64,000 nucleotides of DNA. Origin: Porodaedalea pini (taxonomy: Eukaryota > Basidiomycota > Agaricomycetes > Hymenochaetales > Hymenochaetaceae). The notes under the pieces are model-generated. The model made no database searches. It saw nothing but the letters and a program-made list of their open reading frames with translations, and was not told the DNA's origin. The stretch is from the NCBI GenBank assembly GCA_002794775.1, contig NBAY01000005.1, positions 1,178,001 through 1,242,000 on the forward strand, written 5' to 3'. Below, piece after piece: positions 1 to 64,000 of this stretch (positions within the stretch are counted from its first letter, which is position 1; each line of letters starts with the position of its first letter). Both the position numbers and the translations under genes were made by a program.

Positions 1-1
1 T

Positions 2-139
2 TCTCGTGCATTAGTTTTGGAATCTGGCTTCCAAGAAAATGTCTCTGATCCACTTCTACAGGACATTGCCTTTACTCAGTCTACACTGCCTATGTTTCCA
101 GAAAAACGGGCTCGAGTCGAAGGCATGGTCCTTTCTTGA
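2..139 (+). CDS. 3' end of an unidentified ORF (partial)
   Basis: An open frame enters from the left edge and runs 45 codons to a TGA at 137-139. Its composition (mixed polar and acidic residues, ending in ...KRARVEGMVLS) looks coding rather than random, and it lies just ahead of a tandem repeat in AT-rich DNA, as is common for the tail of a transposable-element protein. I do not recognise the family, and with so short a piece no function is offered. Confidence 0.25.
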   Translation, partial: SRALVLESGFQENVSDPLLQDIAFTQSTLPMFPEKRARVEGMVLS

Positions 140-350
140 TTTATCTAAATTTCCTGTAATAATACACTTATTCAATGTTATAAATTCACCATGCTGAATT
201 GAGTGGGATGAAAAGACAAAGACAGACAGAATACTAATGCATTGTCATGATAATGGATGTGTGCCTGAGAGATGCAGTCTTATATGTACGAACAAGGTCT
301 ACTGTCCTAGAAGCTATGATCTTTGTGTTATTTATTACAATAAGTTCCCC

Positions 351-775
351 CTGGGCTATCCCTGCATTATTATTTCTGGGCGATCCCTGAGTTATTATCT
401 CTGGGCTATCCCTATGAAATTATCTCTGGGCTATCCCTGAGTTATTATCTCTGGGCTATCCCTGAATTATTATCTCTGGGCCATCCCTGGATTATTATCT
501 CTGGGCTATCCCTGAGTTATTATCTCTGGGCTATCCCTGCATTATTATCTCTGGGCTATCCCTGCATTATTATCTCTGGGCTATCCCTGAGTTATTATCT
601 CTGGGCTATCCCTGCATTATTATCTCTGGGCCATCCCTGCATTATTATCTCTGGGCCATCCCTGAGTTATGATCTCTGGGCTATCCCTATGAAATTATGT
701 CTGGGCTATCCCTCTGTGTTTATATCTGGGCTATCCCTGGGTTATTATCTCTGAGCTATCCCCATAGATATGAGA
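351..775 (+). repeat. 25-bp minisatellite, 17 copies
   Basis: Seventeen tandem units begin exactly every 25 bases from 351 to 751 (unit of the type CTGGGCTATCCCTGAGTT followed by ATTATCT). The core GGGCTATCCCT is nearly invariant; variation is concentrated in the TGAGTT/TGCATT/TATGAA segment, and copies 3 and 14 share the same TATGAAATTAT variant, which suggests block duplication. The period is not a multiple of three, so it is not a protein repeat. Confidence 0.95.
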
Positions 776-3700
776 TACATATACTTATCAGTTAAAGTCA
801 TTCCTAGGTATTCTAAATCATAATAATTAAGAACATGGGTGTATTCTATAAATTACAGAGGCTCAATCTCTGTTGTTATTACTGAGGTCATCATTTCTCA
901 AAGTTCTACTTGTGGTCATGCTATATAGAGATTAAAAGAGGACTTTCCTTATATTCAAAGCTAGAGATGTGTAGCCATATCATATCTGTTGTCATACAAA
1001 TATCCAGTGAAGCTGAATCTATGATAATATTCAAAGAGTAGCAGCTGCCTAGTATGTATAAAGTGGCCATGCACAAGGCCAAGCATTAAATGCATCACAA
1101 CTGTTCAAAACTAACATGGGATTGCTAATTTAAGCCCTAAAATATCAATTTTTTAATATAAAACTAGGTTGAAATTACCTGGGGAAATCCCAGTGAAAAG
1201 TCCCCCTGGCACCCAGTGACAACAGAGGGACAGCCCTATGGTAACTGCACTGATAGGTATTAACTTACAGGAATATCCCCTGCCCTGGGACATCCCAGAC
1301 TATATATATACATATCAGGACAGGCACCTTTAGGTGTAACTCAATTGGGCTAAGTTACACCTAAGAGGTCTGGGTAAAAGGGGTACCTGAAGTGTCTCCT
1401 CCGAAACCACAGCATTCTTTGTCCCAGACAGGGACTTCATTAGTGCAATGCTTGTGCTCCGAATAATGCATGTCTGCGGCTACACAACGCCTGTAGGTTA
1501 TGTCAAGCTGATGGTGATGTGTCTGCTTGTCTGAATTTTACACTGTGTCGAGTTCGGATGCTGGATGATCACTATTCTTCTCTGTTGTTGGCTTCGAGCT
1601 TCTTATCCTCCACCAGTACTTCTTTCCCGCTCGGATCCCCAGGTCTCCCCAGGAAATTGTTCTCCCGCGTAGGCATCGCCGGAAACTTAAGCTGTCAGCA
1701 TCGCTGGCTTCCCAAGATGTTGCAGAAAGAAACCTTCACTGACGTATCTGACAGGTGTAAAATGTAAACTACAAATTCTTTGTTGCGCTGCAGAGCTCGC
1801 GGGCGAGGGCCACATGGACCTCTCTGGATCAGTATAAACTAAAAAGAAATACGGCTGTAGATGGGACGGTATGCCACCACGCGTACGCGCGTTGATGCTT
1901 CCACACTGCTTCAAGGGGGAAATTGAACTCATTCGGTCTCTTTACATGAGAAACACTCCACTGCATTTCCTCCGAGTGAATTTGAAAGGCGAAGCTCGGC
2001 TGCTAGCTAGCACTCGCGGTTCTCAGATGAACGGGAGAAGTTTAGACTGGGCACTGATCATTAAGCGTGAGGTAGGTAAGGTACGTACGTACGTGTATGT
2101 TTCTTCTTTTTTTTGACGGGACTTGCTTTTGGTTCTGTGATTGATATTGACTTGGGAGACATAAAGCGATTATATGGGCGATAGAATGAACTCGCGTATG
2201 GGAAGGAAGCTACAGACTGCATATAAGTCCGTCAAGTCATTCTCTCTCTCCTTCATACAAAGCCAGCTTCTCTGTTCACCAACACAACATAGTGACAGTG
2301 CAGGTTTGGCTTGAAAGCACAATAGGAAAGGAAAAGACAGAGACCGTCCCGTAACTTCGGGTGAGCCTCACTCGAGCAGACACGGGGAGATGCAGACGTT
2401 TAGTCTGCTAAAGTCTTCTGTAAGGATCCACCGTGGTCTTCACTCGTCTATTTTCCGAAGTTGTGCGGTCTCCGGCTAGGGAAAAAGATGGCCGTGTAAG
2501 TGGGAGTGTGCATTGATTCCTCCTGGGTGCATCAGATGGGTCAGCACGCTGATGATCATGAATATCCGGTCGTCTTCTGCTATTCAGCTAATCCTTTCAG
2601 CGTATCCAGCGGCGTTTCTGACTTTCTTGGCTTGGGTTATAGAAGCGCGAGCTCTCGTACGATATCGGCAGAACTCATGGACACGTATCGATGCATGACT
2701 AGAAGCTGCGCGACGCACTTCTACGATGGGTCGTGTTCATATATATGTCTTAGACGATTGGTTCTCCCTTTTGTCTGACGTGTCATTTGAGTGACTGAAA
2801 CTCCGACGCTTTGATTCTATCATTCGCAGCCAATATTAATGATCGAGTGCACCGTGACTCCGTACGAACTCTAGGACTCGACGGAGGGATCGACACCGAC
2901 TCTGGATATAGAGCACTTACATTAATATTCTTGATGCGGATGCTTTTGAACGCAATATTAGTGCCGCAAATGATACTAGCGTAGGCTCTGAAGTGCCGTG
3001 CAAGTTCGGCATTCGTTCTTTATCTTGCTCCGACCGGGGAGGAGAACGAGGGTCGGAAGTAAGTATAGCATAGGCTAGCGTGTCTGAACTTGCACCCCGC
3101 CGCGATGAGAGCTATACAGAACTTCGACCGCTTTATTCTTATGAAGCAGTGCTTACTGGATCTACATCCAGTCCTCGCCGTCGACATACACGAATGCATT
3201 CGATCTGGACTGAAAACCACGTCGGTGTGTATTTGTATTGTTTTCGCGGAGTTTGAAATGTGATTTCCCGATTGAAGAATAGAGTTCTCTTCCCGCATGT
3301 GTGATGAAAGGACGAAAGGCACGCTCACTCCAAGCGTTGGCGACCAAGCACTGGCGTGGCATGTTATTATTACTGTACGCTACGCGGACACCGGCATCTG
3401 AACCACTAGCGAGTCCCGGTCTTCATCCCTCGTCTGTCTCTCGCGCGAGTCGTTCTGTTGTGGGAGCTCGTTTATGCACCCTTCTGGGTTCTCATCTATG
3501 GAACTCTCTTCGCGCCTTCGTAGCTTCGTGCCTTCGCCTTCGCCCTCGCCCTTCGCCCTTTCTGGCGTCGTCGCTCCGTCGCTCGTTCTCACCGCGGGGC
3601 TCCAATCTATCCATCTTGGATGCGAATGAAGATTGCGCGCGATGCAGCATGACTGGCGTAGGCGCTAGCGAAGCAATCTCGCAAGCTCGTGCTGTATGCG

Positions 3701-5710
3701 TATCCGGGACGATTCGGAGTCGACGGTCGGAACGAAACGCTAGGGAGGGAGCGAGAGGTCCCGAGGGTACTACTAGTACTACTACTAGTTGGTGGTCAGC
3801 ACGATTCCTTGCGTAGCGCCCGGATCTCTGCTCAATCTCCACCCACGCCCGTTCGCCTGCTTATTGGTGAGCGACACGGCTATTTCTAGTCTTCTCGGAG
3901 TGCGTCGGAGTGGATACGAGGATACGAGAACTTCGCGCAGGACATGCGTCGTTCATGCGCTGAGTGCCCGAACATGAACTGAATTGCGTTTCGAATGGAG
4001 AAAAACAGGCTTGCATCTTTGCATCTCATCATCCGACCCGACACCCTCTCGCCTTGCCTCGCCTTCCACTTCGAAGTTCGATATCGATTTCGAGCTTCGC
4101 GTGCCCGGCGCCGTCTTGTGCGTGGGTATAGCTGCCCCGCGCGTGTGGGATCGACACCGCTTCTACACTCCTAACACGCTCGATTCTTGGGACTCACGAC
4201 CAGGGTACAGACATAGACGACCATTTGGTCGGGTCGGCACAGCTCCCTTTATCGTCTACTCTACTCTATTTCGCCGGCCTTCTTCATTCCCTCGCCTTCG
4301 CAGACTCGAGGGGGCTCGGATTAAAAGACACGGCGACCCGCGGAGTGCGGGACTTTTGCTGCTGGGGCCTTATTCTCTCAACTTTTCGCACTGCGCGAAC
4401 GCAGGTGCAGGTGCAGGTGCACGGGGCCGCGTTTTGATCATTTGTGCTCGCTTTGTGCAATATTGCGGGGGGTTGCTGGTATGCTACGTATGCACGCCAT
4501 CTCGGACTAAATGCAAATCCCTTATCCATCGTGATCTATGTGGATTTCCAGCGCTTAGCTCCGGCGAGGGCGGACAGGGGGTGGAAACGTAGGTATGCAT
4601 TCAGTTGGACGATCGGGGAGGCACACTTTCCGATCTAAAGGAACGAGGAGAGCGATATATATTGCGCAACATGAGTACGCAGGTACGTATGGGTGAATGA
4701 ATACATGGATCGATGAACACTGAGCAAGCGTGCATTGTGCCATCCTCACGCGTGTTGAGTGTCCCATTGAGCTGCGCGTCAGGCTCTTCCATGCGTCGAA
4801 CAGCTTGCAGAGCGTCACGTAATGGCGTCAGCAATAGATAGTGAAGGAAGCGCCGCCACGATGATGCATAATGAACATCTGGGGGTTCAATTTCATCAGC
4901 AATAATGATTGCAAAATGGATTGTCTGTGCCTGCGGTAGGCTGAGTTTGCTGGAATTCAATTCGGACTCAGAATCGGGGAAGCGCCGTCAGCCAGCGACT
5001 CGGGATGGCCACCTGGCCGAAACGTGGCGGCGGCGTCTGTGTTTTGTGAAGCGGGATGACAGAACATAGAACTCGAAGACGCGAAGCATATGTAGTATGT
5101 ACTTTTTCGCTGCGCGTCGCCAGCCTTCCCTTTCGACGCGCGCGAGGGGCTTCCAAGTTCCATCGCGCTGCTTCCCTCTGCGGCGGACGTCGATCTGATC
5201 CCTGAATTGTCTGGTTCGCCCAACGGAGTCACACTCGGTAATCCACTTGTCTCGTTTCTATTTGTCTTGACGATGCGTTGTTGTCTTGCTCTTAGCTTTC
5301 CGCGTTCTCTTCGGGGCTGCCGCTGCCAGCTGAAACAAGCTCGGATACAGAGTTCTATTCTTTCCCGCCCAAATGAAAAGCAGAAATTGAGAAGAGGCAT
5401 TGGAGGAAAGAAAGAGGGGACAAAGGGACAATTAGGTTTTCGTGGCACCTCATAAAGTCCGCAGACACGTACACGTACTTCTGGATCGCACTGATATCGA
5501 AGAGATGGGATGGATTGGTGATGGTGTCGTAAGTCAGCTAAGGGTGGATGGGGGGGCCCGCTACGAGGCGTCCCACCTGTCCACGCGCCAGAGAGTTTCA
5601 CTTCCTCATCAATTTCTCGAATCCAAATCCATTGTTATTCCATTAAGAACTGTAAATATATACATATCTCCTTTGTACGCACGCAGGTGGGGAGGCGGGG
5701 GCGGACGTAC
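776..5710. other. Long stretch with no supported gene
   Basis: Nothing here resembles a known protein. 776-1300 is AT-rich. Around 2219-2260 a CATATAAG element is followed by a CT-rich run, which looks promoter-like, and an ATG at 2488 is followed at once by a canonical GTAAGT, so an unrecognised spliced transcript is possible. 3300-4600 holds GC-rich open frames on both strands, but none shows conserved domains or consistent exon phases. 5000-5700 is the upstream region of the zinc-finger gene. Confidence 0.5.
1330..1364. repeat. 12-bp perfect inverted repeat
   Basis: TTAGGTGTAACT (1330-1341) and AGTTACACCTAA (1353-1364) are exact reverse complements separated by 11 bases. The hairpin lies in AT-rich, gene-free DNA just after a TATATATAC stretch. 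It could be the end of a degraded mobile element or a simple cruciform sequence; no matching partner copy was seen in the window. Confidence 0.7.
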
Positions 5711-5711
5711 A

Positions 5712-5718
5712 TATATAA
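5712..5718 (+). promoter_or_regulatory. Candidate TATA box of the zinc-finger gene
   Basis: TATATAA lies about 190 bp upstream of the first ATG in the main zinc-finger frame (5908) and 21 bp upstream of an earlier ATG at 5733. The 5733 ATG either opens a 21-codon upstream ORF or, if a 46-bp intron 5797-5842 is removed, forms a short first coding exon joined in frame to the main one. The element is inferred from sequence and position only. Confidence 0.45.
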
Positions 5719-5907
5719 CGTACACGCGATCTATGGGCTGGACCGCCTTTGGCGACTTGTCAACCCGTCTGCGCAGCGGCTGCAGCCAGCCCTTTTGTAA
5801 GTAGCCCGGCAGTGCCTGCAATCTCTCTCCTCGTGCTGCAAGCTGACAGTGACAGCGGAACAGCGTCACCACCACCACCACCACCACCCGCCAACGTGGT
5901 GCAGTGT

Positions 5908-8900
5908 ATGACCCCGTCCGGCTCTGAGTCGCCCAGGTCCATTTCCACTTTCGCGTCCAGGTCCAATTGCAAGTCCGCGACCGCCCGCCCGTCGACGTCG
6001 CGTTCGCGTTCGAGTAGTCTGGGATTCTCAGGCTCAGGCTCAGGCTCAGCTGCTGTCAGCCCAGCGCGATCAGTGACCCCGACCCCGGCAGCTGGCTCAG
6101 CATCGGCGGCAACACGCGCCCGGACACCCCCGCGGACACGGGCACGGACACGGACACGGACGCCCACGGCTTCTACCAGTAAGACGCCTCCCATGATGTC
6201 GTCCGCGCAGACCGTGACGAGCACGGCAACCGAGAGCGGCTCGCGGTTTGCCTCCTCGGACGCGTATCGCTATGCGGGCACGCTGCACCTCCCAGGGACG
6301 ACTAGTACTCCGATTCTCGCGCGGCGGAATACAGTGCATGTGAATGCGACACGTTCAGGTTCAGCCTCAGCCTCAGCCTCGCACGATTCCGAGCGCGGCA
6401 CAATGCGCGATCGACACGCGTACGCGTATCCTCATTCGCAGCCGTATTCGCAAACACAGACACACACTGACGAGGAATCCCAATCACAGAGGCCAGGTTC
6501 ACATTGGAGTACGCGGATCGCCGAGGTTCCCATCGACGCTGCGGAGGCAGATGCAGGATCTCCCCGCTCCGCTTATGGTTCTAGTTCCGTCACGCCGGCC
6601 GGCTTTGCCCCAAGTACGGACTTCCCGCCGGCAGAGAGTCACGTGGGGCAACATTCCGGGTTGTACGCTCCGACAGCCTCTTCCGGTGCCGGTGCCGTTG
6701 CCGTTGCCGGCCCGTCCGTGTTCCGCCCTCCGAGTCTTGCCCGTTATGCACTCACTCCGCCGGCAGCACAAGCAAGCTCCTGGCGCGACACCGTCGTCGG
6801 GTTTCCTTCCTCGTCGTCATCGTCCTCCGCAGGGTGGCCGCCGCCTTCGTATACAGCCTCCGACGCATTTCGCGGATTCGATGCAAACACGCAGCGCGCG
6901 GCACGGTGGGGTTCGCCTCCTTCTTCGGCAGAAGGCACCGCTAGTGCGTCCTTCCCGCCCGTTCTTTCGTCACTCGCTCTCCCGCGCGCGTCGCCGACGC
7001 ACTCTGGCTCTCCAGAAGACATCGCGGCTGGTGCGGCGTCATCATCGTGGGCGCCTGTTCCTCCCGCGACGGCAGACTCGGAAGAAAGCAGCCAACCGCG
7101 ATCATATGCAAACAAGGTGCTGTCTACACCTGCGGCGCGCCCTAGTCCAACGCGTTCTTCGTTCGCGTCCTCTTCCTCCTCCTCGTCTTCGCTGCGAGTG
7201 GCGTCTTTCTCGGGTTCTGGCTCTAGTACAACGCCCATTCCCATTCCCACGCCTGCCACGGCGGCGGTGGCGGCGGCGGCGGCTGCTGCTTCCCGCGTTC
7301 CTGAACCTGCAACTCCCTACTCCCTTCTTCCCTTCGCTCCGCAATCGCCCGCGTCCCCGCGAAGTGCGCCCGGCATCGTCGGCGAGCCCGTCGCGCCCTT
7401 TACGAGCTTCGCAGCAGCCGCAGTTGCTGGTCCGTCGACGTCGTCGTCGGTTTCTGGACAGCAGCCAGCGCAGCCATCGCCTCCGTACGACGCGCAGACG
7501 CACTCGCCGGCTTCCGCACGGCTGGCGCGGTCCGGCGCTTCCCCGGAGCACGAGCGGCAGCAGCAACATGAGCCTGCGGCGTTCCAGGACCCGCTCCAGC
7601 AGAGTGGGCCGGCCAGACAGGCGTCGACTGGGACTGGGACTGGTTCTGGCTCGGGCTCGGCTCGGGCGCGACAGCGTCTGGCCCGCCAGGTCCAGGCGCA
7701 GCGCGCTACCCCTTCGTAGGTACAAATACGGGCTCGTATTCTGGTCCGTTCGGCGTCAGCTCTGATTCCGACGCGGGTCCTTCGTCTCTGGCTGCGCGCT
7801 CGAGTGCGCCGCTGCTCACTGTCCCTGTTACGATCACCGCGGCAGAACCTTACGGCTACCCGTACTCTTCGCCCACGTCCGTCCCTGCCCCTGCCCCTGC
7901 ATTCGCGTCCGCATCTGCATCTGCAGCGGGAAGTAGCGGCGGCCAAAATACGCGGAAGAAAAATCACGCGTGTTGGATGTGCCACAAGAGCTTCGACAGG
8001 CCGAGTACTCTGCGCAAGGTGCGTCGATTTCCTTTAACCACCCAGAGTTCAAAAGATCGCGTTTTGCGTTCCTTGTTGTCCGTTTGAATCGCGCGAATCC
8101 TCTCGAGTTTTTCCGACTCGGATGGGAGCTTTATTTCTGGTTTTAAACAAACGAACGAAGGCAGCTCGCCGACGTTATCAATATTGCGAGTGGTGCATCC
8201 CGCACCGCTCGCACCCTTCGCTTCTTCTGCCCTTATCGTCCTCACTATCGGCGTCAGCCGAGTATTTCGATCTATCGCGAAGACATCATGCGGCCCATTG
8301 CTTATTGCACATTTGCGGCGATCTGCGCTATGCCGCGCTCTTCTTCACGAGCCTTGATTTATATGCCATTGTTGTCATTCTCTGGCACCTGAATTACGGA
8401 TTATGGATAGAATTACTGACGCTCTCGCTATCTTATTTTTTTTCGTTCCACATCCCCTACTCGCTTTGGCTTCTGCAATATGCGACCATTCAATCAAACG
8501 CGCATGCCCATGGGACACATAAATCGCTCCGTGCTTTATCATACTGACGCCGCCGCCACCTTGCACACTCCAGCACCTCCTCGTTCACACAGGCGAGAAA
8601 GGTCAGTCAGCCCTTCTCTGTTCGTCATTATCTTGCCCTCCGTTCCTCTCTCTTTCTGCGATGTGCCTGCTGCTGGCGTCATCGCGCTGAACAGCCCCAG
8701 GGCTGGTGCTGGGCGAGTGTTGTTGGTGTGCCCTTTTTGTGGATCGTCCGCAGAAGCTTTGAGTGTCGAGTTGCTGACGCTCTGTTTGATCTTCGTTTTT
8801 TTAATTTCCGCCACGCTTATTTTCCACATTCGCGCCGCTTCTGCCCGCGTCCCGTCTCCGATGGCTCGTTCTGGCGAACCCGCGCCCGAAATGAACTGCA

Positions 8901-10196
8901 TCGCGACAATCATGAACGCACCCTTCGGCATTTTATGCGCTGCTACTGCTGCTGTTTAATTGCACCATGTACGCACTTGCAAAACTGTGTTTTCACCGCT
9001 GCAATCGGATGCTCGGCGCTTGACGTCGGATCGGTGGGTGGTTATTCGTCGGGTATAAAATCATATGTATGTCTGCGGCGTCCCGGTTTTTCCTCACTAC
9101 CGCTGGCGGATATCAACTGCAAAACACCTCGCCCACTGAATTCACTCACCACTAAACATTTAAAACCTACTCTCAACTAGCCTTCGTCTGTAATATCTGC
9201 GGCCGCCGCTTCGGCGTCGCTTCCAACCTCAACCGACACACCCGCCGCTGCATCGCGCGTCCCGTCAACAGCAGCGCCTTTCATACCGCATCGACGACAT
9301 CTGCAGCAGGACCTTCGACCTCTGCGAGCATCTTTCCGACCTCGGATACAGTCGACGCGATGGCGCGCGAGCAAACGAATCCTGATGTACGACGCAGTGA
9401 GCGCGAACGCGACGGGCGTGAGGTACGCGATGGCGATCCACCACCTCCTGCGCCTGCAACTCCTACCACGTCGGAGTCGCCCGCTCGTCCGACCAGGGGC
9501 CGTAGGCGCGCGCGATCTACTGCCCAGTCTGCTCCGCTCGGTGCACAAAGCATGAACACGTCCTTACCTCCGGAGGGCGGTGCTTCTTCTTCTTCCTCGC
9601 AGCGATCGCCATTCCAGCTACGCCCTGCCTTCGGCGGCGGCGTGCAAGGCGCGGGTCAGGTCGCGGTTGCGATCGCCAGCGCGAGTACTGAGAACGTGGG
9701 GGGCGAGCGCCGCCCGAAACGGCGCCGGCGCGCGCCATCCCCGAGTCGGTGGGTGCCCGCGTCCCTGCGCACGTTCTCGCTCTCGCCGATCCAGCAGCGC
9801 GCCCCTACGCCTCTGCCGCCTGTCTCGCCCGGCTATGACGCAGCGACCGGCATGTACGAGGAGCGCGACTCGTATGCCACCATCGCCGATGAGAACGTCG
9901 ATCCCGCCGGCGAGGCGAGCGCCGCGTCGTCTTCCGCTGGCGCGGCCCCCGGTTCAAATGCAGGCGGGAGTGCGGCGCGGACGCATGCGGAGCGGCTGCG
10001 CAATTTCGAGTATGCGCCTTACCACCCCTGCGGATGGACGGGACGTCTACCGGGTCCCGCTGTTGTTGGCTCCGACTTGACGAATTACGCAAAGCCGTCT
10101 GGTGGGGGAGGGTCGGGCTCGAGCCGCTATTCTGGGGGCAGTACCAGTGGAGGCCTGAGCTTCATGTTTGAGTTCAGCCTGGCCGCGGAAGGTTAA
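5908..10196 (+). CDS. C2H2 zinc-finger transcription regulator, about 1031 aa
   Basis: Proposed exons are 5908-7642, 7702-8018, 8574-8601 and 9181-10196 (3096 nt). Residues 1-660 are low-complexity Ser/Pro/Ala-rich. Finger 1 uses C669-C672 (CWMCHKSFDRPSTLRK) with H685 and H689, then the linker TGEK; finger 2 uses C697-C700-H713-C717 (CNICGRRFGVASNLNRH), a C2HC finger. This finger pair belongs to a family widespread in basidiomycetes; a nuclear DNA-binding role is inferred from the domain. Introns 2 and 3 (555 and 579 bp) are about ten times longer than others in the window and flank a 28-nt exon holding both histidines of finger 1. The first intron (59 bp, weak GTTCTG donor) is inferred from a frame change near 7640-7702 and could instead be an indel. 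An alternative start at 5733 is possible. C-terminal half: disordered, with an arginine-rich patch. Confidence 0.85.
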
Positions 10197-12007
10197 GGTT
10201 AAGCTGGTTATATATCGTTTTTTCTCTTCGGATCGGAATAGTTAGTACGAGCATTCTGGAATGTCTTCGTCGTCGCTTGTTTCTTCGTGTAGCTATCTGC
10301 ATTCTTTCTCTCATCCCTCATTCTTCCTTACCTACTCCATTTCTACTTTAACATATTTAGCACATATTGTAAGCAGTCTCGTGGTCAGACTTGCTACTGA
10401 CGCTCAGTAGCAAGTCTCATTGTGAGACTATGTTCGGAAGTTTTCGAGACGGATCTGTGGCCCACTCTGACCTGCTGTTTCTGCGCCCCCTCCTTCCAAA
10501 TTCGTTCTCTCGTGGAAATACCAATGTACAGGCTTGTTTCGTCGCACTGTACGGTCGCCATTGGTTTCGTCACCCGTCGTAGTACCGGGCTAGAATTCGC
10601 AATTTTGTTTGGGAGAACGGCGTGGTCGTTCATCGTGATGAAGAGAAAAAGTGCCATTAATATTGCATCCGAGTTTACGCCCTAGTAGTAGTAGTAATAG
10701 TGATACGCTGACTCCGACTCGAAAAGTCTGTGTTCGGTCAGAATGAGTTTCGCATATAAAAACTAAAGTTCTCATTAATATTTCTGTCGACTTTTTTTTT
10801 AGTAAGTTCTATTTAACTTGTTTCTGACTTCCTGTGAGCGAGGCGAGCCTAACATCCAAGTCGACCGTGGACTGGTGCAGATCTATAGGCTGTCCCGATC
10901 CATTTCCCACTCCGTAAGATTTTCATTCGAGGCTCAGCTCTATGTAGATCTCCTGGGTCTGCCCCCCCCCCCCCCCACCAGACACACCAGGCACCAGGCA
11001 TTGAGCTGTGCGTAAAGCAGACTTCGAGGAATTGAGCCTGAGATAGATACTAAGATAACCAGTTTGGGTTTTCGCTGACACACGGGACAAAATATTAATA
11101 GGAAAGTAGGAGGATATGCATATGGACGGGGATTGGACTCGGGTAGATGAGCTGGAATACTAGTACTGTATACGTATATATGTAGAGACAAAGAGGCGAT
11201 AGGAGGTGGGCGGGGTTCACTGAATTCAAGTAAAAAAATGACAATATTGATATTGGTATTGATCCCAGCAAGGCATCGTTAGTATTATTGATATAAAGCT
11301 TGATATCCATTTCATAGGATGCGAAAGGTTCAGATATATACACCGGTTGATTTAGCCCTGGACCTGTCGTGGGTTGGATGAGCTTAGATCGCGGTTGAAC
11401 CAGTTCTATGGGTTTCTTCAGGCTGAGAGGTATACAACTTTGAAAGCGGTGTTGCGGTCGAAAGTATTAAGTAAGAGCTAGCGAAGCGAAAAGGAGCACC
11501 GAGTGGGTACGATGGAAAGGCAAGGCGTGCATAGTATATATAAGTAGCATTCCTACACTGGCCCGGTTTTCCAGCAGCTTGAAGCCTGAGAGACATATGG
11601 TGGGATGCACAGAAGACAGCTGCCCCGGGCCGGGAACACTTCGATTGTCCAGACTCCACAGTCGCTGACTTCGTTCGGCAAGAATGTATAGTAGAGATAT
11701 CCATCGCACTGAGAAAGAAGGAGCAGGCCAGACGATACCAGCGGCTCATCGCCGATACTGAGGTCAGGGACTCAAGAGATCAGACAGCTGCTAGCAAAAC
11801 AAAGGTTACGTTATCAGAGCGGAGTGTCAAAAAACGCTCTTTTCTGGCAATCGCGGCTAGAGCAGATCATGAACGTTAGATAAAATCTTTACTACTTCCT
11901 GCAACTGAACTACAACAAGTCGAATGCAGGTTTACTAAAGTTGCTTGCAGACTGCTTCGTACTTAAAAACTCAAGCTGGCCTTTTCTGTAGCTAAACTGC
12001 TCATGAT
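10197..12007. other. Intergenic, no supported gene
   Basis: About 1.8 kb between the zinc-finger and DUF2855 genes. It holds a perfect hairpin (10387-10417), three ATTAATATT/AATATTAAT copies (10656, 10774, 11091) and a run of C residues near 10963-10977. Open frames on both strands are short and lack conserved features. Confidence 0.6.
10387..10417. repeat. Perfect 14-bp hairpin with 3-nt loop
   Basis: AGACTTGCTACTGA (10387-10400) and TCAGTAGCAAGTCT (10404-10417) are exact reverse complements around the loop CGC. It sits 190 bp after the stop codon of the zinc-finger gene, so it could fall in that gene's 3' UTR or near its end; no role is demonstrated. Confidence 0.9.
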
Positions 12008-13452
12008 ATGATATCTTCCGAAGCCCGCAATCTCACATTGTGCGTTTCTCGCCCGTCTGTCGGTGCTTCCGCTCGTTCGCCAGATCCATACAAGGCCTTG
12101 CTTGTCGAGTCAGAAGTGCCGAAAACATCAGAGAAGAATTATGTCCTCGTCCGAGTCGACCGTTTCGGGTTTTCTGCGAACAACATCACATATCAAGCGC
12201 TAGGAGAAGCTCCCCATTTTCGGTATGCATCGAAAAACACGTGGTTTTGCCAATCACCGATACAGATACTTTGACTTTCATGCAGTCCCGGAGACGAGCA
12301 GGTCCTCACGGGATTCTCATGGTCTGATCCCTGTCTGGGGGTTTGGCACAGTTGTGTGGTCCTCGCATACGCGGATAGAAAGAGGAGAGCGTGTCTATGG
12401 ATACTTCGCCCCGACTCGGTTTCTTCTCCTACCAATATCTCCCGTAGATGTCAACAAGTATGCTTTTTTTTGTCTCGAGGCCTCATTTTCCACGAGGTAC
12501 GCATCTGGAACACGCTGAATCGATAATTCATCCTCATTAACACCAGACAGGCGGCCGTATAATCAGATCACTCGCTGCAGAACTGATCCACATTACGATC
12601 CATCCCCTGAGGTCGAAAGATTCGACCATGCTTTACCGTCCTCTGTTCTGGACGTCATTCTGGTGTGAGGATTGGCTTGCGGCGTCCTCGTTCCACGGTG
12701 GTGCCAGTAGATTCGTCATATCGTCTGCATCGTCCAAGACGGCGTTCTGTCTTGCATATCTCATCCGCGAACGGTTCAAGAGAAACAGCAAAGTCCCAGT
12801 GCTGAATATTGTTGGTCTGACGAGTGGGAAGAATGTCCCCTTCATGCGATTTCTGGGGCTATACGATTCCATTATCGAGTACGACAAACTCCCAGCACTC
12901 TTTGAAGCAGTCGGTTCCGGTAGCGACAATGCAAAATGGATATACGTTGATGTGGCAGGGAACGAGGCGTTGAACGAGAGGATGCGTTCGTTCTTTTCGT
13001 CGACGAGCAAAGCCATACTCTCTGCACATATCAGCTTCGGACTTACTAACCTCAGCCCCGCCGCTCCTGCGGCAAGCTCAGCATCATGGTCTGAGAACAC
13101 CCGGCTTCTGGACGCAATGCAGCCCTCTACAACAGTTAGTTTCTCTCCATCTGAAAGCACTTCACCAAGCCTCCCAGCCCCAGAGAGTTTCTTCATACTT
13201 GAATGGCTCGCCGTGCGCCGGACTCAACCTTCTGTTGCGGAGATCACGGCGATGCAGGCCGATGCATGGGCTGCTCTGTTGCGAGACGGTCGCTCGTGGT
13301 TTGCTTAAAGCGCGTTTATGGAGGCGAACCATGTGAAACACGCATACGAGCAGGCGGCTCGCGACGGGCTTGGCCCTGAGAAGGGATGCATCTGGAGTAT
13401 GTGGGACGAAGAAGACACAGAAAAAGTTGTGAATATTAATGCAAGGCTATAA
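12008..13452 (+). pseudogene. DUF2855 family protein, frame-disrupted
   Basis: Exon 1 12008-12222, exon 2 12266-12496, exon 3 from 12551. The translation follows fungal DUF2855 proteins (PF11017; function unknown) along its length: PHFRYFDFHAVPE, LIPVWGFGTVVWS, RPYNQI, MLYRPLFWTSFW, SSASSKTAF, VGLTSGKNVPF. Two lesions break it. Near 12618-12627 the frame shifts by one base (GACC before ATGCTT; dropping one C restores the frame). At 13306-13308 a TAA interrupts the conserved WF...GPEKGCIWSMW tail, which continues in the same frame to the natural stop at 13450-13452. Either may be real decay or sequencing error. Intron 1 (43 bp) is short but joins the conserved blocks exactly. Confidence 0.8.
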
Positions 13453-13708
13453 CTTGAAGAGCTAGCTAGCTGTATTATTTCTGCACGTGGAGGTCTGTCA
13501 CTGTCAATGGCGAAGTCTGTTCAGAAAATGTTATGCTGAATATGTATGTAAAACAAGGTTCTCTTATCCTCGGTGTTACGATGCCTGCGCGTGATCACGG
13601 AGGGATTGGTCGGAAATCATGTGACAGTTTATCTTACACCCTTCTAATAGTATTAGTATTAGTTCTAAGTATAACAACTATCCAACAGTTGGACCTTATC
13701 AACATTGC

Positions 13709-15310
13709 ATGACGCCCGAAATGCTCGAGAGTTGTCAAGATCTGAAAACACTCGTCAAGAACTACACTCAGTCCTTCCCAACGTTCGAGCAGTCTCATGT
13801 ATCTTATTCAGACAGAGGCTCGCAGCATGGCGCGGTCGTTCTGCTGTCCGGTAGCACCGGTGCCTTCGGGGCAAATATACTCGCCGCGCTCACTGCTTCT
13901 CCGGATGTCCGTCGTGTGTATGCAGTCTCTCGGCCCTCAGCACCTGGCACGAACGTGCGTGAACGACACGCGAGTGCGTTCAGAAGAGAAGGAATCGACA
14001 CTGCAGTTCTTGAGAATGTGAAAATTACGTTTATCGAAGGTGATTTGAGTGCGAAGGAGTTCGGGATGGATAACGAGACATTATTAGAAGTGCGTTGACA
14101 AGACCTTTCGGAATTAGGGACCTATGTTCAATTTTTATCAAGCTCAAATCACTCGTCACTCATATTATACATAACGGTTCGCAAACCCTCTCTTCGATGT
14201 ATTTATTCATCAGCGATTTAGCAGTGTCATGCAGCCTGGCAAGTGAACTTCAGACTTCCTGTCTCGGAGTTCGAACCCAATATTCGGAGTGTTCGCAACC
14301 TCGTTGATTTTGCACTCACCTCAAAGGCGCGCTCCGATCGACCAGTCAAGCTCATTTTCGTCAGCTCTCTTGGAGTCTTTCGAAGTAACTTTCATCCGAC
14401 AGTACCAACTTCTCTACATTTAGCTTATGAGTACTCTGTTGCTCTGCTCAGATACTGATCCCTCTGACCCGGACAAGATATGGCCCGAAGAGCATCTCCT
14501 GGAGCCGGACTCTGCACTAGGCCAGGGGTACACCGAAGCGAAATGGGTTTCAGAGAAAGTCCTGGATCAAGCAGCACAGCGGACAGCGCTGCGGCCCACT
14601 GTTGTGCGACTTGGACAACTCGTGGGAGGGCCGAGCGGATACTGGAGTGAGCGTGAGTGGTTTGCCGCTATAATCAAGTCGAGTTTGTTGTTTGGCATGC
14701 TGCCATCCGTGCCTGGGGTTTGTATCGGTCTCTTAACCTCGTTTCGTTGAGTGGTCGCACGATCCTGATATACTATCAGGTACTCTCGTGGAATAGATCG
14801 CATGTCGCAGCCCGAGCTCTTCTAGACATGCTAAATACGGAGGAGCGCTATGTCCATCTCGTCCACCCACGGCCAATCACCTGGACAGCTCTCATCTCCA
14901 TTTTCAGTCGAAAACTTCGACTGCCTGTAGTTCACATCGATGACTGGATGGCCGCCCTGCAGAGCACCTACGCTCACGCAGAATCCACCTCCTTAAGACT
15001 CGGTAATGCTTCTGCCTCGCGCGAGAGCATGCGCCAGGCGTTCCGACGAAACCCGGCGGCTCGCATGCTCAACTTCTTCTGTCAAGAGCATGATAGCTGT
15101 AAAGGGAAGCCAATGTCGCCGGACCAGCAGACGGTATGGACACCTTTGGTTCGCTGCGAGAAGGCGGTTGCGGCGTCGCGGGCGCTTCAAAGTCCTGAGC
15201 TGCCACAGATCGGAGAGACTGACGTAGAGCAATGGATTGCAAGCTGGAAGAAAGTCGGCTTCTTGGACACAGACACAGGTGTCAAAGTTGGACACAAATC
15301 TGCCCTGTAG
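13709..15310 (+). CDS. Free-standing thioester-reductase-type NAD(P)-binding protein, 453 aa
   Basis: Exons 13709-14089, 14143-14176, 14235-14384, 14452-14717 and 14780-15310 total 1362 nt. The protein matches the C-terminal reductase domain (PF07993, extended SDR type) of fungal NRPS-like and PKS enzymes, which reduce a carrier-bound thioester with NADPH. Visible are the dinucleotide motif GSTGAFG (about residues 50-56), THIIHN, FVSSLGVFR, the catalytic Tyr/Lys region GYTEAK, and VRLGQLVGG. There is no adenylation or carrier domain: the protein begins in what is usually the linker between carrier and reductase, and the DNA upstream is non-coding or belongs to DUF2855. Either the domain acts alone in trans or the gene lost its 5' part. 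Reading frame and splice sites look intact, which favours function. Confidence 0.85.
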
Positions 15311-15502
15311 GTATACAGGTATAAAGTTATTATTGATGAGGGAAGCTGCATCGTGTCTTGAAGGGAAGCCTTGAGAATAATGAATACTTAGAAATACATT
15401 TGTCTGGAGCGGGAATCGAAGTTGCGGCGCAAACTTTATCAAGGCCTGCATTCATGCACCCTTTTAGACTCGGAGGTAATCGTTTACTTCAACCTGCTGT
15501 CG

Positions 15503-16347
15503 ATGGAAAGCCTTTTACAAGAGCTGGCAGAATACTTGGTGACTAAATTGAGAGAGTGAGCTGTCCAGCTCTACTGACTAGCCATCAATGATGTTCAACC
15601 AGATCTTACTGAAGAACCGATGATTCCTCCCGAGTACTTGTAGGCATCTCCGGCATCCCTGCAAGCGGCAAATCCTCTCTGGCAAAGCTCATAGTCGCCA
15701 AATCCAATGAGATATACGGTCGAACTGATTCTCGTCCATCGCCTGCAATCCTGATAGGTCTCGATGGCTGGCATCTCTCTCGCGCCCAGCTGGATGCGTT
15801 TCCCGATCCGAAGCTCGCGCACGATCGGCGAGGAGCACATTGGACTTTCGACGGCGATGGTTATGCGGCGTTTGTCGCAGACCTACGCGCACCGCTGGAA
15901 GCTGACTCGCAGAAGATAGTCACTGCACCGACATTCGATCATGCCGTGAAGGACCCCGAGCCGGATGCGGTGACGGTCCTCCCTCACCACCGCCTTGTGG
16001 TCATCGAAGGACTGTACACATTCCTTTCGATTGATCCTTGGAAACCAGCAGGGGAGATGTTAGATGAACGATGGTTTATATCGGTCGACATCAAAGAGGC
16101 ATCGAGGAGATTAGTGAAGCGACATGTGCTAACTGGCGTCGCGAAAGACTCTGAGGAAGCGATATGGAGAGCTGAACAGAACGACATGCCAAGTGAGTGA
16201 AAAACATTCGACTAAATCTTCGTGTGAGATCTTAATCGTATCTTAGATGGCCTGTTTGTTATTGACAATATGCTTGAGCCTACGCGACGAATACCGAGCT
16301 TAGACGATCCAGCGTTTGCTATCTCGGTGGAACATGAGCCGGAATGA
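15503..16347 (+). CDS. P-loop kinase of the uridine kinase/phosphoribulokinase family (Yfh7-like), 243 aa
   Basis: Exons 15503-15555, 15615-16192 and 16247-16347 (732 nt). The Walker A motif is GISGIPASGKSS (about residues 28-39); DGWHLSR follows with the acid that usually contacts the substrate, then FPDPKLAHDRRGAHWTFD, VIEGLYTF and the lid region RRLVKRHVLTG. Length and motifs fit the fungal P-loop kinases related to yeast Yfh7, whose substrate is not firmly known. The start was chosen because ATG 15503 gives a 17-codon helical leader (MESLLQELAEYLVTKLRE) spliced in phase to the P-loop exon. It converges on the PNPOx-like gene with only 32 bp between the stop codons. Confidence 0.88.
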
Positions 16348-16379
16348 ACAGTATATATCGAAGTGATTGTACAGCTGCA

Positions 16380-17381
16380 CTAGAACGACCCTTGAACGGT
16401 CAATCGAGCCATCCGTACACACAAGAGTGTTGCGAAAACACCCATGGTGAACGCAACTACCAACTTTGGACCTATATTTGCAGAAGGCATCTCGCTATCA
16501 CCCGAACTGGCGTTGTTCTTCTTATTCCGACTCATCGCAATCTTCGCATTACTCCGCGCGATCTCGTCTTCTTTTCTCCATGTACTCGAAGGCACCACAG
16601 TTGCGTTTGGCGCGTCCATCACACCCGGAAGGCCGTCGATGCTTTTTGCATTCTTCGTCGACCAGTACTCTCGCAGACTTTTATCCGCTCGCCCCTCTAA
16701 TGCTTCATGGTCCACCTTCGCCTCTAGCCTTGACGCGAACTCGTGGAGGATGGTGCGGTCGCCTTTGAAATCGTAGTATGGGACGGAATACCCGCAGGAC
16801 TATAATTTCACGGTTCCTTAGTTAAGGAGCTCAGTTGGATTATTTGATGCTGCTTACAGATCCTACTTTGTGAACGTCGACGACAATTGCAGACCTCGAG
16901 CCAGGCTTCCGCGTTCCTTTCGGTATGAGTTCCTCGTACTCGGGAGTCCCAAACTCATATGCGGTGCCTGTGCAACAAGATTAATTTAGCCTCGTGAGAC
17001 CTTAGATTTTGGTAAAATTATAGAGTATTACCTGTTCCGAAGAGACGTACAATGCGAGGTGGACCATCGAACGCAGTGAACATAATCGTGATGCGCTTGT
17101 TTTCGCGCAGATGTGCTATAGTTTCGCTGCCTTCAAGATTACAAGAGAATATTGAATCAAGGCGATGATCACGAGTCTTCTGTTCAGAACTCACCGCTAC
17201 CAGTCAAGTCTTCATACCAGACCTTGTTTGGTCCAAGGACGTGGAAACAATCAAATGCGCCTTTCGGCGAGAGATTAACATGGCCGTCGGGCGACAAAGG
17301 CGCTGTTGCAACCCAGAAGAGGTGCTGCTTCTGGATCCATTCGATCAGGTTTGGGGGGCAAGAGTCGAAGAATTGGCCCAT
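16380..17381 (-). CDS. PNPOx-like FMN split-barrel protein with C-terminal membrane segment (copy A), 271 aa
   Basis: Exons on the minus strand: 17381-17195, 17130-17032, 16967-16858, 16799-16380 (816 nt). The N-terminal 170 residues match the fungal pyridoxamine 5'-phosphate oxidase-like family: WIQKQHLFWVATAPLS, GHVNLSPKG, VWYEDLTGSG, ETIAHLREN, RIVRLFGTG, FGTPEYEELI, KPGSRSAIVVDVHKVG, SCGYSVPYYDFKGDRT. Such proteins have a flavin-binding split barrel, but many lack oxidase activity, so no reaction is assigned. The C-terminal part ends in a hydrophobic segment (KLVVAFTMGVFATLLCVRMA) that predicts a tail anchor. Copy B (18772-19867) shares the layout, including identical 99- and 110-nt exons. 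Confidence 0.9.
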
Positions 17382-17651
17382 ATTATCTACTGTGCAGAGG
17401 TCCGTAGATGGAGGGAAGGGACTAAGGCTGACGAGGACATGAGTCAAAGGGACTCAAGGGGAAGTCATGAGGACAAGTGGTTAGACACCGTATATAGCAA
17501 GCCAATCAGGGCAAGCAGATGTAGACTAATCAGAAGTCTAAAATCGGTTACTCCGTGGTGCGGAATGAATTAATATTGTAGTAAACATCGCACTAAACAT
17601 CGTCAAACATGTAACTTTACGTCGAATCATTGACTCGGAGGAGTATCCTCC

Positions 17652-18200
17652 TCAGACCTTACTCAACAGCCGAGGGTCAATTGTGGTCAAGTTCGGATGA
17701 CCGCAGGGACACTGGACAACGACTTTAAAGGTCTCAATCAAGAGGTCGACTGTCTCATTGTTGTCGCAAATCTTCCCGTGCACCTGCAAAAGGAGGCGCG
17801 TATACCAGCCGTCGGGCTTCGCGTTCCCCAGAGTTGGACAGAGGTAAACTTGCTCCTCACTGGCCGGTTTGCTCGAATCCAGTCCCCTCACGAGGCCATG
17901 CCAGAGTTTATGACCTGCATATTTCGACTGCGTGGCATTAGCAACTAGGTAGAAAACGTCTAAATGAGCCAGAATCTCACACTCATGTGTGGTGGAGGAG
18001 CTGGGCCAGTCACGAGGGCCGGGTACCACTCGTTGTCAGTATGCCGGTACCAGACGACATCGAAATTCTGATGATAGTCAGTTTGATTGTGCTCATAGTG
18101 TATTGGAGCGTATTTCATTTACCTGCAAGTCATAGAAACACGGATCTTCGGGCTTTCGAGGTACGTTGCTCCCCGGTAAAGCTCTATATAGGCGATCCAT
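17652..18200 (-). CDS. Uncharacterised protein, 151 aa
   Basis: Exons 18200-18123, 18067-17983 and 17944-17652 (456 nt) have matching phases and good GT-AG sites. The protein starts MDRLYRALPGSNVP, has a Trp/Tyr-rich middle (NFDVVWYRHTDNEWYPALV) and ends with CPCGHPNLTTID. I do not recognise a domain. It lies between the two PNPOx-like paralogues on the same strand, so whatever duplicated them either spanned it or it entered later. Confidence 0.6.
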
Positions 18201-18771
18201 GATATTCGTATGACGACAAAGAGATGATACTGTAGAAGTGGGGACGAAGCTTATGAGTACTGAGCATCGCGTTTTCTCCTAGTTTATAGCCTGCTGATCG
18301 TGGCTTTCTGCACCTCTCCGCGCATTGTGAATGTTGTTAGAGTGGCCATTGAAAGGCGTAAGGGCCACGCTACAGTGCTTGGATATCCACGATCGCATAC
18401 GCCACCCTGTGCCATAGTAAGCTTTGTCGAACTCTTTGGCGGCCTCCATTCTTTCTTGTACATCAGACAATAGACAGCCACAGCCACAACCCGTCCCAGG
18501 CAACTTTTACGAAAGAAGAGCACTTGGAGAATGATCCATGTTCCACAGCAGAATGGGTCATTGTATTGAATGTTGATCTGAATCCAGGAAATTCCACAAG
18601 TAAACATACACAGAGCAGATGCACAACAACGATAGGTTCCATTGAGAGATACCGGGGAGAAGCAAAGTTTGGCTTGGTTTCAAGGGCGTCGATACAGGAT
18701 ATATCAGAAATTGTTTGCGTTACTGTTAGGATAGATCGATAAATGCTCGTTCTGACAATGATTATGAAAAC
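18201..18771. other. Gap between unknown gene and PNPOx copy B
   Basis: A minus-strand frame at 18503-18279 (containing ERMEAAKEFDKAYYGTGW) has a protein-like composition and might be an exon, but I could not link it to a start codon or a conserved family. Nothing else is supported. Confidence 0.4.
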
Positions 18772-19867
18772 CTACAGTAAGGGTTTCCCGAGCCTTTTGG
18801 CCAATGCGACAGCGCTGGGAAGAACAAAGGCTGTGGAAAATCCAATCAGAAGTCCAAGCGCCAGTTTGACATTACCCTCGGATAGAGTGATTTGTGAAAA
18901 CTGCGTTGGCATTGGGTCGAGTCCTTCAATGAGGGCGCTCTTAGGCACGCGCTTCCTGAAGGCTGCCTCTATTGGATCCGGCATCTTCCCATCCAGTGTG
19001 AGGTTTGTGAATGGCGCATCTTCAAGAGCGGGAAGACCGTCGACGCTGCTCAAATTCTCGGCCCGCCACCACCTTTTCATGCCGTTCTCGCAGGTGCCGC
19101 CATCAGCGGAAGACTCGAATTTGCGATCGTTCTTCTCAAGCTGACCACACCAGGAGTAAAGCGTCGTGCGATGACCTTCAAATTTGTAAAATGGGACGCC
19201 AAAGCCGCATGACTGAAACAAAGACAAAAGGATGCTCATAAGCAAAGTGGAACGGTCCGGGGGAAAAGTGGCTCTTGCAACTCACTGTGCTAACTTGGTG
19301 GATATCTGCCACTATCACTGCCCGAGAGCCTGGTTTCCTATTTGATAAAGAGATACGAGCGTCGTATTCAGGACTTCCTAGTTCATGCACAGTACCTGCA
19401 AACGAGATTTCAGGCTGTCAGTTGTCTATATGCATGATGGGACATCATACAAACGTTACCTGTACCGTAGAGCCTGACGATCTCAGCAGCGCCTTCGAAT
19501 GCATTGAACATAAATGTAATTCTGCCGTTTTCGCGCAGGTGAGCGATCGTCTCACACCCTATTTTGATCGGATGTAAGTGGTATAACAAGTGAGCGCATA
19601 CAGGCACATTTACCTGAACCGCTCAAGTCTTCGTACCACACTTCACAAGAGCAGAGCTGAGCTGAGAACGACGCAGATGTAGACAGAATAAAAACTCGTT
19701 CACTCACCTTTGTTTGAATTCTCCACGAAGAACGTTCCCCGCAGGCCCTTGGGCGAAACATTGACGTGGCCGTCACCGGAGAGTGGTGCAGTAGCTACCC
19801 AAAAGAGCTCTTGCTGCCCGATCCATTGTGCCTCCTTCTCAGGAATATGGTCGTATTTTTTCCCCAT
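18772..19867 (-). CDS. PNPOx-like FMN split-barrel protein with C-terminal membrane segment (copy B), 278 aa
   Basis: Exons 19867-19708, 19640-19614, 19558-19460, 19395-19286 and 19212-18772 (837 nt). It parallels copy A motif by motif: WIGQQELFWVATAPLS, GHVNVSPKG, VWYEDLSGSG, ETIAHLREN, RLYGTG, LGSPEYDARI, KPGSRAVIVADIHQV, SCGFGVPFYKFEGHRT. The VWYEDLSGSG block sits on its own 27-nt exon, whereas copy A has it fused to exon 1. The C-terminus carries a hydrophobic stretch (VKLALGLLIGFSTAFVLPSA) expected to be membrane-embedded. Flavin binding is a family inference; no reaction is assigned. Confidence 0.9.
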
Positions 19868-20060
19868 TCTTTTGTGTCTCAAGGACGTCTCTTGAAGATG
19901 ATGATGGCGGGCAAGTAGCTAAGGCCTGGATCGGCGTGCAAGACTGCCAATCACGTGATACAATAAAACGCGTGACAAAACGCGGTGTATCACTTTTTTG
20001 TTTGCGTCATTGTTGACCACCAAAGCTACACAAAGCAATGCCACTCCATCTCGAGAAAAC

Positions 20061-20456
20061 ATGAACGATGGTCCGCCAAAGATGTTTTCGCTAGCAGATC
20101 TAGGTGGCAGCGTCATTCTGTCCGCTACAGATGGTAATGGCAAGGTCGATAAACATAATAACCTCTTTCGTGTGCACAAATCACTTTTGGCTCGCCAGTC
20201 GAAGGTCTTCAACGACACCTTTACTCTTCCGAACTCGCACAGTGTGTTCGGCACTGAATCCGAGCCTGTTATCAAAGCGAAGTTGGATGAACTTTATGAA
20301 GGACTACCAGTCATAAACGTGTCAAACTCATCGTGTATCCGGTCATACACTGATACAGGCTCGAGAGGTGATTTCACACCTCTGAACGGAACACTTTGTG
20401 TCGTCATTCGAGTCATCTGGCCATATGTTTGGTTCAAGCTCATCGATTGCAAATAG
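20061..20456 (+). pseudogene. Truncated BTB/POZ-domain gene remnant
   Basis: From ATG 20061 the frame encodes the first half of a BTB domain: SVILSATDGNG, LFRVHKSLLARQSKVFNDTF, then LDELYEGLPVINVSNS. It then departs into unrelated residues and stops at 20456, without the second half of BTB or any C-terminal region. The same blocks occur in the MADS-BTB gene at 25.9 kb (LFRVHKSTLACQSEVF; NELYDGLPIVEMSDS), so the two are related. Truncation by deletion or drift is inferred; an undetected downstream exon is possible. Confidence 0.65.
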
Positions 20457-21028
20457 CCTCGAGGGTACAGAGGTGAGTCAACAACGTTAATCATATTCAT
20501 TTTTCGTTTCGGTGGGTCGAAAATAGGTATGAGCACTGAACACGCTCACTCAAATTTGTCTTTGACACTGTGCGAGACACTTCGACTACACGATAGGCAC
20601 ACTTGGTTTCGAAAGACTTCAGTGCCCCTTCTCAGGAGGATATCACATATCCATCAATCTTTGCGATGTTGGCCGCACGAGCGCCCTCCGAATTGTGAAG
20701 GATCTGCTGACCGCCGGACGTCGAGGTGTTCTATTTAGAATGATCACCGGGGCGGGAGGGCGCTCCAATCTTTGTGGAGGATCGGCGCGCCTTTGTCGGG
20801 CAATGCGTGTTGCGATTCAGGCTGAGAGACTCATAGGGCTGACCGAAATCACCGTGCGCTGACTGCTGACAGTTTCTTCGTCCGAGAACGCCGGCGATCG
20901 TACTGCGTCATTTTCAATATAAAATACAAGCAGCTTCAACATTTATCGTCAGTGTGTTTTCCTTTCGCACTACCTCCCAGCTTTCTTCCCCGCTCTCCAC
21001 CCCCGCCAAACCCCCTCTAGTATCAGCC
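20457..21028. other. Upstream region of the Rds1-like gene
   Basis: No gene is supported. A TATAAAA at 20918-20924, about 105 bp before ATG 21029 and followed by pyrimidine-rich sequence, is a credible core promoter for the secreted protein gene. Confidence 0.5.
20918..20924 (+). promoter_or_regulatory. TATA box of the Rds1-like gene
   Basis: TATAAAA lies 105 bp upstream of ATG 21029; the following leader is rich in C and T, as in strongly expressed basidiomycete genes. Inferred from motif and distance only. Confidence 0.55.
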
Positions 21029-21993
21029 ATGAAGTCCCTCACCCTCGTCGCTCCTTTTGTTTTCATTGCCATCTCCTCCCTCGTCGGTGCCACCCCCGTC
21101 GACATCAAAAAGCGCGACAACCCGACACAGACGCAGATCCTCCAGTACGCGCTCACGCTCGAGCACCTCGAGGACACCTTCTACTCCGGCGCCCTCGCTA
21201 AATACGACAATGCTGCCTTCGAGGCTGCCGGGTTCCCCTCCTGGGTACGCGGTCGAGTCGCGCAGATTGGCCAGCACGAGGCTGCGCACGTCAAATTCCT
21301 CACCAGCGCGCTTGGGAAAGATGCTGTCGCGGCGTGCGAGTACAGCTTGTAAGCATATTATTTTCCCCATGTTAGCCACTTAATTTCTCTTGCTGATTCA
21401 CGAGTCAGTCCGTACACTGACCCGCGCTCGTTCATTGCGCTGTCGCAGGTGCTCGAGGGCGTCGGCACGTCTGCCTACCTCGGCGCTGCCAAGTTCCTTC
21501 CGGACCCAACCGTCCTCACCGCAGCTGGAGCAATTCTTACCACTGAGGCGCGGCACAACGCGTGGCTGTCATCCGCTGCATTGAAGGGCAACCCATGGTC
21601 CGGCGACCTCGATACGCCACTCGACCAGAACCAGGTCTTCTCTCTCGCCGCGGCGTTCATCACGAGCTGCCCGTCGACCAACGCTGTGCTGCCGTTCAAG
21701 GCCTTCCCGCCGCTCACGGTCAACGAATCCGCTCCCGCGCCGGGCAAGAAGATCACCCTCGCATTCAAGGACACAGACACGGCGGGTGGCACGCGCCATC
21801 TCGCGCTCTTCACTGGCTTGAGTACCTTGTTCGCGGAGATCGACGCGAACAACCAGGCGACACTCCCTGAGGCTTGCAGGGCGTCGTGTACGCCGTCGTC
21901 AGCAGCGACGGCTCGACGGTCACTGACGATTCGACGATCGCTGGCCCCGCCATTCTGTCATTCCCGTTCCCCTCCAGCGCCTCCAACCCGTAG
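21029..21993 (+). CDS. Secreted Ferritin_2 / Rds1-like protein with one frameshift
   Basis: Exon 1 21029-21348, intron 21349-21408, exon 2 from 21409. MKSLTLVAPFVFIAISSLVGA is a signal peptide. A ferritin-like helical domain (PF13668, as in stress-response Rds1 proteins) follows: QILQYALTLEHLEDTFY, QIGQHEAAHVKFL, VLEGVGTSAYLGAA, LTTEARHNAWL. At about 21870 the frame breaks: the family block LPEGLQGVVYAVVSSDG is only restored if one G is added to the GAGG run; the conserved tail then ends at TAG 21991-21993. Unshifted, translation would run into unrelated residues to 22075. The nature of the lesion (real or sequencing) cannot be settled here. Metal-binding and stress roles are family-level only. 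Confidence 0.82.
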
Positions 21994-23308
21994 AGTGAGT
22001 ATTTGCAGGTTTGCGAACAATTCTATGGTATCTTTTTTCTGTGTCTGCCACTCGTGTTCAGTTGTTGTTTGTTAAAAAAATGGACCTTCCAGAAAATTAA
22101 AATGGCGTAGTCGGTAAGATATTTTAAATTTAATGCAGCGCTTTGCTATTTAGCATATCTCGATACGTATTTGGAATAAGTACTAGTCGTGACGGACCGA
22201 AAACAAAAAGAGGTGAAAAAGTTTGTCATGCGTCTGTTACGTCATTATCAAACCCGGGCATTCAATGTGTTCACTCTCTGAAGCTTGCAAAGAGCAATAT
22301 GAAAAGATGTTGCAGTCTCCTTCCTCTGTATTACAGACATTCACCGGTCCTTTAAACACTAACTTGATTTCCCTCCTCACATTTTTAACTAAGCACCTTT
22401 TCTAATTATTTCTGCGTAAGTACAAAGTGCTTATTGAGAAGTATCTGCATGAATTATTTAGAGCATTCAAGTGTGTTATAAAAATTAAAATTGCCTTCAC
22501 AAATTTTAGAGTGTTTTATGAGAAAATCAACTCCTTTGAACACCGCACATGATAATGTCACACTAGTGTTACCGTAATCTTGCAATGCACTTACGTCATC
22601 AGATCGGCTTATGAACCTGTCAAATTTGACCATTGTCTGCATTGTCTGACCTCCGTAAATTGCAAAACTCACTCTCCTGCTTCCAAACTTCGATAGTATA
22701 TAGATTAGATGGTATAAACGCTGTGTGAAATTTTTCACATGTTTCTGTTGAGTGATTCTTTCAGAATAAAATTTGTTAGCAAGAGATGCTGCAAGTTTTG
22801 ATTAAATTTTGACATTTCTGATTTTCTCTGGACTCAACCATTTCACTGATTCTGCTCAAAATTTGCACCCATATAGCCAGACACTACATACACATTCAGG
22901 TATTTTTTCAGAATTGCATTAAAAATTTTGAGGGAGAAATTGCTAGGTGTTCAAAGGAACAGTGGTGTTTAAAGGACACGTGAATGTCTGTAGGTACATT
23001 TCTGCACCAGTTTTCAATCCAAGAATAGGGCATATCGGGAAGGGATTTTGGTTTCAAATTCAGAAGAACAGTAGCAGCTTTTTTGAACAGCCTCCTGTTT
23101 GCAAAGTTGATTCTCCCAGTTTTCGTAATAAATACATAATGCAAGAGTGTAGTGGGGAAGATCTCGATTCACAATATCGCCTTGGTTGAACACATTAATA
23201 TTCTGCTAGGGTCTGGTTCTACATATATGCGGGTTGTAAATGGTACAATTGAGTTCCCAGTATTGCGGAGTACAATGAATCTAAGTGATTCTCGGAGCTC
23301 CTGTACAA
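21994..23308. other. AT-rich intergenic island
   Basis: Base composition turns markedly AT-rich after the Rds1-like gene. The stretch contains an element bounded by inverted repeats (22332-22992, listed separately). Short open frames show no known domain. Confidence 0.6.
22332..22992. mobile_element. Non-autonomous TIR element (MITE-like), about 660 bp
   Basis: The 28-nt arm at 22332-22359 (starting TACAGACATTCAC) matches the reverse complement of 22965-22992 at 26 of 28 positions. Inside, TCCTTTGAACACC (22532-22544) has an exact inverted partner at 22946-22958, so subterminal motifs of the type CCTTTRAACAC occur in both orientations, as in DNA transposons. No transposase frame is present and no target-site duplication was found next to the arms, so superfamily is unassigned. 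Confidence 0.6.
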
Positions 23309-24138
23309 TCAATCAAAAGAGGCCAAAAAGGAGGTCAAAACAACAAGAGCCTTAGTGTCGGAGTATGTGTTACTGATTTTTGAGACTGAGATTTCTAAAA
23401 CATGAGTTTGGTGGAGTATATCGTCTGTTTTAGAGGATACGGTAGAAAGGCCTTGCTCTATGCGTACGTTGGATGCCAGCTGAAAGCATGCATGAGACTT
23501 GAGTGTGCATATATCTCTATAAGAACGAGCTAACGGCTTACCTTGAACCCTTCTAGGGCTTCATTGAGTTGTTCCTGAAGAACACGCAGTTGATCCTTTT
23601 CTTTTGCAGTGTTGAAGAAACGGACCAGTGGACTCTTTCCCGGAACCTTGCAGGTTCTTCCAGCGATGTCATCAAGTTTTCTTAGGACAACATACAATTC
23701 ATTTAGATCTCATAGAATAGGAAGAGAAAGATGAACTGTACCTATCAAGAGCATTCACTGCGACGAGTAAATGGAGCGGTACACTGAAGGGATCAGGAAT
23801 CGTATCCACAAGGAGATTGAAGAGGCCTTCTGCTTTGTTACACAGTCGTTCAGCATCCTCCTTGTTTCCCTTCATCATCTGAAGAAGCTGTTACATCATT
23901 TGATACTCAGGATGAGACGGTTCGGACTTACTTCCATAAGTTCTATGATGCGACATAAACCTCCGACAGTGCTCTTCAGAGGGGGGAAAACGTCGGAGCT
24001 TTCCTTCAGGAACTTCATCGTTTCCTTGAGCGGGGCGGGGATAGCATGGAGAATTCTCTTCCGCCTCTTGAACCACCTACGTGGTGGAGAGGACTCGACC
24101 GAAGTCGAGCGTTCTGACACTCTGCCAGAGCGGAGCAT
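23309..24138 (-). CDS. Short helical-domain protein resembling N-terminal domains of fungal NLR/MLKL-like proteins, 217 aa
   Basis: Exons 24138-23932, 23878-23742, 23680-23542, 23479-23309 (654 nt). The core FLKESSDVFPPLKSTVGGLC matches the alpha-helical bundle found at the N-terminus of many Agaricomycete STAND/NACHT or kinase proteins, followed by helices with MMKGNKEDAERLCNKAEGLF and LRVLQEQLNEALEGFKLASN. No NACHT, kinase or repeat domain follows; the frame stops at 23309, next to the AT-rich TIR region. It could be a free-standing helical protein or a truncated receptor. A relation to HeLo/MLKL-type cell-death bundles is inference from the motif, not proof. Confidence 0.6.
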
Positions 24139-25237
24139 GGGAGTGAATGAGCTATGGCCTGAAGACGTTTGTGTTATTGTCCTTAAATAGCAGAGGACGA
24201 CTTTTGAATCTCCGATGATAGGGGTGACGGTCAATGTTGATTGTAAAAGCTATTGTACACATGAAGGCATTTAGCGACATTCCATATGGTACCATGCCAC
24301 AGCCTCGTACCTTTCTGAACTATCTTGAGGTATGAAAGATAGATGAAAGCTTCTGGAATCCCTGGTAAAGGATTGGATGCCCAGGCCTCGAGCTCATTGC
24401 AATGCACACGCAGTTCAGATTCTGCGGCCAGAAATAGCCATGCTTCTGTCAAAGAGAGACACAATACGCTGTGAGCTGTGCAAGGCAGTGAACAAGGTGG
24501 CTATGTCCTTATTCCTGTGCAAAGGAACTAATGCTTCGCCCCTATGAGATCGCAAGGTGTGTGAAAGCATTCAAGTTGCAGATGAAGCGGAGCTCGAAAT
24601 ACTGCAACGAGTTCACTGCCACTCAGACATTCGCATCGGGACTTGCTCCGACCTAGAGTGCCAAAGTTGGCTGTGCTATCTCTGAACTGGAAGGGACAGC
24701 GTTTCTAGACTCGTCTCTAATAGGGAGTTCGAAAGAGCCTGACATTCCGGTTTGCCGTTGGGGAGAGTGTTTCCTTTTCCCTAGATGCGTTGAGAAAGCG
24801 CAGCATTCACATCAACAGCCTCCTTAAGTGACGAGAAACTCTCCGTGTAGATCATCCAGTGTACCAGTATCAATCGAGATCGTACTCTCAATACTGGTCA
24901 GTTGAACATGCTGCGGAATAATTCTGCCAGAAATGACCTTCGGATACGAAGTAAGCCCAGGACAGAGATTCTGTAAGAAGACTGGCGTGAGAACGTTGTT
25001 TACTCATGCCTATTAATATATATTGCTGCGACGGTACAATCCGGGCCGGACTCGGGAAAGTGAGCTGGGGCGCGTGACATGACGCGTCGAGATCACGCTT
25101 TTCCACGATCACACATCGGGGACGCGCCAAAATAGCATGCGGATTGCCGCCCATGCCAGTACTACTGTTGTGGCCATATCGCGCGCACTCACTGCGACCA
25201 TCACCTTGCCTCCAACAAGGACATCTTCGAGTACGAC
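24139..25237. other. Intergenic, no firm gene
   Basis: A minus-strand frame at 24464-24231 (containing CNELEAWASNPLPGIPEAF) looks protein-like and could be an upstream exon of the helical-domain gene or another gene, but no splice path was found. 24465-25237 is the upstream region of the MADS-BTB gene; nothing else is supported. Confidence 0.45.
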
Positions 25238-26787
25238 ATGCAAGCATCTGACGATGAAGATGTGTCCGATATTGGCAGTGAGGCCAGCAGCGAAGAAGAG
25301 ACGACTACCGCCAATGCTGCTCCGTCTCCTATCGAGTTCATCCATGACAAGAGCAGACGGCGTTCAACCTTCAAAAGACGTAAAGCAGGTGAGCGATATA
25401 GCAGAATCTCTCCAAATTCATCTGGCTAATCATCTGTTTAGGGCTACTGAGGAGGGCGTATGAGCTGTCAACGCTAACTGGCACGCAAGTGCTTGTCCTT
25501 GCTGTCTCTGAGAATGGGCTTGTGTACACATTCACCACAGCTAGACTCCAGTCTCTTGTCACTCAACCCGAGGGAAAGAATCTGATACAGTCTTGCCTCA
25601 ATACCACCCATGGTGCTCCGCCTCCACCTCCCGTATCATCCGGCAACGCTCTACAGTCCCAGCCTGTTGTTAGTGCTACTAGTACGCATTCTGGCCCGAT
25701 TGAACCACCCAGTTCCCCTGGAGCCCAGACTAGTACGAAGCTCGCAGAGAACTCTTTTCTCATAACCAAAAAATACGTCCGCAGCGAGCGATTTTGGCTC
25801 CCGGACGGCAACATTATACTCTCAACTAAGTTATTCGAGCCACCGAATGCCACGGATCCATCGAGCTTCATTTTATTCCGCGTCCACAAATCAACGCTTG
25901 CATGCCAGTCCGAGGTGTTTGAGCACATGTTCGGTGCTGCTTCCTTCCCGGATACTGAAGGCGCCGTGAATGAGTTGTACGATGGCTTACCTATTGTCGA
26001 AATGTCAGACTCCAGGGAACAATTGTGCAGCTTACTCGAAGTTCTTTATGGCGGAACCTCACTCCCATACAAACATTTTGACCCTAGAGCCGGAGAGACG
26101 GCTCGCCTGGTTCTGGAGATCGCAGCAAAATATGAGATGAACAGCATCCGTCAGCGCGTCGTCGCACACATAGAGGATTACTGGCCGACTAGTCTCGCCG
26201 CGTGGGACATCTTCGAAGCACGCTTGATGCTGGTTGAAGATGATGACAGCCGGGACGATGAGATGGACTGTTACGCACAAGAGCCCGCGGCTGCAATCGC
26301 TCTCGCACGGCGCTTCGACATCCGCTTCATCCTCCCTGCAGCATTTTACGACCTTTCACGAATACCTGCGAGCTGCGATCTCACGGTGCGCCAAGCACGC
26401 GCGGAAGACGCACCTGATGACGAGGTCGACAGCGATCCTTGGAATGTGCGTGCTGCTCGCTGGTCGGAGCTGAGCGTTGCAGACTACCACCGCGTGTGCG
26501 TTGCGCGCGAGCGGCTGCGTGCGAAGGCAGTGCATACCGTCGGACGGGCCCTTCATTCACGCCCTGCTAAAGGCTGCTACAATGTGACGCGTTGCCGCGA
26601 CCAGAGCATAAAAGCGCAGGCGGAGACGCGCGAGAGGTGTTACTCGTCGTATGACGTGCTGAAGGTGTTGAAGGAGGCGGCAGAGAGGATCGCCGTATGC
26701 CCGCCGTGTCGTGAGGAGATTAGGAACGAGCTGCAGATGTGCAGACGGGAGATCTGGAGGGACCTCCCCATGACTTTTTTGCTCTGA
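25238..26787 (+). CDS. MADS-box (Mcm1/SRF type) fused to BTB/POZ domain, 498 aa
   Basis: Exons 25238-25388 and 25442-26787 (1497 nt; 53-bp intron). Residues 1-30 are acidic. Residues 32-104 form an SRF-type MADS domain: IEFIHDKSRRRSTFKRRKAG, then LLRRAYELSTLTGTQVLVL, VSENGLVYTFTT, LVTQPEGKNLIQSCLN. A Pro/Ser linker (105-165) leads to a BTB/POZ domain (about 166-280: LPDGNIIL, FILFRVHKSTLACQSEVFEHMFG, ELYDGLPIVEMSDS, LLEVLYGG) and a C-terminal region with CPPCREEI typical of Agaricomycete BTB proteins. Both domains share one uninterrupted exon, and no in-frame ATG occurs between the MADS part and HMFG inside BTB, so BTB has no start codon of its own. The basic N-arm usual before IEFI (RRKIK in Mcm1 relatives) is replaced by APSP. 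Likely a nuclear DNA-binding protein with a BTB oligomerisation module (inference). Confidence 0.88.
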
Positions 26788-26991
26788 TTGCTTGCCCATC
26801 TTTATTAAAAGATTATAATGAGATCCGACAACTTTTGATGACGAGCCTGTAGCTATTATTTACTCGGGTTCAGGCCGTTGTACACATATGTGCTTGTAAT
26901 TGTCTCGCTCATTACTCAGAGCCGCATGCTATTACTGCACATTCATGACCTTCCTCTGGTCCATTACCGGTGCTAATGATTCCAATCACGA

Positions 26992-28114
26992 TTATCGTGC
27001 TCCCGACTGCGTAATATCTTCCAGATAGCGACCTATATCCTTCTTCCATTGCCGCTGGCGCCAAGCGTCCTCGTGCAGCGCGCCATCGATTTCGACCAGC
27101 CTTGCCCGGTCCTCTTCGAGATTGCCAGTTTTCAAACATCGCGCGTTGAATAGTGCATGACCCATTGAGGGCGGAACAACCTCGTCGCGCGAGCTTATTA
27201 GCACTAGCATGTTCTGTGCGAGGCGGAAGAGGGACTTTGTTTCTCCGGGGGAATGTGTTAGGCCAGGGCCTGCATCGATATCATTAACGACAGAGGTGTC
27301 GCGTGAGGATACGGAAGCGCGCATCGCAGCCAGAGCATCCCATTTGTCCCAAGCGAGTGGCGCGAGGTGGCGGTAGGGCAGCCAACGCTGTGGATAGAGT
27401 GCGTGTACCATACCGGGTATTGACGCGAACGGGTTCTCGAGTATGAGTCCTCGGAGCGCGTCTCTCATTTCTTTCTCTTCCTTTGACAGCTCTTCTTGGA
27501 TCTCTGAATCAAGGGAGGCCAGTAGACACACTGCAACCGCACCACCAAGCGAATGTCCGTACAGCACGAGCGGCGTGCTAGGCCAGCGACGTGCGGCGTA
27601 GTGCAGGGCGGCGTGGTAGTCTGCGAGAAGGCCCGCTTCGGTTGGCGTACGGTTGGACGAGGACCAATACGAACGCGGAGCTGGAGCGAGGATCACTGGA
27701 TTTGTGTGTGCGGTGGAAGATAGGAGAGACGTGAAAACAGGTATGCGGTGGAGAGGGTTTCCAGCGTTTCCTGTGAAATGAGGCCCGTGTTGTTAACAAC
27801 TGCAATTACATCGAGAAGAGCAGGGTATTATCGTGGCAGACCTTGCAAGTATATCACCACACAATCGGGCTTTTCTGTGATCTTCTTGCTCATGATGAGG
27901 GCGGAGAGCTTTACTCTGTCTGAGGACGTTATCCGCGTCTTTTCCAAAGAGTAATCCTTATGCAGCTTGGATAGTTCCGGGACGTCAGAGAGCTCTTCTT
28001 GACGAGTTCCTGGAGGTATATATCCTGAATCGTTGACTCAGAGTTGATCAATGAGATGAGTTAACTTTAAAAGTACAAACCCATGTAAATGATCTTCCTC
28101 TGAAAGAGTACCAT
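26992..28114 (-). CDS. Alpha/beta hydrolase (ABHD12/13-like serine hydrolase), 331 aa
   Basis: Exons 28114-28081, 28024-27842 and 27770-26992 (996 nt). Exon 1 gives MVLFQRKIIYMG; then YIPPGTRQEELSDV. The oxyanion strand appears as VVIYLQGNAGN, the nucleophile elbow as LYGHSLGG (Ser about residue 158), the acid near LVLISSRDEVVP and the catalytic His in DGALHED, which is the full Ser-Asp-His set. This layout fits the ABHD12/13/BEM46 group of membrane-associated hydrolases; substrate unknown. The gene is divergent from the p23 gene with 578 bp between start codons. Confidence 0.87.
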
Positions 28115-28692
28115 CGTCAAACACTAGATCACAAAGATCGTGAGCTTATAGCAATGAGACCAATTTGAGACAATCTCGACCTTATACGTCCACAGTGCCA
28201 TTGGCAGTCCAAATAGCACAGAAAAGAACAGAGAAACAGACGGAGGTTCCGACGTTGGCGTAAACGAGAATATACTGCTTGATGCACATAGATTTAAAGC
28301 CAAATAAGATTGGATGGAGTTCAGTTCATCTCTTAGAGGTATTGCTCTCTTCAGAACTATAACTCTACTAGAGACTCCGAGTCGTGGTGCATTTCGACTG
28401 GAAAAGTAGCGAGTTTCTCAGTCAGGATCGGTTGAAGCATAATAGATGCTGCTACATGCATCGGGATATAGCCCAGTTCGAGGGCAGCCGCATGACAGTG
28501 GACTTTTGTCAGTTCGTCCAAAGCTGAGGGTTGGTAGATGAAAGTAAGAGTTAGCTGGAAATTTCAGGAAAATGGTGGAATTTTAGCGCTCCGGCCCTAA
28601 AGCAAGGACGCGTGCACATGCGAGGCGCTGCTCTGCGGAGTTCTCTGACATTCTCTGTCTTTCATCTGAACCATCATCACCCTACACGTACA
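28115..28692. other. Shared upstream region of hydrolase and p23 genes
   Basis: Divergent starts at 28114 (minus) and 28693 (plus) bound 578 bp with no supported gene, so it probably holds both promoters. Short frames here lack conserved features. Confidence 0.5.
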
Positions 28693-29639
28693 ATGTCGAC
28701 ACATCCTGAAGTTATATGGGCACAGCGCAGTTCTGATGTGGAGGAGGAGAAGGTACAGTAACAACTTCGTTTGAGTGTCCAAGATGAATTATGACTGATT
28801 CTATTCGAAAATTTCTCCCGTCACATTTGGGCGCTACTTAGAACATCGTGTACTTGACCGTCAATCTCACGGAGATCAACGAATCGACTCTCAAGCTTGA
28901 TATCCAGCCTAAGGAGATTACTTTTGAGGCGAAAGCTGGAAGGTCCGTTCATGATAGCAATGTCTTTTGACGGCATATAAACTAGTCTCTATTCACAGAC
29001 CCGAAGAAAAAGAGTACAAATTCAGCTTCAAGCTCTTTGGCGAGATTGACCCCGAAGTGTGTTTCTTCGTTGCCTTTTAACATAACAGAATATTTCTAAT
29101 TGTCGATGCTATTCAGAAAACGAGCAAACGCCTCACAACACGCTCGCTTGTGCTCGTGCTACGCAAAAAGGAGCAGAAGCTTGAGTTCTGGCCGCGCCTG
29201 ACTGAGGAAAAGAAGCTTCCGTTCGTCAAGACGGACTTCAGCAAGTGGGTCGACGAGGACGAGCAGGACGAATCAGCAGCCATCGATGACGAAGGCTTCG
29301 ATGCTCCGGGCGGAATGGGTGGAATGCCAGGAATGGGTGGAATGGGAGGGATGCCAGGAATGGGTGGGCCAGGAGGCATGCCTGATATGAGCTCCTTGAT
29401 GGGCGGAATGGGAGGCATGGGTGAAGGTGGAATGGATTTCGAGAAGGTGCGTGCTGAGCAGGTTTGATTGCCATCGTAAGCTCCAGCTGACTTTGCATAT
29501 GCAGATGATGGCCGACATGAAGGCGAACCAGGGTGGTGCCGGTCCGGAGGGCGTCGACCCCGCCGACGAGGACTCAGACGACGATGAGGGCCCGCCGCCG
29601 CTCGAAGACGCCGAGCCCGTTGCTTCGAGCAGCTCGTAG
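28693..29639 (+). CDS. sba1: Hsp90 co-chaperone p23 (Sba1/Wos2), 227 aa
   Basis: Exons 28693-28752, 28842-28942, 28999-29056, 29117-29446 and 29505-29639 (684 nt). The CS domain fills the first 120 residues: PEVIWAQRSSDVEEEKNIVY, INESTLKLDI, EYKFSFKLFGEID, LVLVLRKKE, and the p23 signature FWPRLTEEK. It is followed by VDEDEQDE, then a Gly/Met-rich repeat region (GGMPGMGG units) and an acidic tail. p23 binds the ATP-bound, closed form of Hsp90 in the cytosol and slows its ATPase; that is family knowledge. Splice sites and phases are all consistent. Confidence 0.95.
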
Positions 29640-30238
29640 ACTCCAACCAAAAGGATCTGTAGCTATCTGGGTCGCCTGGGAAGACGGTATGGACGGCATT
29701 TTTGTCATCATGTTTCTTTGAAGTTGTGTGCTTTCTTTCTTGTCATGAAGCGACGAATGTAGACGAACTTGTGTTGTTTGAATAACCTCAGCTGCGATAT
29801 ACTCTTGGATATCGCACATCATTTAAATTTTCACCTCGACTGCGCTCACACCTTGAGAAATTTATTCCTTCACAAATCTGGAACGATGAGTTTTCAGGTT
29901 ACGTCACGCGTGCTGCGACGCGCTGCGTCTATTCCTTACGCGTCCCGCGCGCGCCTTAGTTAAGGCTGCCGCCTGCCCTCCCGCTACTATCTTTCTCTTC
30001 TCTACTACCACCATCCATCCCCTCTGCCGAGGTCGCTCTGCTACGAGCTCATATCCCCAGTCCGACTTTTTTGACCGCGTATTTGTCTCTCACGGTCTTT
30101 CAGTCACCATCCAGTCCTCTACGCCCGCTGTTGCTGCGTCCTTCTTGTTTGCCACCATCAGTTCACCTTAAAGGGTGCCGCTGCGCTTTGTCATTTACTT
30201 CGCCTATTTTCCTGATCACCAATTACCGGTTTCCTTCC
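29640..30238. other. Region between p23 and Argonaute
   Basis: Contains the p23 3' UTR and the upstream region of Argonaute. CT-rich stretches near 29970-30150 look like a fungal promoter/leader. No gene is supported. Confidence 0.5.
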
Positions 30239-33200
30239 ATGACTGTCTTCACCGTCACCCCCCGCCCGACGAGCGGTACCAGAGGCATGCCATTTCTTGC
30301 AGCTACGAACTGTTTCAAGGTCTCAATTGTAAGGAGGCTAGCATTCCATCACTACCACGGTGAGTGCACTCAGCATAGTGTTATATCCAGTAAGTTGACG
30401 ACGACCTGCCACCGCAACTCCACCCACCCACCTTCGTCAATAATCAGTCAGTTAGTGGCATACACTCCGGTCATGCTAGCGTAACTTATAGCTGACCTCC
30501 CAGTAACCATGCAGCTATAACAGTCATTGCGAATGATCGAGAGATCAAGAACGCAGCCCGCCGCAGAGAGATCATCAAGAAGCTCTATGTTCATGACCGT
30601 CCGAACGTATTCCAGCCCGGGCAAGTCGCCTATGACGGAAAGGCGGGGCTCTATACGTCAAAAGACCTTGGTCCTGACAGAGATGTAAACTATATCGACT
30701 ATACTCTAAGAACGCTACCTCCTGACGTATTCACTGCAGTTGCACTTCGAACTATGCGAATCGCATATTTCTCCCCATACAGGTCCAAACAATGGTAACA
30801 TTCGAGTGATGCTCCAGAAAGTTGGCTATATTTCGGACAAGTGAACTTGGAGATACTTTCTCTCACCGCTTTAAGGCTGAAGTTAATATTCTCCCAGTGA
30901 CTTCGGTGGTCTTCTTACTCAAGAGCGTCAGAGTGACATAGCTTTGACCGCTCAACAGATTCTTAACCTGTTACTTCACAATGCAACTCCGGAGTAATCG
31001 ACTTCATGCCTTACTGGTAATAGAGTCACTGACGGGACATCGTACTTATTTACAGTGGGTTCAGGAGAGTGATGACAAGAAACACAATGTTTTCGATGGC
31101 GTTGGCCGACAAAATAGCTCTGGGACAGGGATTAGAATTTATGCGAGGCTGTTTTGCGTAAGATTTTATGTGTTGGCCAATGCAGCTTATTCATATGCAT
31201 CACAATTCTCTACGATAGGAGCATTCGTCTAGCACGCGAGCATTTGCTACTCAATGTGGATGTCTCCTCCGCGATAATGTGAAGTCCTTCCTTCAGTTGT
31301 ATTGCTGGTGCTAATTTCAACAACGCCAGGTACGAGAGCAGCGAGCTCAAAAACGTTGCAATGCACCTCATGGGTATTTCAAACTACCGTCAGCTCGGAA
31401 ACCCAGCCGAGCTACAGAGGCTTTTAACACTTTTGCGAAAAGTGCGCGTACGACAAATCACCGCGGGCAAAGTCGGTCGCATTAGGTCTGTCAGGGAGAT
31501 CATTTCGAAAGCGGGATACCACCCATTTCATCTCCAAGATGGAACTCCGACAACTGTCCAGGTGAATGGACATCATTATTCCGCACGTTCTACTTCTGAC
31601 GAGCCCTCACATCAAGGCGTACTTTCTTCAGGTTCACAATTACCGCTTGAAGCATCCGGATCTCCCAGGAATCCTCGTGATCAAGAAGGACAGGTACAAC
31701 GGGAATGCCGACAAGACGGATGTGATACCCTTCGAGCTGCTCGAGGTCGTCGAGGGACAGTTTTATCGACGTAGGCTGGATGCGGCTCTTCATCAAGAAG
31801 TACAACGGCTCACCACTATTTATCCCGAAAATCGCAAAAGTACTATTTTGAGACACCTCCAGGCATGCTTTCTTGTCTCAGTCCATACAGTTGTGATCAA
31901 ATAACCTGTCTATACAGGCTTTCAGTCCTAGGGCTCTGATGTCTGCCGGGCTGCACGTTGATCGAAACCTTGTCTCAGTTCATGGAAGGATTCTTCCGCC
32001 GCCCGTTGTAGAACTCGCTTGTGCAGAAAGAATCGTGAGCAGTTATTCCATCGATGAGCTCAAGCTTCAATCACTTACAAACTTATGCGTTAGATTCCCA
32101 AAAACGGAGCTTGGAAACTGGCAGCAAGATCTCCCAGTCGATTTTATAAGCCCTGCACCATAAATATCTGGGCAATACTATGTTACGAACGTAGCGCTAC
32201 TACGGATTTCTGTCAGAAGATCTTGAAAAGCCTCCTCTCGTGCTTAGGTCGCTTCGGTGTGAAAAATGGCTGAGCATAAATTTACTTCCGGAGTTGATAT
32301 CGCATATATCAGGTATCCAAACGGCCCGACTGAAAAATGGCTTGTCACAAGCTATTATACATCATGAAAACTCTCATGGTAATAAACTTCAGGTTTGTCA
32401 ATGCTCTCCGCATCACTCAGTATAGATTGGTTGACACTGTAGGCTAATTTACAGCATCTGAAGTCTGTGGTCGCAGATGTTACGAGTGTCACAAAGAAGG
32501 ATTTTCAGGATAGATACTTTTTGCTCCTTGTTATTCTCCCGGGAGGCGGTAGAAGTATTGTTTACGAGCAAATCAAAAGACTATGTGATACAACGGCTGG
32601 TCCAGGGTTGATCACGCAATGCTTGGTGTGTTTGATTGTTCTCTGATATGCTTCGTATACTTCGGTGCTCAGAGTATTATTGGGAATATAGGGATGGGAT
32701 AAACTGAAGCTACTGTCCGACAAGCACCCGTCAAAGCTCGATGAATATTTATCTAACCTTGTTTTGAAGTACTTCTTCTCCCGTCGCTTTTGACTTTGGC
32801 TTCCTGATGTCCCCCCCCCCCTTTTATCCCAGAATCAACGTGAAGCTCGGCGGCATCAACTTTGTTCCTGTGGGAAATGGCTTAGAATGGATCCATAATG
32901 CTGGTTGTGAAGAGGCAACCATGGTCATCGGTGAGTTGAACATATCATTATGATTGACTTTCTCAAGTACCGACTTTTATATCCTTTGTTCAGGCCTAGA
33001 TGTCTCACATCCAGGCCCTGGAATAATGAGGCCTTCAACGGCAGGGATGGTCTACTCTGTTGATTCCCACGCAAGCCGATACTTTGCGCTGTGTACGCAT
33101 CAACCTCCGAGAATAGAGACCATTCAAAACCTGCAGGAAATGATCCGTGTGAGTCGACACGCTCATCAGAAGATGGCAGAACTCTAACGCGCACTATTCT

Positions 33201-34168
33201 GCAGACGGCGCTGGTGGAGTTCAGTAAAAATTTAAGCGGCAAGTTCCTCCCAGCGCGCATTCTTGTGTACCGTGACGGGCTTTCCGAAGGAGAACTCATC
33301 AACGTGTGCAGCGAGGAGATACGAGCTATCAAGGGTGTGTATATTAGATTAGTAAATGGGATCGCCTACTAAATGCTCTTAAAGCTGCAATCGAGGACGT
33401 TTGGCGAAAGGCTCCGTCTCAGACAGTGAAGGTTTCTGCGGATGAAGTGAAGATCACGTTCGTCGTCGTCAGGAAGAAGCATCATATTCGCTTCTTCCCT
33501 GAGAAGGGCCAGGGCGACAAGTCAGGGAACTGCCCTTCTGGCTTCATCACAGATTCTAGTGAAATTGTGAACCCCCACGTTTATGATTTCTTCCTTCAAT
33601 CGCACACCGGTTTGCTCGGAAGTGAGTTGTTTCTGAGAGAAAATCAGTATGTTTTATAACGACTTTGTTTCTACTCACATCTAGCATCGCGACCAGGCCA
33701 TTATATTGTAATGAAGGATGACAACAGATTCAGTGCGGATGCGTGAGTCGAATCGTATTTTGCTTTTTTGCTATGTTTTACTCAATACGTGCACCTCGCA
33801 TTTCAGTCTTCAGTCGATAACGTTCGGCCTCTGCCACACATTTTCGCGTGCTACTCGCGCGGTTTCCATTCCTGCGCCAGTCTATTGTAAGTAATTCACT
33901 CTTGGGCCCTACATATTGGATCAAAAACGCTTATCTGGGTACATATCTCCCTTGCAGATGCCCACGTGAGTGTCTTAGAAGTTTAGTCTGCTCGAAACTA
34001 ACCTTAAGAGAGCAGCTGGTATGCAGACGCGCGGACATTCATGTTCAATATGTGGGCGATGGGTCGGCACCCAGCTCCACGGGAAGTGGTGATAGCGAGT
34101 ATAATGCGAAGGAATGGGAATTTTATGGCATTAATCGACTGCAGAGTCGCTTGATGTACTTCGCTTGA
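30239..34168 (+). CDS. AGO: Argonaute, 879 aa, 21 exons, complete catalytic tetrad
   Basis: Exons: 30239-30359, 30515-30684, 30740-30840, 30898-30993, 31056-31157, 31219-31278, 31330-31561, 31632-31862, 31918-32034, 32094-32256, 32313-32392, 32455-32625, 32692-32768, 32833-32930, 32994-33148, 33205-33334, 33385-33621, 33685-33742, 33807-33886, 33958-33965, 34016-34168 (2640 nt, no stop). N domain: VFQPGQVAYDGKAGLYTS. PAZ region about 200-370 (YHPFHLQDG, RLKHPDLPGI, FYRRRLDA). MID about 410-560 (LLVILPGGGRSIVYEQIKR). PIWI: GLDVSHPG, QEMIR, VYRDGLSEGE, PVYYAHLVCRRA, ending in LMYFA. The slicer residues are D609, E655, D682 and H829. The intron after exon 8 has no good GT donor in place and may be GC-AG. 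Guide-RNA binding and target cleavage in RNA silencing follow from the family. Confidence 0.93.
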
Positions 34169-34451
34169 GCCATCTCAACTGGCCTTCCAACTTCCGAGGT
34201 TGTCTCCCCACCATTCTTCATGACATTCAAAAAGACTTGCTTCTTGTTGGAATTATTTAATTCTGAGGTGATGCGTTAGACGCGAGATGCAGAAAGTACC
34301 GTACGTATAGGGATCTGAGTTATAAAAATTTGCAGACTTGCACGCGAAATAAATAGGGACAAATAAACATCGCGTGCTTCACTAGTGCACGTGTCTTCAC
34401 ACAGCCACCTCGCAGCTTGCTTTCCGTCCGTCAAAGAGTGCTGAAAACGAT

Positions 34452-35417
34452 GTGGTCTGTCCATTCAATTTATATCCACTTTACTCTATTTTAAACGTAC
34501 ATTACAGGTGTACTCGATGGTTCCTACCTCTTGTGATCCTCCCTTTACCAACCGCGCCGCCTTACTTCCTGGCCGTATTTCTGGTGTCTCTGTTTCTTCA
34601 TGCACGGCCTTGGTACGTGCCTCTCCTTCGATTGGCGCTCACAAGACTGACTCTCAGACCACACAGCTTCTATTGCATGGTGTTGTTAACGGCACTTTTC
34701 ACCTCTTCTTGCTACTGGCAAGCACTGCCAGTAGATGCACCGCTCACTCGGCCTCTGGGAAACTCTACAACCTTTGGCGACGCCATACGCGCGAACCTTT
34801 CCTCCCCAACTTTGGAGCTGCCCCCGGTCGTGCAGCTCATCGACCGCTGTTGGTGTAATATGTTTTCTCGGGGCGGTTTATTCGAGCCTGCGGACGTGAG
34901 TGCTTGGGAACAAGCGAGCGTGCTACATGCGCAGCGCGCGCTTGAGATGCAGAATGTACGGATCGAGGAGAAAGATGTGGGAGAGACAGAGGCAAACGCT
35001 ACTTCTTGGTCTATACCTGAGACAGCGAGCACTAGCCCGGAGGTAGAAGTGGTGAGGGAGGAACAAGAAAGCGCGACACAGCCTGTACCTGTCAGCACTC
35101 CGTTCTCGCTTCGTGGCCTACGCGACCTTTTCTTTCCAGCGACAGCAACAACATCCGTGCCCAAATATCGGTTAAAAACTGCAGCCCCATCTACACCGCC
35201 AATCGCCGCCCACGTAGTCGAGAGTTCGTCAGAATCGCGTCCGGAGCCTACACCCTTGCCGACAGAAGCAGCAGCAGAGCCCCAACATATCGATACGAGC
35301 TCTCATGTTACTGATTCCCAGCCTTCATTGAGGAAACCTAGTAATCTTCCACGCGGATACTACGACTTGAGGCCATACGGGTTAGATATTACCTTGGATT
35401 TTCGTTGGAATCGGTAG
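34452..35417 (+). CDS. Uncharacterised protein with N-terminal hydrophobic segments
   Basis: A single open frame runs to TAG at 35415-35417. The first in-frame ATG is 34677 (MVLLTALFTSSCYWQALPVD, a possible signal or anchor). Upstream in the same frame hydrophobic residues continue to 34452 (WFLPLVILPLP, FLAVFLVSLFLH), so a spliced upstream start is likely. The remainder is Ser/Thr/Pro/Glu-rich with a compact block PPVVQLIDRCWCNMF and a C-terminus GYYDLRPYGLDITLDF. I do not recognise the family. It may be a membrane-anchored protein with a disordered domain. Confidence 0.5.
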   Translation: MVCPFNLYPLYSILNVHYRCTRWFLPLVILPLPTAPPYFLAVFLVSLFLHARPWYVPLLRLALTRLTLRPHSFYCMVLLTALFTSSCYWQALPVDAPLTRPLGNSTTFGDAIRANLSSPTLELPPVVQLIDRCWCNMFSRGGLFEPADVSAWEQASVLHAQRALEMQNVRIEEKDVGETEANATSWSIPETASTSPEVEVVREEQESATQPVPVSTPFSLRGLRDLFFPATATTSVPKYRLKTAAPSTPPIAAHVVESSSESRPEPTPLPTEAAAEPQHIDTSSHVTDSQPSLRKPSNLPRGYYDLRPYGLDITLDFRWNR

Positions 35418-35925
35418 CTATAGAACTGAGCTTATATCTATCTGTATCAATGTCTGAGGATATGTATTACTATCCATATTTCGTGACCAATCGATTTCCG
35501 ACTCATCTCCAAACACATGAGCGGGTGTGTGCGCTCGAAAGTTGTGACACTGCACCAGGGCACAGACGGTCTCAAGCCAACTGTTGCGAAATCGCGTTGC
35601 TAATCTTGGAAGGACCGCAGTACACCAATGCTCCATTGGCTAACACCGCTCTCAAACCGCAATATAACAAGTCTATAAAGAAGTGCATCAAAAGCGAATG
35701 TGGGTAGTATACACATGAGGTGCTTAGTTATCAGAATTATATCTGCGAGTCTTTATTTGCATCTGCAGAAGTGAATAGGTGATAAGAAAGAAGGGCGTTT
35801 TCTGTAGATTGCCGTTGAAACAGAAGATTGATGATTGTGGCATTGTTCTGAAGTGTGGGCCCCATGTAAGAAATATGCGGTCGAGTGCGGGGAAGCTCAT
35901 CCGCAGTTATCAGTCAAACCTTGGA
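35418..35925. other. Intergenic between converging genes
   Basis: 508 bp between the stop codon of the unknown plus-strand gene and that of the minus-strand Mdv1-like gene. No gene is supported. Confidence 0.5.
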
Positions 35926-38332
35926 TTATAATGCCCAGATCTTAACTGTCGAATCACGTCCGCCGGTTGCAAGATACCTATCCATGTACCGCAGACGTTC
36001 CACAGGCTTCGTGTGTCCGTTCGTGAGTAATGAGGACAGCTGCATAGTCGTGCGATTGTAGATCTTTGGGAAATTTGGAATAGACAGTAAGCCACGAAGG
36101 TTTAAAAACGACGATAAGCTAATGAGTAGGACAGACGCACCTTCGCCCCATTCTCGCCTGCGGCGACGACAATTTTGCGCGTGTCGAACTGCAGCGCGGT
36201 CACACCGTGGTCAAATTTTATCGTCTCAAAGATACCGCCTGTCCGAATGTCCCATATCTGCGTGTATTATAGTTAGCGTGCAATATAATGAATCACAACT
36301 CTTGACAAAACATACTCGAATGGATTTATCCAAACTGCCGCTGACCACGTGTAATTGGTCGAACTGAAGACAGGTTACAGGCGCTGTGTGTCCCAAGAGT
36401 GTACGGTGCGCCTGTCCGGTACGCACTGAAATCAAAAGGCACCATTAAGCATACCCTGGAAACAAGAACACGCGGTCGCACACTCACTGTCCCACATGCG
36501 TACTGCGCCGTCCCCACTGCCGCTCACGAGACCATAACCCCAGAACTGAACCGCGCCGATGAAGTCCTGGTACATATCCCAGCTGCCATCTGCACGCGGA
36601 GGCGTCGGGACCGCAAAGTTTCCAACAGCAGACGCTGCACCAGGAAGGTATCCCGACACCGAAGCGCTCATGCCTGCGCCGGACGGGTGCGAGATCGCCC
36701 AGAGAATGTCCATGGTCATGACGCACTGACCTGTGGTGAGATCCCACTGACGTAGTGTCTTGTCCGACGCTCCGCTCACAAGGCAGTTCTCCTCGAAGTA
36801 CAGCGCGGTGACCGCCTTGCTGTGACCTTCCAGCACGCGTACACACGGGCCATCCATTACCGGCATTGCAGAACCATTTCCATTTCTGATATTAGAAACT
36901 CCAGCCTCGCTGTCACCCTCTTCACTGATATCCGCAAGGTTGATGAGTTCCCCATCCTGCTCGCCCACCCGTCGCAAGTCCCACACCCGTACCGCACCAT
37001 CCTCTCCGCCGGTGAGACATACATGCTCCTCAACTTGCAGCGCACGCACTGCACCCGCGTGGCCACGCAGGCGTCCGATCTCTTCTACTGCGAGCATATC
37101 CCACACGCGCGGAGCGTGGTCGTCGTCACCGTCATCCGCAGTTGCGGATACCAGCATCCCGTAAGGCTCAGAGAAGTCGAGCGCAGCGATAGGGGAATTT
37201 TGGGAGGAGGCAGGAAGCGTGAGGAAGGCGACGCCAGGTGGAAGTTCATCATGTTCTGACGGAAGAAATGCCGGTCCTTTGCGTCGTCTCGAGCTCTGGT
37301 CGACGTGTCTTGCAGAGGTGCGCGATTCCTCAAATTCCGAGCGTTCCCGTACACCTTCGACTGCAGCCAAGAAATCAGGTCGGCAATAGCACAGGTTGAA
37401 TAAAACATACGTTCATCGTCAAGCTCCAGCTCGTCTTCTTTGAGTTTTAGCAAATCCGACTCGAGATGTGCACGAATAGCATCCAGTGCGTCAATTTTGG
37501 CTGTTATCTCGGAAATTTCATTAAGCATGAGAGCGCGCCGGACGTGAATATTTTCTTTGTCAAGGAGGATTTCTTGCTGTTGGCGGCGGAGTTCATCCTT
37601 CCCGAGCGCAACGCTCGCTCCTAAACTTTCGCGCGTGCGGCGCCCGCGCCGCGCTTTTGGATGCGCGTTCACCATTACGACGTCGTCCTCGCTCCCGCTC
37701 TCGTGTTCATGATATGCATCCTCTGCCAACAGGCCCCGTGCATTCATACCGAGCTTCTTGAGTCGCATGTGCGGCGCTTCAACGTTGCGTGTCTGGCGGC
37801 GGCGGCTTTTACCTCGCTCTGAGCTCGGTATTGTGGCATTGAAGCCACGAAGTAAACTGACGTCGGATGCGACGCCAATAGGTTCGGGCACATCCACATT
37901 AAGCAGCTCGGCGTTCGCTTCAGCAACCTGCAAGTCTGTCGACGTGATGCGGCGCGTGCCCAGTCCAAAACGTAGAGGTGCCCGTCCAAGCGCCGCGATG
38001 TCCATGCGTCCATCCGACGCGCCGAGCGTTCCGCGCGTTTTGGACGAGCTCGACCCAGCGCTGCTGATCATCTTCGGCGTCATGAGTACGGGTGCTACTG
38101 CTTTCTCAATCAACGATGCTATTCCAAGCAATATCATTGAACAAATTCGCGGGCACGTACGGTCAGACAATAACTTTGCAGAATCTCCTCTTTTGCGGAA
38201 TGGCGCGAGTATAGCCCTGGAGACTGCCTGAAGGTGTGCACCTGAGCTGCTACTTGATGCCGGTGTCTCTGTTGCAATGGGTTCCAATGCATCTCGGAGG
38301 TCCACCCGCCGTCGCGAGCGGCCATCGGTCAT
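35926..38332 (-). CDS. mdv1: Mitochondrial fission WD40 adaptor (Mdv1/Caf4-like), 705 aa
   Basis: Exons 38332-38161, 38118-37411, 37360-36488, 36425-36316, 36257-36141 and 36063-35926 (2118 nt). The N-terminal part has the [11 protein letters not shown] segment; a coiled coil follows ([40 protein letters not shown]). The C-terminal half is a WD40 propeller: [111 protein letters not shown]. Mdv1/Caf4 proteins link Fis1 to the dynamin Dnm1 on the outer mitochondrial membrane. Intron 1 (42 bp) is a multiple of three without stops, so an unspliced form would still be open; I removed it because SDPSLIEKAV then reads as in the family. Confidence 0.88.
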
Positions 38333-38622
38333 TGTCGTCGTTGCTGGGGACGCTGTCTGTGTGCGGCTCTTGACAAGTGAAGAGCTGTAGCTCTAAGTGA
38401 CGCGGGTCACGAGATCTTTTGCCTTTCTGTTTGCTTACTAATACGGTCTGGCTCAAACAAGTCAACGAATCAGATTCAGAGCTTCAGAACTTGAACTAAA
38501 ACAGTGTTTGACCAAACGTGTCAAGGAAACGCTCTCGACGAATTAACTATTAAGTCAAAGCTAGGGTATTGAGAAGAATGTCTGAAAATGATAATGCAAC
38601 ACCACTTTCAATGCTTCTCCAT

Positions 38623-39272
38623 CTACTCCGGATCCTCTAACTGCCACTGGCAATGTGCGTGTCTCCTGGATGCATGCTTCTTGGTGCTGGACGAGAATAT
38701 ACCAGCATGTTTACTGGCTTCTGCTTTCGCCCTCAAGCGTGCTATTTCTTCATTGACTGTCTTCATTTTCATTTCATATGCTGCATTGTGCCATTTGTGG
38801 TATCGAAGCCCGTATACAAGGGGACAAAAGTGAAGGCGTGCGTAGGTCTCATTTCATGTTATGCCAGTACCTTTGAGTTCAGTTACCACGTAATTTTTAT
38901 TCCTATTGTAAGCACACTGGCAGACCCAGTCCAATGAAGCTCAAACCGTAGAGTCAACGAAAGTGAACGCTTGACCTAATAATGAGACTTACTACCCCAG
39001 GCCAAGGAGGTGATTACGACGACATGAACTAGCGCGTTCCACTTCCGGCTCCACCCCTTCTCACAAATAATGATGTTGTAACCTGTGAACTGTGAACTTG
39101 CTTCTGTTTGATACGAAAAGATCGTGAAAAACATTATGACTTTTATCTAGCATAAAGAAACAATTGCAGACGTACCGTCATGGATGTCATGGTAAGGGTT
39201 ATCATAGAATCCTTTCACAACCACGGAGCTGGGAGGCGGCAGCATTCTATCTTCAAAAAGCGACGTGTTCAT
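38623..39272 (-). CDS. Uncharacterised small protein, 137 aa
   Basis: Exons 39272-39176, 39082-38993, 38939-38871 and 38780-38623 give 414 nt with consistent phases and GT-AG sites. The protein begins MNTSLFEDRMLPPPSSVVVK, has an aromatic/Cys stretch (NIIICEKGWSRKWNALVHVV) and ends in a basic helix (EEIARLRAKAEASK) and a His/Arg-rich tail. No family recognised. The start could lie further upstream, where the frame stays open to about 39503. Confidence 0.5.
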
Positions 39273-39751
39273 TGCGAGTGCAGTTTGACGAGGTTCGAGT
39301 TCTATGCGAATTGCTAATGTACGCAGAAGGATGTTAAAAGAGCTGGAGCTCCAAAGCTTCCTAACTGCCCACCCATCAGTCTGCTTTCTGGCTATTCGGG
39401 TTCCAGCTTGCAAGGTTCCTACGGGCGACGCCTTAGTCCTGTCCACCTGAGCCTGATTTTGTACTTGGCTTTCCTGTCCCATCGACGCGAAACCCGAGTT
39501 CACCTAGCCTGCCGTTTCCTAGGACCTTTTGGTCTAGCTCACCTTAAATCTGAGCCTAAGCAAGTGGAAGGTGGACTCATCGTCGACATCGCAGTACAGC
39601 ATGCTCATTGAATTACAAGTCTAAGAACAAGTGTTCAGCACGGCTTATCATACATAGCTCATTCAGCCATCGATGGAACACCATTCGGTACCACATAAGT
39701 CATACCAGAGCTAAAGGAACATCAGGTCGCGAGAGTAGAATAGTCGAAATA
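39273..39751. other. Gap between small unknown gene and RSC1/2 gene
   Basis: Contains an open minus-strand extension of the small gene (to about 39503) and the 3' end of the RSC1/2 transcript. Nothing else is supported. Confidence 0.4.
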
Positions 39752-42554
39752 TTACACACTGCTCGATTCCTCACAAGCTGCAGCCCATAGCTCCGCCAAC
39801 ATCTCACTGGCTACCGGAGGTGCTTTTGTTGTCGATTGTTGATCAGCACGTAAGCGCTTCGAGCCAGCAATAACTTCCTCCGAGTCCCCGTTAAGCTGGT
39901 GCTTCCGCTTCATTGCAAGGAAATGTAAGTACTCGAGACTATGGCGCGGGGCAGCGGGACGGGAAGAATCCACCGGTGGCCCAGAAAACCAGAGAACCTC
40001 ATTCGTCTCAGGGTCTCGGTCAAAGTGGCGAGCTGGACTCGAGGTCAGTGCTTAGATTGGCGTGTGTACAAAAGTAGACCATACCTGTTTCAGCCGAAAG
40101 CTTAGCAGTAAAAGCATTTGGAAGGATAGAAGGGCCACCAGCGGCCGCGATGACGCCACGATCCTTTGGAGTTGGTCGTGGCGCCGGAGTAGCACTCGCA
40201 GAAGGCGCAAGCTGCTGCGCACTGTATGCAGCGTAGGAAGGCGGTTGTGCATACCCGGCTTGCGTCGTCGGCTGGAGAGATGACCCTCCGGGCCCCTGAG
40301 CAAGACGACTTGGTCCTGGCCCTGGTGCAGCGGATGTCACGCCAGACTTTCGCGCACGCTTACGACCAGTCCCTCCACCCTCAATCTTTTCACCCTCTGC
40401 ACGCTCAACAGCATCTCCGATGCCACCCGGAAGGCGCCCACCCCGGCGCCCCTTCACGTTCGATTGCGGAAGGAAGGGACTGCCGAGGCGGCGCGGAGCA
40501 ACCGCTCGCTCGAATTCATATATATGCATCCAGTCCGGCTTCTTTCGAACTTCCTCAGGCACGCAACTCGCCCAATTCTTGATCCGCACGAAGACACGCT
40601 CGCGGTCATTGTACCGGCTATCGCAAACATATAGAGGCCAACCGGGGGACCAGAAGGGCGCACGCGGCCTCCCACGCAGGTGCCGAGCCGTGAACTGCAC
40701 CGCGATTTTCTCTATAACATCCTCAAGCGGATGGTCTGCAAAGTGTCCCGTTTTGAAGACTTCGCCCTCCCAGAACTCGCGGTTAGCGGGATGAAACGTC
40801 TGCTCAGGTCGGTAATACCAGCATGCTGTGACACCAGGACGTCCGGCCTTCGCTGGTTCATCGCTGACCCAACACTTAAAAACTTGAGCAACGATCGGTC
40901 GGTTCGGATCGTCAGGGTTCGCAAGGTGAAGCCAGTCGGCGAGTCGAATTGACCAGCCTTTATAATGCACTTCATCGACGAAATGCCGATCTTTGGTAGA
41001 GATGCGGAATGTCGTGACACCTGATACCAGATCCGCGTCTGTCGAGGACGACCCATGCAGAGGTCGAGCAATACCTGGACCTGCGCGTATCGACGAGAAA
41101 TTGGTTTGGGACGTATAAGGAGGGCCAGCAGGAGGAGTTGGGGACGTAAGAGCTTGATACAAGCGCTGGAATAAATCAGTTTTATGCTTACTTGTGAAGA
41201 AAGACAAAGTACCTGAAGGAGAAGAATGTCACCGTATTGATCACTACCAACATCGTACCACCGACGAGCTTTCTCGAAAAGACGGATAATGTCAAGGTCA
41301 AATTCCTTTGACGAAATATACTCTTTTGCACGAGCTTTAGACTAAAATAGATAGGGGGTAAGAAAAGACGTCGAAGGTCAGTTTTCTTCACATACTTCGA
41401 TGAGTTTAAGGGAAAGTGGAGTCTGTGAACTAGTCAGCGGGAGGCGACGAGATGACTGAAGATTCATACGTTGAACGAAAGATTTTTTATGGCTATGTCT
41501 TCAGGAACAGCGTCTAAAGCAGCTGCAACGCGACTATTGCTGACGATGTCTTTGTGGCTTTTAATGGCATGCACAATATCCGCGCAGCGATCCTATACGC
41601 ATGTTAGCAAGAGGGTGAATAAGAAGCACGACGAATCATACGAGATCGACGCCTTCAAACCATCCCTTCTCCCCATAACCTTCCCACCGGGGCAGGCCAC
41701 GTTCAAGCTGCCATACAATGTTATCACTCTCTGCATCGCGCGTCACGGTCGACATCGGCCCGGAATAGCCATAGTTTTCTCCATCTCCTTCATTATCTGA
41801 CGGACCTCCGCCGATGTCAACGTCCATATCCATGTCCTGTGGCTGTGGCTGTAACGGCGCGGTTGGAAGTGCAGGTGCGGGTGCAGGTGCCGAAACACTT
41901 GCAGGAGCTATTATCGGCGGCGCAGTAGCAATAGCAGTAGCCTTCACTGTCTTCACGGTAGCAGCAGCTTTGGGGGCGGGGGTTGAGAGTTGGACCTTTG
42001 AAGACGAGGCAGTTGGCTGTGGTGCCTTTGGTGCTGACTTTGGTGCTGACTTCTGCAACGACGCTGATGGAAGCGCCTCGGGCGGCGTTGGCAATACAGA
42101 ACGTTTTTTCCATTCACTTTCCAGCATGTCCTTCACGAGACGGTCAGCGACATAGTCATATACACTCAAGATATCCATACTTTCAAGAATGTCGCGTCCT
42201 TCGCGATCTGGCTCCCGTCTTCGTTGTAGTACAGCGCGTTCAGAAACACAAGGCTGAGATCCTCGTAAACGTCAAGCACATTGTTGTAGCCCTTCTTGTC
42301 ACTTCTTGCAAGCTTAAACTTGACTCCGTCGATGCAACGAGGCTCTGGTATGACCTACATACGATGATATCAGCATAGAAAGTAACGAGATAGCAAGCGG
42401 AACTCACCTCGTAATACTCCGACCAAGCATCTCTGTCTGGTAGTTCAAGGAACATCTCTGCCAGTCGACGCTTTCCACGATTACCAGCAGTCACGGAAGT
42501 GAGGGCGGCAATGACATCTTCTAATGCTTTCTTTTGCACTTCGTTTACTGCCAT
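39752..42554 (-). CDS. rsc1: RSC1/RSC2-type chromatin remodeller subunit: two bromodomains plus BAH, 816 aa
   Basis: Exons 42554-42408, 42354-42181, 42130-41642, 41592-41470, 41422-41396, 41341-41213, 41165-40085 and 40032-39752 (2451 nt). The first bromodomain covers exons 1-3 (LAEMFLELPDRDAWSEYYEV, IPEPRCIDGVKFKL, YEDLSLVFLNALYYNEDGSQ). A Pro/Ala-rich linker follows, then the second bromodomain (SLKLIE, AKEYISSKEFDLDIIRLFEK, ARRWYDVGSDQYGDILLLQ). The BAH domain is near residues 430-560 (HYKGWSIRLADWLHL, IVAQVFKCWVSDE, WYYRPEQTFHPANREFWEGE, YVCDSRYND). The bromo-bromo-BAH order is diagnostic for Rsc1/Rsc2, which help recruit the RSC remodeller to acetylated chromatin. A C-terminal block (MKRKHQLNGDSEEVIAGSKR) is basic. 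A LINE sits 80 bp upstream of the start codon. Confidence 0.92.
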
Positions 42555-42606
42555 GGTCGTGATGGTCGTAGGAGTCGCACTTGTTGCGATCGCGCTAGCA
42601 TAACGT

Positions 42607-42626
42607 CACGTGAAAAAGGTCACGTG
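42607..42626. promoter_or_regulatory. Paired CACGTG E-boxes upstream of RSC1/2
   Basis: CACGTG occurs at 42607-42612 and 42621-42626, 53-72 bp before the RSC1/2 ATG at 42554, in the 80 bp left between that gene and the LINE. This palindrome is the usual site of Cbf1/USF-type bHLH proteins. The LINE target duplication begins inside the second copy (42624). Function is inferred. Confidence 0.5.
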
Positions 42627-42634
42627 CTTTGACA
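42624..42634. repeat. LINE target-site duplication, left copy
   Basis: GTGCTTTGACA here is repeated exactly at 48912-48922, bracketing the LINE. Eleven bases is in the normal range for LINE insertions. Confidence 0.9.
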
Positions 42635-42777
42635 TTTATAATATTCTGCTATCTACTGCTAGCAGACCTCCAACCGCAACGGAAAAGGAAACGCAAGAGA
42701 AAGCTACGTAGTGCGTAAAAGAATGGGATGAGCTAGTATGGGATGGTTATACGCAAGGGTAGAGATATGGTTGGTAA

Positions 42778-45700
42778 CTAAAGGTAAAAGGAGGGTGGTA
42801 AATCAGATAAAAGAGGCATGCTGTCGGGTGGCCGACGAAAAGAAAAATATGCAAATTTTAAAAGTAAAAGAAAGTTATTTGGGCGAAACCAATCAGAAAA
42901 TGTAATGGGAAGAGATCGTTGATGAAAAAGGCCATTTCGAACGAGCGCGAAGAAAGGGCAACAATTGAGCATATGATGGACATCATGTTTGACACATAGT
43001 GGATCCGGACAACGGGGTTCAAGGTTTCGGTTATGCAGATCAAGCGCGTTCAGCATTATACTGGCAGCGCGGGAAAGAACTGAGCGATGTATCTTTTTCC
43101 TTGGGGAAAGCTTCAGGAACGGATGGAGGGATCGCGTTGGGTAGAGGATGAATGAGGACGGCTCAAGGATGGAGCGATGTCCACAGAGGTTCATAATCCC
43201 GGCTTTCCAGTCTCGAAGGAGGTCAAGCTGTACTTGCGCATTCAGGTTGGGTAGGGAGTTCAGGATGACCTCGCGATCAGGTTTGGTAGCAGCATCTTTT
43301 GCGAGTTTATCGGCTTTAGAATTGCCCAGCACTCCCCTATGAGAGGGGAGCCACTGTATAGTGATGTGTGAGGCGACATGATGAAGGGCAAGAAAGATTC
43401 CACAAAGACGGCGGAAGGTAATTATGAATTCCGCGTGTTGAGTATCGTTGGAAAAGATGAGTTCGACACAATTAAGAGAATCCATAACGATATGGATGTG
43501 AATCGGTGTGAAGCATTTCGCCAAAAGGAGGGAGATACGATGCATGGCTGCGATGAGCGCTTCCTGCTCCTCGAACAAGATGTTCGATCGAGAGTGCACT
43601 GCTGAAGAAAAGACAGCAAGTTCCTTGTGATTGTGCATAATGATGAACCCATGGCCGCCGTTATAGGATCCGTCAGTGTTGGGGATGATGGAGCCATCTG
43701 TGAAAATAAAGTACTGGTAGGGGGGAGGATGTAAAAAGAAGGAATTGAACTTGCAAATAGCGTGGTTGCGATGAGCTGCTGGAGGGATAGGTGACATAAC
43801 TAGGCGAGAATGGATTTGTGTGAAGTTAGGGAAAGAGACTGATTTCGGAATGTTGACACCGGGAAGGAGGGTTGAAATTAAATATTGTCTAGGAACGGGG
43901 TCATGTTTTGAATGAGCGAAATATGAAAGTAGGAAGCGTTGGGAAAGGGATCAAATGAAAAGATTCAGAGGTGGACATGATAAAAACGATTCAGCGATTT
44001 CAGGATTGATGCTGCGCTGGAATATAGAATGAAAGAACTGGTTTTGGGTTGGTTGAAGAATGGAAGAAATGTATGGGGACTCAGGAAAAAGGACGGCGCC
44101 ATAAATAGCAACTGACCAAATCAAACCAAAGTATAAAGATCTGGTGTATTGAAAGTGTGCGCCATTTGAATGGTGAAAAAGGAAGGATTGTTGGTGTATG
44201 GTGGATAGGGCTTTGTTAGCATGGGCTTGAAAGTGAAGTTTGGGGGAAAGGTCATAAGAAAAAATTACGCCTAGCCAGGTAAGTTGGCGTGAAGGGAGAA
44301 TAATGCGGCTATCCGGAAGAGATAGCACCGCGTTGGATGAAGCTGGAGAATCTTGTAGAAAGGATCGAAAGGTAATAGACGCAGCTTGGCGATGCGGAAG
44401 AATATGGAGAAGTTCGATGGCATCGGGGTCAATGGAAAGGCCAAGGACTTGGAATTGGAAAGATAGGAATTGAAATTGGTTTCGAAGGCGAGTTAAATTA
44501 GTTGAAAGGCTGAGGGAGCGTGAATAGAGGAGATGGTCATCCATATATGCCAGTAAAGGGCGGTTTGGACCAAAATGAGTGTTATAGGCCAAAATGGCAT
44601 CTGCTGCAGCGAAAACTGAAATAAGGGGAGATAGGGGAGACCCCTGGGGGACACCTCTATTCGGCTTGATGAAAGGGGCGGAAAAGAAATTGTTGAAATG
44701 AAAGGAAATGGGTCTGTCTCTAAGCCAAACCGATAGAACGTGAATGAGATTGGGGTGAACATTAGAAAGGATGAGTTTGTTAAGGAGGCGATTATGAGAA
44801 ATATTGTCAAAAAATCCTTGAATGTCAACGGTAAGAATAGAAGTAATGAGATAGCGGTGGCGTTGCAGATGAGCTGAGACTTTCTCGCTGCTGTTCATAA
44901 TGAATGGCTGGGTTAAAATAGTAGAAAGTAATTCATAACAAGCGGTGAGAGAAGAACGATGTTTTCGACACCCATGTTGGGTGTCGGGCAGAAGGTTGTG
45001 TGATTCGAAAAAGGGTTGTAAGAAATTAAAAAGAACACGTTCGAAAAGTTTGCCGATAGTGTCAACCAATGTAATGGGGTGGTAAGCCCTGGGAACTGAA
45101 AAGTCGGAACGTTTGGGTTTAGGAATAAAGGTAATGAGCGAAGTTTTAAAAGATAAAGGAAAGTGGCCAAATTTAAGGCACAGAGAAAAAAGGTCGACGA
45201 AAAATTGACCGCGATGCTCGATGAGTAACACGAGGTGTTTGTATGAAATGTGGTTATTGCCAGGACTGGTTTCCTGGTCAATGCCTCGGAGCGCATCATG
45301 GATGTCGCTCATAGTAAGGGGCCTGAAGTCGCAGAGGGAGGGGAGCGGGATGACCTCTGGAGAAGACGTTAAGGAAGGGAAAAACGTCTTGTGAAAAAGG
45401 GACGCTTTATCGTCTTCAGTGAGTGTGAATGAACTGTTGGCCATGCGCAGCGCTCCTATGGGAGAGCAACGGCGAGCGGTACCCAGATACTGATTACGCC
45501 AGACCAATCTAGCATCAGATTGCTGGAGACGTGCACCGAAAAAGGCATTTTTGGCGTGGGTAAGTTCAATGTCGAGGCGTTTCCGTGAATCAGGTTGAGG
45601 GTTACAACAGTGTGCGCGATATAGTTTCGAGCATTCTTCCGACCACCAAGTGTTGGGGCCGAAATACAAGCGCGGTTTTCGTTTGGTAAGGAATGATGAG

Positions 45701-46605
45701 GCAAAATTGGAAAAGGAGTCTTGAAACGAAAAGAGGAGGTCGTCCAGCGCCTTAGGAGTATTTATGTTTTTTAGAGAGAAAGAAAAGGAATTGGACTCGC
45801 AGAATTCTGCGACGAATGTGGGTAAGTCCTGCGAACGGATTGAACGAAGGGCAGGTTGTGTCAGGGAGGTGATTACATTCACATCGAATGAAAAGGAAAG
45901 TGGACGATGATCAGACGAAATGTCAAGAGGGTAGCTCGAAATCGAAGTATGGTTCAGAAGGTGAGGGGAAAAGTCTTTGGAAGCGATGACAAGGTCGATG
46001 ATTGTTTTAGAATTGTTAGAGTGATTGAAATAGGTGTGTTGGTTAGAAGGGTTACAAACGACTAAGTCGCTGTCATTGAGCCAGTCAACGAAAGCTCTAG
46101 ATCGCGAGAAGTCAGCCGATTGGGCGGGAAATGACCAAAGTTCAGAATGCCAGTTAAAGTCTCCGGTGAAGATATTAGAGGGAAATCGAAGTGAAGGGAA
46201 AGGGTTTTCAAACTCATGTAGGCTTGGGGAATTATAAACATTCCAAAGTAAAAGAGGGGATAGGTCACCCCGAGAAATGGATATGATGCAGATATTTGGG
46301 GAAGGAGGGTCGGAGTCATATAAAGAAATGCGATGAATGATGCGTGGGTGTACCAGGGTACAACAATGCAGTTTTGCTGAAGGAGAAGGCCTGAAAATGG
46401 TATAAGGGGCTGAATTGCGAATCTGAAAAATGTGTGAGCCAGAAGCAGAAGTTTTAGAAGGGATGATTGAAGAAATGGTCGGGATTTCCTGAAAACAGAT
46501 AATATCAGGGGTAAATTGTGTGGACAAAAAGGAGCGTAAAAGAAAGTCGAAAGTAGGTTCAGAATTGTGAATATTGAGTGAAAAGATGGAAATTGTATCA
46601 GTCAT
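42778..46605 (-). pseudogene. LINE ORF2: endonuclease, reverse transcriptase, RNase H (one in-frame stop)
   Basis: The frame runs from ATG 46605 to 42778 (about 1275 codons), broken once by TGA at 43953-43951. Endonuclease motifs: SLNIHNSEPTFDFLL, PDIICFQE, FTGDFNWHS, SSDHRPLSF. Reverse transcriptase motifs: ILTVDIQGFFDNISHNRL, NRGVPQGSPLSPLISVF and the active site YMDD (more often YADD in LINEs). RNase H lies after the stop: FIFTDGS, FEEQEALIAAM, VMDSLNCVEL, SHRGVLGNSKADKLAKDA, then a CPDPLCVKHDVHHMLNCCP knuckle-like block. Reading TGA as the likely ancestral CGA (Arg) makes the polyprotein continuous. ORF2 starts 5 bases after the ORF1 stop (46611). Confidence 0.92.
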
Positions 46606-46610
46606 GAAGG

Positions 46611-48846
46611 TTAGTAGGGGGACCGGTAGTTGCAGCGAGCTGGACACTCTGATGACCTGGCACTGTGATTACCCTGGCAATTGATGCAGTGGGCAAAATG
46701 ATCGCATTGAAGGTTGTTAGATGCTGTGCATGGAGCGCATTTAGCGACATGCACCGCAGTCTGGTGGGGCTCAGAGCAGATTGCGCAGCGGGCAACTGAG
46801 CAACATTTCAAAGCGGGATGTCCCAGGCGATGGCAGTTGTCGCACTGGTTAATGGTTGGTCGAGCTTTCATCTCCTCGAGACGGCGGATGACTCCGAAGA
46901 CGGGTACTGATCTGTTGTTATGTAAGAAAAAGTGATCAAAACAGAGGCGGGAGTCGTCTTTGAGGACCACCGAAACGTTGCAGAAGTCTCATTGATTGAG
47001 CCTTTCGATGGATGACATGAACCAAGGCGGGAACATGAATTCCTGGCCTTTGAATTGTGGGAGAGAAGAGATCTCCTCAATCAGATCTTTTTCAGAGTAG
47101 ATGAGGTTGGTGTCCTTGTCGTAGACTGGGACTCCGGGGATAACCATTTTAAACTGGGGCGACGGCATGAATGCCTTCGCTCCAGAGATGTTGATTATGC
47201 GGTTGAGTTGAGTAACAAGCGAGCTATACTGGGCATCAAAGTCAGTGCGGATGTTAGTGAACGCGACCAACAAGTTGCTGTTGGAAGTATATTCCACATT
47301 TAGGATGACGAGATGTTTGAAAAGCGGATTGCCCTTAAGGCCAGCGCGCACTGCGTTTTTAACAGAAAGAGGGGACGGCTGAACGGCAAGGTCGCCCGGG
47401 AGTGAAAAGAAGATGCGGCGGACGTTGCGAACTCGAGTGTTGACCAATCCGTTAGATCGATTAATGGGGACTGTTGAGACTTCTCCTTGGGGGTTTTGCT
47501 CCGTGATTCGAACTACCTTGGTAGGGGTAGCCTTGGGTTTTCTCTGGGCGGCTTTAGCATATGAGACAGTGGTGAAACCGTCCTGGTCAGTACCAACGGC
47601 CTCGACCAGCGGATAATAAATTTTTGTTTGGGATCCGCGAGGAGCGTTATGTTCTGAGTGGGCATAACCATCAGGTGCAATGATAGTACCTTCGGTCGTC
47701 ATACGGTAACCAGAACCCGGGACGCAGGTTTTAGTGATAGCAGATGCATATTCTGTTTTTTCCGTTTTTTGGGGTTGGGACGCGCTGTTTGGTGATGGGG
47801 GCCGGGGGGGGAAACCTAGGATCATGAACGAAACGAACTCCGATAGGGTCCGGTAGAATTTTATTCTGTTTATTGGAGTTAGTGTTAATGGAAACGGGTT
47901 GGCGAACTGAAGAAGCTGGGACGTCCGAAAGCTGTTTTTCAATTTTGTTAGTTTTTTCCGAAATAGACGTTACAACTGCTGATAAGTGCTGAATGGACCT
48001 GGACATAGCGTGCATAGTGTCAGTGATTTCCTGATCGCGGATGGTCTGGCTGTTGACATAAATATTTTCAAAAACGTGTTGAAAGGAAGGTGAATGAATG
48101 CGGTAAGTGGAATGAAAAGCTTCCAGACCCTCGTTAGCCGAGTTCTGGAGGGTAGTCTTGTCGTCCAAAGTATTGGATTTATTGATCCAAGATACCAGAT
48201 TGGAGCCGATGTTAGCGAGAATAGACCCGGCACGAACGGGATCCTCATGCCAGGGCTTATCCAAAGACCATGTGGGTTGGGAAATGAGTGTGTTAATCTT
48301 ATCGACGGTTTCCTTAGTAAGATCTGCGAAGGCAAGGTTGACCTTTTCGGAGATGGCCGGATCCTCCTGCACATCGATATCGTCCATAGCGTTGTCGACC
48401 TGAGGGGCTTGACTGGGGTATTCGTCCGGGATGTACAGATCGTCGTCCATAGCATCGTTGTCCACTCGGGCAGGGGGCGGGAGTGACCTATGTTCCTCCT
48501 CGGAATTCGAACGTTTAAGTGTGTTCTGCGACTCGATATCAGGGGTAGGAGGGAGGTCTCCCTGTTTGCGAAGTTTGGCGGCATGTTCATCTGCCTCGAC
48601 ATCGGGTGACCAATTGGCACGATTCGCTTGTACCTGAATGCAAACGGCGTCGTTGTGGTTGTAGGTCTTGTCGCGACCACAAACGGCACATAGTTTGGCG
48701 GCCCCACTAACACACTGGCGACTGTGAAAGGGGAGATCCTGTTTACACTCCCCACACTTGGTGGGGTCCTTGGGATTAGCAAGGGAACGGGAAGACTTGG
48801 TCTTGTGTAGAGATGCTTTTGCCCTGGTCAACATACTGTTGTCCAT
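46611..48846 (-). pseudogene. LINE ORF1 (gag-like, zinc knuckles), frameshift and stop
   Basis: Starts MDNSMLTRAKASLHKTKSSR at 48846. An N-terminal Cys/His cluster (CGECKQDLPFHSRQC, CAVCGRDKTYNHND) is followed by a polar, partly coiled region, an RRM-like segment (RRIFFSLPGDLAVQ ... KHLVILNVEYTSN) and C-terminal CCHC knuckles (CDNCHRLGHPALKC, CAICSEPHQTAVHVAKC, CINCQGNHSARSSEC). A run of eight C residues (47804-47811 on the plus strand as G8) shifts the frame: with seven the product reads on through PRPPSPNSAS. A TGA at 46991-46989 then interrupts ERLNQ/DFCNVSVV; CGA would restore it. Nucleic-acid binding is the family role. Confidence 0.85.
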
Positions 48847-48911
48847 GACACAGAGAGAAAAGGAGTTGTCTGAACGATTTTCCCACGATGGATGATGATG
48901 GTAGAAAGAAA

Positions 48912-48922
48912 GTGCTTTGACA
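48912..48922. repeat. LINE target-site duplication, right copy
   Basis: GTGCTTTGACA, identical to 42624-42634; marks the 5' junction of the minus-strand LINE. Confidence 0.9.
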
Positions 48923-49170
48923 CGCGCGACTCGTCTCTCGTCTGCTCGTGCACTGACTCTAGATCTGATGTCTAATTTACTCTAAAGACAGGCATGAAGC
49001 GCACCTAGGTGTCGCAGTGCTCATTAAAGTCAAATGTGAAGAATATAATATATACAAATAAAATAGCGACATGTTATAACAATTTTTCTAGGAACCCGAA
49101 TGTCCATTATAAAATTACATATCTGGGAGCAACGAAAGTCAACCTTCCAACCTTGCGCCCCGGCCCTTTC

Positions 49171-50977
49171 TTATTTTCGGTCTCTGCCACTTTCACATTC
49201 GTTAGTATCCCGTGTACCTTTCACGTCACTGTTAGCCTCGTCTGAAACTTTTGCGTCTGGACTCGGTAAGCGTATGCCGACAGGTATATCAAGAACATGT
49301 GCAGAGTGCGACGCAAAACGTTGCGATGATTTGGGGATGCGTTGGAGGCGGGAAGAAAACGAGCGGGGAATGGTGCGTCTACTGGTGGGCGAATCGTGCG
49401 TCGTTTGGACCTGGCCATTGACGATCATAGTTCCAGCACGGTGAGTGACATGTTCAGAACTGAGTATATGGAATGGAAGGACTAAAAACTGGACATACAT
49501 TAACAGCAACGTGAACTCCGCCATGGCGATTATCTCTCCCGGAAAAAGTGAGCGCGCATTCTCGATTTTGCCCTTGGCTGTGAAATCGTGGAGCAGCAGT
49601 GCCCCAGCTCTGACCGAGTGCCGTAGTCGGTGACAAACCAGAATCCTTGTTTTTGACGCTCAAGAACCCGTTTCTGCATATGACGATGAGTAGAGTCATC
49701 CAAAGACCATGGTTCGAAAACGACGTACATGGTGACGAAGAAGCTAATGACATAGAGCTGTCCGAGTACAGCTTGGAAGAGCAGGAACCAGGATGACGTC
49801 TTGGCGGACCTGAAGTAGATAGCGATAGTGATAACTGCACACAAGCATGGAGGGAATGCCGCCTCCCAGATGATCGCGATGAGTACATGTAGCATCTGAG
49901 AGCAGTAAAGACATCAGTGAATGTCAGTGTTGGACAAGATATACACCGGACTTTACGGAAGCGTCGTGACACAACGACATTTCGAGATCGAATGAGGTAT
50001 GTAAACACTTGTCGCACATGGTCATCAAGTACTGGGATGATATAGGAGAAGAAAATGGAGCTTACAGATCCCTGTGAGCAAAGCATCAAGCACTAAAGCT
50101 CGCTGTCAGAAAGAGAGAGTGGGTTGAATACCTCAAACTCACAAGTGGGGATCGCTAGGGATGCAGTGACTTTAAAGAAGAAAGCAATTGAGCAAGGTTG
50201 TACGGGTTGATTTAAATAGGTTCTCAGGCTTACAAACGGCGCTGAAATCAAAGACCACCCCGGACGGTGCGAAAGAAGGAGAGAGGGAAAATGCACCGAC
50301 CGTGAAGACGATCGACATCGCAGCGGAGGCAGCCATCAGCAATATTAGACAGATCTACGACAAATAGCTGAGCAACTTGTGTGCATCGCCAAGTCAATGG
50401 GAGACACAAACGAGTAGATAGTTATTACGGTTGGTAAGCTGAAAACCCCCCGGATAAGCCAAGGATTAAAACGTTTCTGATAAAAAGACGTACGAGCCAG
50501 CACCGCCATATTAGAAATCCTTGTACAGGTTCTGAGAGTATAGTATTCTGTAGCAGGGTGTTATAGTTCATATTCATGTTCCGGAAAATTAGCGCTTACG
50601 AGTACTGGCTGTAGCTTCGTCAACCAATGGATCTCGATTGACTCGGGCAACTTCCCCCAATTCACCACCAAAGCTATCCAGACATCGTAAAAGCTGAAGG
50701 TTGTCTGCAGAATCGTCAAGACAAGCACATAGCCTGCCACTACCTTCATCAGTTTCCTATCCCTAGGCAGCTTTGTCGCCGCGGTTCCGCGTCCCGAACC
50801 CGGTCCATTGTCACGATACGCATGGAGCGCGCTGGTCATAGGAGTGCTGGTGTACGACCAGAATGTTATAGCTTGGCCGATGATGACGCCCGTCTCGACA
50901 GACTGCAGCAGCACCATCATAAGAGCTGGGCCGATGTAGCCGTCGATGTCGTTAGGGAATTGAAACTCATCAGACAT
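49171..50977 (-). CDS. DUF6534 multi-spanning membrane protein
   Basis: Starts at ATG 50977 (MSDEFQFPNDIDGYIGPALM); exon 1 ends at 50600. Later exons supply SEPVQGFLIWRCWLLTNRN, ICLILLMAASAAMSIVFT, and the family hallmark SMLHVLIAIIWEAAFPP followed by LCAVITIAIYF and LLFQAVLGQLYVISFFVT, then a polar tail rich in Ser/Arg. The series of hydrophobic helices and the conserved end match the DUF6534 family, abundant in Agaricomycetes and of unknown function. Exact boundaries of the middle exons (50100-50450) and of the last two exons are uncertain, so the protein length is not given. The stop at 49171 belongs to the tail frame ending ECESGRDRK. Confidence 0.72.
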
Positions 50978-51350
50978 TAGTGCGGGCGGCGAGGTAAATA
51001 CGTTCAGCTCATGCTCGAGACGACGCCCTCGTCGTCACTCGAGCTTCCGGGTGAAACGTTGGGTTCAGGTGTCAAGCAGATTTTCATCGAACATTTTTTC
51101 ACGAAGGCAACAATAAAATGGTTTTTAGCTACTTCAAGTTAGCCGGCGATCCATCAATTCGCGCGATCATCGTACGTAAACAACGCGTCAACAACGCGCC
51201 AGCGCGTAAAGAATAAGAGAGATCTACAGGATACTGAGCGCAAGACATTGAGCAGGACCTTTTTTTGCTCTATAGTACAACTGGAAGCTGAGATGATGAA
51301 ATGATGACGTGAAAGAAAAAGGCAACAAAAAACGTTCGAGCAAGATGCAA

Positions 51351-53658
51351 TTACAAAGATGTCTTCCCCCGAGGCTCGAAGGGCAACAACAACGCGATGA
51401 GCCCTGCCACAAGGAACAAAGCACCTGAGATCCAGATCGGCACGGATGTGGTCAAATCGGCATATAGCGCTATTATAGGAGCCTTCGACAATAACCAAAA
51501 ATGAGTGTCGAAAAAGATCAACTGGAAACGTCAGGAACCTTACCATCACTCCAAAGATGCGGTTCGCAGTCGCGGCGATTCCGTTGCCTGTCCCTCTGTC
51601 TTTCGTGGCGAACAACTCTGGTGTCACGGCGTATAGAACTCCATACATGACCTGGAAAGAAGTAGATAATGAAGGTTCAATGGGTAAAGAAGAAATTTAC
51701 GGACGTTACTAGTAAAGCTATATCCGCAATTCCAGCCCAGGAGAGCATCCGATGTTCGAGCCGTCGTGCTCAAGAAAAGGAATACGCCAGTCAAAACTGT
51801 CAGAGTGGCGATTAACGAGCCTGTACAAAAGAGAAGAACGCATGCTATGCACGCTATACCTGTCGAGATGGCGAGGGTCCCTTTTCTTCCGAGATGAGGT
51901 AGTTCGACGGCCCAGCCGGCAAGCAGCGCACCAGGAACGCCGATCACGCTGAGAATCACTTGCTAGCTGGGACATTAACTCTACGTAGGTGTCTTTGATA
52001 TTGCATTGAACTCACGTTTCGATAAGTAATGTACACTGAGCCATCGCCGAAATCGGCACCGCGGGTGGCCAGACTAAGCACTCTCAGATTGGCTTATGGA
52101 AAAGATGAACAAGCACTCACAAATAAGTGACGAAGCTGTTGTATCTGAGATAAATGCAATTCAACGTCTGGCTTCTCGACATACTGAACGAGCAAATACT
52201 CACAAAGGAAATGCCAACCCGATCAGCGCTAAGTCGTCCAAGGTCAGAATGATGCCTAGGAGAAGGTAGCAAGAGAGCTGCGGCTCACCCCACAATGTAA
52301 TGAGCAGACTCGTACTCCATGCGAGCTTTCGCGTCGCGAATAAAGCCTTCAAATGGTCCGCGTTGAATTTCTCCAGTTTCCTTCTTGCAGCCGCACGCGC
52401 CGAGGTGTCCAATTTTCCTCCTTCTACGAAATCCTCGCGGGCCTTCACAGCCTGAAGATGCTCAACAGTAAGTGTGCTCGTCACTCCGTTGTACGCAGCA
52501 ACCTTATGCACGACGGCGACGGCCTCCGCATCGCGACCCCGGCCCATGAGGAACTTGGGGCTCTCGAATAACTTGAAGACAAAGAAACGGATCACCCAGA
52601 GAACAAACATCGCGCCGCCCATTGTAAAGAGGAAGTATCGCCATCCTTGATTCTCTGAGCGTGGACAGGTCGAAGCCGTGGTAGGGCAAGAGAAATTCGC
52701 TATGAGAGGCCAGGCGATCTAAGCGGCAAATCAGATTGCATAAATCTCAAACGATGCGTCTGAGTATACCAAGCTTCCGATGAGCTGTCCGAATGCCCAC
52801 CATATGGACAGGACCGTCAGTAAATACTGATGACTACCAGGGATAAACTCTGCAGCAGTTATGAACAGCGAGAAGAAAGTAGGCTACGAATACGCGTACC
52901 TAGAAATACGGCAGAATCAACGGGAAGATTGCCGCCAACTCCTACGCTCCATAGAGCAGCGAACCATGTCAAAGCAACATAATTCGGCGAGCCACCTGCT
53001 GCTATCGCAAATATTGCGGTTATAAGCAGCGTGATGTTAAACGACCATCTTGAAAAATATGTTTGTAACTCATTTTCTCCTAAATGAAAGTACTGAGGAT
53101 ACCTTCGCCCCCAGATATCGCTTCCGAGTCCCCAGAAGAAGGCTCCTGCGAGCAATCCTATATTTTGTCCAAGCTTCAGGAATGGACCTTGAAACTTGAA
53201 CTCGTTCACGACAGGATCGAGAATAAGGCCGGTGACAATCTGAAGTTTCGCTTGTCAATGGCTCTAAGATTGTGAATTTGGGGGACCGATCCGGACATAC
53301 AGGCCAAAGGTTATCTCTAAAGATCGAATAAGTAAAAATTCCTTAATATTCAGGTCAACACTAACGCGAACCAACCAAATCCAGCTACGACAAAGAGATA
53401 CCACTTAGAGTAAAGAATATAAGTACACGCAAAAGAAATTTTGTATCAAGGCTCACCTGATATTTCCCCATCCCGATCTCCTGAATCGCATTGTTTCAAT
53501 ATGCGCGCCTTGGCTTGGTAGACTGGATCTAAACTGCCGTCCAAAAGGTCAAGTGTTTCATGGTCCTTAGCGCTCGACACGCTCGGAGCTGTGTACGATC
53601 CTTCGGCTTTGCCATCCTTCGCGTCCTCGTCGCGGTGGAACGACTGCAAAGTTGACAT
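51351..53658 (-). CDS. MFS transporter (SV2/sugar-porter-like), one apparent frameshift
   Basis: Starts at ATG 53658; stop 51353-51351; about 12 exons. Blocks in order: LDPVYQAKARIL, AIQEIGMGKYQ, WYLFVVAGFGWFA, FKFQGPFLKLGQNIGLLAGA, FFWGLGSDIWGRR (the A-motif loop), FNITLLITAIFAIAAG, WSVGVGGNLPVDSAVF, IPGSHQYLLTVLSIWWAFGQ, WRYFLFTMGGAMFVLWVIRF, ESPKFLMGRGRDAEAV, SLLITLWALIGLAFPLYNSF, VILSVIGVPGALLAGWAVEL, VMYGVLYAVTPELFATKDRG, PIIALYADLTTSVPIW. These fit fungal MFS proteins of the synaptic-vesicle-2-like group; substrate unknown. In exon 1, near 53494-53496, one extra A in TTGAAAC shifts ILN(N)AIQEIG out of frame; removing it restores the family sequence. Confidence 0.85.
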
Positions 53659-56450
53659 GGTGAGCGTTCAAGTTGGGCTAGAAGATAGACATCGATATCA
53701 TTAAAATGCTTCGCATCGACCGTCGACATGCAGAGATTGCGCCATATCATGTGATGCACAGAGTTCCAGGGTTCAGATTAAAGCGCTCAGGTCAACAGAG
53801 TCATTTAGGGGTATGTTCATGTGCAAATGTACTAATCGGCTCTGGAATAGTGCGGATATCAGAATCGAAGTGGAGAGTGGCGTAATCCATCAGCAGTTTG
53901 GCCATGCGGGAAGTTGGAGAAAACAGAGAAGGAAGTCAGGAGTCGAAGGAAGGCAGGCTCCCAAGGTTGATACGAGTGCAGCACTGGATTATTGTCGCAA
54001 TCTAGTAGCGGTCTCGTGGATGGATGACACTCGGTTGAGGACGTCCTTTGTGCCTTCCAGCTGGCCCTCGTTAAGCTCGAATTTCGCGCGTCCTTTGTAT
54101 ACGGCACAAATGTGAAAATCGCATCATACCTTCTATATGTGAGGGCGTCGTAGCTCTTGTTCCTCGTGTGGAGATAATCATCAATGTGATGTAGTAATCA
54201 AGGCTGCGAGTCGATATTCGCCATCTCCAAGTCTTTGCCTTCGCAGTCGTCTATATGGGAATGTTCGGCGCCATTAATATTCTCGGGGCTCGTCTGTCCT
54301 TAGGACGTATGTAGATGAACACGCGAGAGGACGCCGCGCTCTAGCAAATCACTGCCGATTTTCGCACGGTCCGTACCATTAATATTGTGGCAGATATATA
54401 GTCACGATACTATATATAGAAATTTTGTGTCCGTGAATGCAGAGGATCGGTCTAGATCTGCTAGCTTCCTTCTTTTGAATTCCTTGCAAGTTCAGCTTCT
54501 ATCTTGATCTCTTATATTCGCTCTCAAAAGGGCAATATGTTCATGCTCACTTCTCTTATAGTCTTTATGTCCTCTTATTTCTTTCTCCGCCTCTCGTTAC
54601 CCTGGCGGTTGAGGCGATCAGAAAACTCAAGTTTTTTCTATCTGTACCGAATCAAGCCCACCTTCGCAAGCTGGTGGATTTCCAGTTTGCGGTGCACCTG
54701 GGAGGCACCAACAGTTCTGTCCATCAGGAGAGTAAAAAGGATGGCGAAACATTATTAGCATCTCTTGCATCCTTCCATGTGGATCTCACCACGACCAAGT
54801 TCGGTCAACGTGGCATTCTGGACTGCAAAGCGCTCAAGGCCATTATCACACAGCAAAGGGCTCTTCCTGTTTTTCACATAACTAAAAGGCCGGAGCTGGT
54901 GCTTGCGGCGACATACATCACCTAAGGCCCTAATCAAGGTGTCTGCGAGCCTGACGTTGCAGACGACACTTCCTATAGCAGGTGAATTGTTAAGTATGCA
55001 ACGACGATGGCGAATGGTGCACTAATCTCCATCCAAGCAACATCGTCTCCGTGTGGTTATCCTAGTGAGTAGTATTTCTTCCTATGACGATGAGTTTTTC
55101 TCAGCAAAAAAAATAGTGGCAAGAGCTTCTATCTGTGTGAATACTGTACGATTGCTTTGCCCGCGGTCTAAGGCCCAACCTCCAACGGCTTACCGTCAAA
55201 GTGCCAAGTACTCTTGCATTTGCACTGTCTAAATGTGGCTGATGTCAGCAGAGTTTGCAACGATTCCTTGGGGTCTATAATACTGATCATCAGTCAGGAG
55301 GGCTCCCACTTTATAGCAGACCTACACTAGACGGGGCCAGGTTACAATTATTATAGGCACAGGTCCGTTGAGTGGTCGAAAAGGAAGGTATATTATAATT
55401 GGCGCTAACTGCATGTATTAGTGCAAAAATACTCGACAAGGAAGAGCTGAGTAGGGAATCAAGTATCTGTGGTACATATCAGTACATGGCTGCTGAAAGA
55501 TCCGACAGATTCGTGGCTTATACATCGTACGTTTGGTCCTCAGCGTAAACATATTTAACTGCTGTTATTAGGGAAAGGCTGACGTACCGACTTAATTATG
55601 AATATTATAATTGAAATGGCCGAAGGTTCCCGTCCTTTCGAATTGGGGGATAAGGTAGAGTGCAAAGAAGGAATTCACAGGGAACATCCGGAGGCTCAAA
55701 GAAAAAGTGTGTCCGTTCCCGGCACTCCTTGTTTCTCACGACATTCGTTAAACCGTACGCTATTCAATAGATAAGAAGAAGGAGATTTAAAAAGAGCAAG
55801 CGAGAGTTTACGAACATCGTGTCCGGTGTAAAATGCCGAACGCGCACGCATTAGTATGGGCTTATCCAGAATGTCTGTAGTTTTCGATCTTTCGCTTACT
55901 CAAATTTCGCTTGTTCATGGCAGTCTCATTTATTTGCGAATTTCTGATCAGGGCTTGATCTCTAAGACCAACAGCAAGATCGGCTCGTCACCGCCCGGTA
56001 GGGTTCTAAAGTAAATGTCGCGAGAGCGGAAGAATAACTTGCAGCTGACGGATGTCCACAGTTCATACTCGAGTATGCCGATAAAAATGTCCCGCACGAG
56101 ACAGAGGGGTAGATGTTGCTTGGTACTTGATATCTCGCAAGTGATGGCACTGGAGACGCGTAGAAGAAACGGTATAATCCGCCGGAACTGAGAACCGCTA
56201 GCGCGTGGCAAGAGGACACGGAAAGTTTTTGTTACTCTCCTGTTGTGAGTTTAGAGCTATTTAAATAATCTGTTGGCTTTTGCGCCTCGTCAATAGCAGA
56301 GGCCCCTCTTGATCAACACGAGGAGCTCTTACTTTATGTTGCGATGATGAACGGTCAATGTACAAGAACAATTGAGGTCGAGAGATAGGATGTCAAGAGG
56401 GTAAGAACTCTACTTCAGAATAACGTACAAACACATTGTTGATGACGTAC
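53659..56450. other. 2.8-kb stretch with gene remnants only
   Basis: Contains a kinase remnant (listed), two CATTAATATT copies (54273, 54378) and several open frames that I cannot assign, including 54674-54925 (plus; RKLVDFQFAVHLGG) and 56211-55948 (minus; CLVRDIFIGILEYELW). The last could be a real short coding exon, but no splice partner or domain was found. Confidence 0.45.
55427..55740 (+). pseudogene. Decayed protein-kinase fragment
   Basis: Two adjacent pieces match kinase subdomains VIII-X: ICGTYQYMAAERSD (the APE motif has become AAE) and, about 110 bp on, IIIEMAEGSRPFELGD, which follows the usual WSLG region. Between them KADV appears after a plausible acceptor (TATTAG), but the expected WSLG is replaced by PT and a TAA. 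The N-lobe and the catalytic HRD/DFG motifs were not found. The surviving motifs are closest to Ste20-like kinases (KADVWSLGI-IEM). Confidence 0.6.
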
Positions 56451-58178
56451 TTATACACCGAGCGCGATCAATCTCTCGGGATGCTCAATGTATCCTCTCC
56501 AGCACTCCACGAATGCAGCGAGCTCCGCACCCTCCACGATGCGATGGTCTGCACTCCAGCTCACCCCGACTCTTAGCCGCCTGTCCCCATCTCTCTCTTC
56601 ATCGCGTACCCACTTCGCACGTCCGATTGCCACGATTGCGACGCCGCCACCAGGGACAAGCACAGGGCTCGCAAATTCACCAGCGCCTAATGCACCGACA
56701 TTCGAGACGGTGAGCGTCCCACCTGCACGAGGCATCTCAGCTGGACCGAGCCCGCAAGGTGTTCGTCGCCCGAGGGTGGAGAGGTGCGCGAGGCGTGAGG
56801 CGAGGCTGTAGACAGAGTGAGAAGAAACGTGCTGGAGCGTAGGTGTGTAGAGTCCAGAGGGGGTGGAGAGCGCGATATTGATGTCTGCTTGTGGACGGAC
56901 GGTAAGCGATGGTTTAGTTGAGGTAGAGTCCGAGTTTGTAGAGTTGGACGTGGGTGTAAGAGAGGAGCGGAAGAGCGGCCATTCATGCATGGCAAGAGAA
57001 AGGGTCTTGAGGAGGAAAGGAAGGTACGTTAAGCGTGAGTATTTTGCTATTGATGGAACGTCTGGAGGTAAAGGTGCCGGATAAATGGACGAGGGGTTGA
57101 CGGCCATGGGTTTTTCCGGCGGTGGATCTAGAAGATAATACGAGGGAATATAGGTATTGAGGATAGGTATTAGGTTGTGCAGAGCCGTGAGGTCTAAGTA
57201 AGTTGAGTATCTATTCGAAACATAAGCAAGCGCATAGATTATTCACAATGAACCTGCTCACCCGAAGTGCGGTATTTCGAGGCTCTGTCGAAAATGCATT
57301 AACATTTAGACAAATATACGACAACAAAAAAAGTCACCTTAACCATCGCCTTCCACATTGCATGTCTCGTCCGGCCGAGTTCTACCACGACTTCATCCCC
57401 TACAGTAAGTTGAGACGAAGGTGTGCTGGCCGAAGACTGAGAGCCTTGGAACGAAGCGCGGGACAGGAATTCTTCAACGTCTTTTTTCTCAATCCTACCA
57501 CCTTTACCAGATCCGGGTGCAAGCGCAGCCAAATCGATGCCACGCTCTTTTGCAAAGTGCCGTACCGACGGAAGTGCAAGCACAGAAGATGACTCGACTT
57601 TATGCTGTTCGGGCTGAGCGCGAGGATCAAGAGGGTGTAAGCGACGTTCGGTCTTGCTGGGAACTACCTCAGTTTGTTCTTCACGGTCGACACGATCCTG
57701 GCTTTTTACAGGCGAAGAACTCTCCTGCGCGTCCGCCTTTTCATTACTGCTAGCTTCGATTTCTTCAGAAGTTTCGTCGACCACCTCGATCATACACAGA
57801 TTCTCTCCGACCTTCGCCACTTCTCCCTCCTTGACAAGAAGCTCCTTCACGACACCTTCGAACGGACTTGTTATCTCCACGCTTGCTTTGTCACTTTGAA
57901 CTTCGCACAGAGGATCGAACAGTTGTACGGCGCTCGATGGCTTCACATTCCTAACGTTACTCAACGTCAGACGAAACGAGATCAAATTCGCACGTCGGTT
58001 GATGGACGAACCACTTGATGACCTCACACTCAGTGATTCCCTCGCCGATATCAGCGAGCTTGAAGGGTTGCTCAAGCTTGCGTACTGCCCAGGCAGACGA
58101 ACGATGAAAGTGCCGTGCGAGGAGCGGCCGGCGTGTGAGTATGCGGCGGAGAGGCTGATTGGCAAGGCTTAGGACCAT
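56451..58178 (-). CDS. DBT: Branched-chain 2-oxoacid dehydrogenase E2 (lipoamide acyltransferase), mitochondrial, 520 aa
   Basis: Exons 58178-58012, 57950-57338, 57284-57262 (23 nt) and 57210-56451 (1563 nt). Residues 1-35 are Arg-rich and unacidic, a mitochondrial presequence (RRILTRRPLLARHFHRSSAW). The lipoyl domain has FKLADIGEGITECEVIKW and the lipoyl-lysine motif EVQSDKASVEI. The subunit-binding domain has LPSVRHFAKERGIDLAALAP. The catalytic core has EIPHFGYSTYLDLTAL, VSNVGALGAGEFASPVL and SADHRIVEGAELAAF. The E2 core transfers branched acyl groups to CoA in valine, leucine and isoleucine breakdown. The catalytic motif HxxxDG reads H490-R-I-V-E494-G, Glu replacing the usual Asp. The branched-chain assignment over other 2-oxoacid E2s rests on the overall pattern. 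Confidence 0.88.
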
Positions 58179-60476
58179 TTTAGCGACTCCCGAGATGCAC
58201 CGTCCAGGGCGTCGTATGCTCAGCGCTCGTCGCTGCCGCTGTCGTGGTCGTCGTTGAGGAGAAGGAGGCTTTCCATGGTCCGTCCTTGAGCTTGCTGTAT
58301 GTGATCACGATCAAAGTCATGTGGGCGCGTGGCGGGCGCTAATCATTATTACATAACAAGCGGTTTCGACTGTGGGTCCAGCTCTGCGCACGCTTCCGAG
58401 TCGGTCTTGTATCTGTTCTGTAAATCGTGGACAAAGCGATCACGGATCAGTGTAGCATGCGTATATGACGTAGGATAAGCAAGGAACATCGATCCTTCTA
58501 GAATGAACGAGCAAGACTAATGAATAGATGAAACCTCCGTGAGACGGACGATGATAAGAAGGTGAAAGCCTCCGTGAACATAAGTGCATAGCTCTTTTCC
58601 ACACAAGACATGTTGGATTGCCGAGATGTGTACCAAAGGGAAACATTTGGAAAGAGACATCTAGTCACCGCCCTAAATGCACCCGACTCGGACTCTAGGA
58701 ATCCACTTGATGAGACCAACAGTGTGTGTCGAGCGAAGCAGCAAGAGCGTGGCTTACTCAGTCAAACGCGCTTCCAAGAGTCTTGGGCAGCGCTTAGCTC
58801 AAAGTTTGCATTCTTGATTGCAAAAATTCAGCGTTCTTACATGTGAATTGTCTTCAAGTTGGAGCGGCATTCTTCACTATTCAGCCCGGTGGACAAAAGT
58901 CGATGCGCGAAGGTTGCGGTAAAGCAGAGATACGCCGCATGTGTTTCCGTTGTCGAAGTTGGGCTTAGGCTATCAATGCATGATCGTCTCTTCACTACCT
59001 CCGTCTGCATGTGTGTGCGATGACCCGGTTGTAGTCATTATCCTCCTAGGCCGATGATATTCGATCGCCCGCACCCAATAACAAGAATAAATGCCTCAGC
59101 CAAGCCGTGGAATGTCGTGCGAATACTTCTGGCGCAGCCTCTAGACACGGAGTTCTAGGCATGAGAATGCAAATTGAAAAATCGGACTCACACGAACCAA
59201 AGCCAAGGAGAACGGGTGGTGCAAATCTCGGCGACCGCCCGGGCGAGTGGAGGCTTGCGGGTACGCTCTGTACTTGGCGCGCGCCCAGGTGTCGTCAAAG
59301 GCTGAACAGCTTGTTATTTTGGTAGAAGCGAGACCCGAAACGCCGAGCGCTGATTGTATTGTCATCCCATGGCAGTAGCTTCGCTAGCAATCATGACGCA
59401 GGTGCTGCGCATGATAGACCGAGCTTCGAGAAAAATATACCGCGCATTCGCCCTTATTCTGGCACAAACTGCTCTCGCCGAGCGTCGTTTCCAAGAAATT
59501 TTGCTCCGCAGCGCTTCGACGGCTGAGAACAAGATAGTCAAGCGGTGTTCTTTGAGACGATCGTCAACCGATGTAGAATGACTCGCAGATTTCAGGAAGA
59601 CGCAGACGAGACACATCTCTCAGTTAAACAGACTTGAAGCGTAGGAATATCGTGCCATAAAGCAAAAGAAGCGTCGCGATCTTGACGAAGTCGCGTTCGG
59701 CAGCCATCGCTGCTCTATTCTGAGTTTGAAAATTTCGAAGCCAGAGCGATGCGGCCGTGTCTCCTCTTTTGAGTTCTTTCTTCTCATCCATCGCTATCTT
59801 CACTCATTCGAGTAAACCCTTTTGTGCATCTCACAAGGGGAACTATCATGAATACAGCCGCTTTCCGGAGCTCGCAAGATACTGCAAACGGCAGCATGCT
59901 CCGGCCCCGGACCTAACGCAGCTAGCACCGTGGAGACACCGGAACTGAATGAGGTGAGCTAGACGAGGGGTTGAAGATTAGCATGCATCACATGGCTAGT
60001 CTGAGCAACGAACATCATTAGATTGTTCTGAAAGGGTCGTTCGCGAGCGTCATTGCAGTGCATTCGGCATCAGCGCTACGGACGTCCGGGGTGTCTAGCG
60101 ACACAGCGGGATATGTGCCTGGCACCTGCTTGCTCACCTCGTCCGCGTGTTACGCTCTCCGACACCGCGCGACCTGGTGCGATGTCGCCTGCATCTTTTA
60201 GTCGCTAACGTGCAGGAACTCAACTTGAATTGCATCTCAATTGGGCTAATACCAGCTATAGCCTAGACTCAACCCAATTTGTAGCACCCTGGAGCTTACG
60301 AGGTACTCCGCTGCTTGGCGGACTTCGAATGCTCAAGGTCCTGAACTCTAAGACCCGGGTTCTCTTCGATCTAAACTGGTCTTCAACCAAAATGCCTCCG
60401 GCCATCCGCTCCAAACCCGCTAAGACCTTGTTCCATGTTCTGCGCTAAATCTGCACGGCCCGGGTCTTGGAACAGG
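58179..60476. other. 2.3-kb stretch with no supported gene
   Basis: Open frames on both strands are short and lack recognisable domains. A minus-strand frame at 59616-59362 (RSKISWKRRSARAVCARIR) is protein-like but has no partner exons that I can see. Confidence 0.45.
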
Positions 60477-60483
60477 TATAAAA
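60477..60483 (+). promoter_or_regulatory. TATA box of the small Ser-rich gene
   Basis: TATAAAA lies 135 bp upstream of ATG 60612 and is followed by a long C/T-rich leader (60490-60600), the arrangement seen in strongly expressed fungal genes. Confidence 0.6.
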
Positions 60484-60611
60484 TCGACCCCCTTCTCCGC
60501 TCGTGCTGCTCAGATCTTCACTACCGTATCATCTCTCAACTCGAGCCACCTCTTCTAGCAACCTCTTGCCTACAATCTATCGCGCCGCACTTTATCACAC
60601 CTATTGCCATT

Positions 60612-61033
60612 ATGTTTAACCTCGGCCTTTCGCAGTCGCGTCTGTCGCTCTCGCCGAGTCAGAAGGTATGCCGCATGGCATCCATGCTGAGCCTGACCTA
60701 AGTCTAACATTCATCTATTCAGACATCATCCTCATCCTCGTCTTCCTCGTCGAGGCCGTCTGTGCTACCCAGCTTCCGCCGCTCATGCAAATCAGAACTG
60801 GTGAGCATCATTCGATAGCACCTCTCCGCTCGTCGCCCTGACTCTTTCATTAGAAACGTCAAAGCTCTGACATATATCAGAACTCGTTAACCAGTTCGTC
60901 GCTTGGCTTTGTGAATACCGATTGTTTTCTCCACTAGGCATGCAACTATATTCACCGTCGTCATTAGGCTGAGGACATGGACGACGATAACGTTGCATGG
61001 GGTCCTGTGTCCCGCAAGAAGAGGCTTTCATAA
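60612..61033 (+). CDS. Small Ser-rich uncharacterised protein, 65 aa
   Basis: Exons 60612-60665, 60723-60800 and 60968-61033 (198 nt, all phase 0). The product begins MFNLGLSQSRLSLSPSQK, passes through a serine run, then PSVLPSFRRSCKSEL, and ends AEDMDDDNVAWGPVSRKKR. The strong TATA box and leader upstream, three good splice pairs and a clean phase support a real gene. No family is recognised; the acidic patch with conserved-looking VAWG and the basic tail are the only features. The 167-bp second intron may hide another short exon. Confidence 0.55.
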
Positions 61034-64000
61034 GGACTTCAGACTACTCTTTTTCTCTTCCATCAGACATGCGGGATACCAGACGACGAAGGAACAATGC
61101 CACTGTATTTTATTCGGACATAAGCACTTTTGATAACTACTCTTTCCACGTGCCCGAACGCTGTTGAACTCACAACGCAAACTTCCAGCCACATGATTAT
61201 CAGGCCTTGTTGCTCAATAGCAACTGGTCCAAGTCATTTGAAATTGACCTTGATGTGCCAGAATCTTAAAGCGCAAGTCTGGAACACCTGTTATCCGAGT
61301 CGAGGAATGTGCGGGAGTAGCGGTCCGCCAGTCCATTTATAGCTGCATCGCTTCGTCTCTCGTAAAGCTTTTGAGTGCACGGCGTGATGAGAGAGGTTTC
61401 CGCGGTATTTGCAAGGTACAGCGTGCTGACCGCAGTATTCATTGACGTCGAAGAATGCTTGCTAAGGGGAAGGGGTCTGGCCGAGTATGTATTTTAGCGG
61501 AATCGAGTAGCTATTGAAGAGAGGTCTGTAACATGAGTGCACTCTCTGGTGCAGAAGTACGTTATCGGTGATCGGTGACCTCGATTCTCGATACTGTTCA
61601 TACGCATATCCAATCTTCGATGCTGGTATTGGACGCCTCACAAAGTTCCTTTTTGCGGAAGAAGACTTGAGAAGCAGTAGACCGTTCTCTGAGAAATTTC
61701 CGAGACGATTGGTATTTCAACAAACGTTGAGACTGGAGATCTTTGCGGGATTTATAGAGCACAAGATACACGGCGCTCTGACGCGAAGCGCGTCAAAGCT
61801 GATGAGATGATTAGCACCTGTCCTGCTCGATCTTCTAGATGCCGACACCGACGACGACGGAACTTGTCCCGTTGATATCATCTTCATATCGCATGCTACG
61901 GCCAGCTGCAAAGCACGCAAGTTGTCAAGCTCGATTCACGCGCTGCGGCGACAGATCTGCTGATCACCGCGACGGCCGCAGCAAACGATGCTCTCGTTTT
62001 GACTTTATGATTGACAGAGGCATAGCTTTGCGAGGTAAAAATACGCAGAGCTCCAATTGGGCTTTTTCTGTAAAGACGTGCCGAGAATATGAAATTTCAA
62101 GATGAAGAAGGGCGCGTACATTTACGCGGACAGTCTTCCAGTGCATTTCGGATGTAGTTGAGAGCTTGGGCAGGGAAGGGCGGAAGAGAACTGAGAAGAT
62201 GTTCAGGGTAGGGATATCCTTGCTATGTTTGGGGTCCATGCCAGCTGTCTGGATGCTGACCTCTCTGTTCTGAAATGAGATCTTGGAGCCGAGTAAATTA
62301 ACACCCGAAGGAAGAGCAGCGAGAATAATGATCGCAAATGAATGTGGTTCTGTAGACTCTTTGAGTTTGTAGAGATCTACAGCAGACTAACAAGTTGTGG
62401 GAATATGTTAGTCAGCCACATGCTCTATCGGGATGATCGACAGATCGACAATGGACTGCGTTCGACTCCGAGTCGGCGAAGTCTACTCGAACGAAGACAC
62501 CAGCAGTAGCATAGCATGACCTTAGGTCCAGGTACATCGCAGTCTGCTCAAACTTTCGTCACTCGATTTTCATAAGCGGAGGAGAGACGGCGTGCCATTA
62601 CTTCGGAGCGACCATCCGACTCCGTTTTGGGACTTTTCTTCACTGAACAGAGGCGTTCCCGCTCAAGCTCTGTGCCTTTTGGAAACGAGCCACAGCACCG
62701 TATCACCAATTGGTAGGGTGCAAACCAGTGCAAAGCTTATTGATTCATGCTTCTCGTTTTGGACGTTAAGTGGAAGAACTAGTTTTGAAAGAAAAAAGGC
62801 ATTCCCTCGCGATGATCATACATGGAAGATGATTCTAGGGAAGAAAGACGTTGGATTGAAGCTTCTGTACGACGCATAATTGTGGACTTCCAGTTGAGCC
62901 CCACTAGCATTCTTCAAGTCGTTATTCGTCGAAGGAAACTGACGTACACGTACAGAATGCAGCAAAGTCTAAACGGCGACTACGGCGGATGTGGCGCCTT
63001 TCCATCCTCACTTACTAAGGGTATTTCATGGCTTTCGATTGGATGCGTCGACTTTGCTGGACTCGTGTCTCAATCCATCAAGCTGAAGAATCGGAATATT
63101 TCACATGATAGTCATGCATCAGAGGTACGTCTCCCACGCATTGAATCGCTAACGAAAATGTGGAATGCACATATAATTTTCTTGCATATGTACCAGACAG
63201 GTACTCTACGTGCCTGAGCTCAGGTTGCATGTGACGAGAATAATTGCGGTTAGAGTCGGCGATGCGGACGTCGACATAACCCGTGCTCCTCGAATGCCGG
63301 TCAATTTCATCCTATTGCCTTCCCCGTGGCCCTGTGCCAGCCCCTTGCAAATGCTACCTCGTGTGTGGAGCGCTGAAAATTATGTGTGTATGCTGCTGGT
63401 GATGGCGTGCATCATGACCAGGCGCATAGCGGTGCTCGCCAGCACCGGCTAGAGAGCGCTGTGCGAACGCAGACACCATTTTTATCTATGCTTGCTTCTC
63501 CTGCCCGGAAGCCCCGTCAGAGCGTCCCTCGTACGTCTCCTGACGCTTCTTGTCTAGTTGCGCATCGGGTCAAGTTAAATAAGGTGCTCGGCCTCCTTCG
63601 TATTTGCCCATTCCAAATGTCCACAAGTGACTGAAACCCGTTTTACCCCATGCATGCAAGAGATGAGCTTAGGACTATCGGAGATAGGTTCTCAATCTTA
63701 TTCTCAGTCTCATGCGCATCATTTCATCACTGCTCCCCAGTAGCACTAGGTTATTTGCGGGAAGGCGCGCCGACACAATAATAGAATCCTATATGAATGG
63801 AGCACAGCGAGGAGACCGGGATATGCCATTGGTCGCATTAAGATCACTAAAAGCCGTTCAAGGACAATACATATGTCAGCCCACTTCGCCCATTCGCCCC
63901 CACACTGCGCAGCCCGCCATCTGCGCGCAGTTTCCACAATCCCGACCCCAACGCGCACTCTTAAGTCATAAAAGAGTTCTAAACAGAATTCTGTGTAACG
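61034..64000. other. 3-kb right edge with no firm gene
   Basis: Several open frames of 60-131 codons occur; the longest starts at ATG 62822 (plus, to 63217) and shows no conserved domain. A minus-strand pair, 62239-61964 and 61920-61717, has protein-like composition and could be exons of one gene, but I could not establish it. No RNA genes or repeats stand out. Confidence 0.45.

Follow-up and report, generated by a model that had tools for sequence, protein, structure and literature searches.

A MADS domain and a BTB domain share one reading frame

Within the window, that is, the whole 64,000-nucleotide stretch of Porodaedalea pini DNA analyzed, positions 25238 to 26787 of the forward strand encode a protein of 498 amino acids in two exons that form one open frame. 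Exon 1 (25238 to 25388, +) carries an acidic N terminus and the first half of a MADS box, comprising residues 1 to 50 and the first base of codon 51. It is followed by a 53-base intron (25389 to 25441, +; GTGAGC...TTTAG), the sole GT..AG pair within the range tried. Exon 2 (25442 to 26787, +) carries the second half of the MADS box, a linker, the complete BTB half, and the stop codon. The original prediction placed a MADS box and a BTB domain on a single protein and proposed a Pfam search of the 498-residue product; both domains were found above their cutoffs. The SRF-TF family (PF00319) matches residues 34 to 81 (25337 to 25533, +, split by the intron) with 57.9 bits against a cutoff of 26 (E = 6.8e-16), and BTB (PF00651) matches residues 196 to 294 (25876 to 26172, +) with 25.4 bits against a cutoff of 20.5 (E = 1.7e-5).

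The same prediction described one continuous exon. This needs a slight correction, as the MADS box is interrupted at residue 51 by the intron. The key point of the claim stands, because the second MADS half, the linker, and all of the BTB domain lie in exon 2. It was right that no in-frame ATG occurs from the second half of the MADS box to the middle of the BTB domain: in-frame ATG codons fall at residues 1, 213, and 238 and at later positions, with none between residues 1 and 213. Given this gap and the co-linearity of the related proteins described below, a separate BTB start in exon 2 was ruled out. Upstream, the frame is closed by a stop at 25133, and the stretch from there to the start codon contains no ATG. 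In all 18 sliding windows covering residues 1 to 475, linker included, frame 0 had the best codon score, with training on a small set of six open reading frames (ORFs) from the window.

As for the surroundings, a Pfam scan of 20 of the 55 stop-to-stop ORFs of at least 150 amino acids in the window returned nothing bearing on the fusion, and no Rfam match was found between 20000 and 32000. A LINE-like element occupies 42781 to 46668 on the reverse strand; its ORF at 43954 to 46668 has endonuclease-reverse transcriptase and RVT_1 matches and is followed by an RNase H ORF at 42781 to 43950.

The fusion is conserved in four genera of Hymenochaetaceae

A search of 5.8 billion proteins yielded, among the matches listed, two with a query coverage of about 80%: P0001 from Coniferiporia weirii (445 amino acids; 56% identity over 84% of the query) and P0002 from Phellinidium pouzarii (392 amino acids; 57% identity over 79%). 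Both carry the two domains above the Pfam cutoffs, and in both the alignment with the window protein starts at residue 1, runs across the MADS box and a variable linker, and continues through the BTB half. A profile search added P0135 from Phellopilus nigrolimitatus, whose 267 residues comprise a MADS domain and the first part of a BTB domain, the latter scoring 15.2 bits, under the cutoff of 20.5. All three species belong to the Hymenochaetaceae. The search for proteins with both domains that had been suggested for other basidiomycetes therefore returned co-linear annotated proteins in three further genera, the Phellopilus one with only part of the BTB domain. The annotated C-terminal ends of P0001, P0002, and P0135 are all shorter than that of the window protein. 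Conversely, when P0001 was searched against the P. pini genome, the window locus ranked first, matching P0001 residues 53 to 431 in one stretch of 62% identity with no stops; this match to a single locus also backs the single-protein model. The window protein found no second full copy of the fusion in its own genome.

No fusion from Sanghuangporus was among the matches listed, which are annotated proteins. Absence elsewhere was likewise judged on annotated proteins, from the best 120 of 422, 17 of 17, and the best 120 of 689 matches, with 8000 candidates scored per search. Among the proteins compared, the nearest relative of the P. pini MCM1 comes from Sanghuangporus (71% over 345 residues), followed by the one from Coniferiporia (60%). 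Gymnosperm hosts are listed for P. pouzarii, P. nigrolimitatus, and a species of the same genus as C. weirii, Coniferiporia sulphurascens (PMC10410303).

Two groups of candidates were rejected as fusions. Phellopilus P0121 has two BTB stretches and no MADS domain; its 711 residues look like two BTB proteins placed head to tail in one annotated chain, which could be a merged gene model. Tulasnella P0003 to P0006 have two MADS stretches each and no BTB domain, another unusual MADS architecture.

The fusion is a real domain architecture in four genera, built from two known kinds of protein. That no such architecture had been described, as first supposed, agrees with our literature searches of open-license PMC papers, in which none of the listed titles or abstract openings described a MADS-BTB protein. 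Because P0002 carries both Pfam domains in the databases, the architecture can be seen there, although undiscussed.

Origin of the two halves

We searched the P. pini genome (53.3 Mb in 201 contigs) for relatives of each half. There were three MADS matches: a normal MCM1 on contig C12, a gene on contig C14 (L001), and the fusion gene. The intron of this MCM1 lies after the first base of the identical glycine codon (KA|G) as the fusion intron. Because codon and phase are shared, the MADS half appears to have been copied directly from the MCM1 gene. Judged by its sequence, this half is an extra Mcm1 paralogue that exists alongside the normal MCM1. We considered L001 as an alternative source on a reading of its DNA; the Mcm1-type core of the fusion and the intron shared with MCM1 favor MCM1. 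At L001 itself (about 211 to 244 kb on C14), several BTB matches are grouped about 6 kb away from the MADS match, possibly by chance.

BTB matches in the same genome number at least 34, and by sequence similarity the BTB half of the fusion is assigned to a large Agaricomycete BTB set. Over the aligned part, it is 66% identical to the BTB half of P0001 and to that of P0002. In a tree of 24 BTB rows, which took four of the seven P. pini BTB loci, the four fusions group as a single clade (support of 100/100), with P0135 occupying 26% of the columns. The neighbors of this clade are BTB-only proteins from Hymenochaetales; only 7 of the 21 inner branches have good support. The fusions also fell on one side of a branch in a MADS tree (19 chosen rows, 82 columns), with support of 97/98 in a bootstrap that had not settled. 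As we read these trees, a single fusion origin within Hymenochaetaceae would be the simplest scenario. In six of the seven P. pini BTB loci, the match is interrupted past about residue 254, probably by an intron, and the window gene has no break there. The annotated end of P0135 falls close to this position.

The DNA-contacting side of the MADS domain has changed, and its core has largely been kept

We compared the four fusions with 181 other MADS sequences, namely, 180 of 198 database proteins and the P. pini MCM1; the remainder of the 198 were 15 BTB-only proteins under the score cut and 3 fusions. The set is redundant and consists of near Mcm1 relatives picked by similarity. In these sequences, the basic arm G-R-R-K-I-K is present in 177 to 179 of 181 per column, versus none of the four fusions, which bears out the original claim that the basic N-terminal arm is lost. 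In the window protein, residues 25 to 31 (ANAAPSP; 25310 to 25330, +) occupy the position of AGRRKIK in MCM1. At this position, the fusions have a net charge of 0 or -1 and no basic stretch as a substitute.

The adjoining helix has also changed. All four fusions share the motif F-K-[R/V]-R-K; after the F, all 181 other sequences have S (S22), replaced by K in every fusion, and 180 of 181 then have K (K23), replaced by R, V, R, and R. Helix places 22 and 23, and with them the lysine that we presume to read guanine, were assigned by MEF2 numbering. Overall, the helix has not lost its basic character: its net charge is +6 to +9 in the fusions versus +7 in the P. pini MCM1, and K and R number 8 or 10 versus 8 in MCM1. 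In its N-terminal half, 12 to 15 of 25 positions are identical per pair of fusions. In MADS proteins, the N-terminal extension contacts the minor groove of the A/T center, and the CC/GG borders of the site are set by one helix lysine per monomer; in MEF2B, the K23R change leads to loss of the border C and G (PMC10178880).

In contrast to the DNA side, the STLTGTQVL core of the MADS domain is present in the fusion, as is the extension that follows. Over core columns 32 to 58, the four fusions keep 24, 21, 22, and 24 of the 27 residues of C. weirii MCM1, whereas identity on the DNA side (17, 14, 10, and 10 of 32) is below that of the core in every fusion. Fisher tests of DNA side versus core gave P values of 0.004, 0.016, 0.0002, and 0.00001, which are descriptive since the rows are related. 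Human SRF, with its arm sequence assumed here, matches in 5 of 7 arm columns, 18 of 25 in the helix half, and 24 of 27 in the core. The extension (columns 59 to 78) is eroded in P. pouzarii, with 7 of 20 kept. Helix I also has a role in dimerization; therefore, sequence does not allow a clean division into DNA side and core. Moreover, the strongly basic character of the helix and the motif common to all four fusions speak against a pure loss of DNA binding, and the protein may quite possibly bind DNA with a new preference.

Fold and putative CUL3 features of the BTB half

A structural model of Coniferiporia P0001 has two separate sets of fold matches, one to Mcm1 and the other to BTB proteins, including SPOP and NPR1. 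In a VIA-align comparison against 918 chains, the alignments to SPOP, KBTBD2, and KLHL11 began at residue 191 and reached about residues 438 to 445, with middling Z scores. Mapped onto the window through the protein alignment, the predicted BTB fold and the helices that follow it extend approximately from 25774 to 26520 (+). The description of these helices as BACK-like rests on the middling fold matches; the Pfam BACK family was not found in the window protein or in P0001 at E values up to 0.1. In a PDB sequence search with P0001 (E up to 1), all 18 matches were MADS chains.

At the presumed Cul3-contact loop (alpha3-beta4), with the register set by eye, all four fusions have V-N-E. A phiX(D/E) motif has been described for CUL3 adaptors (PMC6484134). 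The fusion residues would fit this motif, which at a by-eye register is suggestive only. At the same position, the BTB-only copies have V, I, L, M, F, Y, or W in 0 of 15 cases and A in 3 of 15 (P0132 could not be placed), and L occurs in one of the seven P. pini BTB loci. The genome also has a CUL3-like gene on contig C9. All 14 chains listed as matches to its N-terminal exon are Cullin-3, whereas a later exon of this gene is ambiguous among cullins. The earlier suggestions of dimerization, CUL3 or corepressor contact, and altered DNA binding fit the fold matches and the presence of this gene.

Toward the C terminus, the window protein has a group of cysteines (CYNVTRC ... CPPC; 26574 to 26709) in a pattern similar to that of BTB-only relatives such as P0007 and P0121, and these cysteines may bind zinc. 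As annotated, the fusions of Coniferiporia and Phellinidium stop short of this region.

A proposed BTB regulator that may dock on Mcm1

BTB proteins often choose a partner by a second domain, and the BTB part brings CUL3 or a corepressor. We tentatively propose, at somewhat under an even chance, that the conserved MADS-BTB fusion acts as a BTB regulator aimed by its MADS dimerization core, docking on Mcm1 or on itself and tuning Mcm1. Since the dimer core is kept and the DNA side is changed, the likeliest partner would be Mcm1 or the fusion itself, paired via the retained helix-sheet core. A mixed fusion-Mcm1 dimer would read Mcm1 sites badly or differently, because the minor-groove arm and the usual guanine-reading lysine are missing. 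The BTB half would then multimerize and bring in CUL3 or a corepressor, and the net effect would be that Mcm1 activity is tuned, most likely lowered. Dimerization with Mcm1, the CUL3 or corepressor contact, and this net effect are all inferred. In this way, the fusion may control genes by gripping other proteins and not by the usual reading of DNA. A stronger version, which we consider rather unlikely, is that the MADS core has given up the customary reading of DNA and become the target-recognition part of a regulator of the BTB-CUL3 type, gripping its parent Mcm1 by dimerization. The duplicate of a master regulator would then serve as the dedicated inhibitor or degradation adaptor of that regulator. 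The plant BTB protein CmBT1 acts in trans to mediate the degradation of a MADS factor (PMC13075204).

Other scenarios may account for the same observations. The fusion could be an independent sequence-specific factor, its MADS homodimer binding a new DNA preference through the retooled basic helix and its BTB domain serving as a multimerization or corepressor module, as in BTB-zinc finger factors. We regard this as possible though doubtful. The motif common to all four helices looks like a shared new feature rather than random decay, and the number of K and R residues is not reduced. However, the N-terminal half of the helix has diverged among the fusions, which is odd for a fixed new specificity, and the arm is missing with no basic stretch in its place. 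It is improbable, in our judgment, that the protein is one more member of the expanded Agaricomycete BTB set in which the MADS part is a passive leftover giving only dimerization or nuclear location. The abundance of BTB genes in the genome, the 66% identity of the BTB half to those of P0001 and P0002, and the eroding MADS extension of P. pouzarii would agree with such a history, but the retention of 21 to 24 of 27 MCM1 core columns in all four fusions goes beyond what a passive leftover needs.

A wrong gene model, a misassembly, or a decaying gene is a very remote prospect. The shorter annotated C termini of P0001, P0002, and P0135 (445, 392, and 267 amino acids) than the window frame, and the end of P0135 near the probable intron of most P. 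pini BTB relatives, are what such an artifact might produce. Yet both halves lie within one annotated protein in other species, and P0001 matches the window locus in a single uninterrupted stretch.

Relation to known systems

Fungi have few MADS genes, and in yeast, Mcm1 stands high in mating and cell-type control. A conserved extra paralogue of Mcm1 that has changed its DNA contacts and gained a BTB half offers a direct test of how a dimeric factor can become the regulator of its own parent, and it ties the large BTB set of mushrooms to a known master regulator.

The fusion resembles fungal MCM1, an Mcm1/SRF-type MADS protein, in the STLTGTQVL core, the extension, and, for the P. pini gene, the codon and phase of the intron. 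It differs from MCM1 in lacking the basic N-terminal arm and in having K/R or K/V at helix places 22 and 23, and, where the P. pini MCM1 has a Q/P/G-rich tail, it has the BTB half instead. Like the CUL3 adaptors SPOP, KLHL, and KBTBD, the modeled fusion would have a BTB fold followed by helices, and its chain includes a further domain that is a candidate for partner binding; unlike in them, this domain is MADS and not MATH or Kelch, and Pfam BACK is not found. BTB-zinc finger repressors also combine a domain of DNA-binding type with BTB in one chain, whereas the fusion has MADS in place of zinc fingers and the reverse order, with BTB at the C terminus. Finally, the BTB-only proteins Rickenella P0007 and Phellopilus P0121 and the P. 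pini locus on contig C28 belong to the BTB family of the fusion and have a similar pattern of C-terminal cysteines, but only the fusion carries a MADS domain.
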